Positions 1 through 64,000 of a DNA stretch of 64,000 bases are shown piece after piece. The first letter of the stretch is position 1. Every line of letters begins with the position of its first letter. The notes under the pieces are model-generated. The model was not told the DNA's origin and made no database searches. It was given only the letters and a program-made list of their open reading frames with translations. The DNA lies in assembly GCF_000218685.1 (NCBI RefSeq), contig NW_006763295.1, forward strand, positions 930,857-994,856. The letters are read 5' to 3'. The DNA is from Serpula lacrymans var. lacrymans S7.9. Its lineage: Eukaryota; Basidiomycota; Agaricomycetes; Boletales; Serpulaceae. A program made the position numbers and the translations under genes.

Positions 1-316
1 TTTTTGACATGACGGACAGTTGCTTACGCTGTATAAATCTCTCTTTAAGGATAGCCCAACAATGCTTGCTCTTGACTATGCAGGCAGACTCCCGGGCAAT
101 GATAGAATCATCTTCTTCTCCGGTGAGGTCCGGTGAGCTTCGGACATCATTGTGAGAGCCATATTGTGGCAAGGCGCGGTAAATGGAGATAGGAGAGTTT
201 GTGAGAGCGAACGACGTAAGCAGGCTTTGTGCAGCCGCCGTGGCATCAGGAGATGGTATGTGGGTAGACCTCTGTTGCTGATTATTTTTGTTTGGTGAAG
301 ACTTGATGGGAGACAT
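1..316 (-). CDS. Hypothetical protein, N-terminal part, runs off the left edge
   Basis: An open frame on the minus strand starts at an ATG (316) with the context MSPIKSSPNKNN and stays open for about 105 codons to the window edge. The start is polar and rich in Ser, Pro and Gln. A more ordered stretch follows near the edge (CWAILKERFIQRKQ). A good splice donor (GTAAGC) lies near position 21, so the exon may end there. The promoter would lie to the right, in the gene-free stretch before the retroelement nest. I do not recognise the family and no domain is visible. The exon is supported only by the long open frame, sensible composition and the donor. Confidence 0.45.
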   Translation of the reverse strand, partial: MSPIKSSPNKNNQQQRSTHIPSPDATAAAQSLLTSFALTNSPISIYRALPQYGSHNDVRSSPDLTGEEDDSIIARESACIVKSKHCWAILKERFIQRKQLSVMSK

Positions 317-1698
317 AGACACTTGTCCTTTTTCCTTTCTTTTATCGGCTGTTTCAGGCGGTGGAGGATACAGTGCTATGTAAAGTAACTGGCGGATATG
401 TGATCTGCACTGACAGTGAGGAACAGTAACCACTACACGATATATACGCAAGCAAAAATTGACGCACACGGAAGGCCTGAGGTTTAGTGAGCGAAGCTGT
501 TCGAGCGTTTGAATCCCTGACTCATATTGGCCTTCCTCGAAGCAAGTATCCACAAGATCACGTTGATTTCGCGACATTTCGCGACCTTCCTGACTTCCAG
601 CGACCGAGTGTGGATATGCCATTTTGTTGGTTTTTATGGTTGACAAACAAGTAACAGATAACAGACAGTCCATACCGGAAAATCGCGTACAGCCAGCCAC
701 CCAGATGTGTACACAGCCAGACATTTTCGTTCAGCCCGGCAAATGCCACTTTGAAGTGAGCCCGGATTCATCCGCTACTGAGCATGTTTCGGGAGGGCCG
801 CTCCTCAGTCCATATGTTGCCCCACCAGCACAGATCCAAAATGTAGTAATTGAATTCAATCCGTTTCTCCAGCAATCAGTATTGATAAGGCAATATCTTC
901 CCATGTACTAGCTCATGGTGTTTTCCATAGTATTAATAGCACAGTTTTCATTCTGCTCGCACTACAGAAAATACACATTATTCTAAAGACTAGCAGCCAT
1001 TAAATCCATCAGAATGGGCTCTGTAACACCTGCACTTGAATGACTACCTAAAATATCTTCCGATGAAGCACTCTCTTCAATTTGACTGCGCACAGGCATC
1101 TTGCGATTGGATTTGGCGTTGTCCAGGCAAATTGTTTCCATAATGTACCTTACAAGTATTACAGCATCGCCCTCCGGGCACCCCTGGCACCGACAACGAT
1201 ATTGAAGTGGGCATGTAAGCTCGAATCAAAGTGACATGAATTGCATTGACAAGATTCAGTCGTCTGCTAAGGCACTAACGTCACATGATCACCTGTGACT
1301 TTCTTGTATATATCTAATTGCACGCACAAAACCTTATTTTTGTCTTAAAAAATTGCACAGAAAGTTTTGCAGCTTGATTCCGCCCATCTCTGTCCCAGCC
1401 GATTGTCAGAAATATGCAATGTGCAGTTGCCATTAAGAAAATGGAGTCGGACACAGTGTCACAACAAGCATGGATTTGAGTGGGTCACAGGTTGGCACAG
1501 ATCACGTGGTGTGTGAGCCCTACCTTAAAGTGCAAGTATTGGCGTGCAAAACATACAGTCATAAAGAAATATTCAGTGCAAACAACCTGTGCCATTTCCA
1601 GTGTCAAATTGTGAATGTGAGACTTGGTAACCTACGGTACCAGGAATATAAAGCACCATATGAGTTCACCAATGGAGCCAAAGAAAACAATAAATTAC
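317..1698. other. Gene-free stretch
   Basis: Short open frames exist on both strands, but none has convincing composition, splice sites or family resemblance. A TATA-like tract lies near 1304. I see nothing else that I can support. Confidence 0.5.
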
Positions 1699-1856
1699 TC
1701 ACTGCTTCCACTCCGACATTTTCATGTTATTTCCTTGCAACTTCAATCCCTTTTTGAACCAATCATCTAATTTCCCCCAAAAATCTTCACCTTCAGCTAC
1801 CTGCCCTCCCATTCTCTTGCATTTCTTTGTAGCTGGCTCAGTAATATCTTGATCAG
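1699..1856 (-). pseudogene. Fragment of an agaric-type hypothetical protein
   Basis: The minus strand reads as a short protein-like segment containing GGQVAEGEDFWGKLDDWF and ending in SEWKQ followed by TGA or a GTGAGT donor. The pattern GGxVAxGxDFWxKxDxWF is one I associate with multicopy hypothetical proteins of Agaricomycetes. There is no start codon, and no continuation was found on either side. It is best read as a decayed fragment left by a mobile or multicopy gene. The resemblance is from memory and was not searched. Confidence 0.3.
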
Positions 1857-2109
1857 TTGTCCTGCCCGCTTCCTTCTCAGGTGCTGCATTTTCAATTAAT
1901 TGTAAGTTCTCAAAGCCAAAACAACGCTAGAACAATGTCAGTTACCTGCCTTATAAACATGATACATACTACGTACCAACAGAGCAATGTGATTTGTGAA
2001 GCTCCCATCCAAGTCGTCGCTCCAAATCTCTTATATTTCATTGCTGAGCTATAGGTAAACTCAGCAAGAGTTACTGCCTTCTCACCAATGATACTGTTTT
2101 GGATCTGGA

Positions 2110-2488
2110 TGTAACAACCAAGAGTTATTTACTCTGGCGCACACAGGAACACACTATAAAGAAGATGATGGGGAGTGGTTAGTTGTGCTAGACAACAGGA
2201 GGACTCGCTGAGTCCTTCCCCATGTATTGCTCTTGTATATATACTAAAATACATGAGGTACTGTACAGTTGTAAATAAAGTTTAAAGTCCAATGTCTAGC
2301 ATGTGACCGGTCACATGATGAGTCTAGACACTGGTCAGGTGATGTGTCACATGACTGGTCATGTGACTATGAAAAGTCAAAAATGTAAAGTAAAGTAAAT
2401 GGTCACATGACTGGTCATGTGACTTGGAAAATCAAAGTAGAAGTACAAAAGTGAAGCGTAAGTAGGTGCTGGTATGTCAATTGTAACA
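2110..2488 (-). repeat. Solo LTR of the element C family
   Basis: The segment begins TGTAACA and ends TGTAACA on the plus strand, so the sense LTR on the minus strand reads TGTTACA...TGTTACA. It is flanked by a perfect 5-bp direct repeat, CTGGA at 2105-2109 and 2489-2493. Its 3' part, including the hairpin GGACTCAGCGAGTCC and the end CTCTTGGTTGTTACA, matches the LTR at 2861-3207. No internal region remains, so this is a solo LTR left by recombination. It holds three palindromic blocks with GTCACATG-type arms (2300-2317, 2346-2367, 2402-2423). Confidence 0.8.
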
Positions 2489-2860
2489 CTGGATGTCTCA
2501 GTAAAAGCTGTTATTCATGAGAAGAAAACAGGGCTTACATCCAGTCAAAAATTGTTTCGGACACTTGAGCAGATATCTTTGATCCTTGATCCCAGCAAAC
2601 GTTCATGAGCGGGGTTTCCAAAGACATTATTAAACCGGAGATTGTCTTTTTCTTTCCGTAGAACTTTCTATCTCTTCATCAATATCTTGATATCTTGCTT
2701 TAGATAATAGATCAACAAACCTCAACATCTATATTCATAGATTGATAAGAAGTTCGAGTTGCTTGGTAAATTGCATCTTGTACAATTAACCGGATATTGG
2801 ATATTGCTCTGGTGGCCAGCCATTGTAAGAGAATAAGAACACAATTAATCGGAACATATA

Positions 2861-3207
2861 TGTTACGATACACAATTTTCGGACCTTTAATTTTCATTCT
2901 CCTCTTTCTCACGCTGCGCTGCCTTCCTTCTTATTTTAGCTACAAGTATCTCACGCAGTAGAGCTGGTCACACGGGCTGTGCCCATGACATCATCAGCCA
3001 CTGCCTTCATCAACTGTATAGTACATATGTACATACAAACCTGTAGTAGTATATATACCCCAATAGATCAAGGAGACTCCTCAGCGAGTCCTCCTGTTGT
3101 GTCCTCACAACTAACTTGTTGAAGCCCAAAGGGTAACCACTCCCACACCATCATCTCTATAGCTTGTCTGAGTTGTGCGCCAGAGTAACAAACTCTTGGT
3201 TGTTACA
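2861..3207 (+). repeat. 5' LTR of decayed element C
   Basis: The LTR starts TGTTACGATACAC and ends TTGGTTGTTACA. Its start matches the sequence that follows the purine tract at 5977-5987, and its end matches the solo LTR at 2110-2488. A TATA-like run lies near 3050. The bases flanking it (ATATA and TTAGG) do not form a target duplication, as expected for the 5' LTR of a fuller element. It differs clearly from its 3' partner, so the element is old. Confidence 0.7.
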
Positions 3208-3470
3208 TTAGGACTCACTCTTTCTACTCTCTCGTGCATTGTGCAAACCTGGATCCCAGGGTTAAGGGGATAGTATTATTGTTTGGGAATATCCCGCATA
3301 GCAGATAGGTGCACTCCTAGCAACGGCCTTGTAGTGCTTTGGGAGAAGAGACAATAATTTTGATACGCGGCCCCCAGCGTGAAGGGGAGTACTTTAGCTC
3401 AGCAATAGTGTGGAACTATTGTTGATTAGAATTTACATACAAATCTTCTCTTTCTCTTTCCTCTGACCAG

Positions 3471-3560
3471 GCCAGGCACTTGCCTCCGCCAGTCTGGAGA
3501 AGGGTTGACAGCTTAACGAGTGGACCACCCCCTGACAACCACTCGGACCAGGGTTTATTA
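3471..3560 (+). promoter_or_regulatory. Conserved leader block shared by elements C and A
   Basis: A block with GGCACTTGCCTCCGCCAGT, then a GAAG-rich stretch, TGACAGC, TTAACG and CCACTCGGACC occurs here between the 5' LTR and gag of element C. A close relative occurs at 6744-6835 in element A. The two elements are otherwise diverged, so the block probably has a job in the RNA such as packaging, translation or priming. The role is inferred. Confidence 0.45.
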
Positions 3561-3710
3561 CAAATACTTTTTTATATACCTTTTCAAATACTATAGTGTG
3601 TGTAGTCGGAGATTGAGATCCGATACTCAGCAGGGAAGAGGTAGATCCGCAGATAGCAAGTGGGGACCCCCTGTTACATTTTTTTTACCTTACCAAGAGA
3701 ACAAGTTGAC

Positions 3711-4150
3711 ATGTTGTCGCAACAACAACCCAACATCAATGCTCTGTTGCACAACATGCGTGCACAGATTTTGGCGTTGACCACGCAATTCGCCGAGCTG
3801 CAGGCACATCCCCCTGCAGCAACCCCCTCGGTCGAGAAGAAGTTCAATAAGAAAGTCGAAGTCGTCGCTGACCCTGGCGCCTTTGAGGGAGACAGAGCAT
3901 GATTAGCCGAGTGGTGGATCAAGCTCCAAATTTGGGTCAAAGCAAACTGGGATGCGTTTGCTGATGACTTTGAGGTAGCAACTGTGGTACTATCTCAATT
4001 AAAAGGACCTGTGGCGGGTTGATACGCCCAAGTTAGAATGCAGGAGTGCTACACCGCGGGAGTGTGGCCTGTCTGGGACTATCTCAAAGTCGAGATCAAA
4101 AAATATTTTAAACTGCAAGCTGAGCATGACTGGGCGCTGTCATGCACCAA
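3711..4150 (+). pseudogene. Decayed gag of element C
   Basis: Translation from the ATG at 3711 gives a Gag N-terminus with an NMRAQILALTTQFAEL helix and VADPGAFEGDRA. The same frame continues past a TGA at about 3900 with LAEWWIKLQIWVKANW, then past another TGA at about 4020 with YAQVRMQECY. The AEWWxKLQxWVxAN and LSxLKGPVAG patterns are typical of the retrotransposon Gag domain in fungal Ty3/gypsy elements. The stops sit where Arg (CGA) is likely, which fits CpG-to-TpG decay. The zinc knuckle and Pol are missing. Confidence 0.65.
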
Positions 4151-5987
4151 AGTTGATTGGTAGCATGGACAGGTGTCAATAACGAAGCGAATATTCAAAA
4201 AGACTCGCCTTTGCGCCACACAGGCACAGTGCCACGTGGAATAGTAATTAATATTGCTTTTTTTGAACTTGTGGCTGATCAGCATTACCTCTATTAGGCA
4301 ATCCAGTCACACTCACCTTTGCTTTCCATTCGGTTCTTTCCACATTTCGGCATTTCGGCAAATTTTTGCATTGCCACTGGCTACACATTGCATTGCGCCC
4401 TCGTTTTTGTTGTTTTCTTCACTTCCCTTCCTTTGCCTAGCCCCACCATGGGTCCTTTACTCTTGTTTTTATTCTCACCCAACGGTTGTTTCTGGATCCC
4501 CATTTTAGTTTACCTCCTCGTCACCTCCACCCTCCTCCTCCTCATCTTCTTTGCTCCCCCACCATTTCTGATGTCACCACTTCCTATCCGCTTCCGTCGC
4601 CGATCCGTTGACTACCACGTGCCACTGCTGATATTAGCAAAGCCCCGGTAGCCAGTTCAAATAGGGCAACAGGTCCATCTTTATGACGTCGATCTACCAT
4701 CATATACTATCAAAACATCGGTCACTCGTCTTGCCTGGTTGGAGTGTGGGTGGGTAGTTTTTGAGAGGTTCATCCCCTTGCGTCGCCCATGTTCATTGCT
4801 GTCCCATTCACTTGGGTACACTTATCTTTTGTCCATCGTCTTCGCTACAGCTACACCTACCACACGCTGCCTGGGACTCACTTGTTCCAAATTGGAACTA
4901 CTCCTCTCCCTCCCTCGTTTGATCAGGTGGTCCAACACAACCAGTCCATTGGTAAGGCCATGGAACTGTCGGATTTGGACTAGGTGGTGGACCGGTGGCT
5001 CCAGTTTCTTTTTCTTCAGCAGAACATTCATTTACAGTGCGATTATTTTTGATTTTTGAATCATTTTTATGGACACATATTTTTTTAGAATGCCTGACTG
5101 ACAATAAAGGAACTGTGTTGATACTGATAGTGTTTTGCCTTGCCCTTTTTTTTACTGCATCTTCCCATGACATCATGATTTTCCTGCTCTCTTTTTGCTA
5201 TTGGACTTTACTTTATGGCTGTACAAACCTGTGACATTACTCACAGCATTCATTGTTCTATCTCTTTCTTTTCCTTTTTTAGACAATCTTATCCTGTACT
5301 ACCTACGCAGGATTCGTCAGCATACATTCCTTCCTTCATGTTCTTTCTCATTCTTTTTGCACAGCTATACTGTGCATAGCCTACTTTTCTTTTACTATAT
5401 AAACCCCTGTATTTTACCTTGTAAAAAAAAAAAAAACAAGAACTCCAATCCAGACTTCTTCTCTACTCTCAAGTTCACTAATCTGCTACTTGTGATCCAG
5501 TGTGGTCACAACACTTCCCACTTTTACCACTGTCAACTGCTGTCATTGTCACTTCCCACTTTTGAAGTCATTGTCATCCCTTTCGATTAGAGTCCTTCTG
5601 AGCACTATAGTTTGTGCGTCAGGAGCCTGCTATCACTGGGAACCTCGTCACCTCGTCATCCTCGTCGTTCTCAAACCTACCTTGTGCTACCATTAGCAAG
5701 GTAGTGCTCGTCTATACTCGCCACAAAGCACCTATCTTCCTATAAATTCAACTATCCCTCCTCCTCAAAACCCACACTCATACACCTCTGGGTTTTACTT
5801 TGAAGGATCTTTATACATACCACCCCATGAACAACCAGACCACTCCACTGTTCTAGGAGGCAAAGCCCATAAACAAGTTCCGTGGAATCTGGGAGGATTG
5901 TGTGTTAGTTTGTTTTTGTGTGTGGTTTTCTAACAGCAGTTCTCATCATCGACATCGCCTGGAAGTCAAGCCTTAGGAGGGGGGTAG
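4151..5987 (+). other. Degenerate internal part of element C
   Basis: This stretch is pyrimidine-rich and broken by stops in all frames. No protease, RT or integrase motif can be read, so pol appears deleted or decayed. It ends in a purine tract (AGGAGGGGGGTAG, about 5975-5987) directly before the 3' LTR, as expected for a polypurine tract that primes second-strand synthesis. The Leu/Phe-rich translations near 4250-4650 come from base composition and are not called as genes. Confidence 0.5.
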
Positions 5988-6060
5988 TGTTACAAAAACA
6001 CAATTTTTGGACCTTTAAAATTTCATTCTCCTCTTCAACTTTCTGTTGTAGTTTTCACAC
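5988..6060 (+). repeat. 3' LTR of element C, interrupted by element A
   Basis: It starts TGTTACAAAAACAC directly after the purine tract and matches the start of the LTR at 2861 and the inverted LTR ending at 22349. It stops at TTTTCACAC where element A begins. The homologous sequence resumes after the target duplication at 21249 (CTGTGCCATG) and is broken again at about 21259 by LTR D. The copy at 22077-22349 shows the uninterrupted order (TTTTCACACATTATGCCATG). Confidence 0.7.
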
Positions 6061-6419
6061 TGTCACGATCCTCTTCTCTTACACCCAATACTTCACCTTT
6101 CATCTCCAACTCTGACGTAGAAACACTCATTTCTCCTTATCTTATCACGTAGCCTTCCTTATCTTATCTTCTTATCTCATCATATGACCCTAAGTCACAT
6201 GATCACTTACAAATCATCTTACCAAGCTAAACACGATACATCCTCATGTCTATCAGTCAGCGCCTCATGGCTGACATGAGTTCTTACATATATAAGTAGA
6301 CACTCAACGATGTACATACCTTAGCTTTTGATTTCGTCTTTATACACCTGTTCAACTACTTGCTAGAGATTGACGTTGAGTTGCCTGGTTTCTTCCAGTA
6401 GTGCAACTCAGTCGTTATA
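6061..6419 (+). repeat. 5' LTR of element A
   Basis: The LTR starts TGTCACGATCC and ends CAGTCGTTATA. It matches 20885-21243 apart from one C/T difference at a CpG (TATCACGTAG against TATCATGTAG). A TATA box (TATATAAG) lies at 6289-6296. The end is TA rather than the usual CA; the target duplication fixes this boundary. No tRNA-complementary primer site was recognised after it. Confidence 0.9.
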
Positions 6420-6450
6420 TAATCAAAAGCTAGTAAAGAGCACCTAGTTG

Positions 6451-6717
6451 ATGACAGAAACAAAGGCTATCCTAATCATCATCCTAACCCCCATCATCAT
6501 CATCCTATTCTTCGTTCTACTCAAACTATACATTCGCCTCACCACACCCCTCTCTCAAATCACATCTCCTATCACTCGCCCATCCACCATAATCACTTTC
6601 ATCCAATCATCACCATCTAACTCATCTTTCGAAACCATCCCTCTATCTCCCATCATCCGCCCCCACAATCCCATACTTAGAGAACTTAGTGACGTGGAGT
6701 CGCTAAGATTCTATTAG
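6451..6717 (+). CDS. Small single-pass membrane ORF in the leader of element A
   Basis: An 88-codon frame begins at ATG 6451, only 31 bases after the 5' LTR and well before gag (7111). Residues 5 to about 27 form one strongly hydrophobic helix (AILIIILTPIIIILFFVLLK) followed by a basic residue. The rest is a Ser/Thr/Pro/Ile-rich tail. It is the first ATG-initiated frame on the element RNA, so it could act as an upstream ORF or make a small membrane protein. Its sequence does not clearly match the LTR-encoded membrane ORFs of B and D, but the size and topology are alike. Pyrimidine-rich sequence can give hydrophobic frames by chance. Confidence 0.4.
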   Translation: MTETKAILIIILTPIIIILFFVLLKLYIRLTTPLSQITSPITRPSTIITFIQSSPSNSSFETIPLSPIIRPHNPILRELSDVESLRFY

Positions 6718-6743
6718 CTACAAAAAACTTCTTTATACTTCTT

Positions 6744-6835
6744 ACCGGGCCGGGCACTTGCCTCCGCCAGTAGGAAGAGGGCTGACAGCGGTTAACGCGG
6801 GCCATCATCGAGACAACCGTTCGGACCTCGATTAC
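6744..6835 (+). promoter_or_regulatory. Conserved leader block of element A
   Basis: The block holds GGCACTTGCCTCCGCCAGT, GAAGAGGGCTGACAGC, GTTAACG and CCGTTCGGACC in the same order as the leader of element C at 3471-3560. It lies between the leader ORF and gag. Several short self-complementary segments suggest an RNA structure. The function is not known. Confidence 0.45.
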
Positions 6836-7110
6836 GATACTATTAGAACACTGGTACTATAAATAGATAGTTTACGTACACGCTTAGTGGGGACAGAAGA
6901 GGAACCCATAAGCAGAAGGAAAGACAGAAAAAGGGATCTTCATTAAAGAAGTGTTGATCCAGACTTGTCATCTGGGGAACCTTTTTTGAATGCCCTTTGC
7001 ATCACTATATTCCTACCAGATCCCGATTCTGCCCTATCCCGGGCCAATCAAACAAGAACGAATCACTCCAACCCTATCATTCTTATCACCATCCCCCACA
7101 TCATCCCTGA

Positions 7111-7713
7111 ATGTCTTACGACACATATCGAGAGACCCCGGACATGGCCGAGAGCACCGACATGTCAGATTTGCGGGACGCATTACCGCATATTCAGCCG
7201 CGCGCACCATCGCCGGCAACCAACCAGCAGCAGATGCAGAACCTGCAGAACCTCATCCTAACGGCGGTCAACAACGCAATCGCAGACAACAACGAATTAT
7301 GGGAAGAGAGATTCTCATCGAAAGACGAAGAAGTAAGAGACTTGCGCAGAAGGCTCGCAGAGAGCGAAAGGAGGCAGCCTTCAGGAATGGGCCTGCCACG
7401 CGCACAAGAAGCAGAATTTAGGAAAACGGCATTAGCAAAGCTGGAACCTTATGACGGAGACAAGAAGAAGTTTCGAAGCTTCTCGGAGTCATTAGAACTC
7501 CATTTTAATGCAAATTCGGCATACTTCTCCCGAGAAAGGAACCGGATAAGCTTCGCCTTATCCTATATGAGTATAGGGGCAGCAGCGGCCCTAAGAACAG
7601 AGTGGGTAGAGAGGAGAAAGATCGCAGAAGAAAGGTCAGATGCAGGGGAAATCACCCTCTTAGAGAGCTGGGCTCACTTTGAGAGGACCCTCAAAGACCA
7701 TTTCACTGACACA
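7111..7713 (+). pseudogene. gag of element A, 5' part (split by element B)
   Basis: The frame starts at ATG 7111 and encodes about 201 residues of Gag: a polar N-terminus, a coiled-coil-like segment (EERFSSKDEEVRDLRRRLAE) and the Gag core (LAKLEPYDGDKKKFRSF, then FALSYMSIG). At 7713 element B begins, and a few B LTR codons extend the frame artificially. The target duplication ACACA (7709-7713 and 15960-15964) marks the exact break. Removing B and one duplicate would leave the frame open into 15965-16576, so gag was intact when B arrived. Confidence 0.8.
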
Positions 7714-7891
7714 TGTCAGGCAACAAATACGAAGCTATATAACAAAGCTCAATGTCTGGTCAAGTCCTTCCTTGAAGGCGGTGAATCAGAGTATGAGAAT
7801 GAAGAGTATCGGTAAGAGCGCAAATCCTAACTAATATTGAACTAGAGAACAATACATCGAGTATATACTTCTCTATATAGTGAACGGCGAT

Positions 7892-7933
7892 GGTCAGACC
7901 GAGAAAGGGAACTACTGAGAAAGTGGTCTGACC
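7892..7933. promoter_or_regulatory. Inverted repeat upstream of the TATA box, LTR B
   Basis: Two 9-bp arms, GGTCAGACC (7892-7900) and GGTCTGACC (7925-7933), are perfect inverted repeats with a 24-base spacer. On the LTR sense strand they lie just upstream of GTTCACTATATA. LTR D has the same layout (21683-21722) with both arms changed in a matching way. It may be a dimeric protein site or an RNA hairpin. The same repeat occurs in the other B LTR at 15510-15551. Confidence 0.6.
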
Positions 7934-8126
7934 AGCTAACTAACCAATAAGAAAAAAGGGGGGAAGTGGTCCGATCTATCGTGTTTACTAATCGTATGAG
8001 AAAACATATTGGTAAGGGATATGCGATTGGCTGTATCAGTAAGCCCATGAGAAGGCGCTGATTCACTACCTTCTTTGCTTATCAATATTCCTCCGAAGTA
8101 TTCCCAGACATAGCACTGGATCGTGG

Positions 8127-8306
8127 CTATGTCATCGGGATATCTTCTTGAGGGTCGACAACGAGTCTGCTTCGTTGTAGATACGATAGAACGTGAGTGT
8201 GAAGAGAGAATAAGAAGAAAAATGATAAAAGTAATAAGACACCGGCTGTAATCTCTAGTCCAAGGGCAAGAGGAGTGACGGGGATCGAATCTGCTAACCA
8301 CGACAT
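8127..8306 (-). CDS. LTR (U3)-encoded 59-residue membrane protein, element B 3' LTR
   Basis: A 59-codon frame starts at ATG 8306 (MSWLADSIPVTPLALGLE) and ends at TAG 8127-8129. Residues about 14-36 form one hydrophobic helix (ITAGVLLLLSFFFLFSL), followed by a basic and polar tail (SYLQRSRLVVDPQEDIP). A homologue of 56 codons lies at 21295-21465 at the same place in LTR D. The block PVTPLALGLE is identical there although six of its ten codons differ, all synonymously. In this 3' LTR the ORF sits after pol, upstream of the TATA box. The placement recalls the U3-encoded accessory genes of some retroviruses. The function is unknown; the evidence for coding is the substitution pattern. Confidence 0.65.
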   Translation of the reverse strand: MSWLADSIPVTPLALGLEITAGVLLLLSFFFLFSLHTHVLSYLQRSRLVVDPQEDIPMT

Positions 8307-8353
8307 GACGGGAATGCGATAAGAAAAATTGATTCCTCACATTAGCTCCCCTT

Positions 8354-11300
8354 TTATAAGACTCGTGTCCTCATGAGTCCGGATGCGGCACTTTGGAACT
8401 TGTTACTAATCCAATCAAAAAGCATCGGCGGTTTAGAAGTGGCGGTGTAGTTTTCGTAAGGACGGAAGTGAAGAGAAGCGGTAATAATACGAGGGGCGGC
8501 GGGATTTGTTTTGTGGAAGGTGGCGAGTAAATCAGCGACATGCGTAAGATTGGTGTCGGGTTCCCAAGTGCGTTCGGAGACTGGATAACCATGCCAGTGA
8601 ATTAGGTAGTCGAGCTTACTACCTTTCAGTTTAGTCGGTCTGGAAGCGATTATACTCTCTACTTCGTATTCGTCTGTTCCTTCCACAATCTCGGGTGGTG
8701 GTCGCGAGGAAATTGGTTGATTGAGGAATTCAGGAGCGTGGTATGGTGAGAGGATGGCTTCGTTGAATACAGGGTGAATGGACTTCCAACTTTTAGGGAT
8801 GTCGAGCTGATATGCGGAGGGTCCGACCTTTTGGGTGATTTTGAAAGGTCCGAAGCGTTTATCGTCTAATTTCTTCATTGGTCTATCCGTTGTGATGTTA
8901 TGCCCTTCTAACCAGACTTTGTCGCCAGCTTGGTACTTCCGGGAGGGGGATTTCTTACGGTCGTAATACTTCTTCAGATTCTCGTTTGCTACAAGAAGGG
9001 AGGATTTCGTGATATCGTGGAGTTTTTTCATCTGTTCGCTAAATTCTGCTGCAGAAGCGGAACGAGGGGACAACGTGGTGGTGATATTTGTTCTTGGGTG
9101 TAACCCATAGTTCAAAAAGAAGGGTGTTTGGTTCGTTGCGGTATGGAGGTGGTTGTTGTATGTAAACTCAGCAATCGAGAGCCAGTCTGCCCAGTCATCT
9201 TGTCGATGATTTATAAAAACGCGGAGGTAATGCTCTAGATCCTGGTTGATCCGTTCGGATTGTCCGTCTGTTTGAGGGTGATAGCCTGTAGAGAGGCCTG
9301 GTGTTATCCCCATTAGGTCGTAGAAATCTTTCGTGAATCGAGACATGAACTGAGGACCTCGATCGGAGACGATCTTTTCAGGAATTCCATGGAGTCGTAT
9401 TACATTATCTCGGAGTTGACGTGCATAACCGGCCGAGTCGAGAGTGACGAAGGTGGGGACGAAATGGGCCATTTTACTAAATCGGTCAACAAAGACCTGA
9501 ACGGCGGTGTAGCCCTTGGATTCCGGTAATGCGCCTATGAGATCGGTGGTGATAATCTGCCAAGGCCGATCTGGTATCGGGTTCGGGTGTAGAGGGGCGT
9601 TAGTCTTTGTCCGATGTGCCTTGGTGCGTTGACAACTCTCGCATCCTCGTACATACCGTCTGATATCTGTACGAAGACTTGGCCACCAGAGCTCTCGGTT
9701 TACTCGTTCAAACATCGTTCTTTCTCCTGGGTGCCCGGCTAGGGCTTCGTCGTGATGATCTTTCAATATTCGCGCCCTTAGTTCGTGATTTCTGGGAACG
9801 TATACTCGGTCAGCTAAAGGGATCGGGTAGGAACCCGTCGTGGACTCTCTCTTGATCCAGACGATCCTATCCTTCATCTTCCAGGTATCCGGCTTCTCTT
9901 TCAAGTTCTTCTTTACTACGTCGTCTTGTTTCTGGAAGCTTTGATGTATATCTGGTAGGTATCCTTCGTTGGTGTCAAGTAATTCGAAATGTACGTCTGG
10001 GAGAAGTATCTGATCCTCATTATTGTTTGTGCCTTTAGGATGATCGATCCGTCTGCTTAACAGGTCGGCCTTCGTATTCTGATTTCCTTTGACGTGTTCC
10101 ATCTTAAAATTATAATCTGCAAGCTGGGATGACCATTGAGCTTGGCGTCGATTGTATTTCTGAGGTTGACGGAAGTAGAGGAGGTTTTGGTGATCTGTGA
10201 AGATGGTGAAGGGGTGTTTCGATCCTACAAGGTGATGTCGCCATTCATCTAACGCCGTCATGACTGCGAGCATCTCTTTGTCGTAAATTTCATAGTTCCG
10301 TTCTGCAGCGGTAAGGGCTTTCGAGAGGAATGCTATGGGTCTGAATTTGTCGTTTTGTTTCTGGGATAGGACAGCTCCTACAGCGAAGTCAGAGGCATCG
10401 GTTTCTAGTTTGAATGGGTCGTCGTCGTTTGGTATAGCAAGGGTGGGGGCAGTAGTAAGCGTTTTCTTCAACGTTTCAAAGGACGTCTCTTGTTCATCTT
10501 TCCAGGTCCAGTCAACTTTTCCGGTGAGCACAGTGAGTGGTTTCGCAATTCGTCCGTAGTCTTTGACAAATTGTCGATAGAAATTGGAGAACCCTAAGAA
10601 TGATTGGAGTTCTCTTTTGTTCTTTGGTGCGGGCCAGTCAGCGACCGCTGCGACTTTTAACGGATCCATACGGATAGTGTCTTTGGAGATGATCATGCCT
10701 AAATACTCGACTTCCTGTTTCTCAAATTCGCATTTCTCTGGTTTAAGATACAACTGATTTTGTTGCAGGATACGGAGGACTTTGGTGACTATTTGACGAT
10801 GTTCTTCGAGTGTTTCCGTGAAGATCATAATATCGTCTAAATATACAATAACTTTTCCTTCCGTGATCAGTTCTCTTAGGAGGTGGTCCATCATGGTCTG
10901 GAAGGTTGCTGGCGAGTTGGTAAGTCCGAAAAACATGACGAGGGGTTCGAACAGGCCGCGATTGGTCCTGAAAGCGGCCTTGTGTTCGTCTCCTTCTTGG
11001 ATTCGGACGTTGTTGTATCCCCATCGTACGTCTAGTTTCGTGAAGTAATTGGCACCTTTGAGTTTATCGATGAGTTCGGATATGAGGGGGAGGGTGTAGC
11101 GATTCTTTATGGTAAGCTCATTCAGCTTGCGATAATCTTGGACAGGGCGTAGTGAGCCATCTTTCTTTTTGATAAAGAAGAATGGTGATGCGTAAGGTGA
11201 TTTGGATACTCGAATCCGTCCACTTGTTAGATTTTCGTTAAGGAATTCGTCTAGATGGTGTTGTTCGTCTCGGCTAAGAGGGTACGTTTTGCAGTCAAGA

Positions 11301-12187
11301 CCATTAGCCTCGGGTATTAACTCAATCGCATGGTCCCAAGGACGTTTCGGGGGAAGTTTGTCAAATGATTCTTTGGTGAAGACGGGTTCGAATTCATGGT
11401 AGATTGGAGGAACGACATCTCGGAAAGTAAGCTTTGACTTTGCCTTTTCGGAGGATTCGGCAATTTGTTGACTTTTAGTGGCAAACACGTTCAATTCTAG
11501 CTGTGTTATCTCCATAATTCGTGTTTCGAGATCGACGGCTAGAACTTTATCCCCTTCTTCAGGATGATACTCCGGATCATCAGCAGGGAAGGTAATCTTG
11601 TTGGTCCGCCAATCAATTGTTGGATTCGTCAGTATCAACCAGTCGTATCCAAGCAGTATGCGTGGTGAAAGTAGAGATGCTACGATGACATCTATCAAAT
11701 GTTCTTTCCCTTTCACATTGATGTGAAGAGTGACATAGTGTGTTACTTTCTGGGATCGACCATCGGCTCCTGCAGCGTCAAGAGGGACGGGCAGAGGCGT
11801 AGTATTGAGGGTATACTTGTCAACCAGGCTTCGATCGATAACCGAGTTGGTGCAACCAGAGTCGATAAGGGTTGGGACGGTGAATGTCTGTCTGTCGTCT
11901 ATGGTAGTGACTTGAGAAATGATATGGAGGCTTCGTTTTGACGTAGGGTGGTGCGGCGAGGTGTAAGCATGGATGCGTTCTATAATGTTCTCTTCGTCGT
12001 GGTTCCTCAGCATCTGTATCGCCTGCAGGGTGATATGCTCGTAGTGATCTTTATGGGCCCAGTTTCGTAACAGAGCTCTTGCTCTTTCTGGTTTCTGGTC
12101 TTTGATTCGTCTGGCCAACCATTCCGGTGAATGTGGCTTCGCGTAGGTTTCGGTTACAGCACGTAGATGTTGATCAACTCGTTTCAT
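8354..12187 (-). CDS. Pol polyprotein of element B (protease, RT, RNase H, integrase, chromodomain)
   Basis: A single 1277-residue frame. The aspartic protease has LIDSGCTNS near residue 109. The reverse transcriptase has YLDD at about 449-452. RNase H begins near LETDASDFAVGA (about 594). The integrase has an HHCC zinc motif (HH at about 810, CESC at about 849) and a D,D,E core (Asp near 882, Asp near 942, Glu near 978). A chromodomain lies at about 1172-1230 (YEVESIIASR, LIHWHGY, RTWEP). The frame is -1 relative to gag and stays open upstream of this ATG, so it is probably made by frameshifting rather than from its own start. No canonical slippery heptamer was found in the overlap. It is full length for fungal chromoviruses and has no stops. 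Confidence 0.93.
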   Translation of the reverse strand: MKRVDQHLRAVTETYAKPHSPEWLARRIKDQKPERARALLRNWAHKDHYEHITLQAIQMLRNHDEENIIERIHAYTSPHHPTSKRSLHIISQVTTIDDRQTFTVPTLIDSGCTNSVIDRSLVDKYTLNTTPLPVPLDAAGADGRSQKVTHYVTLHINVKGKEHLIDVIVASLLSPRILLGYDWLILTNPTIDWRTNKITFPADDPEYHPEEGDKVLAVDLETRIMEITQLELNVFATKSQQIAESSEKAKSKLTFRDVVPPIYHEFEPVFTKESFDKLPPKRPWDHAIELIPEANGLDCKTYPLSRDEQHHLDEFLNENLTSGRIRVSKSPYASPFFFIKKKDGSLRPVQDYRKLNELTIKNRYTLPLISELIDKLKGANYFTKLDVRWGYNNVRIQEGDEHKAAFRTNRGLFEPLVMFFGLTNSPATFQTMMDHLLRELITEGKVIVYLDDIMIFTETLEEHRQIVTKVLRILQQNQLYLKPEKCEFEKQEVEYLGMIISKDTIRMDPLKVAAVADWPAPKNKRELQSFLGFSNFYRQFVKDYGRIAKPLTVLTGKVDWTWKDEQETSFETLKKTLTTAPTLAIPNDDDPFKLETDASDFAVGAVLSQKQNDKFRPIAFLSKALTAAERNYEIYDKEMLAVMTALDEWRHHLVGSKHPFTIFTDHQNLLYFRQPQKYNRRQAQWSSQLADYNFKMEHVKGNQNTKADLLSRRIDHPKGTNNNEDQILLPDVHFELLDTNEGYLPDIHQSFQKQDDVVKKNLKEKPDTWKMKDRIVWIKRESTTGSYPIPLADRVYVPRNHELRARILKDHHDEALAGHPGERTMFERVNRELWWPSLRTDIRRYVRGCESCQRTKAHRTKTNAPLHPNPIPDRPWQIITTDLIGALPESKGYTAVQVFVDRFSKMAHFVPTFVTLDSAGYARQLRDNVIRLHGIPEKIVSDRGPQFMSRFTKDFYDLMGITPGLSTGYHPQTDGQSERINQDLEHYLRVFINHRQDDWADWLSIAEFTYNNHLHTATNQTPFFLNYGLHPRTNITTTLSPRSASAAEFSEQMKKLHDITKSSLLVANENLKKYYDRKKSPSRKYQAGDKVWLEGHNITTDRPMKKLDDKRFGPFKITQKVGPSAYQLDIPKSWKSIHPVFNEAILSPYHAPEFLNQPISSRPPPEIVEGTDEYEVESIIASRPTKLKGSKLDYLIHWHGYPVSERTWEPDTNLTHVADLLATFHKTNPAAPRIITASLHFRPYENYTATSKPPMLFDWISNKFQSAASGLMRTRVL

Positions 12188-12246
12188 TGCAGTCGTTGGT
12201 AATGTACGAGGGTTAAATACAACATTTCGGGTCAGAGAGTCCGTGC

Positions 12247-13308
12247 TTACTCCTGACCTTTCTGAAAATCCTTCGGGGGTGCTTCAATTTCTTTTAATGA
12301 CGATGTAGTGGGAGTGTCTTTGGTTTCCTCCGTTTCCATATATCGTATTGCCATCTTTCCATGTGGGCAATTTCTAGCAATGTGGCCTCGTTTGCCACAA
12401 TTGTAACAAGTAACATTTGGGTTGGGCCGATGTTGTCTCTGCGTGTTGGAACTCCCAATCTCCATAGGTACACCTGATCCTCCAAACGTTCCTGCTGTGT
12501 TTGGATGGACTGCATTCTGGGGCGGTGGTTTATGAGATGGAGTATAATACGGTCGCGGTTGGATATACCGTGGTCTTCGCGTCTCTGTTCGCGGTACTGT
12601 CTGTTGATGCTGTGGTGGAGGGTAGCCTTGGTTCTGCTGATAGCGCGGTTGATATCGTTGGTACTGAGTTGGCAGCCTTTGTTGAGGTGGTTTATCTCTC
12701 CTCCTTTCCAGATTAAGCTCTTCATTTCGCTGTTCCCATTTCCTTGCCGCTGCCTTCCACTCTAAGTACGTGGTGGGTAGGTTTTCCTGTTGCGAGATAC
12801 GATCACGAAGGAATTGGGAGAGGTTGCGACGAAGGATACTGTGAATGAACGGATAACTTTCATCTGCGTCTGGTGGTAATCCCGCTTCCATAAGTTTGGA
12901 TTCGAGTCCTCCGAAATATGCGTCTACCGTCATCTCTCGTTGTTCGTAATCGTGAAGGGCAATCTCTGCTTTCAACTTGAGATGGGGGTCCAGGAATTCA
13001 TTATCTAATTCCTTGATGAATTCTGAGATAGTTCCCCAATTTCACAGTGCAAATAAGTCTCCTAGCACTGCGGTTTTGTTGTTGAAGTTCGCCTTCCATG
13101 TATGACAGGCGTCATTGGCTTTATTGGACGAGATTCAGGATAGTGCAAAGAGGATTTTGGAGGAGTTGGTTTGGAAACTTCTGGGATAGGCGAAAAAGTA
13201 GTTTGCTAAAGCGTTCTTCCAGTCAACGTATGTTTCCTTTTTACCGATGAATTCGAATGGAGGAGTGGCAAGGACAGCTTTGCTTCCTTGATTTGTTTCG
13301 TCGGCCAT
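12247..13308 (-). pseudogene. gag of element B with two in-frame TGA codons
   Basis: From the ATG at 13308 (MADETNQGSKAVLATPPFEF) the frame runs to TAA at 12247. It has the Gag core (FIGKKETYVDWKNALANYF), a Gln/Arg/Pro-rich linker and one canonical CCHC zinc knuckle (CYNCGKRGHIARNC). TGA codons at 13137-13135 and 13044-13042 interrupt it, both in the same frame. No other lesion is seen. The frame is also open upstream of 13308 to about 13545, with Pro-rich sequence but no ATG, so the true start is uncertain. If the stops are not read through, Gag must come from another copy. Confidence 0.75.
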
Positions 13309-13591
13309 TGCTGTCGCTAGATCAGGTTCAAGGTCTAAAGATTCCTGATCGAACCAATCGTCGGGTTGGTTTTCGGGTTCTGGAGTAGGAGGTGGGGGAG
13401 GAAAGTTTTCCGGTCCTGCTGACTGATACAGATCGTCGGGTTCTAGAGCTTCCGCAGCAGCTCCTAGAGATTGTGGGGGAGGTGTGTCGGGAGTGACCAG
13501 AGGACGGGGTTCTCGATAGGGCTCCAGATTTTCAACGGGTTAGATAACGGGTCTAGATAACAAGTCTTTTTAGATAACGAGTCTTTTTTAT

Positions 13592-14629
13592 TTACTCAAA
13601 GTCTGGGTCAAATGTAAAGTTACTAGGGAAGTCTCCTCCTTCTGCTTCTCGGGGTCTCCAGTATTCTACGCTTTGAGTAGACTCTTCACTTTCCGACTCG
13701 GTCTCGCTGCTAGATTCTCCCCCGAGTATATCTGTTAATGAACTTCCTGTTTCTCGTTCTATCCTTTCTGCACAAGGTGCAAAAAGTTGTTCAACCGACG
13801 GGATGAGCGGTGCTTCTCCTCTCCGACCTTGGTAGGTGTAAGAGTACTGCGAATAGATACGAGTTCGTGAGCTATGGTTGATAACGGCCCAGAAATCGCT
13901 TTGGAGTACTGTAACAATGAAACGTTCGGGGTGATCAGATTGTTGGTTAACAACAAATGGAGTGAGGATTTCTAGGATCCAGTAATATTCGTCGACGTAT
14001 TCTGAAACGTGTCGAATGTTGTCGATTTCGGTCGTGTAGTCTTCTCCGTCACGGGATTTCCTCTGAGCAGTCGCGATGAGCTGATCAAATCGTGCTAATG
14101 CAGCAACAACTCGTCGAATATGATCTTTAGTAGAGGGCATGACGATTATAATAGAAGTGCTGTGTTGAAGACCAAACCGCGGCCCGAATGCGTCAAGATC
14201 TTGGACTTCAGGGAGGTAGAGAGTTCGGCGAAGTCGTGTCAGATATTGGACAATAGAAAGGTGGTCCAGATGATTGCCGATGCAGAAGTACTGGATGGGT
14301 TGGTAACTGACAGGAGAGGCGGAGTAGGTGTCGTAGTAGTCCGATGTAAAAAATGAGGACGGGATATCATAGGTAGGTTCCTCGTTAGGCCTCTTCCTTA
14401 ATACAATGCCGCAAAGTAAGGTGTGTTCGAAGTCGTAAGGGAGGAGGTGGCTGGGTATGTCTGGAAAAATGAGAGGGCGGATTCGATAAAGATCGAGGAG
14501 ATCTGGGATGTGGCTCTGCGAAATAAGTTGCAGGTTTCGTTCTTGTACGTTGGCTATTCCTTTCAAAAGCTTAACCCTCTGAGTGTTCTCGTAACTCGGG
14601 CGTACTAGGCTTTCGAAGTAATCTATCAA
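13592..14629 (-). CDS. Leader ORF 2 of element B, unknown function
   Basis: A 345-codon frame lies between the 5' LTR and gag, ending in an acidic Ser/Glu-rich tail (GGESSSETESESEES) and a stop about 50 bases before the gag frame opens. It has no ATG near its 5' end. Protein-like sequence extends upstream in the same frame (RARRELLIFISLRHEQIPL), so translation may enter it by frameshift from the overlapping leader ORF 1. Visible features are mixed helical and aromatic-rich segments (YVDEYYWILEILTPF) without a known motif. Extra ORFs before gag are unusual for this element type. Confidence 0.4.
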   Translation of the reverse strand: MIDYFESLVRPSYENTQRVKLLKGIANVQERNLQLISQSHIPDLLDLYRIRPLIFPDIPSHLLPYDFEHTLLCGIVLRKRPNEEPTYDIPSSFFTSDYYDTYSASPVSYQPIQYFCIGNHLDHLSIVQYLTRLRRTLYLPEVQDLDAFGPRFGLQHSTSIIIVMPSTKDHIRRVVAALARFDQLIATAQRKSRDGEDYTTEIDNIRHVSEYVDEYYWILEILTPFVVNQQSDHPERFIVTVLQSDFWAVINHSSRTRIYSQYSYTYQGRRGEAPLIPSVEQLFAPCAERIERETGSSLTDILGGESSSETESESEESTQSVEYWRPREAEGGDFPSNFTFDPDFE

Positions 14630-15074
14630 CGGAATTTGTTCGTGCCGCAGGGATATGAAGATTAAAAGTTCTCTCCGTGCTCTGTCGGAGATGTTGGAGT
14701 ATCTCCTCGAGACTGCGAGAATTTCTCCTACAGATGGCGGAATGGTAAAAGATGGATTGGGTGAGAGCGAGTGCGTCGTTTATGTCGAGGATGATATCCT
14801 CGATCGGATCAATTGGTGAAGACGAAGCAGAGGAGTCTTGATACAACTCAGTGATCTGTTCGACCGTTCCTTCCACGTCTGGAGTACTGGCTTCGGTAGG
14901 GGCGGGGAGGACCGGGAGCGGTTTGTTGAGAGCTGCGAGGAAATCTCTCTGGTGTCTGCGGTCCGCTTCTGATACCCACTCTTCTGAGAGCTGTTGGGAG
15001 GTAGACACGATGGAGGTAGACGACGTCACTGACGAGTCCGGTTTGTAGGTATCTGATGATGGCAAAGAACGCAA
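14571..15074 (-). CDS. Leader ORF 1 of element B, unknown function
   Basis: A 167-codon frame overlaps the 5' end of leader ORF 2 in another frame. It is Ser/Thr-rich at the start (SSDTYKPDSSVTSSTSIVS), then acidic and helical (DPIEDIILDINDALALTQS), then basic. It begins with TTG rather than ATG. It may be the upstream half of the same protein as leader ORF 2, joined by a frameshift near 14690, or two broken halves of one gene. No family was recognised. Confidence 0.35.
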   Translation of the reverse strand: MRSLPSSDTYKPDSSVTSSTSIVSTSQQLSEEWVSEADRRHQRDFLAALNKPLPVLPAPTEASTPDVEGTVEQITELYQDSSASSSPIDPIEDIILDINDALALTQSIFYHSAICRRNSRSLEEILQHLRQSTERTFNLHIPAARTNSVDRLLRKPSTPELREHSEG

Positions 15075-15331
15075 AGAATTGGACGAGAGCGGTGATGGTA
15101 GAGAAGGCGTCCAGTTTGAGAAGACTGAACGACAATAGGTGTAGTGGGGTGGATAGTGAGAGGTCGATGACGATAGTGAGGAGAACGATAGGGATGGTAG
15201 AGAGGTGGAGAAGGTGATGATGAAGGTTTAGACCGGTGCAGTGGCAACGACAGTCTTTTTCAGGGTGTAAGGAAACGGTTTTCCAAAGAGGGGCTCTGGA
15301 AAAGGATTCGAGGTAGGTGAGTTCAATATTT
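15075..15331 (-). other. Leader of element B just after the 5' LTR
   Basis: One minus-strand frame is open from the LTR edge for about 100 codons and holds two hydrophobic stretches (IPIVLLTIVIDLSLS and LVQFFAFFAIIRYL). It has no ATG, and its continuation past 15075 looks less natural than leader ORF 1. It may be non-coding leader or the remains of a membrane-protein ORF. No tRNA primer site was recognised next to the LTR. Confidence 0.3.
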
Positions 15332-15959
15332 TGTCAGGCAACAAATACGAAGCTATATAACAAAGCTCAATGTCTGGTCAAGTCCTTCCTTGAAGGCGGT
15401 GAATCAGAGTATGAGAATGAAGAGTATCGGTAAGAGCGCAAATCCAAACTAATATTGAACTAGAGAACAATACATCGAGTATATACTCCTCTATATAGTG
15501 AACGGCGATGGTCAGACCGAGAAAGGGAACTACTGAGAAAGTGGTCTGACCAGCTAACTAACCAATAAGAAAAAAAGGGGGAAGTGGTCCGATCTATCGT
15601 GTTTACTAATCGTATGAGAAAACATATTGGTAAGGGATATGCGATTGGCTGTATCAGTAAGCCCATGAGAAGGCGCTGATTCACTACCTTCTTTGCTTAT
15701 CAATATTCCTCCGAAGTATTCCCAGACATAGCACTGGATCGTGGCTATGTCATCGGGATATCTTCTTGAGGGTCGACAACGAGTCTGCTTCGTTGTAGAT
15801 ACGATAGAACGTGAGTGTGAAGAGAGAATAAGAAGAAAAATGATAAAAGTAATAAGACACCGGCTGTAATCTCTAGTCCAAGGGCAAGAGGAGTGACGGG
15901 GATCGAATCTGCTAACCACGACATGACGGGAATGCGATAAGAAAAATCGATTCCTCACA
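15332..15959 (-). repeat. 5' LTR of element B
   Basis: Direct repeat of 7714-8341. Differences that I can see are one A/T near 15447, one T/C near 15488, one base at the A/G run boundary near 15577 and one T/C near 15948. It carries the same U3 ORF, inverted repeat and TATA box. Confidence 0.92.
15745..15924 (-). CDS. LTR (U3)-encoded 59-residue membrane protein, element B 5' LTR
   Basis: It is identical to the ORF at 8127-8306, starting at ATG 15924 and ending with TAG. In the 5' LTR the ORF is upstream of the element TATA box, so transcription from this LTR would not include it. Only readthrough from host sequence would. The copy in the 3' LTR is the one expected in genomic RNA. Confidence 0.6.
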   Translation of the reverse strand: MSWLADSIPVTPLALGLEITAGVLLLLSFFFLFSLHTHVLSYLQRSRLVVDPQEDIPMT

Positions 15960-15964
15960 ACACA

Positions 15965-16576
15965 CACGAGGAAGAGAGAGCAAGATATGAAATCATATAC
16001 AAAAAACAAGGAACTCTAACGGCCCAAGAGTTCTTTGTAAAATTCGAAGAGTTGAGAAGACGGGCCGGCTACGACGTCAAACGGAACGAACAATTCCTGA
16101 TCACACTAATCAGGAATAACATAAATGGTCCACTCATAAAACAGATCATTTATAGTGGAAACGTTCCCACGACGTATACAGAGTGGAAAACGAGGATCGT
16201 CACAAACGACCAATTGTGGCGAGACCAAGTAGAGAATGAGCGGATGTTGAAAGGATCAACCAACGGCAGCTCCGGTACAGGGAACCGGGGACCCAATGGA
16301 AGATACCAAGAAAAGGGTGCTTCGGAGAGGAAGACCGAGACGGTGGAAGCGAAGAAAGACGGCACGGGTACACTATATACCGGAGCCGGAAAAGAGATGG
16401 AAGTAGACAAGCAGAAGTTCCGAACCGAAGGACGCTGCTTCAAGTGCGGAGAGAAGGGCCATAGGGCCAGAGACCATCTGAACGGACAAACACCGCAAAA
16501 ACCGAAATTCGATCTCCGAGCAATGTTAGAAGCAATGCCGGAAGAAGAACGAGCTAACTTGCTCCAGGGTTTTTGA
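15965..16576 (+). pseudogene. gag of element A, 3' part with zinc knuckle
   Basis: The gag frame resumes directly after the second copy of the ACACA duplication and runs about 203 codons to TGA at 16574-16576. It holds the second half of the Gag core (FEELRRRAGYDVKRNEQFL), a charged linker and one zinc knuckle, CFKCGEKGHRARDH. The spacing is C-X2-C-X4-H-X4-H: the last ligand is His, where Cys is usual. The stop codon follows a GGGTTTT slippery sequence, and pol continues in the -1 frame. Confidence 0.8.
16567..16573 (+). promoter_or_regulatory. -1 ribosomal frameshift site, gag-pol of element A
   Basis: In the gag frame the bases read G GGT TTT followed at once by the TGA stop. This fits the X XXY YYZ rule for -1 slippage (GGGUUUU). 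After slipping, ribosomes enter the pol frame (GGG TTT TTG AGA), which is open from 16558 to 17553. Pol has no ATG of its own near this point. A downstream pairing element was not worked out. Confidence 0.65.
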
Positions 16577-17556
16577 GAAGGCCAGCTGCGACTCCTCGCC
16601 AGACTGTGCCAAAGAACTTTGTAAATAGATATGCTTCCCTACCCGTTGAAAATCTTGATGCCACATGTACCAGTAACGATGAAAATGATATTGCTTTATT
16701 TAAAGATGCACAAGATCTGAAACGAAAGGAACAATCTATGAAAGAGGAGAACCTGAAAGGGAAACGGGTTGAAAAGATTCCCAAAAAAGATGCGGCGCAC
16801 TCAAAAGAGAAAAGCGCAGCACAGGATGCGGCGCACGAGGTACCTAAAGGGGAAAGGACCACGAAAAGCGCAGCTACTACGAAGGAGACAACTGAAGCAC
16901 AGAATGTTACGACTCAATTGGGTAGCGTAACCGAAACTGATGTTTCGACCAGCTCCAAAGAGGTCAGGAACACCTCTAATAAAAACCTAGATAAAAAGAA
17001 TCAAAAAACACCATGGACAGCTGCCTGGATAGCGGAAAGACTACGAGACCAAAAAGAAGAAAGATCTATTGGTATTCTCAGTAGTTGGACCCACAGGAAA
17101 AGAGGATTGGAAGTCAATGCAGATTTGATAAAAGAACTGAATGCTTTACCAATTCACGAAACGGTACTAGCACTGGAAGAACTGAAGAAGCCTAAGCAAT
17201 TCATTAGAGGCACTCAGGGAAACCAGATGAACATCACCTGCAGACTGACAAACCTTGCATCCCATCAATCAACGACGATTGAGGCATTACTAGACAGTGG
17301 CTGTACCGGAAGTTGCATAGATAACAAATTTGTTGAAGAACAGAGATATGAAAGGCATAGAATCCCTAGACCAATTCCAGTCTACAATGCTGACGGCACT
17401 CTAAACCGAGACGGCAGTATTAAAGAATTTGTAGAGATATTAGTGGAGATCAACGACCACGCCGAAAGACTCCAGCTAGCCGTTACCAATCTTGGAACTG
17501 GCAGGATGTTCCTAGGCCATGAATGGTTAAAGAAACACAATCCCACGATAGACTGA
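16573..17556 (+). pseudogene. Pol of element A, protease part, ending at a TGA
   Basis: The -1 frame encodes a Lys/Glu-rich linker, then a helical segment (WTAAWIAERLRDQKEERS) and the aspartic protease with LLDSGCTGSCID and the later FLGHEWLKKHNPTID. The same order is seen in Pol of element B. The next codon is TGA (17554-17556) where B and related elements have Trp (NPTIDW). After it the same frame continues at once into the RT part. This single codon is the only lesion seen in pol of element A. Confidence 0.82.
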
Positions 17557-17559
17557 AAC

Positions 17560-20500
17560 ATGTCAAAATTAGACTTCAATAGATGTCCATCAGACTGCAA
17601 CATGGTGGTAAGATTCTTTGATCCTGAAGAAGATCTAGAAACGTATTGCCCTGAGGTCAATCTTGGAGAGGGGGATAGAATCATCCAATTCAATTTCTTA
17701 AACGTTGAAGACACATCCATTCCTGACGTCATGCATCACATCCGCGCTCACGGCACGACTGCACAACAGCTTGCCGAAGCAGCAGGAAAAGACCAGAAAA
17801 CAGGTGGATTCGAAGGCATTGTACCAAAATACCTTCATGAATTCAAAGATGTCTTTGACAAAAAAGAATTTGACGCCCTCCCTGAGAGAAGGCAATGGGA
17901 CCATGCAATCGAACTAATACCAGGCGATCACACAATAGACTGTAAGGTTTATCCATTAGCACTAGGAGAACAAGAACAGTTAGATGCATTCCTAAAAGAG
18001 AACTTAGACTCAGGGCGCATCAGACCCAGTAAATCTCCGATTGCTTCACCATTCTTCTTCATCAAAAAGAAAGACGGCAAACTCCGACCTGTACAAGATT
18101 ACCGAAAATTAAATGAAATCACCATCAAAAACCGATATCCATTACCTCTGATTAATGAACTTGTAGACAAGCTCAGAGGCGCCAAGTATTTCACAAAACT
18201 TGACATAAGATGGGGATATAATAACATTCAGATCAAGGAAGGAGACGAACACAAGGCTGCATTTAGAACCAATTGCGGCTTGTTCGAACCGTTAGTAATG
18301 TTCTTTGGATTGACGAATTCACCAGCTACATTCCAAACTATGATGAATTCTATATTCAAAGACCTAATTGATGAAGGAAAAGTAGTGATCTATCTGGACG
18401 ATATTATGATCTTCACAAAGACGATAGAGGAACACCGAGCAATGACGCGACGTGTACTTCAGATCTTACGAAAACACCATCTATACCTAAAACCGGAAAA
18501 ATGCGATTTCGAAGAAACAGAAACAGAATATCTGGGATTAATCATCTCGGAAAATAAAATCCGCATGGACCCGATTAAGGTGAAGGGAATCCTAGACTGG
18601 CCGGAATGCAAAACAAAGAAACATGTGCAAGCCTTTTTAGGATTCGTTAACTTCTATAGAAGGTTTATCGAAGGATTCGGATCAATAGCGAAACCGCTTA
18701 CTAAACTGACCGGTAAAGAAGAGTTTATATGGGGAAAAGAACAAAAAGAAGCCTTCGAAGAGATAAAAAGAAGGATAAGCACAACCCCCGTATTAGCACT
18801 CCCGACCAATGACGGTCAATACCGAGTAGAAGCGGATAGTAGCGACTATGCTCTAGGAGCAGTACTCTCTCAAGAACAGAATGAAGTCTGGAAACCAATA
18901 GCTTATCTATCTAAATCTCTCAATCCAACTGAAAGAAACTACGAGATATATAATAAAGAACTATTGGCCATTATGACGGCTTTAGAGGAAGAACGCCATT
19001 ATCTAATGGACGCCGCGAAAGAGTTCAAGATCTGGACTGATCATCAGAACCTAACATACTTTAAACAACCTCAGAAGCTCAATAGACGACAGGCAAGATG
19101 GGTTAGCGAACTAGCCAATTATCATTTCACATTACATCACAAGCCAGGCGCTACTCACATCAAAGCCGATCTATTATCCAGACGATCAGACCACGACGAG
19201 GGAAAGAATGATAATGAAAATGTTACCTTATTGAAACCAGAACTATTCTCCATTAATATGACTCTATCACACGAAAAAAGGCAACAGATAGCAATTGACG
19301 ATGCCAAAAATATAGAGATCACAAGATGGATTCATAAAAGGATGAAAAATGTTGACGAACTCGTTCAAAAGGTCAAGGACAAAATAGACAACCGCCAAGA
19401 CGGCTGGTGGACCGATGAAGGACTCATCTACTTCAAAGGTCGCATGTATGTCCCAAAAGACCGAAAACTCAGAGAAACGATCATAAGAGACAATCACGAT
19501 TCCCCAATAGCTGGCCATCCAGGCCGGTATAAAACAAAGGAATTGATTACCCGATGGTACTGGTGGCCATATATGGACAAAGACGTCCAAGAATACGTAA
19601 CCGGATGCGAAACCTGTCAAAGAACAAAAACAGATCATCAAAAAAAGGCCGCACCGTTACATCCGAATGAGATTCCAAGCCGCCCCTGGCAAATCATATC
19701 AACGGATCTCATAGGACCATTACCAGAATCAAAGGGTTACAACACTATCATGGTAGTTGTTGATCGCTTTTCAAAAATGATCAGGATTATGCCAACACAT
19801 GCTGAGTTGAACTCAGAAGGAGTAGCGAGACTATTCAGAGACAATATATTTAAACTTCATGGATTACCCGATAAAATCATCTCAGATCGAGGAGTCCAAT
19901 TTGTCTCTAATTTTATGAAGGATCTCTACACAATGCTAGGTATAAAGGGAAACCCATCAACTGCTTATCACCCACAAACCGATGGACAAACAGAGAGGAT
20001 TAATCAAGAGATAGAACAATATCTCCGAATCTTTGTTAACCATAAACAAGACGATTGGGCAGACTGGTTACCATTAGCAGAATTCTCCTATAACAATAAA
20101 GAACATTCAGCTACCGGCTTCAGTCCTTTTTATTTAAACAATGGGCAGCACCCAAAAATAGTAGAAGGAATTAGGAAAGGAGTAAAGAGTGAGAGTGCGG
20201 AAGAGTTTGTAGAAAGAATGAAAGAAACGAGAGAAGAAGCAGAAAAATCTCTGGCAAAGGCAGCCGAGATTATGAAGAGATCATATGACAAAACAAAAAA
20301 GGAAAGTCTTGAATATGAACCAGGAGACAAGGTTTATGTAGAAGCCGAACACATCACAACTGATCGGCCATCAAAGAAACTGGATGATAAACGACACGGA
20401 CCATTCGTAGTCGAAAAGAAAACCGGACCAGCCGCTTACAAATTAAAACTACCCGGAAAATGGAAAAATGTATATCCAGTATTCAACGAAAAAATCCTCC

Positions 20501-20976
20501 ACCCCTATAAAGAACCAACCTTTCCTGGTCAAAAGAAACCAAAACCTCCACCCCCCGCTGAAGTTGACGGACAAAGAGAATACGAAGTAGAACAGATACT
20601 TGACTCACGATTGAAACGTGGCAAGTTAGAATATCTGGTACATTGGAAAGGATATGGAAAGGAAGAACGAACATGGGAACCTGAGCGAAATGTCAAAAAC
20701 TCGCCAGGACTAGTCAAAGACTTCCATGATCATTTCCCATCCGCTCCACGCCGAATCAATTTCTTACTTCATTATCAACCGTTCGAAAACTTCACAGAAT
20801 TTTCCCATAAACATAGGATATTTAACTGGGAAAATGGCAAACTTGAACCAACCTTTCGGGACGAAAGTTCTAAAGGGGGGGTAATGTCACGATCCTCTTC
20901 TCTTACACCCAATACTTCACCTTTCATCTCCAACTCTGACGTAGAAACACTCATTTCTCCTTATCTTATCATGTAG
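17560..20976 (+). CDS. Pol of element A, RT, RNase H, integrase and chromodomain part
   Basis: An uninterrupted frame of about 1,138 residues in the same phase as the protease part. It has RT with FFFIKKKDGKLRPVQDYRKL and YLDD, RNase H starting near VEADSSDYALGA, an integrase zinc motif (H...H, CETCQRTK), the D,D,E core (STDLIGPLPESKG, SDRGVQF, TERINQE) and a chromodomain (YEVEQILDSR, YLVHWKGYG, RTWEPE). It ends in the 3' LTR. The purine tract AAAGGGGGGGTAA lies inside its 3' end just before the LTR at 20885. The chromodomain probably guides integration to marked chromatin, by analogy with characterised chromoviruses. Confidence 0.9.
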   Translation: MSKLDFNRCPSDCNMVVRFFDPEEDLETYCPEVNLGEGDRIIQFNFLNVEDTSIPDVMHHIRAHGTTAQQLAEAAGKDQKTGGFEGIVPKYLHEFKDVFDKKEFDALPERRQWDHAIELIPGDHTIDCKVYPLALGEQEQLDAFLKENLDSGRIRPSKSPIASPFFFIKKKDGKLRPVQDYRKLNEITIKNRYPLPLINELVDKLRGAKYFTKLDIRWGYNNIQIKEGDEHKAAFRTNCGLFEPLVMFFGLTNSPATFQTMMNSIFKDLIDEGKVVIYLDDIMIFTKTIEEHRAMTRRVLQILRKHHLYLKPEKCDFEETETEYLGLIISENKIRMDPIKVKGILDWPECKTKKHVQAFLGFVNFYRRFIEGFGSIAKPLTKLTGKEEFIWGKEQKEAFEEIKRRISTTPVLALPTNDGQYRVEADSSDYALGAVLSQEQNEVWKPIAYLSKSLNPTERNYEIYNKELLAIMTALEEERHYLMDAAKEFKIWTDHQNLTYFKQPQKLNRRQARWVSELANYHFTLHHKPGATHIKADLLSRRSDHDEGKNDNENVTLLKPELFSINMTLSHEKRQQIAIDDAKNIEITRWIHKRMKNVDELVQKVKDKIDNRQDGWWTDEGLIYFKGRMYVPKDRKLRETIIRDNHDSPIAGHPGRYKTKELITRWYWWPYMDKDVQEYVTGCETCQRTKTDHQKKAAPLHPNEIPSRPWQIISTDLIGPLPESKGYNTIMVVVDRFSKMIRIMPTHAELNSEGVARLFRDNIFKLHGLPDKIISDRGVQFVSNFMKDLYTMLGIKGNPSTAYHPQTDGQTERINQEIEQYLRIFVNHKQDDWADWLPLAEFSYNNKEHSATGFSPFYLNNGQHPKIVEGIRKGVKSESAEEFVERMKETREEAEKSLAKAAEIMKRSYDKTKKESLEYEPGDKVYVEAEHITTDRPSKKLDDKRHGPFVVEKKTGPAAYKLKLPGKWKNVYPVFNEKILHPYKEPTFPGQKKPKPPPPAEVDGQREYEVEQILDSRLKRGKLEYLVHWKGYGKEERTWEPERNVKNSPGLVKDFHDHFPSAPRRINFLLHYQPFENFTEFSHKHRIFNWENGKLEPTFRDESSKGGVMSRSSSLTPNTSPFISNSDVETLISPYLIM

Positions 20977-21243
20977 CCTTCCTTATCTTATCTTCTTATC
21001 TCATCATATGACCCTAAGTCACATGATCACTTACAAATCATCTTACCAAGCTAAACACGATACATCCTCATGTCTATCAGTCAGCGCCTCATGGCTGACA
21101 TGAGTTCTTACATATATAAGTAGACACTCAACGATGTACATACCTTAGCTTTTGATTTCGTCTTTATACACCTGTTCAACTACTTGCTAGAGATTGACGT
21201 TGAGTTGCCTGGTTTCTTCCAGTAGTGCAACTCAGTCGTTATA
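20885..21243 (+). repeat. 3' LTR of element A
   Basis: It matches 6061-6419 with one visible difference. It is preceded by a purine tract and followed by the target duplication CACAC. Confidence 0.92.
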
Positions 21244-21294
21244 CACACCCTGTGCCATGTGTAAGGACCATTTCATTATTTTCTTATCTTCGCT

Positions 21295-21465
21295 ATGTCT
21301 TGGTTCTCGAACGCTTTACCCGTTACACCTCTGGCTCTAGGGCTAGAGGTATCCTTTGCCGTTTTACTTCTCATAGCCCTCACAGGCTTTCTTAACCATC
21401 ACTACCATTTTATATCACAGATCAGAGACTGGGTATCACTCCCAGCCAGCCAGCACACGGAGTAA
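21295..21465 (+). CDS. LTR (U3)-encoded 56-residue membrane protein, LTR D
   Basis: A frame from ATG 21295 (MSWFSNALPVTPLALGLE) to TAA 21463-21465 encodes one hydrophobic helix (VSFAVLLLIALTGFL) followed by a His-rich turn and a polar tail. It aligns with the 59-residue ORF in the LTRs of element B at M-S-W and through the whole PVTPLALGLE block. Over that block, six codons differ and all six changes are silent. Length, membrane topology and place in the LTR also agree. Both ORFs are too short to be picked up by usual length cut-offs. The role is unknown. Confidence 0.65.
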   Translation: MSWFSNALPVTPLALGLEVSFAVLLLIALTGFLNHHYHFISQIRDWVSLPASQHTE

Positions 21466-21682
21466 GGACTGGTAGTAGGCATCTCGCCAACCAGCTCCAA
21501 GCCTCAGTAAAGCCTGGTTATACTAATAACGCCTTATTCAGGATCGTACCTCATTATGAGGATACGGTTCCTGAACACGCGTGACAAACCTCTATTATTA
21601 GTACAAGTCTCTCACCTGCTGATTAATCAAGTTAAAAGTCGTACAATAGTTGTTCTCTCTTTTTCTTATTGGTCGATTGATT

Positions 21683-21744
21683 CCTCAGACCACTTTTCGT
21701 ATATTCTCCTTTCGGTCTGAGGAACAAACAGTTCACTATATAAA
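21683..21744 (+). promoter_or_regulatory. Inverted repeat and TATA box of LTR D
   Basis: Arms CCTCAGACC (21683-21691) and GGTCTGAGG (21714-21722) form a perfect inverted repeat with a 22-base spacer. About 12 bases later comes GTTCACTATATAAAG. The B LTRs have GGTCAGACC and GGTCTGACC at the same place, so both arms changed in step. Confidence 0.6.
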
Positions 21745-22076
21745 GCCTTACCTATTCATGTATGGCTCCTTAGTTTTCTATTACTGAATTTACCCGCTTT
21801 ACTCCTCAACGAAAACCTTTGAAGCTTACCTCTCAAAGTCCTCTGCTCGCTATATTTACTAGTGTCTGTTGACCTCAAGCTCATCGAACCCCTTACTCCC
21901 TGCAAGTGCAGAAGGAGACAGGTTTCGTTTTTGTTATAGTTTATTTTTGCCTCACAGGTATTCATCAGTCCAAACCTCATCATCAGAATATGTCTCAAAC
22001 CTGTTCACAAATGGGCTTATCAGAAACCCCTTGCACATCCAGAAACTCTGTGTTACCAGGCTTGCACATTCCAAGC

Positions 22077-22349
22077 GTAACAGTAGGACCGAGTTTTTTA
22101 TGGGTAAATAACAGGAGGACTCGCTGAGGAGTCTCCTTGATCTATTGGGGTATTTATACTATTACAGACTATTTGTACATATGTACTGTGTGAGAGACTT
22201 GTAGCTAAGAATAAAGAAAAGCAGTGCAGCATGAGAAAGTGGGGTTTGAACAAAATGGAAAGTGCTGCATGGCATAATGTGTGAAAACTACGAAAGAAAG
22301 TTAAGGTGGAGAATGAAATTCAAAGATCCAAAATTTGTGTATTGTAACA
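22077..22349 (-). repeat. LTR of the element C family, inverted
   Basis: On the minus strand it starts TGTTACAATACAC, carries the TTTTCACAC...GCCATG stretch, AGCTACAAGTCTCTCAC, CCCCAATAGATCAAGG and the hairpin AGACTCCTCAGCGAGTCC, and ends near GTTAC at 22077. No matching target duplication was found, so it is a truncated or rearranged copy. It is useful as the uninterrupted reference for the broken 3' LTR of element C. Confidence 0.6.
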
Positions 22350-22805
22350 TGTAGTTGTTGTCGTATAATCAAATATCCTGGCTCTGAGGGCTTCTCTGGA
22401 AACCACAAGAAGAGTTGCTGCTCAGATGGTGTCCCAGTCAAAGCACTGAAAGGCTACAATGATGTGACGCCTCCCTGGCCGCAACCAGTGGGTATTTTCA
22501 CGGATGGGTCCCATTTCCACCCCATATTTTTCCTCTCAATGGTTCACAAAGTATACAAACAAGTTGTTGTACTTCAAATCAACGGAGAGGAGCTCGCAAT
22601 GAAATATCAAGCCCTCTCCATTATGCTGGACCAGTGTTTTGCAAAAAACAAAGATAGAACCATTTTTGCTGGCCCTGAAGGTGCAGCTCTCTTTTGTCTT
22701 TATAACTTCTTGACTCTTAATCCACCCATGCCAGAATTTATTGTGTTGCACAATAGGGAGAAGTATCTTCAAGTTGATTGCTTAGCTGAATGGCTGTTGG
22801 CATAA
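22350..22805 (+). pseudogene. Fragment of an agaric multicopy hypothetical protein
   Basis: An open frame of about 150 codons contains a Cys-rich start (CCRIIKYPGSEGFSGNHK), GIFTDGSHFHPIFFL and a C-terminal LHNREKYLQVDCLAEWLLA. The pattern GIFTDGxxFHP is one I associate with abundant unnamed proteins in Agaricomycetes. The frame starts inside the neighbouring LTR, so its own start is lost and it is probably a 3' fragment. The function of the family is unknown to me. The resemblance is from memory. Confidence 0.4.
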
Positions 22806-23352
22806 GTTCTCATTTTTTTTCATGCTTTTCAGTTCTGTGGAAGTGTTTGCTACGTTTCTATATTGCCTTCATGATGCCTATGTATATGCATGCTTTTATG
22901 ACTACCTACCTACCTAGCTACTTCTCTTCTTTTCCGTGGAGCCTCTCGTCAAAATAAAATAGACTGTGTCAGTTAGTTTTAAAAAGATATCAATTGAACA
23001 GACTTACTTGTAAGGACATGGGGACTTTGGGAAAATTCGGCCAGTTTGCAAACTTTTGAACTTGGTGAAAAAATGTCGCAAGTGCAGTTGTGTGATGACA
23101 GGTCAAAGATTGGTCAATTGGTCAATTGACCAACCGGTGACTTACATAAGACTTCTCTTGGAATGGTGAAGTTGCCCAAGTAAAGTAAAGTATTAGATCA
23201 TGTGATGAGTCGCATGACTGTGAAAATGAAAAGTTGTAAAGTAAAGAAAAGTAAAAGTTCGTATCATAAATGCTAATACCACATTTCAACTCTTGTAATC
23301 TAATAAATATTATCCAAATTTCTAATTACTCATTATTCTTGTTTCACTACCA
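22806..23352. repeat. Repeat-derived spacer
   Basis: No gene is seen. The part from about 23095 to 23270 contains GGTCAATTGGTCAATTGACC, CATGTGATGAGTCGCATGACTG and a GTAAAGTAAAG run like those inside the solo LTR at 2110-2488. It is probably a diverged fragment of the same repeat. Confidence 0.35.
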
Positions 23353-23996
23353 TTACAAAACTTTACAATAAGCTAGGTCAAATCCCATCTCCATCTCTCT
23401 GATAACTAATTCCAAAGGTCCTATGTCTGGGTTGGCCACTACAGGTGAATTATTGCTCCAGATTATTGATAGATCATTTGATAAGTATTGATTCTTCCCT
23501 CTACAAAAAGTTAGGTATGTACTGATTCCACCAGCTACATTGAGTTCAGCTAACTCGCCCTCCAACCAGTCACTACCAGATTTAGCAGATTGTAGAATGT
23601 TTGCCATGATGCATGATGTCGTACAATACAAGCTCACCTTTGAGTAGAAGATGGTGATGGTCAAGAACATGTGAAAGGTCGGAAGCATTCATTTTTCCAA
23701 ATTGTTCATGATCAACCTCAGGATAGGTATATCTCTACGAGAAACACAGTTTTGCATAGCCAGCGCATCTAACGTAGCTGTTCATTACACAGCCTAGCTG
23801 CAAGGTTCGAAATAGGTCAGAAATATCCACCTCAACATCTAATGAGATGACACAGCAAGCGAGATAAGCAATTGTATATCACAGGACCTTGTGCAACTTG
23901 AATCCACTGTCTGATATAGAATGTCTTGACCGTGATGGGGTCGTCATCAAAACCCGGTCTGAAAGGAAGAGACAAGAGTTCGAATTCGATCATCCT
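23353..23996 (-). pseudogene. Decayed agaric multicopy hypothetical gene
   Basis: On the minus strand one segment (about 23890-23975) reads FRPGFDDDPITVKTFYIRQW followed by IQVAQGPVIYN. Further on (23353-23610) another reads NILQSAKSGSDWLEGELAELN. These two patterns occur in this order in a family of unnamed Agaricomycete proteins that I recall. Stops separate them and the C-terminal part is lost, so the gene is broken. Its function is unknown. Confidence 0.45.
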
Positions 23997-24555
23997 TCGT
24001 CGTATCGATTAAGATGTCAAAATGGATGAGACCGCACAGGATTTTGCTGTGTCCGCCGGCAGAGATTGATTAATTTGTTCGCGAAGCTCACTGGTACCGA
24101 CCAGCTGCCAAATAACTGTAGGCACTTGTGCGCTGCAATGCTGTCCAACTGGAACACAGGGTGACAGAATTTATGATGTGCGTACCTCAATCGGAAAGTA
24201 GGCGAACGATTTCGGTCTTTGTTAACTCCAGTAGGCGGTAGCATGGAAAAGACAGCCGTTAGAGTGTCACCACGGAAATGACATAAAATGGGGTGGATGG
24301 AACATGTGTGATATTACGGTGAATGAAGACCGTGATTCATACAAAGACGAGTTTGTTCTGAAGGCGGTGTGCTACGGGTAAGATCAGCAAGTCATGTAAT
24401 GAGCCTTTAGCTCTTGAATCAAGCGTGTACAGTGATGAACGAACACTGCCAGGATACGTTTGAAATGCCGGCCGGCGTTTAACCAAGGGGACTACTCCCA
24501 CGCCTACAATCCTCTGTCCTACAATTTCTCAGCTACAGGTCAGAAATTTCATTTA

Positions 24556-25145
24556 ATGCTTCGTAACCAGACGGGCTTCCGTTGGTCAATGCTACGTATC
24601 AACCGCTTTCCTCAGATCCTGTCCAGGCGAACTTATTCTTACTCCATGACTACTAATGGCGCGGCATCTCCAGGCCCCGTGGAGAAAACGATACGAGAAA
24701 AGGTCAGTGCCTCATAGTCTATTTCTTACGCATCACCGCCTTACATTCGAATACCTGCATCGTCACAGTTAACCAGTTTACTCCAGCCTTCCCAGCTCAC
24801 AGTCACCAATGATTCGTGGCAGCATCGCCATCATGCTCCTATGGTAGCTCAAGGTGGAGGCAATGGCGAATCCCGTATGTCTTCTATTAGAATCAGCCCT
24901 TCACTTTGCTGTCCAGTCTAACGTGTGCTATAGATTTTTCTGTTGAGGTTATCTCAGAAGCATTCAAGGGAAAGGTACGTTCCGAGTGTATGTAGCTTTG
25001 GATACCTTAACCAGTCCAGTAGAGCACAATGCAACGTCATCGCATGATATATTCCGCTCTGTCCGATGAACTTGCTCAAGGTTTACATGCACTCTCCTTG
25101 AGAACCAAAACTCTCGAGGAAATTCAGAACCAGAACTCTGTTTAA
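24556..25145 (+). CDS. BolA-family protein, mitochondrial type
   Basis: Four exons (24556-24702, 24769-24874, 24934-24974, 25023-25145) give 138 residues, all joined at GT-AG introns in phase. The N-terminus is Arg-rich with few acids (MLRNQTGFRW, INRFPQILSRRTY) and looks like a mitochondrial targeting peptide. The BolA domain follows: VTNDSWQHRHHAP, then SHFSVEVISEAFKGK and MQRHRMIYSALSDEL, the last holding the conserved RHR segment. BolA proteins pair with monothiol glutaredoxins in iron-sulphur cluster delivery; the mitochondrial members (Bol1/BOLA1 type) help with lipoate synthase and similar clients. Assignment to Bol1 rather than Bol3 is inference. It stands alone, with repeats to its left. 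Confidence 0.88.
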
Positions 25146-26302
25146 GCTGCGGAAGACTAGTTTCTCTGACGGTGCTGGGATGAAGACCTTGGGCTGTAAG
25201 TGTTATTTGCGGAATCGCGAAGCTTTGGCGCCTGGGATTTAGATTCACAATGGGAATTTGATGTAGTTGTGACCAACTGTCTGCAGGTGTTTCTTGCCAG
25301 CGTCGCAGCTAGGGTTGGATCAGCAACGGGGAGTAGTCATTGCATACAGATTCACAGCATGGAATTAATATTGGATATTTCACTTGCTCGGAACGTACCT
25401 CAGTGGACCTTGGTGCCAAATGACATCTCGTGTGGACTCTTTTCACATAGCCTTGGTGAAGTAGATAGCTACATTGTCTCAATCTGGATTTTTTCATCAA
25501 AGTAGCAGAGCTTAAATCAGCCTCGCTGAGTGCGGTGAGTGCCATTCACCGGATGATTTTGGCGAAGTGTTGGACGAGCAAGTAACGATCCCGGTGCCGT
25601 CTGTTGAAAAGCTAGTTGCTATGGCCAGCCTACGGCTGGGGTATGGCACCTGTCATGCAAAGCATGTGTTGTAAGGTCTCTTTTAAGTGTAGAGTAACCA
25701 CAAGCGAGTATTGGATGCTTTGTTGTGATAACATATTATGATCATGAGCCATTTCAAAGTTGATCGAACATTGATCCGTTATGCCTATTTGGATGGTCAT
25801 TCTGTTCCGTGAGGCGTCTTTCGTCCTGCCATCATGCATCATGCATCATGCATCCATGCATATACAACGGTCTTGAAGACAAAGATGTGTCTTCAACGCT
25901 ACTGCATACTTGCTACGGTATCTGTGGACCAGTTTAGCTGTTTTTGAGGCCGCGCCGACAATGTAACTGGCCTCCAGTACTCGCAGAGGTTACGGTGTGC
26001 ACAGCTGAGGTCCTACAACGACGATCATCTCGGTTGCTGTTCACTCACCACCGTCTTGGTAACCGTGTCCATGCCGTGGTTTATGCTGCTTGCTTGGTGC
26101 GTAGTTTAGAAGAGATTTGGTTGTGCCCCTCAAAGGTTGTAGTACTCGCAGCAGGTTGTCGAAATATCATCACTATCAGCATGATGCAACCGTCGTGGCT
26201 GGCCCTCGCTGCCAGCAATGATCTTCGTTAATAAAGGCCTTCACAAACTCACTATTCCTCCATCCACTTCCTCCCTTTCTTCTTTGTATATCGTCTACCA
26301 CT
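25146..26302. other. Gene-free stretch with a small tandem repeat
   Basis: Several short frames are present without convincing support. A 7-bp repeat ATCATGC occurs about four times at 25831-25859. The 3' part is the likely promoter of the zinc-finger gene. Confidence 0.4.
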
Positions 26303-27502
26303 ATGTATGGCCGTCATCCAAGAGACGATGCGCACCGAAATGAACCTCGGCCAACTCTACCTCCTATTCGCGATTTGTTCGGAGGTAAACAAGCCGTAAA
26401 CTAAGCATTGAGTCTACCGTACTCATACCTTTTCCTTCCAGATGAACTGTCCCTCACCCCCCAACCTTCCTCAACCTCACATTCTCCCCGTATCTCTTTC
26501 TCCCAAATGCACATCAGCGAGAGAGACGGTAGTCCACCCACAAGAGCCAGGTCATCCTCTCACTTTGGGCCACAGCCTGGCTTGCTAGGCCCTGGTTCTC
26601 AGGTATGTCATTCTTGTTTGTCGCTGTCATCGCGAAAGGTCATCTCGATTCTAATTTCAATGCTTTAGAGTACCTATGCTCAACCATCTGCTTCACGACC
26701 TTTGCATCACCCATCCACGTCTTTCCATGATCCAGCTTATGAAAGGCCACATCCCTTCCCCCATCCCTATTCGTCACAGCATCATACCCGCTCTCGATCC
26801 TCTACCGAATCATATCATGACATGCCTCCCTATGGTGCTTACTATCCTCAACCTGGTACCAGTGCTGATGCTCAACTACATGGTGTTACTCGTTCGCATA
26901 GTGGTTCTTTGGTCATCCCAGGACGTGTCCCCGAATCATTGATGGCACATAGGGATATCAGCCAGGTATACCATCAATGCAATAGCTCGCAAGTAACTTC
27001 CGCGTCGTCCGGCATTGATCGTTCCGCTCAAGGCTCGCCAACTGCATTCGCTTCGGCATCGAAATACGAATGCAACTATTGTGGCAAAGGTTTCAGTCGA
27101 CCCAGTAGTTTGAAAGTCAGTCTCTCGGTGATTTCTTCTAGCTTGCTCACCTAACCAATACGACTTTTGCAACGTTGTCCAGATACATCTCAATAGCCAC
27201 ACAGGTGAAAAACGTGAGTCTACCTATTTACACTCTGTCTTTAATAACGCTTATATTTTGCATAAGCTTTCCTGTGCACCTTCGAAGGCTGTGGACGCAG
27301 TTTCAGTGTCTTGAGTAACATGCGCCGACATGCACGTGTACATGCTCATGCCTCTGGACCGCTGCCAGAAGGGTCTCACGATGAATCTAGCGACACGCAA
27401 TCCCATTCGAGCGATCGGGAAGAGCCTTCATCACTTACCCGCCACTCGTCCCACACTGGCAGGATAGCAGGAGCTTCTAGCTCTGATCCCCGCAGGGTCT
27501 GA
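26303..27502 (+). CDS. C2H2 zinc-finger transcription factor
   Basis: Five exons (26303-26384, 26442-26602, 26669-27115, 27183-27213, 27267-27502) encode 318 residues in phase. The N-terminal two thirds are Ser/Pro/His-rich and probably disordered. Two C2H2 fingers near residues 230-285 read [27 protein letters not shown] and PFLCTFEGCGRSFSVLS-NMRRHARVH, joined by the classic TGEKP linker. Two introns fall inside the finger pair, one after the first finger helix start and one in the linker. The Ser/Asp-rich C-terminus ends in DPRRV. Two-finger proteins of this kind bind short GC-rich sites and often act in fungal stress or developmental control. The exact orthologue was not recognised. Confidence 0.85.
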
Positions 27503-29095
27503 ATCATGCGGCGGATGTGGTCTAACGAGCGCGGTTATGCCTCCAACGTCACTCTCGTGTGCCTTCAGCGCGTTTTCCGCCGTGTATTATTCTAGGGCTT
27601 TGTTCGTGGACTCCTTGAACTCGCTAACTCATTTTCATACATCACGTTGCATTGGGCAGCACAGGCTGCTGCCCTCCTATCTCCTCATCGGCATTGTGTA
27701 TTAGCAACTCGTTCATTCCTAAAGCAACATCATTCTGCATACTGACTGCCCATAATATTTATTTCGATCACTGTCACGCCTCTTATATTTATGTTCTTGC
27801 ACTTTTTAACTAGACACTACCACACTCGTTCTGGCCACAGTTTGTCTCATCACTCTGTATCATGATACTGTGTACTTCGAGCGTTCGCTTATCATCGCAT
27901 AGCATACTCATTAGCTATATAATCTATAGATATAGTTTCGTTTTCGTGATTTATTATTGCACCCATATTCGTAAATTCGCAGAATGGGGGTGCCTTTCAG
28001 TTTCTCCATGTGCGGCCGCTGATGGGGTTGACCGCACTGGTTACTCAGGTCAAATGAGACGGTATCTCTCTCCACTGTACACAAACGGGTTGAATGGCGC
28101 TACACTAGTCAACTTTGTTAAGGGACTAGCTATAGTCTGTACACGCTAGTACTAGTGATATTCCCCCCGATTCTTTAAATTCAGTTGAGCACACACTGGC
28201 ACTTGTTGCCGATGATCGAGGACACTACTGATAGTCATAACCAATGCATGAAGAGTAACGTGATAATGATAGTTACCAATCTCAATACCTTTCTGGAACA
28301 GTTGCAGAAGGGGCGAGTGACTCCAAGTCAAGCCATATAAGGTACAAGTCACTTCCCCGGTGCCAAGTATGGTCTCGAGGGCAAGAAACCCCAAAACCCA
28401 TTGGGGAAGCTTCAAGTTTGCGCCGTGGCTGCCCTGGAGCAAAAAAAAATTGGCATGCTGATGGCTTACCCTATGGATCCGAGTAGTATCATCATTCAGC
28501 CGCCGTGTTTTCCTTTGATCCTAATAAGCGGCTTGCCCATCTGCACCAGGGCTCGCGGAGGTTGACGTATGCTCAAAGCTGCACCATGGACGACTCCCTG
28601 GGAAGCACACGGTACTGATCCTGCCCATAGGCACATGTCGTCTGCTTCCATAAGCCAACGTGCGATAAGGTTGGTGGGACTGAAATGTCGTGCGTTAAGT
28701 GGTCTGTACAGGTCTGAGTCGGAACATGGCAGTAATGCTTCGTCAACCCTCGGTGGCCGTGAGTTTTCACGCCATCCCTTGTGCTGAGAATTTTCCTGCA
28801 TGATGTTAGGCTAACATCGCAGCCCACGGCGTATGGGCCACAACTTGGTAGTATCTCACGAGAACGCATTCAATCACGCGCTGTTCAGAATCCTCAACAC
28901 AAGACATGGATTACATTCAATTATCTTTGTACACATACAGCAACAATACACGCACTGGCAATAAATATTTCTGAAACAACGTACATCGTGGCAGTCCTAG
29001 AGTTAAGATGGTAAAAGCGGGCCACTTATGCAAACAAACAAACCAACGCCGCACATATAGGTGATAATATCATCGAGCTCCAGCACACAGACATG
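27503..29095. other. Gene-free stretch between convergent genes
   Basis: This is presumed to be the 3' flanks of the zinc-finger gene and the kinase gene. A minus-strand frame at 28152-28442 has protein-like composition (LGTGEVTCTLYGLTWSHSP) but no start, splice or family support. Nothing else was recognised. Confidence 0.4.
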
Positions 29096-32700
<3,605 letters not shown>

Positions 32701-34339
32701 GGCTTTCACTGGTCTCAATTTCCACCTTGCGATTACCCTGGGCCTGATTACAGCGATCCTAGAGGGGATGTGTCACATTATCGACGTCACACAAGGCCTG
32801 AGACGTGACAGAATATTTTCCGTGACCCAAGCTTGTAGATCTTCCAGTCAACATGGTTACTGCACGTACATAATTCTAAGGTGAAACGTGCAATTTTGAA
32901 GTCACCGACAACGATATATATTATTAATGAACTTCGATCAAGATTCAGTCTAACTAACTCTTTCTTCAACAAAGAACTTGCAATAGAACTTTTCAAGAAC
33001 GGACAAGGCGAACATGGCATCATGCATAACTATAGCGACGATGGTATTGATGCGGCGGCCTTTGCACATTCTCGAGGTGTTGATCTCTTTTGGACAACAC
33101 ACATTGTGACCATCCTGAGCTAAACATTACATACAGCTTCCCCTGCCGTGGTTTCGCACTTGCAGGAAAAGCAGGAACAAGCCGACGCAACTCGGAGGCT
33201 GGCAAGATCCTTGACAACGTTCGCTTCTCTTTTTCTTCCAGGCGTGAAATGTGATGTTGAGACCCTGATTGCATGCCATAGGCCTGTAAGCATGTATTAT
33301 GACCTACGTTCATGTAAGTTATATCGCAGGAATCGGGCTGGATATGACATTTAATATACCCCGCTCGCATCATATCAATCCCAATATTTACAGTAAGCTT
33401 GAACTTTGACTACTTTACAACGTTAACCTTGCGAGTGCGATTTGACTTCTTTTTCTGTCCGAATGCTGCAGGAACGAGGTATTGAAACTTACCAAATCGG
33501 GGCCTTTATGATTATATCAGGCCCAACCCAGTGAAGCGAGAGAGAGAGAAGCTCCGATCAGTCTGGGATGGTCTTCTTTGGATGGTCTAGTGTGCCACTT
33601 CAAGTTGAAAGGTTTTGCTCGCCCCCTTTCCGGTTGTACGGCAACTATCGAGTTCTCAAACAACGGAAAGTACGTACCCGTCACATCACTGATAGCACTC
33701 AATCCAGTATTCGGACCTCTCCGTCGGTGGGAAGATGGGGCTGGCTGGAGTAGGCAAACGTTTTTACAGACTTGCGCAGTGACACGAGGCTCGAGCCAAT
33801 CTCAATATACCGTGACACAATGCAATTTCCGCGTGCAGAAAGGAACACACAGCGTTTTTCGCCGCGTTGTACTTGCCGTTGATTTTACGGTCCGTTTGTC
33901 CTCGATTGGAGCCCGGCCTGGTGTATTGAAGGCCGCGAAGATTGTTCTGTTACATACAAGCACGGTCATTCTAAACAATAATGTCACAGCTATATAATGT
34001 ATACATCATCCTGGCGCCCACCTCCGACGCAACTTTTAGAAGATCCTGTCCCGCAGACATTTAAACACGACATCATACTCGTGTTCATTTCACCCTTGCC
34101 CAGTTACACGCCTTACCTCGTGTTGTCTCATATTCGCGTCTACATGCCCTCTTCGTTCACTAGCCGTCCCTGATTGATCTGTGCAAGTTCATAGCCTCTG
34201 CCGCAAGCCCCTCTTGCCCTCGTCAGCCATTGACATACATGCTCAGTGCCGCGTGCCTCTTCATACTTATATCCACAAAAAACTTCTTCATTCTACAATA
34301 ATTTTCTTTTTCCTCTTTTGCCTATCTGCTTAACTTACT
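32701..34339. other. Shared upstream region of the kinase and homeodomain genes
   Basis: The two genes diverge from this 1.6-kb region. Short frames at 33020-33373 and 33517-33997 have no supporting motifs. A pyrimidine-rich tract just before 34340 fits a fungal core promoter. Confidence 0.4.
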
Positions 34340-35754
34340 ATGACGAACCCGAGGGACGATCGTTTTTACGGAAGCCTTGGGAAATCGCGCAAAAGCCCTC
34401 CTGGGGGGGATGTTCAAAGTAGTGTTTTTCAGGGACAGGGTGGGCGATATGTGCTCCCTCCTCTTGATTCAGCTTTTCCAACCTCACGTTCTCCAGGTCT
34501 GTTCTTCTACGTGGTGTTCATGCAATATGCTCAATTTCGTGGCTCCCATGTACAGCTCCCAGCAATTATTCTAACCAGTATTTGCAGCCACGTTCATCTC
34601 AAGTAAGAAGCGATCATAATGCGTCTTTGTACGGTCAATGGTCAAATACTGCTCGTGCGTTTTGCGTTTTTAGCGAGATTATGTTCTATATTGAGCCTTT
34701 AATACTTTATGTTTAATAAACTCGTCGACACTTCCAGCGGCACAGCAACATTCGCCCACTTACTACGAGCATGGCGACTCTAGATACCCTTCGCAACAAA
34801 CATACCCATCGTACTCCTCTCGGACTCCGCCAACGCTTCCTGGAGATGCACATACTTCTCGCAAATTACCTCCACTAAATGTGCCCTCTTCTACTGTCAG
34901 GGATGACAGATGGCAAGCTGCCGCATTTGGTCCCATGCCGACTCATATGTCTGGTTACAGTGAAATTCGGTCACCGACAGCAACTTATCCTCCAGAATAT
35001 GCTTCGTATCAGCAACAGCAGCAACACCAACACCAGACGTCATACTCATATCCTCCCGTTCCCGACCAACGCAGCCATCCAAATCAGATGTCATCGGTAC
35101 ACCATGCCCAACAAATCTCGATGGGGGCATATTCAACTGAAAGAGGTCTCCCATCACACATCGAGGCTCATGGTACTTCACCTTACGCCCGGAATCACCA
35201 TCCTTCTTTGACAAACACGGCGATCACTCAGGAGCCTGTATCAGTACTGGGTACAGATGAGCCCGTCATCAAGAAAAAACGAAAACGAGCTGATGCTGCG
35301 CAGCTCAAAGTTTTGAATGAGACCTATAATCGTACAGCCTTTCCTTCGACCGAGGAGCGTGCTGACTTGGCTAGGAAGCTCGATATGTCGGCAAGGAGTG
35401 TGCAGATATGGTATTGGCGTTTGTCTATTATCAGTGCCTGATCATTGAACTTTTCACAGGTTTCAGAACAAGAGGCAATCGATGAGGCAAACTAGTCGCC
35501 AGTCATCTACTTCTGTGACATCCTCTTCACATCAGCCTTTCTCGATGACCTCACAATCGGACGACCTGTCACACCCTTCTGTTGGCGGATACGGCGGTGG
35601 TAGCATGGGTTCGACTATTTCCGGCCAAACATATCTGCCACGCTCTCCTCAGGAAAATCGGGCATCCGTCCACGCCAGTCAGTCACCAATAGTCTCTCAT
35701 CGTCGCAGGAGTGACGAAGAAGATCCTCGTAAATGGTCTGCACGTGGATACTGA
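34340..35754 (+). CDS. Homeodomain transcription factor (Yox1/Yhp1-like)
   Basis: Four exons (34340-34496, 34588-34602, 34738-35410, 35460-35754) give 379 residues in phase; exon 2 is only 15 nt. The N-terminal 230 residues are rich in Pro, Ser, Tyr and Gln, with a poly-Gln/His run. The homeodomain lies near residues 235-295. It begins KKKRKRADAAQLKVLNETY, has helix 2 (STEERADLARKLDM) and the recognition helix SVQIWFQNKRQSMR, with an intron cutting inside the conserved WFQN codons. The C-terminus is Ser/Gly-rich. It is a typical 60-residue domain without the three-residue TALE loop, so it is not a mating-type HD1 protein of the TALE kind. The resemblance to yeast Yox1/Yhp1 cell-cycle repressors is by domain only. 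Confidence 0.85.
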
Positions 35755-37965
35755 TTTGGACGACAGTTGATCGTCACTTCATCTGGATCTGTGTCGTTTG
35801 GGCGCTAGATATCCATACATTCATTACATCGTCTTACTATCTGTGCAATAGCGTGTGTCTCATTCATCATGATTATCGAATCTAGTAATCTACACCTGAC
35901 CCTTAATTCTTCCATATTAACATCTATTCCTATACTATTATCCCACAAGATTGTTTTCAGCTCGCATCGCACTCTCATCTTACTTAAACTCGTCGCAGTA
36001 TTTTTTATGTACTTATGTTGTTATTGTTTTCTATATTTTCACAAATCAAGTAGTTATAGCGGTCTACTCTGTACTGGCCTACCTCCGCTGCGGATCTCCG
36101 CGGTGAGTGGCACTGTATATACATTCCGATTCATCCGTTCAATCGCATTGGAAGTTTGCCCCTTCGAAACACAATGGTGGGTATTCCGAAAATATCTGCC
36201 AGTCCATTGCAGATGCTGGCATGCAACACTGATACGAGGATCAAAGGGAACAGGGCAATCGATAACGCTTCCACGAGGCTGTAAGCTTCTCGAGGTCGAG
36301 AAACTGTTATACAATCGTGACCTCTGATGGCTAACAAATTTTCGCCTCTCCTTCTATGCCGAACTATGGTTGTCTGGGACGTTTTTCCCAAACGAAGGAC
36401 TATCTAGATCAAATATACCGATTGACAGTACCATGATGATGAAACGTGTTCCATACTGGGGTACGTGTGTATAAACTCATCAGAAGGGTCCATCCTTTGC
36501 TCAGTATTGCCCTTTAGAACTTATGCAGAGTTGTAAACTAGATGTGACGATAAGGCTTAACTCGAGGTACTCACAAATAGTTCAGGCCAGTTGTGGGCGC
36601 TGACTTGAGATAACCCCGACACGAGGTAATGAAATGATTACGCAGCAAACACATGGACGAATGACTCGAGCCTAGATGTGCTTCCTGGAAGAATTCGAAG
36701 TGGCACGAGTATTGGACAATTGGTGAATACACTTCGGATTAAAACACTGGAAAACATACGTTCTTACTTTTACAAAAAAAAATCATGATTAATATCCACT
36801 AAAATGGTTCTCTACCTGGATTAGACCTTGAATATCTGTGTGTCGAAAGATTGCGATCCACGCACGATCGCCCCGTTCGTATAGGCTGTCCAAACTTTCT
36901 TTATTTCGGAATATAAATGCGCGGGTGCTAGGCAAGTTTCCCTCAGCCAGCGCTCAAAAGCCGCTAAGGTGGCCGCTTCTAGAACACCCATGAACTCGCG
37001 TCTTCCTGCATATAAATGACCTGATTATCTCCGACCACAACATTTATATAGCTTTATGAATCCTTTATGAATCCCGGCTTGACGACGACTGGATGATGGA
37101 TACGATAGCAGAACTAGGAGAATGCTGTTTGCGACTGATTAAAGTACTGATTTGCTATCTCTGCGTACTGGAATACATTGAATTCACCGTGTCCGGAAGT
37201 GGAAGGGCGTTAGTCAAGGCATGTCACAATGTCGCGTGCCCGTCTTGCATCGACATGACAGTGCATACATTCTCCCCTATCAATTATTAGAGCGCCAGAC
37301 TCGGAAGGAAGGCCGTTTGCGTCGGACAGAGCTCCTAGGTTGTTGTTGTATAAAAGGTCAGATAACGACTTAGGATCACGAAATTCGTTGATCACAGATG
37401 CTCATGAATACGGATAACTCACAACTACTGATTCCTCGTTGCTGCACCATGCGTTAAATGACTTCATCTGTTACCGGCCGTACATAAGATGGAACGGTGA
37501 TTCGGATATTCGGACAGGCTCAATCTAGTAGGTCTCTTGTAACAAAAAAAATGGAAAAAGATCAGGGAATAGGAATAGTCGGAGAAGGCCCATCTTACAT
37601 AAACACGATTACAATAGGCTACTTGGAATGGTTTACCCCACTGCATTCCGGTGAACTTCATCAAAGCATGCCGTAGCTGTGTCCGTACACGTTGCAATAG
37701 TCTTCAAGCTTCAAGTTTCGTGAACCTCTCCTGCTGCACCCCTTGTGACATGTCTTACCCACAAAGGGTCGCGATTCAACTGGAAAAATGGTAACCTTGC
37801 ATCAGCTCAACATGTCCTCAGAGTTTTCTGGAGCGGAAGTAAATCATAGGCTGCATAATAGGCTATCTGATCTCAGATCTTGGCGAAGTGTTACTTAGCC
37901 AAACACGAGACCCCTGATACCTGCGATCTATCAAAGCCCGTCCTTTTGACATCATACTCTTTGTG
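35755..37965. other. Gene-free stretch between convergent genes
   Basis: This 2.2-kb stretch has AT-rich runs and short frames on both strands (for example 36131-36391 on the minus strand). None shows splice sites, motifs or a protein family that I can name. Confidence 0.4.
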
Positions 37966-40900
37966 TTAGAGCTCGACCTCACTGTCCGTGTCCTCGGGTT
38001 TTGGTCCACCATGAGTAAGCCATGCCAACTTCCTCAACCTCCTACGCTCCTCCTGAACCTTCATTTGGTTTCGCGTGAGTTTCTTCTTTTTCCTTATGGG
38101 GGCCCTTGTTATACCGCCATCTTCCGCTCCACTTCCCACAGGCGTTCCGTGTATCGAAACAGCGGGACTCTGTACTCGTGATCGAGCGGGGGTATTCGCA
38201 CCGCTTCCCTTAGGTGATTTGACGTCAGCGAAAGCATCCTCGACAACGGCAATTTTTCCCTTGTGAGTCATACGTCCGGCTTCTATGTGCCAGATCTCAG
38301 GGCCTAACAGAAGTTTGACAGAAGCTTGGCTGCAGAGTAATTGAATACTCACATAGAGCTGTCACGAATTCTTCATTGTGTGAGATGATCACCTATAGAT
38401 GGAACACCGTCAAATGATGAACACAAGCTTGAACTCATGTGCCTTACAACAGCACCAGCCCATTCCTTTATTGCCACGGCCAAACCGCCCAAGGCTTCGC
38501 GATCGAGGAAATTACTCGGCTCGTCAAGAACACAGATCTTTTTATATATTAGCACTATGCATCTCGAGTAATGACCGTATCAATGAATTACCTGAGGATT
38601 ATTCCAAAGACAAGCAGCTATCACCAACTTTATTTTTTGTCCTGTGAAAAAACAGAAGTAAGCTCGAGGATAGTTTCAAAGCAAAACAAACAATAACCCC
38701 CAGATAAGCCTGATATTTCGTTATATTGCGCTATATCCCCATCAAGACCGATGTCTTCCAGGTGCTTCCGTACAAGGAGTGCAGAGGTGTCGCGGGAGCC
38801 AGCACCTTCCCTTGATGACTCGAGGTCGTCGAATTGTTGGACTAGTTTGGTGAAGCCTTTCGCCAGTAGCTCGTCCCGTGGAACCCATGTATTGAACTTG
38901 TGATCAAGCCCACGCCACTTAATCTCATATTGGAATGTCTTCTTCAACTTTTGACGCCCCATTACGAGCTGTGGAGGGAATTTAGCCATAGGTGCTAATC
39001 ATTTACCAATCAAAGTTTGACCGACCTCCAATTTACGCTTAGTGCCATTTCTACCAACCCATTCTTGATCGAGGACCGCCTTTTCTTCATCAGTTAAGAC
39101 ACGAGTAGCCTTCTCCAAAAGTTCACCTTGATAACATTACGTTTACATCAATCGACTTCAAGCGAATACAATGCTTACGATCATGACCGTCCTGGAATCG
39201 CCATTGAATGTAACCTATAGGCGTCTTCTCTAGATGACGTTCTGATTCGGCGAAAAAACCGCTTAGTACAAAGGAAGGCTCAAAGGGGAAATATTTACCA
39301 ATATGATGGGTTGCGTGTTGCGAAACGTAACCCACCCGAAGAGCAGGGTGTTTGTATACCGCGCCTTCTTGCGGAATAGTCTCACCCTTGATTTTGAGAT
39401 GAGCCTTAGTACTACCCTTATCATGATGGAAACATACCGTTAACAGTTTGATGAGCGTCGACTTGCCCGCTCCATTGGGGCCAATTACGCCAACCCGGCT
39501 GATAAAACAATATTAATGTTCCTGAATACATAAGTGCGGGAATTAAACAGACCTCGATAGTGAGAGTGCACAGCTGACATTATGCAAACTAGGAGCGGGC
39601 CTACCGGGATACGTAAAAGTGCAGTTGGATAACTTCATAATAGCGCGAGTATTGCTCCGGACACCCATAAGAGACCCTGGTGGGGGGAAAGAAAATTTGA
39701 CGGACGTCGCGGCAAGAGTATAGTAAGATTTGGCTTCTGGATGTTTCTCGACGAAGGTCGATAGGTTGCCGGGATAATACACAAGCTACTCATACACCGC
39801 TATCAATAGAGTTATACCAAGGAAGATGAGAAACTGACTTTTTTGGTTTCATAGTGAATGATGTCTGTTGTAACATTGTCCAGGAAACTGACACGCAAAC
39901 GTCATTGTCCATCTACAAGAACTGCACGGAGAATTCACTAACCCAGAGTCGTGACTGATAATCAAACAGGTAACGTTCTTGTTAGCTATTAAATATTGCT
40001 CTAGCCATTTCACAGAACCACGGTCCAACTTAATCACCGAGAAATAAGAATAATGATCATGCGAGAAACGCCGGAATGAATACTTACGTGATTAGTAGGC
40101 TGTAATGTACCGTTGAATGGTAAGTTGATAAGTCGAGATCATAAACATATGAGAAATCCACCTCATCGAGTAAAAGGAGGTCGGCATTGTAAAGCATCGC
40201 ACGCGCGAGCTCGAGTTTCATCTTCCAGCCGCCAGATAGTCCACCAACTGTTTCAGATTGGCGTGTGTCATCAAAACCAACCTCTAACAGTTGTTGACGA
40301 ATTTTGGTCCGGGGGACATCTGCCAAGGCCTTATCTATATCTCCTAGGTTAAAATATTGTTCATAACGACGCAGAAAGACGACTACAAACCTGAAGCGAT
40401 GAAATCTAGGATAGAAAGGGAAGCATCTTCGCCTTGAAGAGAATGCTCCACCATTACACACCGAAGCTGATCTTGTGGTGGAAAATTTTCGACTTTGCCG
40501 TCTCGTAGTTGACGCATAAGCGTGGACTTTCCTGAACCATTTGTACCAAGGATACCATAGCGGCGCCCACGATAAAGCTTGAGTGTCGTATGTGAAAGAA
40601 GTAACAGGGCACCATATGCAAGTGAAAACAGTGTATCACACAAGAGCTCGCCTTCACCATCAGCACCATTTTGAGTGGTAGCATTTTTAGCCTGAAATTG
40701 AAGATTAGCTACATTGCATTGCAGCCTATATGTTCCATTACCTGATCGATAGCGTGGAAATGTGACCGGACTGCCTCTGCAAAGGTCGCCGAGTCGTCCG
40801 CACCCAACCAGGGCGTCAAGTACACGCCAATGCAACGCTGCCATGCTTCTTTGTTTTGGAACCGCCTGAAATAAACGAGATCTACGATTAGCGAAGCTTG

Positions 40901-42244
40901 GAACTCCAACGAGCGTGCAACGAGAGGATGTCTGGGTGATTTGGGGCCGTTAGGAGTCGCGGAAGCCAATGCGAGATCCAGCGGAAGTAGAGTAAGTAAG
41001 GCAGTGTAAACTTCAGATGTTTCTCCATCGAGATCACGAGCAGGAGGGGAGCCGGATGATGATGCTCCAGATTTTAATAACGTATTGAGAGCAGTTCCGG
41101 CAAAGGCGCGAACCTATATGCGGTCAAACTATCGGAACAAAAAAGATATTACTTATTCATACCTCCGGGAAAGCGGCACCTTTGGCAATCTTTTCAACAC
41201 CGTCTACAAGCGGACTGAGATATCTTGCAGCAACAGTAGGGTCTCTCACGAGCTTGACAAGGTTGTCTACGACGACGACTGTTCGACGCTGCACCTCCAT
41301 ACTCCTGTCGTTCAAGCCACGGATAAGAAGAGGGACGAGGACAGCCAATGCTGGTGCCGTAACCTCTGCGACAAATGTCGTGGACGAGAGTGCTTTGATG
41401 CATGCTGGAACCGCATCAGGATTTGACATACACTTGACAAGAGCAGGAATATGGGGGGCGAGGTCAGCGTTCGCAAGCGTTGTGCATAGCGATGTGGCAC
41501 ATTTTATCGCCGCGGTGGATACCTGATTATACCAATGTTAGTACCTTCGATTTTCTGTGGTGAAAGAACCACATACTTCTTTCTTAGTGTCGTGCATTGC
41601 TATTTCGACTTTTGGAAGAATATGGCCAAGCTCGTCAGCAACTGCATCCCTAGCAGTCGCCACGAAAACTTTAAGTGCATCTAAGGCGCCTACTTTCGTT
41701 TGCCATTTCCCCTTGTCTAGTATTTCCTCCAGATTCCTGAATGCGGTTCTAGTTGCTTCCGGGGGTAAAAGCTGTAGTATCGCTTTGGTAGACGCAGCCG
41801 CTGCTAGACGGACAACCTCTCCTTTATCCGCAAAGAGGTCAAAAAGAATAGGAAGACTGGGCAAAAGTAGAGGGGCACAAGGAGCTCCGAGGACAACAGG
41901 GAGTGACTGATACGCAATTGCAGCCGATTCACGCTCATACCCCGACTTTTTGTTCAAAGCAAAAGCTTGGAGGGACGATAATACATCGTTATCGCTGCGA
42001 TCAACCAAATTAGCACACATTATGATGCTTTAGCTGGGATAAACGGACGCGAGGCATTCTAAACCAGATTTTGATATTGTGCGAGCTAATTTATCTGCAG
42101 CAGCCTTGGCATCTATAGGCTTTGAGTATATAGACTAGCAAAATGTCACGATTACGAACCTGGACCTGTAGGCGCTTTTCGCAAGGCTTCTAGGATTGGT
42201 ACGAACTCGGAATCCGAGGTAACAGGCACGGAAGCAGGAGACAT
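37966..42244 (-). CDS. NEW1: New1/Elf1-type EF3-family ABC-F ATPase
   Basis: Twenty exons joined at in-phase introns give 1,084 residues, starting [14 protein letters not shown] at 42244. An N-terminal HEAT-repeat region ([34 protein letters not shown]) is followed by ABC domain 1 with Walker [10 protein letters not shown], signature GLSGGW and Walker B LLLLDEPTNH. ABC domain 2 has GPNGAGKST, signature GLSGGQ and VLDEPSNF, and carries an inserted chromodomain-like segment ([17 protein letters not shown]). The tail is Ser/Pro-rich, then Lys/Arg-rich, then acidic. Exon 8 is 12 nt and encodes PTNH of Walker B. EF3-family ATPases act on the ribosome, and New1 helps termination at certain C-terminal codons. 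The chromodomain and [14 protein letters not shown] region fit New1 / S. pombe Elf1 better than EF3 itself; that choice is inference. Confidence 0.9.
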
Positions 42245-43396
42245 TATTGGTGATATAGTCGTATGCAGATCCTCGAGGATGATTGTGATTAGAAATGAAT
42301 CTGATGATAGAGGTCGTTCTAAGTCTATGATGAGAGTACGGGAGTACAACAGTGGAGAGAGGATGAATCTAGAGTATACAATTTCTGAGATTCTCTAGTT
42401 GAGACAATGATGGTTTCCCTTTGGTTCAAAGATTGGAAGAGAAAAACAAAAGGCAGCGACGGATGTCGTGCACAATGTGGTGGAAGTGGACCAGAAGAAA
42501 AGCGCTGAACTGCATGCCAGTGAAAATTCAAAAAAGCCCTTTGCAAGGCTGTTGCCTAAAACAGGAAAGGAAATTTCGGTCACGCCGTGGACCGTGACAG
42601 GTCTGTCCTCACCGTGACATTCACCCAAGTCTCCTGCATTCAAGGCAGCCTTTGCATTACATCATGATATTTTTTCTTGTTGGAATTGCGTCGCTTATTT
42701 TTGTCGTATTAAATCAAGTCTTTTATAACTATCTCCAGAAAACTACCTCTATGGCACAAGAGAGAGATCATGTTTACTCTGGTACACTCGTCAAAACTAT
42801 CATAGTCGAATGGATGCGGTATAATGCATGGGGTGCCCAATTTGTCTGCTTCACCTTATTCTAATTCGGGCAGTCGATCGCTGGCAAGCGGAAGAGTCGG
42901 AACTTTCGTCTACTGACTCCATGTACCACATGCACGCGGAGTGCAGCGCAATGTCCACATTATTTAATAACATACTCCCTATAGGTCGACGTGGGGTCTT
43001 AACGACTCGCATCTAGGTTAGTTGTATATTATAGTTGCCCATGTCCTTGAGCTAAGAGTTTATTCTCTACTATGGCGGCTCGTTTTAGGTCGTTGCCATA
43101 CCATGTGGCCAATACAAGTAAATTACATGTGGTGGGAATAATCAACATCTTATCTGTTCGTCGGCAAACTATTCCACTCTTTGCATCCTTCACAGGTGCT
43201 AACCTGATCATATGTAACCAGCATCTCATGGTGCTTCGTATTCTCATCCGATGAGCATATGGCATTCGTCTCTGATGGGGCCCCACAGCCAGCATAAATA
43301 CATACTTAGGTCTTTGGTTGCTCTTCTCTGGCTGCCGAGTCCAACTTGAATCTCTTTCCAACCCTCGACCGCGCTCGAGGTTCAGGATCCCCACAG
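42245..43396. other. Upstream region shared by divergent genes
   Basis: No gene is supported here. Frames at 42325-42864 and 43029-43394 have no start context, splice sites or motifs. The region presumably carries promoters for the ATPase gene on the left and the membrane-protein gene on the right. Confidence 0.4.
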
Positions 43397-44550
43397 ATGG
43401 CTCCCCCCAATGAGGTGAATACCTTAGACAAGATAATATAGCTCATTTTTAACCCCAGTTTCAGCAGCTGTTATCGAAGCGAGATGGATCAGTCTCGTCA
43501 TCCGTCGTCGTGGATGTTGTCGCAGGGGTTATAGGCCTAAACATCTTTATCATCCTTTGCTGGATCATATTCAGGTCACCACGTTACCTCTCGTTAAGGC
43601 CTGCCACTAACGCACCGCCTCTGGCGAGGAAAGGCTCCTCTGACGGCACTGTGTCCCCACCCCCCAGCACGAGTCTACCTCCCACGTACCAGCAGGCAGT
43701 CCTATCGATGCACGATGCTTTCATGCCTCGTCCACGCGCATCACCCAGCCGCACTAGTCGCCCGAGTTCTTCTTCATCCGATACTACGTACACAGAACTC
43801 CCGAGGAGACACTCGGACAGATCTTCCCACTCACGAGACAGGCGTAATACTTCCATATCCCTCGACTCGTCAGTTCCTTCTCCAGACGGCCTGTCTCCAG
43901 TGCTTCCATCTCATGTCGCGTCATCACTGAGACGGCCACGCTCCTTAGACACGGTCAGCATTTACACCACGTCCTCCGCTCCTGTCGAACTACAGGACTT
44001 TTTCCTATCCGAGCCAAAATCCTGCTCATCCCCAACATCGCCAATGTCATCTTCACACGTAATTGCAGGTAGTACCTTGTCTCCGGTGAATGAATTAGGT
44101 GCATCTCGCCTTTCTACTTGGGGAAGTAGAGGTCAATTGGTGGCAGGGACAGCCCCAAGCCTGCACTGGAAACCACACTCTCAACGCCGGCCATCCGGTT
44201 CTCAGCTAGCTACTGTACCCGAGCTCTCCCGTAGCTCTTCTCCTGTCCTTTTGCCAGAGCCGGCGCATCTGTTGACTCTATATCGACATTCTCATGCTAC
44301 CACATATGAAGCGTCCTTATCATCCACTTCGGGAGTCACGCCCAGGGAGAAAGAGGCTGTCCCTACCAGTCCAGCTCTTGGCTCTCCTGTTCAATACCCC
44401 ACCGTCGTACCATTGAATATTTGGCACTCGCACTCTTCATCTATATCAGAGTCTCCGGCTATGCACTCTATAGTCAGTAACAGCACGATACCCGAAGTTC
44501 CTGCACGGTCGCCGTTGCGCGCAATCCTAGAGAATCCTTCACACACATAG
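43397..44550 (+). CDS. Ser/Pro-rich single-pass membrane protein, unknown function
   Basis: A short first exon (43397-43414, MAPPNE) splices to a long second exon (43465-44550), giving 367 residues. Residues about 30-50 (VVVDVVAGVIGLNIFIILCWIIF) form one membrane helix. The rest is very rich in Ser, Pro, Thr and Arg (SRPSSSSSDTTY, RRHSDRSSHSRDRRN) with PPTY and SPxR patterns suited to phosphorylation or WW-domain binding. There is no cleavable signal peptide. With a short N-terminus and a long basic, phospho-rich tail it is probably a type III membrane protein with a cytosolic tail. I do not recognise the family. Confidence 0.65.
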
Positions 44551-44827
44551 TAATTTGACAGGTACTGTATAGGGCAAGTTTTATGAGCCTTGACCTACCT
44601 GGGAATTGTATATATACAATTGTATCACATTCATTGCAACCCGACGAGTTAGCGTATCATATGCCGTATTCAATGTGTGCGTCCTATGATAACACATTAC
44701 CTGTAAACGTTTGAGTCGTTCTTCATAATTAAAAAAAGTCATTCAATAAAAGTAGTGGATACAAATCTCGGGTCCTTGGAATACAGTACAATGCAAAATG
44801 AGTCCATGTAATTCTGTAGCTCTCTGC

Positions 44828-46574
44828 TTACGACATCCCATTCCTCATGTTATCGAACGCGCTCCATTCGTACCTCAACCAATTGGGGGCCCAGTCTAAA
44901 CCACCCATCGCATCTTTGACGACCCTTACCAGGCTTCTTCCTGGAACGGGATCCTTGCCAGGCCCTCCTTCCATACCTTCCCTAGGGGGCCCTTTGTCGC
45001 CGCTCAGTTCCCAGAACATGCTTCCTCCGAGGCCCTCGCGGCGGATAAACTCTCCCTTCCATGCTGCAACTTCATCGCTGTCAAAGCTCACCATCTCCTT
45101 CTTCTGGTAATCATATGACCAACTTGCAAACATCTGTTCATCCCGGAACAAGTACGAGTTGGGAAGCGGCAGTACGCGATAGTCATACACGCCTTGCTCC
45201 CAACTTCCAGGTCCCATTCCTGAGAACCGAGTGCCTGGCCCTTCTGTGTTTGCAAAGCTTCGCCCATAAAGAGGGATGCCCATGATGACTTTATGGCGGG
45301 CAACACCGTTGTTGATATACCAAAATATAGCTTGAGAGGCATTGATGGATCCACCGTATACGTTTGCTTGGTGGTTGGCTACTTGATCCCATGATCCAGC
45401 TTTGGAGATAACGTCAGATTTCGGGCAAGGTTGGCACATATGCAGACGTACAGAAATCATATGACATCATGTTCCAAAAGTCGAGATATTGATCCATTTC
45501 GCGGACATGAAGCTTCTGGTAGTTGTCAGGCCCGCAAGGCGCAGCAATCTGTGGAAGTGGCAAAATGAATGAGAATTATAGTGCGCATTAACATCAATTA
45601 AGACACACTGTTAAGAGGAACTTATAGTCGGCGCTCTTGTTGTAAGCATGCCGATCGAGGCCTATCCTGAGCTCCCTCAGGAGATCAACGTAACCTCTTG
45701 CCTGGCTATCATTGGAAGGATATTCATAATCGATGTCCAGACCATCTAATCCATAGTCTTCCAACAATTTGATCGCAGACTGGACAAAGTTTGCACGCAG
45801 CGCGGGATGTACAACAACAGGATGGAAAGAAGGTGAATAAGTCCACCCCCCTATAGAAAGTAGCACTTTAAGGTGACGGTTCTGTTTCTTGAGGTTGTAA
45901 ATGGCTTTGAAATTGCCATAGAGGTTGTTGCCGACGTCATTCCAGGAATCCCCAGGGTAGTGTATGTCTTTATCAGCCCATACGTCTGATAAGAAAACTT
46001 CTCCAGTTTCAGGTCTTATGTTTGCAAATGCATATAGGATATGTCTAAAGGATGATTAGGTTAATGGTAAATGAACTAACTACATGAAGAATGCGCACGT
46101 AAGGTCTTGAACAGGAATGGACGAAGGAGGGAATTTGCGCGCATATATTCCCCTATTATCTTGTGTCAGAGGTATGGGAGAAAGTATATATCATAAACAT
46201 ACCAATTAACAAAGCTGGAATGGCGACAAGTTGTTAACAATCCAGTGATGTTTGGAACATTGAAATGCTGCTCACTATCCGACACTGTATTTTCCTTGAC
46301 CTGACATTTCTGTGTCGTCCGTTGAGACTTGTGGTAGTTCTTGATTGTTATTTTCCTTGGAGTCTGTGGAGTCTTGTTCAGATTCTGGAATAGGAGCGCT
46401 CTGTGGTGTGCTGTAATAAGTTCGAGCCCACTGGCTAGTCTTGTAGAGTCCAAATGCAAAGAGACAGAAGGCTATAATCAAGAGTAATATTTTACGAAGA
46501 GAGAAACGAGAGGCGGGCTTGATGCTGGTATCTGCGTCGTCTGAAGAAACAGGTTGATAGGAACGAGAGAACAT
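44828..46574 (-). CDS. GH18 chitinase with N-terminal membrane anchor
   Basis: Six exons (46574-46276, 46214-46203, 46152-46099, 46044-45609, 45548-45452, 45399-44828) give 489 residues. Residues about 27-45 ([18 protein letters not shown]) form an uncleaved signal anchor after a short basic stretch, followed by a Ser/Glu-rich stalk. The GH18 barrel starts near VGYFVNWGIYARKF (strand 1), continues with [11 protein letters not shown] and the catalytic DGLDIDYE (D222, D225, D227 and acid E229), then MSYD and GIPLYGRSF. Family GH18 cleaves chitin by substrate-assisted catalysis. A type II anchor would place it at the plasma membrane or in secretory vesicles, where wall remodelling is likely. Exon 2 is a 12-nt microexon. 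Confidence 0.9.
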
Positions 46575-46703
46575 GTCAGCTGCGCTTCACCGCCACACCT
46601 CTGTGTTCCAAAAGTTGAAGTGAACAACGTCATCTGTTGCCGAGTGCCGCAAGGGCTCGCTTTACCCTCTACCTACTTTTCCTCACTCATAAGTACTCAA
46701 ACC
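46575..46703. promoter_or_regulatory. Compact bidirectional promoter
   Basis: Only 129 bp separate the start codons of the chitinase gene (-) and the first DUF6697-like gene (+). Both promoters and 5' leaders must fit here, so the genes may be co-regulated. Confidence 0.5.
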
Positions 46704-48210
46704 ATGGTTAACGCATTTGCTCAGGATAGTCATAACGAGTTTATTGTCATATCAGATTCGGACTCTGATATAACAAAACGCAAAGCTGAGCGGGAGCAAC
46801 TTGAACGAAAGTCAAAACTTCGTCGTCACCAGAAGACATCAGAGAACTTTTTGGACAACGAACTCAAGAAGATCCAGAAAGAGAACGAAAGCCTCAGAGC
46901 AAAGTGTGTGTCTCAGAAAATCGAAATAGAGAGACTTCAGATCACTTTAAAACAGCTTACGAGTCAAGGTGACGATGAAGAGGTATTTTTACGGTCTTGC
47001 TTTACTTGTGGTATACATGTCTGACGCTTCTCTCGCCAGAAAAAGCTGACTGTAATTGAGTCCAGGTCAAGTGTCAGCGTCAAGCCCCCTGCTACATCCA
47101 TGAAAGTCGAGACGAGTGATCTTCTACCAGTAAAATATTCCATCCAACTATTGCAACATGCAGAATGGCTGATGCAGAATAACAGCCCAATACCAAACTT
47201 ATCTCAGTTCTCGTCAAGGTAGATAACAGCCCCGACGAGGTGAAGAATGTGTCATGCACGAAAAGTGAGGATGGAAAATCAGATCTCTGGAACCTTGATG
47301 ACTTCGGCCTTGGCCCACCTATCAAAGTCGAAGATACTTTTGGCGCAGGGTTTTCGAGGAAAGTCATAAGCGACGTACGTTAAATGTTTCCATACAAAAG
47401 ATTTCCCACTTTTCTACGAATTGATCGTCATGTACTTCGTTAAACAGGCGCTTGGGGGAGCTATGATGGGATGCTTTCATAACTGGCATAATCACGATGA
47501 AACGAAAGTCCCTTAGCACGATCAACTGTCAATCGGCTTACTCTATGCTATGTTACTAATGTTTTACCCGCAGTGCTTCTTTCAATCGTTCCTGGAATCT
47601 ACAGCTCCCCACCAAGCCAGGAGAGCATGGGGTCGTGTTCGCGTCATTTAGCTATGCTGCTCCCCTTACTTCCTCTAATCGTCAGCGCATCGACTTTATC
47701 GTCGGAGAGCGGGCAAATTACTGGCAGTATTGCGGCACATATGAGGTAACACGTACCGGAGCCATCTTGCCAGCCCACCTCAATATGCTGTCCCCTTTTG
47801 TCTTATCAACATGGGTCAAGGGAGTACGTGGATCGCAGTGGGGGAAGACTTGGCTATGTCAAATAAACGAAGAACTTATGGAACAAGCTGAAAATACTGG
47901 TATCAAGGTTGATCTCGTTGATGACACCACAGATGAAGGTGTACGCGCAGGGCTGCTGGATGGCAGGATAACTATGAGTTTCACCATAATGAAGTGTGTG
48001 GGATATCGTACCGACTGGCATGAAAAATTCCTCCGTTACCAAGCGCATCCTAAGCCACCGAAGCACTCGAAGAAAAGCAAAGGTACGACTAATATTAAAG
48101 GCTTACCTCCCGCAAAAAAGTCGAAGGGGCGATCTGGACGTACGGCCATCAAATATTCTGATACATCTGATTCGGATACCAAAGACGAGTTCGATTCTGA
48201 AGACGAATAA
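46704..48210 (+). CDS. DUF6697-like protein, copy 1 (SIM, coiled coil, basic tail)
   Basis: Exons read 46704-46982, 47040-47129, 47219-47374, 47448 to about 47515 and 47574-48210. The N-terminus has EFIVISDSDSD, a SUMO-interacting-motif look-alike, then a long coiled coil (KKIQKENESLRAKCVSQKIE). Acidic linker segments follow. The C-terminal domain has LPTKPGEHGVVFASF, NYWQYCGTYEV and STWVKGVRGSQWG, a pattern I associate with DUF6697 of Agaricomycetes, then a Lys-rich tail (KPPKHSKKSKG) and an acidic end. The exon starting at 47448 reaches a TAG unless a non-standard donor near 47516 is used, so the last junction is unsure. The function is unknown; the layout suggests a nuclear protein. Confidence 0.55.
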
Positions 48211-48654
48211 TTCCCGTAGGTATGCGAGCAAGTACCTCGGATTTAATTCGCTGGAAGGTATAAGAGCCCCAGGACGCCCACTCGTGGTATTTTCAAGGAG
48301 CCATAAGCTGCGAATTGTGTCGCTGTCAAAGTTGTCGCTGGCGACTCTGGATTTAGAACCTTTCACCATACCAATATTTGCTCCTACTTTTGCGACATGA
48401 TATGATCACAGTCTAACATCACCTCATAATTGAAAGATCTTCACGCACATACTTACATCTGTTTGGCATAATAGAATCAGGCATCCTTCACGACCTAATG
48501 GTACAATTTCTGATATATATCAAGAAAACTTGATTTGTGGGACATGCGTACTGTGATGAAATTTGACATGAAAGTTATTACGGCAACCCAACCAAACTAT
48601 ATAGGTCTGCTTTACTTTTCCTACTTCCAGGACATTTGTCTACAAAAATATTCT
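48211..48654. other. Spacer between the tandem DUF6697-like copies
   Basis: No gene is seen. It should hold the 3' end of copy 1 and the promoter of copy 2. Confidence 0.4.
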
Positions 48655-50377
48655 ATGGTTCTTTCTCGAGCTACGAGCAAAAACTCTCTGAATAATCATG
48701 AAGTCATCGAGATTTCCGACTCAGAATCAGAACGCAATCATGACACGAAAGCACAAAAAATGAAGAAATTTCTCAATCGTAGAACAGCCGAAATGCGAAA
48801 ACGGGAAGAACAGTTGGTTCAACAGGTAGAAAAATATCAGAAAGAGAATGAAAATATGTTGGCAGAATGTGCTTCGTATAAAACCGAAATTGTGAAGCTG
48901 CGAGAGGCGTTGAAGCTAGCTACAGGTGGCAATAAGAAGGTACGCTCAATGTGCTTGATCGCATGCAGTACAGGTAACTAATGTTAGTGAATGCTTGTTC
49001 AACACCAGAATTTCGTCAAAACTGAATCCCAAATAAGTATTGAAGTTGACCTCGGACCGGCTATAAAAGCTGAGAAGAAAGAGGAAGAAGACTCGAAAGT
49101 TAAAATTGACTCATTGGTAGGACTTTTGGTGGTACGCCCTCTCTATCACCAGAATTTCTGGAGTTGGAGGAGGATAGTTAGCCTATGAAAATGGACTCTA
49201 ATATCACGAATGAAGTGCCAAACGCTGAATCAACTCCAACAGTTTCCAACGTCCCTGGTCGCGACACATCGATTCATCAAGTTCCACCCAGTCCTCAGGC
49301 ATTTCTGGATAATTCTTACAGCGAAGACTATCAAGAACGTGTCAAAATGCCTGTCACATCCGAGGATGAATCCAGCATTGTAGAGCACGAGTCTGGCACG
49401 CCCCATGTTCCGAGAGTAAAGCGTGAGCCGACACCAGACGACGGCCAAAAAAACCTTGTTCCAGTGGTTGTCAAATCAGAGGACCACTCTGATGAATCCA
49501 AGCACGTATCGTTCACGAAAAGCGAAATCTCGATGGTTTTGATCTCGGATCCCCTATAAAGGTCGAAGAAGGTTTCCACGCCGGGTTTTCCAGGAAAGTG
49601 AATAGTGATGCAAGTAAAGTAGTTTGCGCATCGTATCGGTACCACACCTTTACTAGCTGGCTATATCACTGAATAGGCCCTTGGTGGAGGGCATCAAGAA
49701 TGTTTTCATCACTGGCAAAAACGTGATCCGACAAAAATTTCCATAGTGAGGTTTTGGATTCTATGTGCTTAAATTTTCTGGCATTGATCAATAATTTCAT
49801 GTCGCAGTGATGTCGCAGTGTTACCTTCAAACGGTCGTGGAATTCGCAGTTTCCATTTACGCCAGGCGCTCATGGTGTCGTTTTTAAGACATTCGAGAAA
49901 TATGGTGATGATGTTCCAGTACGCGAACCCATCGATTTCATCGTTGCGGAGAAGGCAAATCACTGGCAATATTGCGGCACCTATGATATTAAAAGTACGG
50001 GAGGGATAAATCCGTCTCATCTTGGCATGTTTCCCCCCGGTCTTTTGACCACCTGGGTCAAAGGACTGAGGAGGTCGCAGTGATGGGGCGTAAACCTAAT
50101 CGGTCTGCGTTATTGGACGGGAGAATTATTATAGGATTTTCAATCATGCAGTGCGTTGGATATCAAAAAAAAATGGTACGAAAAATTTGTTCACTACAAA
50201 AAACACCCAAATCCCCCGAAACACCGGCGTAAGAAAAGGAAAAGCACGAGCAACGCTTATGACTCACCTCCAGCAAAAAAGCCAAAGTCAAGCTCTCGGG
50301 GAAAAGCTGTCAAAAAGCCACGTGTTAAACGATCTCGTATTGCTCTTAGCTCTCGTTATGACACTTGTTCCTGTTGA
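48655..50377 (+). pseudogene. DUF6697-like protein, copy 2, disrupted
   Basis: It starts at ATG 48655 and repeats the plan of copy 1: HEVIEISDSESE (SIM-like), a coiled coil (VEKYQKENENMLAECASYK), acidic linkers with VKxE repeats (RVKREPTPDD), PFTPGAHGVVFKTF, NHWQYCGTYDI and TTWVKGLRRSQ, then a Lys-rich tail (PPKHRRKKRKS). Directly after RRSQ comes TGA where copy 1 has Trp. About 80 bp are missing relative to copy 1, and an A9 run shifts the frame near 50165. One intron donor is GC (GATGCAAGT), where copy 1 has GT. The C-terminal domain is therefore broken, although a shorter protein could still be made. Confidence 0.6.
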
Positions 50378-50607
50378 TTATTTGTGTTAATTGCTTTTTA
50401 CACTCGCTTCTCTGTCTTACACTGCTTGGATTTCCGGTCAAAGTTTTACAAGACATTAAAGAGATAATAAGCGGCGTGCTTTATTGACGCCACACGGCGA
50501 TGCACGTCGTGAAGCGTGCAGTACAAGCAATCCGAAAAATGACATGATAGATTGAAGGGTCAGGAAACCGAAATATAGCACACGCCGACACAGTGTAATT
50601 GGGAAAA

Positions 50608-53363
50608 TCATAGTAGTCGAGTGATCACACCAAGACCCTGGAAGGTCTTTTCAGTACGGGATAAATCCTAATAAAATGATGTACTCACTTTTGTCTTGCC
50701 CTCACGAAATAGTAGCTTCATACCCTCCTTGATAAACTCGGGATGCGAGATGAACTCAAATTGCACAGTCGCTCGATCACCTGTACGCAGGACACCCTGT
50801 GGGTGGTCCATTTCGATGATGCGGACTGTCTGGCGCACCGCCTTGTCGAATTTATGATGAATTAGGCCAGATATTTCATTTATAGATTCTATAACGTACC
50901 CCACAGTGAAGCATGGCCTAGCATAAGGACTAGATTGAGAACTTTATACAACTGCATGCGGACATTACGAACCTGATAGTTCCGTTGCAATGTGGTGTTG
51001 TGGCTATGACACATCAATGAGTACTCCCACCAGAATTGAAGGAAGACGTACTAAAGGATCAAGACCTGACCCTCGAACTGACGTATCGCTAACAAGAAAA
51101 AGCCCTTGATATGGTAAATATCAGGATATTTTATTTGTAACCTACCTCGAGGAGGAGTGTCTGTCCTGTGCACTATGACCATACCCTTGCGTACCGTCGC
51201 CCTTCTCACACGCTTCAGCGCAAGAGATACACACTGTCCAGCTTCTGCCATAGTGACGTCGGCCCTGTGAAGAACATTAATTCAGTTCATCGACGTTCCA
51301 TCGTAACGAGAAAAACCCAGGTGTCAACGCAGAGAAATAAACACACCTCTTTCGCTGCATGCTTCTGACGATCGTGTTCTGATAATTTCCATTAGGATCT
51401 GGGCCCAAAAGAACAGCTTCGCCCGTCTTGATACTTCCGGCATTTACTATACCATTGACAACCGTGCCTACATATGGGACGGACCACACTTCGGTTACAC
51501 AGTACTGAATGTTCAGGAAAGCGCTTTGTGAGCTCGAACTTTTTGGGAAAGAAACCCGCTTACCTCAAGTGGTTGGTTACTGGCAAATTTCTCTTGATCA
51601 TTTTCGCTGGAAGGAAGGAGGTTAAGGAATGTGCGAACCTTGAAAATTTAAATGCGATCAATTGACGCTGGATCAAAATGTAAAGAAAAACTGACTAGGT
51701 CGAGACCTTCTCCTGTAACATTCGAGATCTGAAATATTGGGCATAAACTGGTTTGTTTCTATGAGCTTCAAAGAAAAGGGTCTAACGCTGAACAGAAAAA
51801 CTTACCGTTGTTGCGCAAATTTATCTGAAAGCTCAACGGCTATCTCCATAGAGTTCACAAAAACTGGGGTCTTTCTGATTTCAAGTGAGAAAAGTTGTAA
51901 TATCGAAGTTCTTTTTTCGTACCTGCATCCTGGACTCTTAAGTATCTTCACCACTTGTTTTGTGGTTTCAGCAAGTACATTTGGTGGAGTCATGTCAATC
52001 TAAACAATCATGAATCATTCAAAGAGACTGTAGTAGTAACCGCCGTGCTGAAACTTACTTTCGTGATACAGACGACAACAGGGACGCTCAGAGCCAGAGC
52101 TATTGCTAAATGTTCCTTGGACATTCCTATGAGACCGGCATTAGCACCGACCATGAGAATAACACACGATGGCGCTCCAGACGTTAGTCCATATAGGGTA
52201 GTCTTCAAGTAGCGTTCGTGACCGGCAAGGTCTAAACATCTATCATGAATACGACGAATATTAGGATAGGCGTAAGGCTATAAGATGTACCGCTGAATGA
52301 GACAATCTTCGCTGCCTTCATAGATATTTCGTCCCACCCCAGCTTTTCGCGTCGAATGACATCCAAATCCGATGAGTGAGCAGTGCTAGGAAGTATTGGG
52401 GCACCTGAGGGGCCAAATCCCAAAATCTGCGAGAGATTAACCAGTGCAAAATCCATTTGAAAAACCACTATACCTCCATGCCTACACTAGACGTCCGCCC
52501 TGTCTCCACTTCGTGCTTATGGCGGAATAATCCGACCCTTGCTCGTCCTCTTCCATCATCCAGTGCACCTAAACTTGATTGAGATAAAACAAGTGCACTG
52601 AGCTAGAACCATAACCAACCTCTTGTAAGTACCCCAAGCGTAGTTGACTTCCCACTATCCACATTCCCAACGACCGCACAACGGACTTCAGGAGTAAGTG
52701 AAACGCTTGGTGGAGGTAGACGTAGTAGAGTGGTACTACGTGGATGTGGTTCGGTAGCCTCAAATAATACAGAAACCTTTAACATGTGATTATCAAATGA
52801 TGCCTTCATTCATATTAATTATGAACAAGCGTACCTGCCCACCAACGTCCTCTACGATTTTCTTCAAATCCGCCTGCAGAGATATGACTTCACTTTCGTT
52901 CCGCGAGATGCCCGTCCAGTCACCTGCATCTTCGACAGGTTCACCAGCAAATAGCTTGCTATATGGCGGTCGAGCTCCTATGCGGAAAATGTACTCGCCC
53001 CGATGCTGCGTTAGCAGAGAAGAAATCATATCTCGAGCCTTTTTATGTTGCTGGGAATGTAGAAGATCCTTCACAGTATAAATTTCCATAGTTCAGCTAC
53101 CATGGTACGAGATGCAGCCCCGCAAAAGGCTAAGGACTGAATGAAGTGCTCACTAGTATCTGTTCTTCGACTTCCACATCTGACTGAGGTTCGGGCTCCC
53201 TCATGACCACTCCGGTCTCTCTATCGTCTTTCGCTTTCTCCTTCTTCTTGTCGTGTAAGCTCTGGTTTTCCTTCTCCCACTCTGCGCCGATAGCCCGCTG
53301 TTTGGCGGTTTCTCGAGAGCGAATCTCGTCTATCTCGGACTGAAAGTTGCGTAGGGAAGTCAT
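50608..53363 (-). CDS. GTPBP1-type translational GTPase
   Basis: Many short exons run from 53363 ([19 protein letters not shown]) to TGA at 50608. The G domain has G1 GNVDSGKST, the switch region [17 protein letters not shown]3 [11 protein letters not shown], the TK/ID pair of G4 split by an intron, and [11 protein letters not shown]. Beta-barrel domains follow ([45 protein letters not shown]), and the C-terminus ends [16 protein letters not shown]. This order matches the GTPBP1/GTPBP2 relatives of EF-Tu and Hbs1, which work in ribosome rescue or mRNA surveillance. The N-terminal join is unsure: exon 1 can splice in phase to an acceptor near 53075 or 53046, or translation could start at 53089. 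It is divergent from the next gene across about 510 bp. Confidence 0.85.
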
Positions 53364-53876
53364 GTTGATAATAAGGAGAGATAAAGACGGTATAAGTAAG
53401 GTCTATATACTGCATTCAAGCTTGAGTCAAGTCCAGTCTGGGGGAAAGTCATTTGGAGTCACGTCACCCTCGATTAGTGTCACATAGGGGTACTTTTACG
53501 GAAATCCTGGCTTGTTTTAGAACCAATTGGCAGTCGAGAAAGCTTTTCGTGACTCCACCGAGTGGCCGTTTGCAATATTGAGGCGAAAATGTCAAAAGAA
53601 TACAAGAGTCCTTGATAAAAGTCTATTGTATGAACAGTGGTCATGATGGCTCAAGAGAAGGACGTTGTGATTGAGAAAAGAAAAAAGAAAAGAGGTGTGG
53701 CGCGAGGCGTCCTAATTTGGTACCTGTTATGGTTCCGGTGGCACGTGCTCTGTGGCAAAAAGTCCAACCTCGCCTCGACAAGGTGGATTCGGAGCGATAT
53801 ATAACGACCACGATATGCTGAACACGTTCTAACCCCATCATCTTGTAGTATCTGTGTCATTTCGTAGTATACAAAA

Positions 53877-56013
53877 ATGGCGTCTGTAACACCGGAACCG
53901 TCTGGTTCAGCCTCCCAGCCAGATCAACTTCGTTTACTCCAAGGGACAACGCCTGGATTACTCGACTCTTCTCAATCTAAACGAGTCCTCCGCTTTTCCA
54001 ACTCCAAGCTACATTTCGCGTCATTCGATCCGCGCACTGCCTATGCTGGAGATGAAATCCCAGACATCCGTAAAATGTCTCTCAAAGAAGACCAGCCGCG
54101 CCCCAAGCGCATCGTAATTGAGACCACCCCAGAAGGACTCAGCAGCTGGCGATTCGTTCCACGGGCGCTTTTGGAAGAAGGTGTGGTAGAAGAAGGGTCT
54201 TGGCCACGCGTTGTCAATATCTGCGGGTGAGCAGAAGGATTGGCGATGTATGTTCTTATTCAGTTTTTTTCTGATCCTTGGCGTTCCAGTGAACACGTGT
54301 TTTGCCATCAGGACCAGTGGGATATATACAAACTGGATCCAGCATACAAATGTGTTGTGCATCATGGCTTTAAATATTCATCTATATCGAGGGTCGAATT
54401 GAATGGCCCTCGAGACACTGTGTTCTTCCCAGAGGCCCCAGGTGCTAAACGATCTCGCCGACCCTCGGTGGAGAGGAGATCACCATTACACGGCATGAAA
54501 AGGTCTCGCCCGCAAGCTACAGATTATATTAGCAGCGATTCCGATGATGATGACGAAGGCGAGGTTGAACGCATGGTTGTTGACGAGTCCGCACACACAA
54601 AAAAATCCAGGGATGGGAAGGATAAGCGTCGTAAATGGAGCAACCGAGAAGAATTAGAAAGGCAACGAAATCTACGGCGTCAAAAAATTATGAAAACTCA
54701 GTTGAAGCGAACTCATAACTCGCGATCAAATGACCCAAACGCTCCTGCTGCACCTGATGACGATATGTCGATATCAGACCTTCAAGGCGGAAGCAAGCCA
54801 GCTGAAAACATTGGAAAGCGGAAAGGTGTGCTTTTCCATCAGAAATACTACTTTCCTACTTACAGTAAATCTTACACTGATGCTTCCTAGGTCCCCAAGT
54901 GGAGTCTGCCACTGATGAAGACACAAAACCAGACGAAGAGCAAGATCGTGCCAGACAAAGTGGTCACAAGCGTATGCGAACTGTTTCGCCCAATACTGTT
55001 CAACAGGCATTGAAGGCGATGAAGGCCGAAAGAGAAAAACGAAGGCAAGACAAGGTGCACAAAGTTGACGAGAGCCGACGTAAGGCGCGTGAAGAGATTC
55101 TTTTGAATGCCATACGTTCAGATTTCCCGGTCTACAATAATACTTACACCAAAGGTGAGCTTTTGTGGTATTCTGCGAATGATTGCTGAAGCTGGGCACT
55201 CCGAAAGACCACCAACGATCTCCTGCTGGCGATATTGTCTCCGAGGAAGAAGAGCTTCAGCCAGAAACTATATCGCCTGAGCAGGCTGAACGCGAAAATG
55301 CTCTTGCTGAGTCTATTCAAAAGATGAAGGAACTCGACAGAGACAAACCTTTGTGGGAAGCGGAACGCAGGAAGCGCGAAGCACGTGAAAAGGCCGAAGA
55401 GGAAGAGAAGAGAGCAATAACTGAAGAGCGTAGAAGGGCCCAAGCCGAACGTGAGAGACAACAATGTGAAGAAGAGGAACGTCTAAGAAGTTTTAAAGAA
55501 GAATGCAAGAGACAGCAACGCGAAGAAGAAGAGCGTGTAAGAATGGCTGAAGAAGAAACGGAACGACGCAAGAAGGAAGAGGCAAAATGGCAGAAGGAAA
55601 AGAGGCGCCGACAGAGAGAGCGATGGGGGACTGGCCTATGGACTTCCCAGCGAGCATTGGAACGTTTTAAAGTTTTAAGCGATGATTTCGACAACGCCAA
55701 ATTCTCTTCAGATTTTCCCATCGCATTCGAAGATATCCCTTGGCCAGTGCTTAACCCTCCACACTTCTCAGTAGAGGACGTCGATTGGCAAGCTGTGGAA
55801 ATCTTCTTCGAAACTGTGAGGACCCATATGCGGATCCAGGATTACAAGGAATTCGTACAGAAAAGCCATCGGCGATTTCATCCAGACCGATGGCGGGCAC
55901 GGAAAGTTTGGACGGCAGTGCCAGACGAGCTAGAACGTGAATGCTTAGAAGTCGCTGCAAATACTGTCGCGCAAGCGCTGACGCCTATATGGATGGACGC
56001 TAAATCACTGTAA
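53877..56013 (+). CDS. Charged coiled-coil protein with J-like HPD tail
   Basis: Exons 53877-54226, 54290-54825, 54891 to about 55130-55154 and about 55188-56013. Residues 1-200 contain a compact N-terminal segment (LRFSNSKLHFASFDPRTAY, QWDIYKLDPAYKCVVHHGF). A basic, acidic-patch nuclear-type linker follows (YISSDSDDDDEGEVE, KRRKWSNREELERQRN). A long Glu/Arg/Lys coiled coil comes next (REAREKAEEEEKRAIT). The C-terminal module reads FFETVRTHMRIQDYKEF and KSHRRFHPDRWRARKV. The HPD within a helical hairpin resembles J-like ends of NFKBIL1-type proteins. The join before the coiled coil is unclear: the obvious donor at 55155 gives the wrong frame, while a weaker donor near 55129 restores it. A nuclear role is inferred only. 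Confidence 0.6.
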
Positions 56014-58123
56014 CCTCTCGCATGACACACTGTAAACATCTATTATTATTCAATTCAATTGATACCGCAGTCTCAGGTCACCTGGAAGGTTGCAGACACG
56101 AAGAAGAAGTCGACATGCAAGGTTTGGAAAACTTCGACATCAAGACATCGAATGCGTTGAACGGCTAGTGAAGATCGATCATGACATCGACGAGATCCGA
56201 CTCGTGCACGTTGCGATGCACATGCAACTATCTTGACTTGATCTGGTGGTTGAAGACCACAGCTCAAGTTATCCGTGAACGGAAATTAAAGACTAGAAGT
56301 CAATGGTACCCTGTTTTCTGATATCGTCTGGCGGCCACAGCTTGAAATGTATCAGGCAACCACATCAAGGGTGCATATACATACTGAGGATATGGCCATC
56401 CCATCGATATGATGCAGAGTGGACAATCGATGTAATCTGCTTTGAGGCAAAGCTTGATAAGGCCTCTTCCGGCTCTTAAGTTTGTAGCCGCATGCTATGA
56501 CTGATATGATGCTCGGGCCCAAGGACTTTAACCTGACGCAAGGTGGAATTTTCAACGTTCAACCGCGAGCCTATCCTTTTTGTATCTCCCTTCTGAGCCA
56601 CCGCATCAGCTAAAGCCTTCGGATCCGAAATGTTATCAATGATTTATCGTAGTATGAGGTAATAATTTGTGAAAAATTCCCTATCGCAACTAATACTGAC
56701 ACAGTTATGGCAGGGCACTTCAGTGCACGTTCTAGCATGTCGGATTACTGATCATGGAGGAGTACACGCGATCGTAACTTCTGAAACCAAGGTCCCGTCT
56801 TGGATTTTGGTCCATCAGTGCCTATTGGTGGATGATAATGAAATGGGGTAGAGCGCCAATTTACCTTTCTAGGGATATTGGTTGCGAAAACCACCCACCG
56901 TTGTCAGTCCATGCGAAGGTTTGGCGCTGTGGATGAACTGTAGAGCAGGTGCGTGAGAGAACCATACAGGACGATCACTCAACGATCAACCTGGCTGCTG
57001 TGCATGACAACAACGTTTGTCATTGGCGATACAATACTGCCATATGTGAGAGTTATGTCAAAGGACGAACTGCAAGTTCGTCGTCCATCCAACTAAAGCT
57101 CGGACTAGCATCCTTTTATGTATATTGTAGATGCGGCACGGGTTTACCCGAGAGTGTTTACAAGAATGGCATGATAGTTAGTCTCGATCTGGAGTGCACC
57201 CGAATGGCATGGGTTGCCCGTGGGGTAAGGATTGATCAAGGAAAGTAACTCAGTAACTAGTACGGCGAGCATCGGGATATGGAAAAATACCACTGACAGG
57301 TGCTGGGACTCATCATGATGGATGACAATCCAGGTAAAATCTTCTGGTCATCGCGGTTCGAAGCCAAGAATTAGTGCGAACGAATCCAGTGTTGTTCTAA
57401 AGTCAATCTGATTTCTCCCAGTTGCAGCATATACTTATGTACAATTTCCTAAATTGGGCTGCAGTAATGTACCTGTCACAGCTTGCTTTCTTTCCCTTGC
57501 AATCGCTGGTGTGTCCTGTAACCCACTGGGGCTATCACCGTTGTACTGATGAAAGTTCAAATTATATGCTAACGATACGCCAGGGTCTTCTCCCACCCAC
57601 TTACCACCGTGGCGGGCGATTCTAGCACAGGTGGAGCATTCCATACCCGGGGCGTGGGCGTCGACAGGCGTGCTATCAGCCCATCCCATGGACCTTGCAT
57701 TCTGTATTGGTCCCTTGATTCACATAATCTCCGACCATCCAACATTCCCTAGCCAGGCCCAGATTGTCCAGAATTGCAGAAAGATGCCAAAATGTCTCAT
57801 AAGCCACGCCATCTCCTTCCTATGGCACACTGAGCGTTTTGTCACAATCCTCGTCAAAGTTTGATTGGCGGCGGCCAACAGAAGATGACCGGCCCTCCGA
57901 AGATGGTGGATGGCTTGACGAATTTCCCAGTCGTTCAAATCCAATAGTAATCGAACCTTCAAATCTTGATATCTCATAATGGTTAGAAGCAGGCGCTTTG
58001 GCATGACAGGCTATTTTTGATTCATATTTCCCCTTCATATAAAGGACACTTGACGTGAATGTATCCGCAAGCTGCCCCCTTTGTACCTACCGGGATTGCT
58101 CACAAATCCGTACCTGAACAGCA
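56014..58123. other. Gene-free stretch
   Basis: Over 2.1 kb I find no frame with start context, splice sites and sensible composition together. The region holds the 3' end of the previous gene and the promoter of the transporter gene. Confidence 0.4.
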
Positions 58124-59595
58124 ATGGACGCACCACTCACCCTCAAGCCAGCTGAAGTCGCTGCTGCCCTCGTTGAGGCTGCAATAATAAAACATAACAC
58201 GCGATGGGACAAGACCTTCTTTAAGGCAGTAAGCAATATGCACCTACCTCATAAGCTCTATTGTGTTGAATAAATACCTTTAGTGTCTTGCTGGCATTAT
58301 GCTCTCTTTTGGTGGTCTCTTTGATATTATCATCTCGGGTGGTTCCCCATCGTTATCAGCTGCAAACCCTGGAATTGTCAAGGTCCTTGGGGGGTTTGTG
58401 TTCCCCGTTGGACTCGTAATGTGTGTTTAAGTCTGCTTGCAAGACGTCGGTAATAGGACTGACAACTGATTCCTAGGATCGTCCTTCAAGGGTTTGATCT
58501 GCTAACGAGTAACTTGATGGTAAGTGACCTGTAGGTGTATTTGTCAAGACTTCATTGTAATAACGATATTCGTTCAGATCTTCCCTATGGCTGTTGTTAA
58601 GGGTGCTCTTCCTTGGTGGAGTATCCCCGTCAACTGGATTATCGGTTCGTTCTTTGTTGACTGGTCGTTTCATTAACTCAGCGTTGCTTTATCTGTAGTA
58701 ACGTTCGGGAACCTTGTGGGCAGTCTTTTCTTCGCGGCCATTCTCGTCAAATGTAAGTATCTTTGCACTGCTGTGAAAACAGACATGATCTCACGAATGC
58801 AACAGACACCGGACTCGTCGCAGACGCTCCATATGACACTTACATCAAGTCCTTTGCCATGTTTGTTTATCACCTATCTTTACTATACCTAAACAATCTA
58901 ACGATACGTTCAGAACCAAGGCTGTAACTCCTGAGTGGTACCAAATTTTCCTTCGAGGCATTGGATGCAACTGGCTCGTCTGTATTGCCGTTTGGGTATG
59001 TGATCAAGTCAATTCGTCCAAGGACATCAACTTACTTCCTCTGCACCTTCAGCAAGCAACAGGAGCCAAAGAGACATACTCCAAGATCATTGCTATCTGG
59101 TTCCCCATCTGGGTAGGCTGCTCACTGTCCCGGTGTTTGGATGTTTTATCTTACATCTCCACACAGATTTTTGTGGCTTGCGGATATGATCACGGTAATA
59201 AATTTCAACAATTCCTTTGATCAGTTGTGAATAATTTTCGTTACAGTTGTTGCAAACATGTTCTCGCTTCCATTGAGCATCATGATGCACGCTGATGTAA
59301 GTTTCGTCGCTGAACATGTGATATAATCTGACTGAATGTTCTAATGTAGTTGACTACTGCCGAGTACATTCGCAAGTATGTGTACTCTTACTAGTCTTGT
59401 TGTCACGTTCACTTATTCACATTTCTCTACAGGTCTTTGATTGCATCGTACATAGGTAACATTATTGGAGGCCTCTTCGTGGGTATGCCAGCAGTGTATT
59501 TCTATTTGGGTGACTGGAAAGCAGGCGGCCTGCGCGATGCCGAAGAAGCTCGCAACGGTGCAGATGCTGACAGCAGTGACAATGGCAAGGTGTAG
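58124..59595 (+). CDS. Formate/nitrite transporter (FNT) family channel
   Basis: Twelve exons joined in phase encode 289 residues beginning MDAPLTLKPAEVAAALVEAA. The sequence has the FNT signature blocks: CLAGIMLSFGGLFDIIISGG, GGFVFPVGLVMIVLQGFDLL with LTSNLM, VVKGALPWW, VTFGNLVGSLFFA, FLRGIGCNWLVCIAVW, IIAIWFPIWIFVACGYDHVV and NIIGGLFVGMPAVYFYL. Six membrane helices are expected, with the conserved hydrophobic slits and a central His (GYDHVVANMF). FNT proteins form pentamers in the plasma membrane and pass formate, nitrite or related small anions, often with protons. No nitrate-assimilation genes lie nearby, so the substrate is not given by context. Introns are dense, about one per 25 codons. 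Confidence 0.92.
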
Positions 59596-59751
59596 AGGAT
59601 GTGATATTACTTCTTGTATGTCTGTTCTATTTACGTGTACTATCCTGCTTTCGCAATGATATCCTATTAATTCTGCGATGACTTACAAATGGATTGATAA
59701 TGGCTAGTCCAAAGATAGAGCTGACAAACTGAAACGGCGCGAAGTTCTACT

Positions 59752-60276
59752 TCAAGACTTGACCTTGTTCCTGATCTTTTGTTCATACAAACTTAACTGC
59801 CAAAGAAACCCACGATTAGGATCGACGATACTTCTTCTCGCCTTCACCAAGGCCAGGGCGCCGTCTGCAGTCATGCCCCTGGTTCCCATGAGATAAGCCA
59901 CGGCGAAACTGGCACTACGACTCATACCCCACACGCAGTGCAGCAGGACCTTCGCATCGGGTGAACTTTCGAGCGCTCTCTTTATCCACGCCGTGGTACT
60001 GTCAAAATAGGCCATGATATTGGTCGATTTTGTGTCGTCAATGGGTATGCAAAGATGGCGCATGGAAGGGGGGTAATGGTACCATGGGGCTCGCATCACA
60101 GATACGACGTGCGTTATCCCTAGGCGGTTGAGGACTAAGGGGGAGGTTGCTGTGTATATGTCACTAAGGTACAGGCCAGGGAAAATCTCGCTGGCCTGTG
60201 GAAGGAAGTCTTCCCAGGGGAATTTTTGGGTGCAAACTATACGCAACTCGCGTCGTTCAAAGTAGTCTTCATCCAT
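59752..60276 (-). CDS. Dual-specificity protein phosphatase
   Basis: From ATG 60276 (MDEDYFERRELRIVC) the frame runs 174 residues. It has the DSP fold markers: EIFPGLYLSDIYTA at the start, ITHVVSVM, IPIDDTKSTNI with the general-acid Asp region, and the P-loop HCVWGMSRSAS, which fits HC-X5-R-S. These enzymes remove phosphate from Tyr and Ser/Thr residues through a Cys-phosphate intermediate. The same frame stays open upstream to about 60450 with a hydrophobic start (MIRYVSSLLLFVCLSITF), which I read as intron or leader sequence. A possible upstream exon begins at 60502 (MIDSLSFTLNTGF) with a good donor at 60442, but no acceptor restores the frame. The gene is convergent with the transporter gene. 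Confidence 0.85.
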   Translation of the reverse strand: MDEDYFERRELRIVCTQKFPWEDFLPQASEIFPGLYLSDIYTATSPLVLNRLGITHVVSVMRAPWYHYPPSMRHLCIPIDDTKSTNIMAYFDSTTAWIKRALESSPDAKVLLHCVWGMSRSASFAVAYLMGTRGMTADGALALVKARRSIVDPNRGFLWQLSLYEQKIRNKVKS

Positions 60277-60798
60277 AGTCAAAGATTTGGTTACAACTGG
60301 AGGAGATGGGAATGCACTAAACGACCTGCTGGTTGAGATGCATTTTGAGTTAGTGTCTGGCGCTAATCCCTGATCATAAACGACTCCGTCAGCACGGAAC
60401 GTTATAGATAGACATACGAAGAGAAGAAGAGAAGAAACATACCTTATCATTGATACCAGGTACGAAACCGGTATTCAAAGTAAATGAGAGAGAGTCTATC
60501 ATGGCGATTCTTGAATGAAATGAAACGAGAGAGACTCTTATATACTACGTTGGAAGCTTAGGTAGGGGCTAGATCTGAACATTTTACATGAGCCTGGAAT
60601 GTGGCTGGAACGGTCAGTGTGACTTAGGCGGGCCAGTTGGCTGATATTGAAATGAAGTACATTTAATATCCAGAAGGGAATAAGCCAGGAACAACTATAG
60701 TCACGAAACGGTAAGCTTGGCGATCGATCGATGAAGTTAGCTGTCTTTGGGACATGAGACAAGTACGTGACATTACTCACATTTACAGTAAGACCACC
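60277..60798. other. Short intergenic stretch
   Basis: It contains the possible upstream exon or leader of the phosphatase (60443-60502). Otherwise I see no gene. Confidence 0.4.
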
Positions 60799-62064
60799 CT
60801 ACGGTAACCAGTCCGCGAGTGCTTTCAATGTACCTTCACGCCCCGAGTCATGCCATTTGAGAGTAAGATAGTCATGCACTGCATCTAAAGCCTCGTAGTA
60901 AGTAACCTGGCCTTCGCCTTTACCTTCGCCCATATCAGCAGTCATCTTTTTCTTCAGCGTCCTCACTGGGTCCAGGAACCTCTCTTCTGTGCCCACAGCG
61001 ATAAATGTCCTAGGGAACCCTACGAAATGTGCACAACAAGAAGGGTGTAACGATGCGGGTGAGATGTAGCGATTCATTAGCGCAGCGCCTAGACCGTATG
61101 GACGAACAAACGCTTCAATCGAGTATAAACTTGCTCCAGAATCCTGTCTCCGAAGATAGTCCACGTTGTTATGGAGAGTCGAAGAGCCCAGGTGATTGTG
61201 AGAAGGACTAAGGTCAACCCATGGTGACAAAAGGATCATACTGTGTGGAGGCGCGGGGAGCTTTACAGGACTATCCTTGTTTTCAATGAGGTATCGCGTG
61301 AGAGCCAAAGCAAGATTTCCTCCGGCAGAATCCCCTAGGATGATAATATCGGAGGGATCAAATCCAACTACGTTAACAAGGTGGTTGTAACCTGCAAGCG
61401 CGTCTAGAAGAGCGGCGGGGAATGGGTTTTGATCAGGGAAAGGTGCTGTAGAAGCCAAGCGATATTCTAGAGCGAATGCTCTTTGAACAGTCTTGCTCAA
61501 TTCTAAAAGTGAAGTTACGACGTTCGAATTGAAATTTTTGGGATGCGCAGAGAGCTGAACGTAACCTCCGCCATGGAACCAGTAGAAAACCTTTTCACCT
61601 GGAACCGGGGTCTCGTTGGCTGGAATGTCTGCGCCTTGTTTGCTGTACCAGTATCCAGGAATCCGCGACGGTTCGACTTGAGAAACTTCAGCCCAAGTTT
61701 GTAGTTCACCGGTCACAAGTTCTGGTACCCCTTCAATCCATATTCCGTGTACACCTTCAGCGGGGACGATTGCGCGCCAATCGGGCACAAGTCTGATTCT
61801 TCCAGCCCTGTAGATACAAAAACAACGTCAGTTAAGTGATAAAAGGTGATACCAAAGAGGGAAAACTCACGTGAAAGACACGTATGCGAGATGCCTGAAC
61901 AAGTTCACTCCAAAGGATTGCTGCCAGCTCCATGATGGCTTGGGCCGTAGAGAACGGGGAATATACCAAAGTGAAATAAAAGGAAGACGCACAAACGCAG
62001 TGGTGAGAATCTGATAAGTGTAGAACAAACCCTTCAGAGGCTGGTCCTTGTATTCATAGACCAT
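60799..62064 (-). CDS. Alpha/beta hydrolase (fold-3, HSL-type), membrane-anchored
   Basis: Two exons (62064-61871, 61807-60799) give 400 residues. The N-terminus (MVYEYKDQPLKGLFYTYQ, then ILTTAFVRLPFISLWYIP) has one likely membrane segment. The catalytic domain has the oxyanion motif HGGG near residue 143, the nucleophile elbow GDSAGG with Ser near 225, an acid near FLDPVRTL and the His in DAVHDYLTL. This is the hormone-sensitive-lipase-like fold-3 family of esterases. In fungi such proteins hydrolyse short acyl or acetyl esters, sometimes on sterols or drugs. The substrate cannot be told from the sequence. It lies head-to-tail behind the EMI1-like gene. Confidence 0.88.
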
Positions 62065-62652
62065 AATGTGAATGCCTTCAAGTCAGAACGCAGGAGTAGT
62101 ACGACTGTAGTACGGTGACTACCAAACACACTGGTGCTAATATTGGCACATTGCTGTGCAAGAAAAGACGAAATGAGGTGGGGCCTCCTCGTAATAAGGG
62201 TTGTCGTAAGATATTGAACAAAGGTCAGCTGAACCCACATATGTTGGCAATGTGGAATGGAATAGATCTGAGGAACCAATGTAATATATGTACCGCCGTT
62301 CATTCTCATCTCATTGGACGTTTCATACAATTTCATCACCCTTACACGCCGAGTTGCGGAACGTAGATTCGGAAATGGAAACGGAAGGATCGGAAGCACG
62401 TATGACAGCCTTCATGTTATGGTTTGCCGTTACATCTCTATCATCCCGATGTTGTACCTCAGAGTAGACAGGGATCATGGGTTCTCCTTGAATTGATACT
62501 GCATGGACTGATAACACATCGCAAAAGCTCAAAAACATTCCGGAATGCTCCATAAAAGCCCGCAGAGCGCTCACTTCATGGTCGGGTCCAACGAAAACCG
62601 AAAGAAGATTGGCCATGATATGACTCGGAGTGTCACCGAGATCTCGTCACGT
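62065..62652. other. Intergenic stretch
   Basis: No supported gene. It is the promoter of the hydrolase gene and the 3' flank of the EMI1-like gene. Confidence 0.4.
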
Positions 62653-63291
62653 TCAGTGGCAGAGCGCTGAACTGTCGACAAGAGCTTCCGGTGATGTTAA
62701 AATGGGGGAAACCGTAGGGAGGCTTAATGCAGGCGGCAGAGTTCCGTAGTCATCCGACAGCGCTTGCATTTCGATCACGCAATGGTTCCCGACCTCTGTA
62801 CCGTATCTACATCATTAGAAGTAGAAGGAGGCGGCCAATTCTGGAGGGGTTCCCTTCATTTCCCGATGGAATTAGCTGACAAGATGACAATCGTGTGCTA
62901 GACTTACTTGCGGACGTCCCAAATATTTTCACTGCTCTTCGCAAGTCGTTTATGTGCCCACCATTCCGCACGCCTCCGGATCCAAGCATCCCTTTTGTCC
63001 TCTGGGTGCATAGATTTAAGACTCATGCAAAACTTGAAGTCCTCCATTTTGTGTTTACATTCAGACATCCGACCAAACCTGTAAAGTGATTTCACTTGTG
63101 CACCCAGGACTTTCCGCCGTGCAAAGTCAGCCGGAAGTGACTACAAAAGGTTGAACTGGGGGCACACCATTGCATAATAGAAAGTCGTCAAACAGTGTCA
63201 TACATCCTGGAATGTCTTCTGGCGTGGGATGCACTTGTCGAAGATATGCCTCTTCCTGCTTTACAGCTGCTTGAAAGTCGGTGTTTGACAT
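62653..63291 (-). CDS. EMI1-like protein (DUF3128)
   Basis: Three exons (63291-63168, 63109-62908, 62806-62653) give 159 residues. The core has CMTLFDDFLLCN, YRFGRMSECKHKMEDFKFCM and a basic helix (DKRDAWIRRRAEWWAHKRL). The Cys pattern (one Cys, then one nine residues on, and C...C with about ten between) is typical of the DUF3128/EMI1 family. Yeast Emi1 and Emi2 neighbours in this group are needed for early meiotic induction, and the Cys pairs recall mitochondrial intermembrane-space proteins. The C-terminus after the last intron is not conserved in my memory of the family. It is divergent from MCM2 across only 131 bp. Confidence 0.8.
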
Positions 63292-63422
63292 AGTTACACT
63301 GTTCAAGCCAGCAGTGCCGAGCCGCTCAGAAACTCGACCGTGAGAATGAAAACGCGCTTTGAAACTCAGACCAATCTGTGACGCGTTTACGCGTTGTCGC
63401 GCTTTTCCTCATATCCTTCACA
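63292..63422. promoter_or_regulatory. Compact bidirectional promoter of the EMI1-like gene and MCM2
   Basis: Start codons at 63291 (-) and 63423 (+) leave 131 bp. The stretch contains ACGCGTTTACGCG (about 63381-63393). ACGCGT is the core of the MluI cell-cycle box bound by MBF in fungi, which would suit an MCM gene. Confidence 0.55.
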
Positions 63423-64000
63423 ATGGTAAGTTCTTGACATTTTACTGGTCATTTATCACCTCTCTAAATTATGTGATAGTCTCAAACACCTCGCAGGGTG
63501 AAACGTCCAAGATCCCCGTTGCCAGATTCATCACCTGCACCGCGGCCAACACCTACTCGACGCGATTCAGAGTCTTCCTTACCCCCATCTTCACCTCCTG
63601 CCCCTTTTTCCGATACAGAAGAAAGTGTCGATGACAGAGATTTAGTAAGAGACATAGACGATGAAGACGAGGCAGAGGAAGGCGAAGATCTGTTTAATGA
63701 GGACTTGATGGTGTATGTATTGGCGATCTTCCTATCGTGGCACTTTTTGTCATTTATTCTGCAACTGCTTTACCAGTGACTACGCGCCGAATGAGTTACT
63801 GGACCGGTACTCAGATCGAGATATCAACGATGAAGATGACTTCGAAGACATGTCGGCAGCGGCTCGTAGAGCGGCTGAAGCTAGGATGGACAGACGAGAT
63901 CGACTTGAACGCGGGGGCAGGCGTGGAGGTCGTGCAGCTCGTAGGAGTCGCATGCCTCAGTTTCTAGAAAGTGACGACATGGAAGATGAAGATGCTCTCG
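63423..64000 (+). CDS. MCM2: MCM2, replicative helicase subunit, N-terminal part
   Basis: Exon 1 is only the ATG (63423-63425). Exon 2 is 63480-63712 and exon 3 starts at 63777 and runs off the window. The sequence begins MSQTPRRVKRPRSPLPDSSP with SP and TP sites, then an acidic segment (DIDDEDEAEEGEDLFNEDL), DYAPNELLDRYSDRDIND and ARRAAEARMDRRDRL. The acidic GEDLF block followed by DY.PxxxLDxY is the signature N-terminus of Mcm2, which binds histones H3-H4 and is phosphorylated by Cdc7/Dbf4. The ATPase core lies beyond the edge. Confidence 0.88.

Follow-up and report, generated by a model that had tools for sequence, protein, structure and literature searches.

A candidate membrane-protein gene inside U3 of LTRs from Serpula lacrymans Ty3/gypsy chromoviruses

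We report that LTRs of Ty3/gypsy chromoviruses in the dry-rot fungus Serpula lacrymans carry, inside U3, an ORF that is almost certainly a real gene selected as protein, and whose product is predicted to be a single-pass membrane protein of about 56-63 residues. The best explanation overall, to which we give an even chance, is that it would be an accessory membrane-protein gene of these elements, expressed from the 3′ LTR copy. The usual picture of fungal Ty3/gypsy elements is of gag-pol machines that do without a membrane protein of their own; a conserved U3 membrane protein would add a layer of accessory genes so far known from vertebrate retroviruses. A U3-encoded protein kept by selection is known from a few of those retroviruses, and we did not find one described for fungal elements in the literature searched.

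The ORF lies in both LTRs of an element, here called B, on the minus strand of the window (the whole 64,000-nucleotide stretch of DNA that was analyzed). The 3′ LTR (7714-8341 (-), 628 bp) and the 5′ LTR (15332-15959 (-), 628 bp) differ at four positions, and the flanks read as an ACACA target duplication. Between them lie pol (8354-12187 (-)), encoding protease, RT, RNase H, integrase and a chromodomain, and a part of gag with a zinc knuckle (12247-12975 (-)). The RT-RNase H-integrase order and the integrase chromodomain, together with LTRs, target duplication and polypurine tract, place B among the Ty3/gypsy chromoviruses; it has no recognized env. The gag of this copy seems interrupted (12975-13308 (-)), its start and its zinc-knuckle part being separate short ORFs, unlike other copies, which have pol-containing frames of up to 1701 codons. 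B is inserted in the gag region of another element, A (7111-7713 (+), broken off at 7714), whose 359 bp LTRs (6061-6419 and 20885-21243) differ at one position and are flanked by what reads as a CACAC target duplication.

As the initial annotation had claimed, the two LTRs of B hold an identical ORF of 59 codons (8127-8306 (-) in the 3′ LTR, 15745-15924 (-) in the 5′ LTR), encoding MSW, the block PVTPLALGLE, one hydrophobic span and a basic tail, and a homologue of 56 codons (21295-21465 (+)) sits at the same offset in LTR D, a lone LTR (21260-21956 (+)) at which no target duplication was seen by eye. Both ORFs begin at LTR base 36, that is, 35 bases into U3. The location given for the 3′ copy, after pol, in U3 and upstream of the TATA box, also holds: the TATA box of the main promoter of B (7873-7879 (-)) lies at LTR base 463, downstream of the ORF, and the coding frame is thus wholly within U3, as in a U3-encoded accessory gene. 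Between B and D, six of the ten codons of the PVTPLALGLE block differ and all six differences are silent, as had been claimed, and nine of the remaining 14 of the first 24 codons carry residue-changing differences.

Because transcription from the main TATA box would begin downstream of the ORF, the genomic RNA is expected to include the ORF just once, at the 3′ end, within the 3′ LTR; this would be the copy expressed. There, bases 3-5 of the LTR form an in-frame stop (TGA in B, at 8337-8339 (-), read by eye; TAA in D) that parts the ORF frame from pol, so that pol cannot read into the ORF. Fusion to pol by frameshift was rejected on the same stop, present in B and D. Just before the LTR lies the polypurine tract AAAAGGGGAGC (8345-8355 (-), read by eye), and overlapping both it and the pol stop codon is a TATAAAA (8352-8358 (-)) that we propose as the promoter of the 3′ U3 ORF. 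The sequence before the 3′ LTR in ORF-bearing families is TATAAAAGGGG, in which TAA ends pol and the purines make up the polypurine tract. A script run over all loci found TATAAAA at 24 of 25 distinct 3′ junctions of these families (18 B-type, 7 D-type), the lone exception being L071, with TATAGAA. The script had flagged 30 sites, of which three were places counted twice (L002/L040, L007/L049, L022/L147) and two, L065 at 3039 and L179, were judged by eye to be non-junctions; counting both of the latter gives 24 of 27. In A, L198 and L199, three families that showed no U3 ORF in the stretch read, the junctions have no TATAAAA (0/3), with TTCTAAAGGGGGGG or TCCTAAGGAGGGGG instead. The pol of element A passes the polypurine tract into the 3′ LTR and ends there (20885-20976 (+)), as it does in the L198 and L199 families. 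The TATAAAA precedes the ATG by 52 bases in B; for D, the copies read have about 53-55. These 25 junctions are not independent, because the pol genes of B and D are related and the polypurine tract is conserved anyway, and with such shared descent the TATAAAA may have been inherited by chance. A scan with a bacterial-type promoter model, unsuited to a fungal host, gave nothing.

From the motif and its placement, expression from an internal promoter at the TATAAAA seems to us a proposition about as likely to be right as wrong. The ORF would then have its own short message, starting just downstream of the TATAAAA that the pol stop codon and the adjoining polypurine tract form together, and ending at the polyadenylation site of the LTR itself. 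A second promoter at the polypurine tract is a simple, testable prediction.

The same protein could instead be made from a spliced subgenomic RNA, with a donor in the 5′ leader and an acceptor near the end of pol or the start of the LTR, as for retroviral env and for sag of mouse mammary tumor virus; the passages on Sag in one source describe two spliced transcripts from which it is translated, one of them starting at the 5′ LTR and the other at a promoter in env (PMC3026287). In favor of splicing, about 10 codons separate the ATG from the in-frame stop upstream (an open frame of 69 codons). We nevertheless consider splicing fairly unlikely: in neither B nor D was an AG following a pyrimidine tract seen by eye from the LTR start to the ATG, and the ATG is kept in 16 of 18 old LTRs (see below), which suggests that initiation occurs there. 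Less likely again is that ribosomes reinitiate after translating pol on the full-length genomic RNA. Only about 50 bases separate the pol stop from the ATG, but reinitiation after an ORF of 1277 codons is rare in eukaryotes.

Whatever the route of expression, the claim that selection acts on the protein is supported by comparison of old LTR lineages. The initial annotation had proposed measuring dN/dS on LTRs collected by nucleotide search, and for old Serpula lineages this gave 0.28 in frame. These LTRs were gathered by DNA similarity to the LTRs of L069 and L070, queries that included the ORF region, and are 62-82% identical to B within the ORF. In 18 B-type LTRs (17 found by DNA and the window's own), pairwise dN/dS in the ORF frame is 0.28 (codon bootstrap 0.19-0.38), as compared with 0.72 and 1.54 in the shifted frames and 0.52-0.83 in frames downstream of the ORF. 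A set of 23 LTRs (253 pairs) gives a median of 0.24 in frame versus 0.79 and 1.54 shifted, with differences in the ORF of 0.28, 0.17 and 0.40 by codon position. When 902 windows of 177 bases on both LTR strands of the 23 LTRs were scanned, the 12 lowest ratios all fell in the ORF frame and overlapped the ORF; the 477 windows outside the ORF had a minimum of 0.50 and a median of 0.73. Three gapped sequences (L172-L174) were left out of these three analyses. The leader of the old LTRs (bases 11-35) shows no unusual conservation (0.24 versus 0.26-0.28 downstream).

A tree of 98 sequences, many of them picked by protein score, agrees. In-frame omega is 0.41 on branches leading to two or three tips, 0.35 on branches to at least four tips and 0.57 on terminal branches, against internal-branch values of 1.38-1.64 in the shifted frames of the ORF and 0.59-1.56 in downstream control frames. 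Three stop gains fall on branches to two or three tips and none on branches to at least four. The tree leaves out L095, L101, L172-L174, L069 and seven refetched duplicates. Decay after insertion can only raise dN/dS and omega. The low in-frame values relative to the shifted frames in old lineages indicate that selection acted on the protein while the elements multiplied.

Younger copies carry a weaker signal. Genome-wide protein searches gave 695 candidate places for B and 675 for D, of which the best 150 each were scored; a stop was present in 13/150 (B) and 1/150 (D). Because places picked by protein score are biased, LTRs were also sampled by the part downstream of the ORF only, taking the best 40 of 301 candidates for a B subfamily and, for D, the best 40 of 397. 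These samples, mostly young copies (91-100% identical to the query in B, 94-100% in D), were the only ones in which selection was assessed within the D family alone. By script call the ORF is intact in 27/40 B and 36/40 D copies; failures comprise eight stops, three indels and two copies without ATG in B (one of the indels, L117, reads open by eye), and one stop, two indels and one copy without ATG in D. In trees of 37 B and 39 D sequences, leaving out L095, L101 and L128 (B) and L140 (D), in-frame omega is 0.63 (B) and 0.76 (D) on internal branches and 0.87 and 0.81 on terminal branches. Internal branches in control frames range from 0.41, in one frame downstream in B, to 11.8; control frames thus overlap the ORF values, and this test does not separate the ORF from the controls. 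The claim of selection rests accordingly on the old lineages, where it is clear, the signal within the young subfamilies being weak. The initial annotation had named frequent stops and dN/dS near 1 as observations that would count against it. Between old lineages neither was found (dN/dS 0.24-0.28, and internal omega 0.35-0.41 in the 98-sequence tree versus 1.38-1.64 shifted), yet with 13/40 B copies broken decay is not rare, even though 36/40 D copies are intact, and young internal omega reaches 0.63 and 0.76.

This decay bears on whom the gene serves. It could be a captured or domesticated host gene kept for the host, much as sag stays intact in most endogenous mouse viruses while virion genes mutate, according to passages in PMC3026287. 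We regard such a role as very improbable here, given that copies decay after insertion, with stops in old copies that include TGA or TAG in place of TGG at W3 and, at Q and R codons, stops arising by C-to-T change, that terminal-branch omega is 0.87 and 0.81 in the ORF-independent samples, and that no non-LTR homologue was noticed among the best 150 places per search, whose surroundings were read in part. Scarcely conceivable is a chance ORF whose conservation reflects a DNA-level control sequence, even though promoter elements reside in U3 and dN/dS in the young subfamilies gives a weak signal that does not stand clear of the control frames, for such constraint is largely refuted, and was rejected, by the frame test (0.28 versus 0.72 and 1.54), the codon-position differences of 0.28, 0.17 and 0.40, the six silently differing codons of ten between B and D, and the window scan, in which the ORF frame accounts for each of the 12 lowest ratios out of 902.

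In an alignment of 15 sequences of the U3 protein, M1, W3, P9, P12, L13, G16, L17 and L24-L26 are invariant and T11, A14 and E18 nearly so. The hydrophobic helix claimed initially is borne out as a prediction: AlphaFold models a single helix at residues 12-50 (mean pLDDT 79), and the most hydrophobic 19-residue stretch is 15-33 in B, in D and in a 63-residue database relative, P0004 (hydropathy 2.2-2.3). The net charge of the 15 residues after the span is +2 in B, +3 in P0004 and 0 in D, whose tail is neutral. By the positive-inside rule the B and P0004 proteins would have their start outside and their tail inside, and D gives no clear call. The protein would sit in a cell membrane, its short start exposed and its mostly basic tail in the cytoplasm. 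At 59 aa, with about 14 residues before the span, it does not have the make-up of a retroviral envelope protein (large ectodomain, cleavage site, fusion peptide); one predicted hydrophobic helix in a protein of fewer than about 100 aa is viroporin-like. It might aid the element, and not the host, through tethering, release or nuclear-envelope passage of particles, or through a pore-like activity.

The U3 ORF is present in three LTR families of the Serpula lacrymans genome: B, D and the decayed copy L069, which has the same layout and resembles P0004 right to the tail. P0004, found on one 603-base ENA contig only, matches the Serpula copies at 60-66%. A profile search of the protein database returned eight proteins in all, P0004 and seven named Serpula. 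SERLADRAFT_400236, SERLADRAFT_393261, SERLA73DRAFT_192256 and other Serpula lacrymans hypothetical proteins are the same or near-identical copies, annotated without function, under record names that give no sign of an LTR-encoded origin. Masking LTRs as non-coding can leave genes overlooked, as the U3 ORF suggests. The initial annotation had suggested collecting related LTRs from agaric genomes, a term that is correct in the broad sense only, Serpula lacrymans being of the order Boletales. A search of IMG/VR viral contigs for relatives gave 111 pattern matches, none confirmed. Pfam at E≤1 gave no family for the B or P0004 protein and, for D, only PF16082 and PF11808, far below cut-off; a PDB profile search gave one match, at E 0.4, and Rfam at gathering scores gave none in 7700-8420.

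The window holds further ORFs beside the 5′ LTRs. Between the 5′ LTR and gag of B lies an ORF of 345 codons (13592-14629 (-), in a 395-codon open frame) without a Pfam match; its relatives, at 24-29% identity, are mostly 384-codon open frames without stops, sited at D-family elements, and it has the appearance of an additional conserved gene 5′ of gag. Between it and the 5′ LTR, an ORF of 95 codons with a hydrophobic start (14848-15135 (-)) may be the start of the 345-codon gene or a further membrane protein. Element A carries an 88-codon ORF between its 5′ LTR and gag (6451-6717 (+)), with a very hydrophobic start (19-residue hydropathy 3.38). A genome search placed it at 71 sites, many of them other copies or families at 48-54% identity, with open frames of mostly 91-111 codons; it looks like a second small membrane-protein gene, unrelated to the U3 ORF.

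A broader reading, which we put forward tentatively and think rather doubtful, is that the Serpula chromoviruses are 'complex' retroelements, with an accessory membrane-protein gene wholly in U3 and an internal promoter made from the pol stop and the polypurine tract. Related families that lack the U3 gene would have, immediately downstream of the 5′ LTR, the gene for a different small hydrophobic protein, and a membrane step would on that account be general in the life cycle of these elements.

Several known systems resemble parts of this arrangement. Nef of primate lentiviruses is likewise an accessory protein that associates with membranes and is encoded by a gene overlapping the U3 of the 3′ LTR, but it starts upstream of the polypurine tract, is lipid-anchored and is larger. 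LTR retrotransposons of plants and rotifers also carry genes beyond gag-pol, some with membrane spans, but the extra ORFs described in the passages covered sit outside the LTRs (PMC7264820, PMC5408684); the phrases 'within the LTR' and 'inside the LTR' are absent from both texts, and the parts covered of these two papers and of PMC11963269 hold no passage on an ORF inside an LTR. For retrotransposons of Boletales, including Serpula, the portion covered of one study names only standard pol domains for the one family drawn, from Coniophora olivacea (PMC5689174), and titles and abstract openings in the literature searched, which mostly excludes subscription papers, mention no LTR-encoded protein in fungal elements.

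The likeness to the superantigen gene of a mouse retrovirus, drawn in the initial annotation, stands for position only (U3, beyond the end of pol and before the TATA box). Sag is a membrane protein far larger than the Serpula U3 protein. According to passages in PMC3026287, Sag too is an accessory protein encoded in the 3′ LTR of mouse mammary tumor virus, its coding sequence makes that LTR long, and one of its two transcripts uses a promoter other than the main one, located in env, for which the Serpula counterpart would be the proposed TATAAAA promoter; Sag is presented to T cells, whereas the carrier here is a Ty3/gypsy element without recognized env in a fungal host. The proposed promoter would resemble that of a prosimian foamy virus, in which, as passages in PMC4261875 describe, a TATAAAA internal promoter in env drives a 3′ accessory gene. 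The likeness is a TATAAAA near the end of the last structural gene for an accessory gene at the 3′ end; the foamy virus box lies within env, whereas the putative Serpula box overlaps the pol stop and the polypurine tract.
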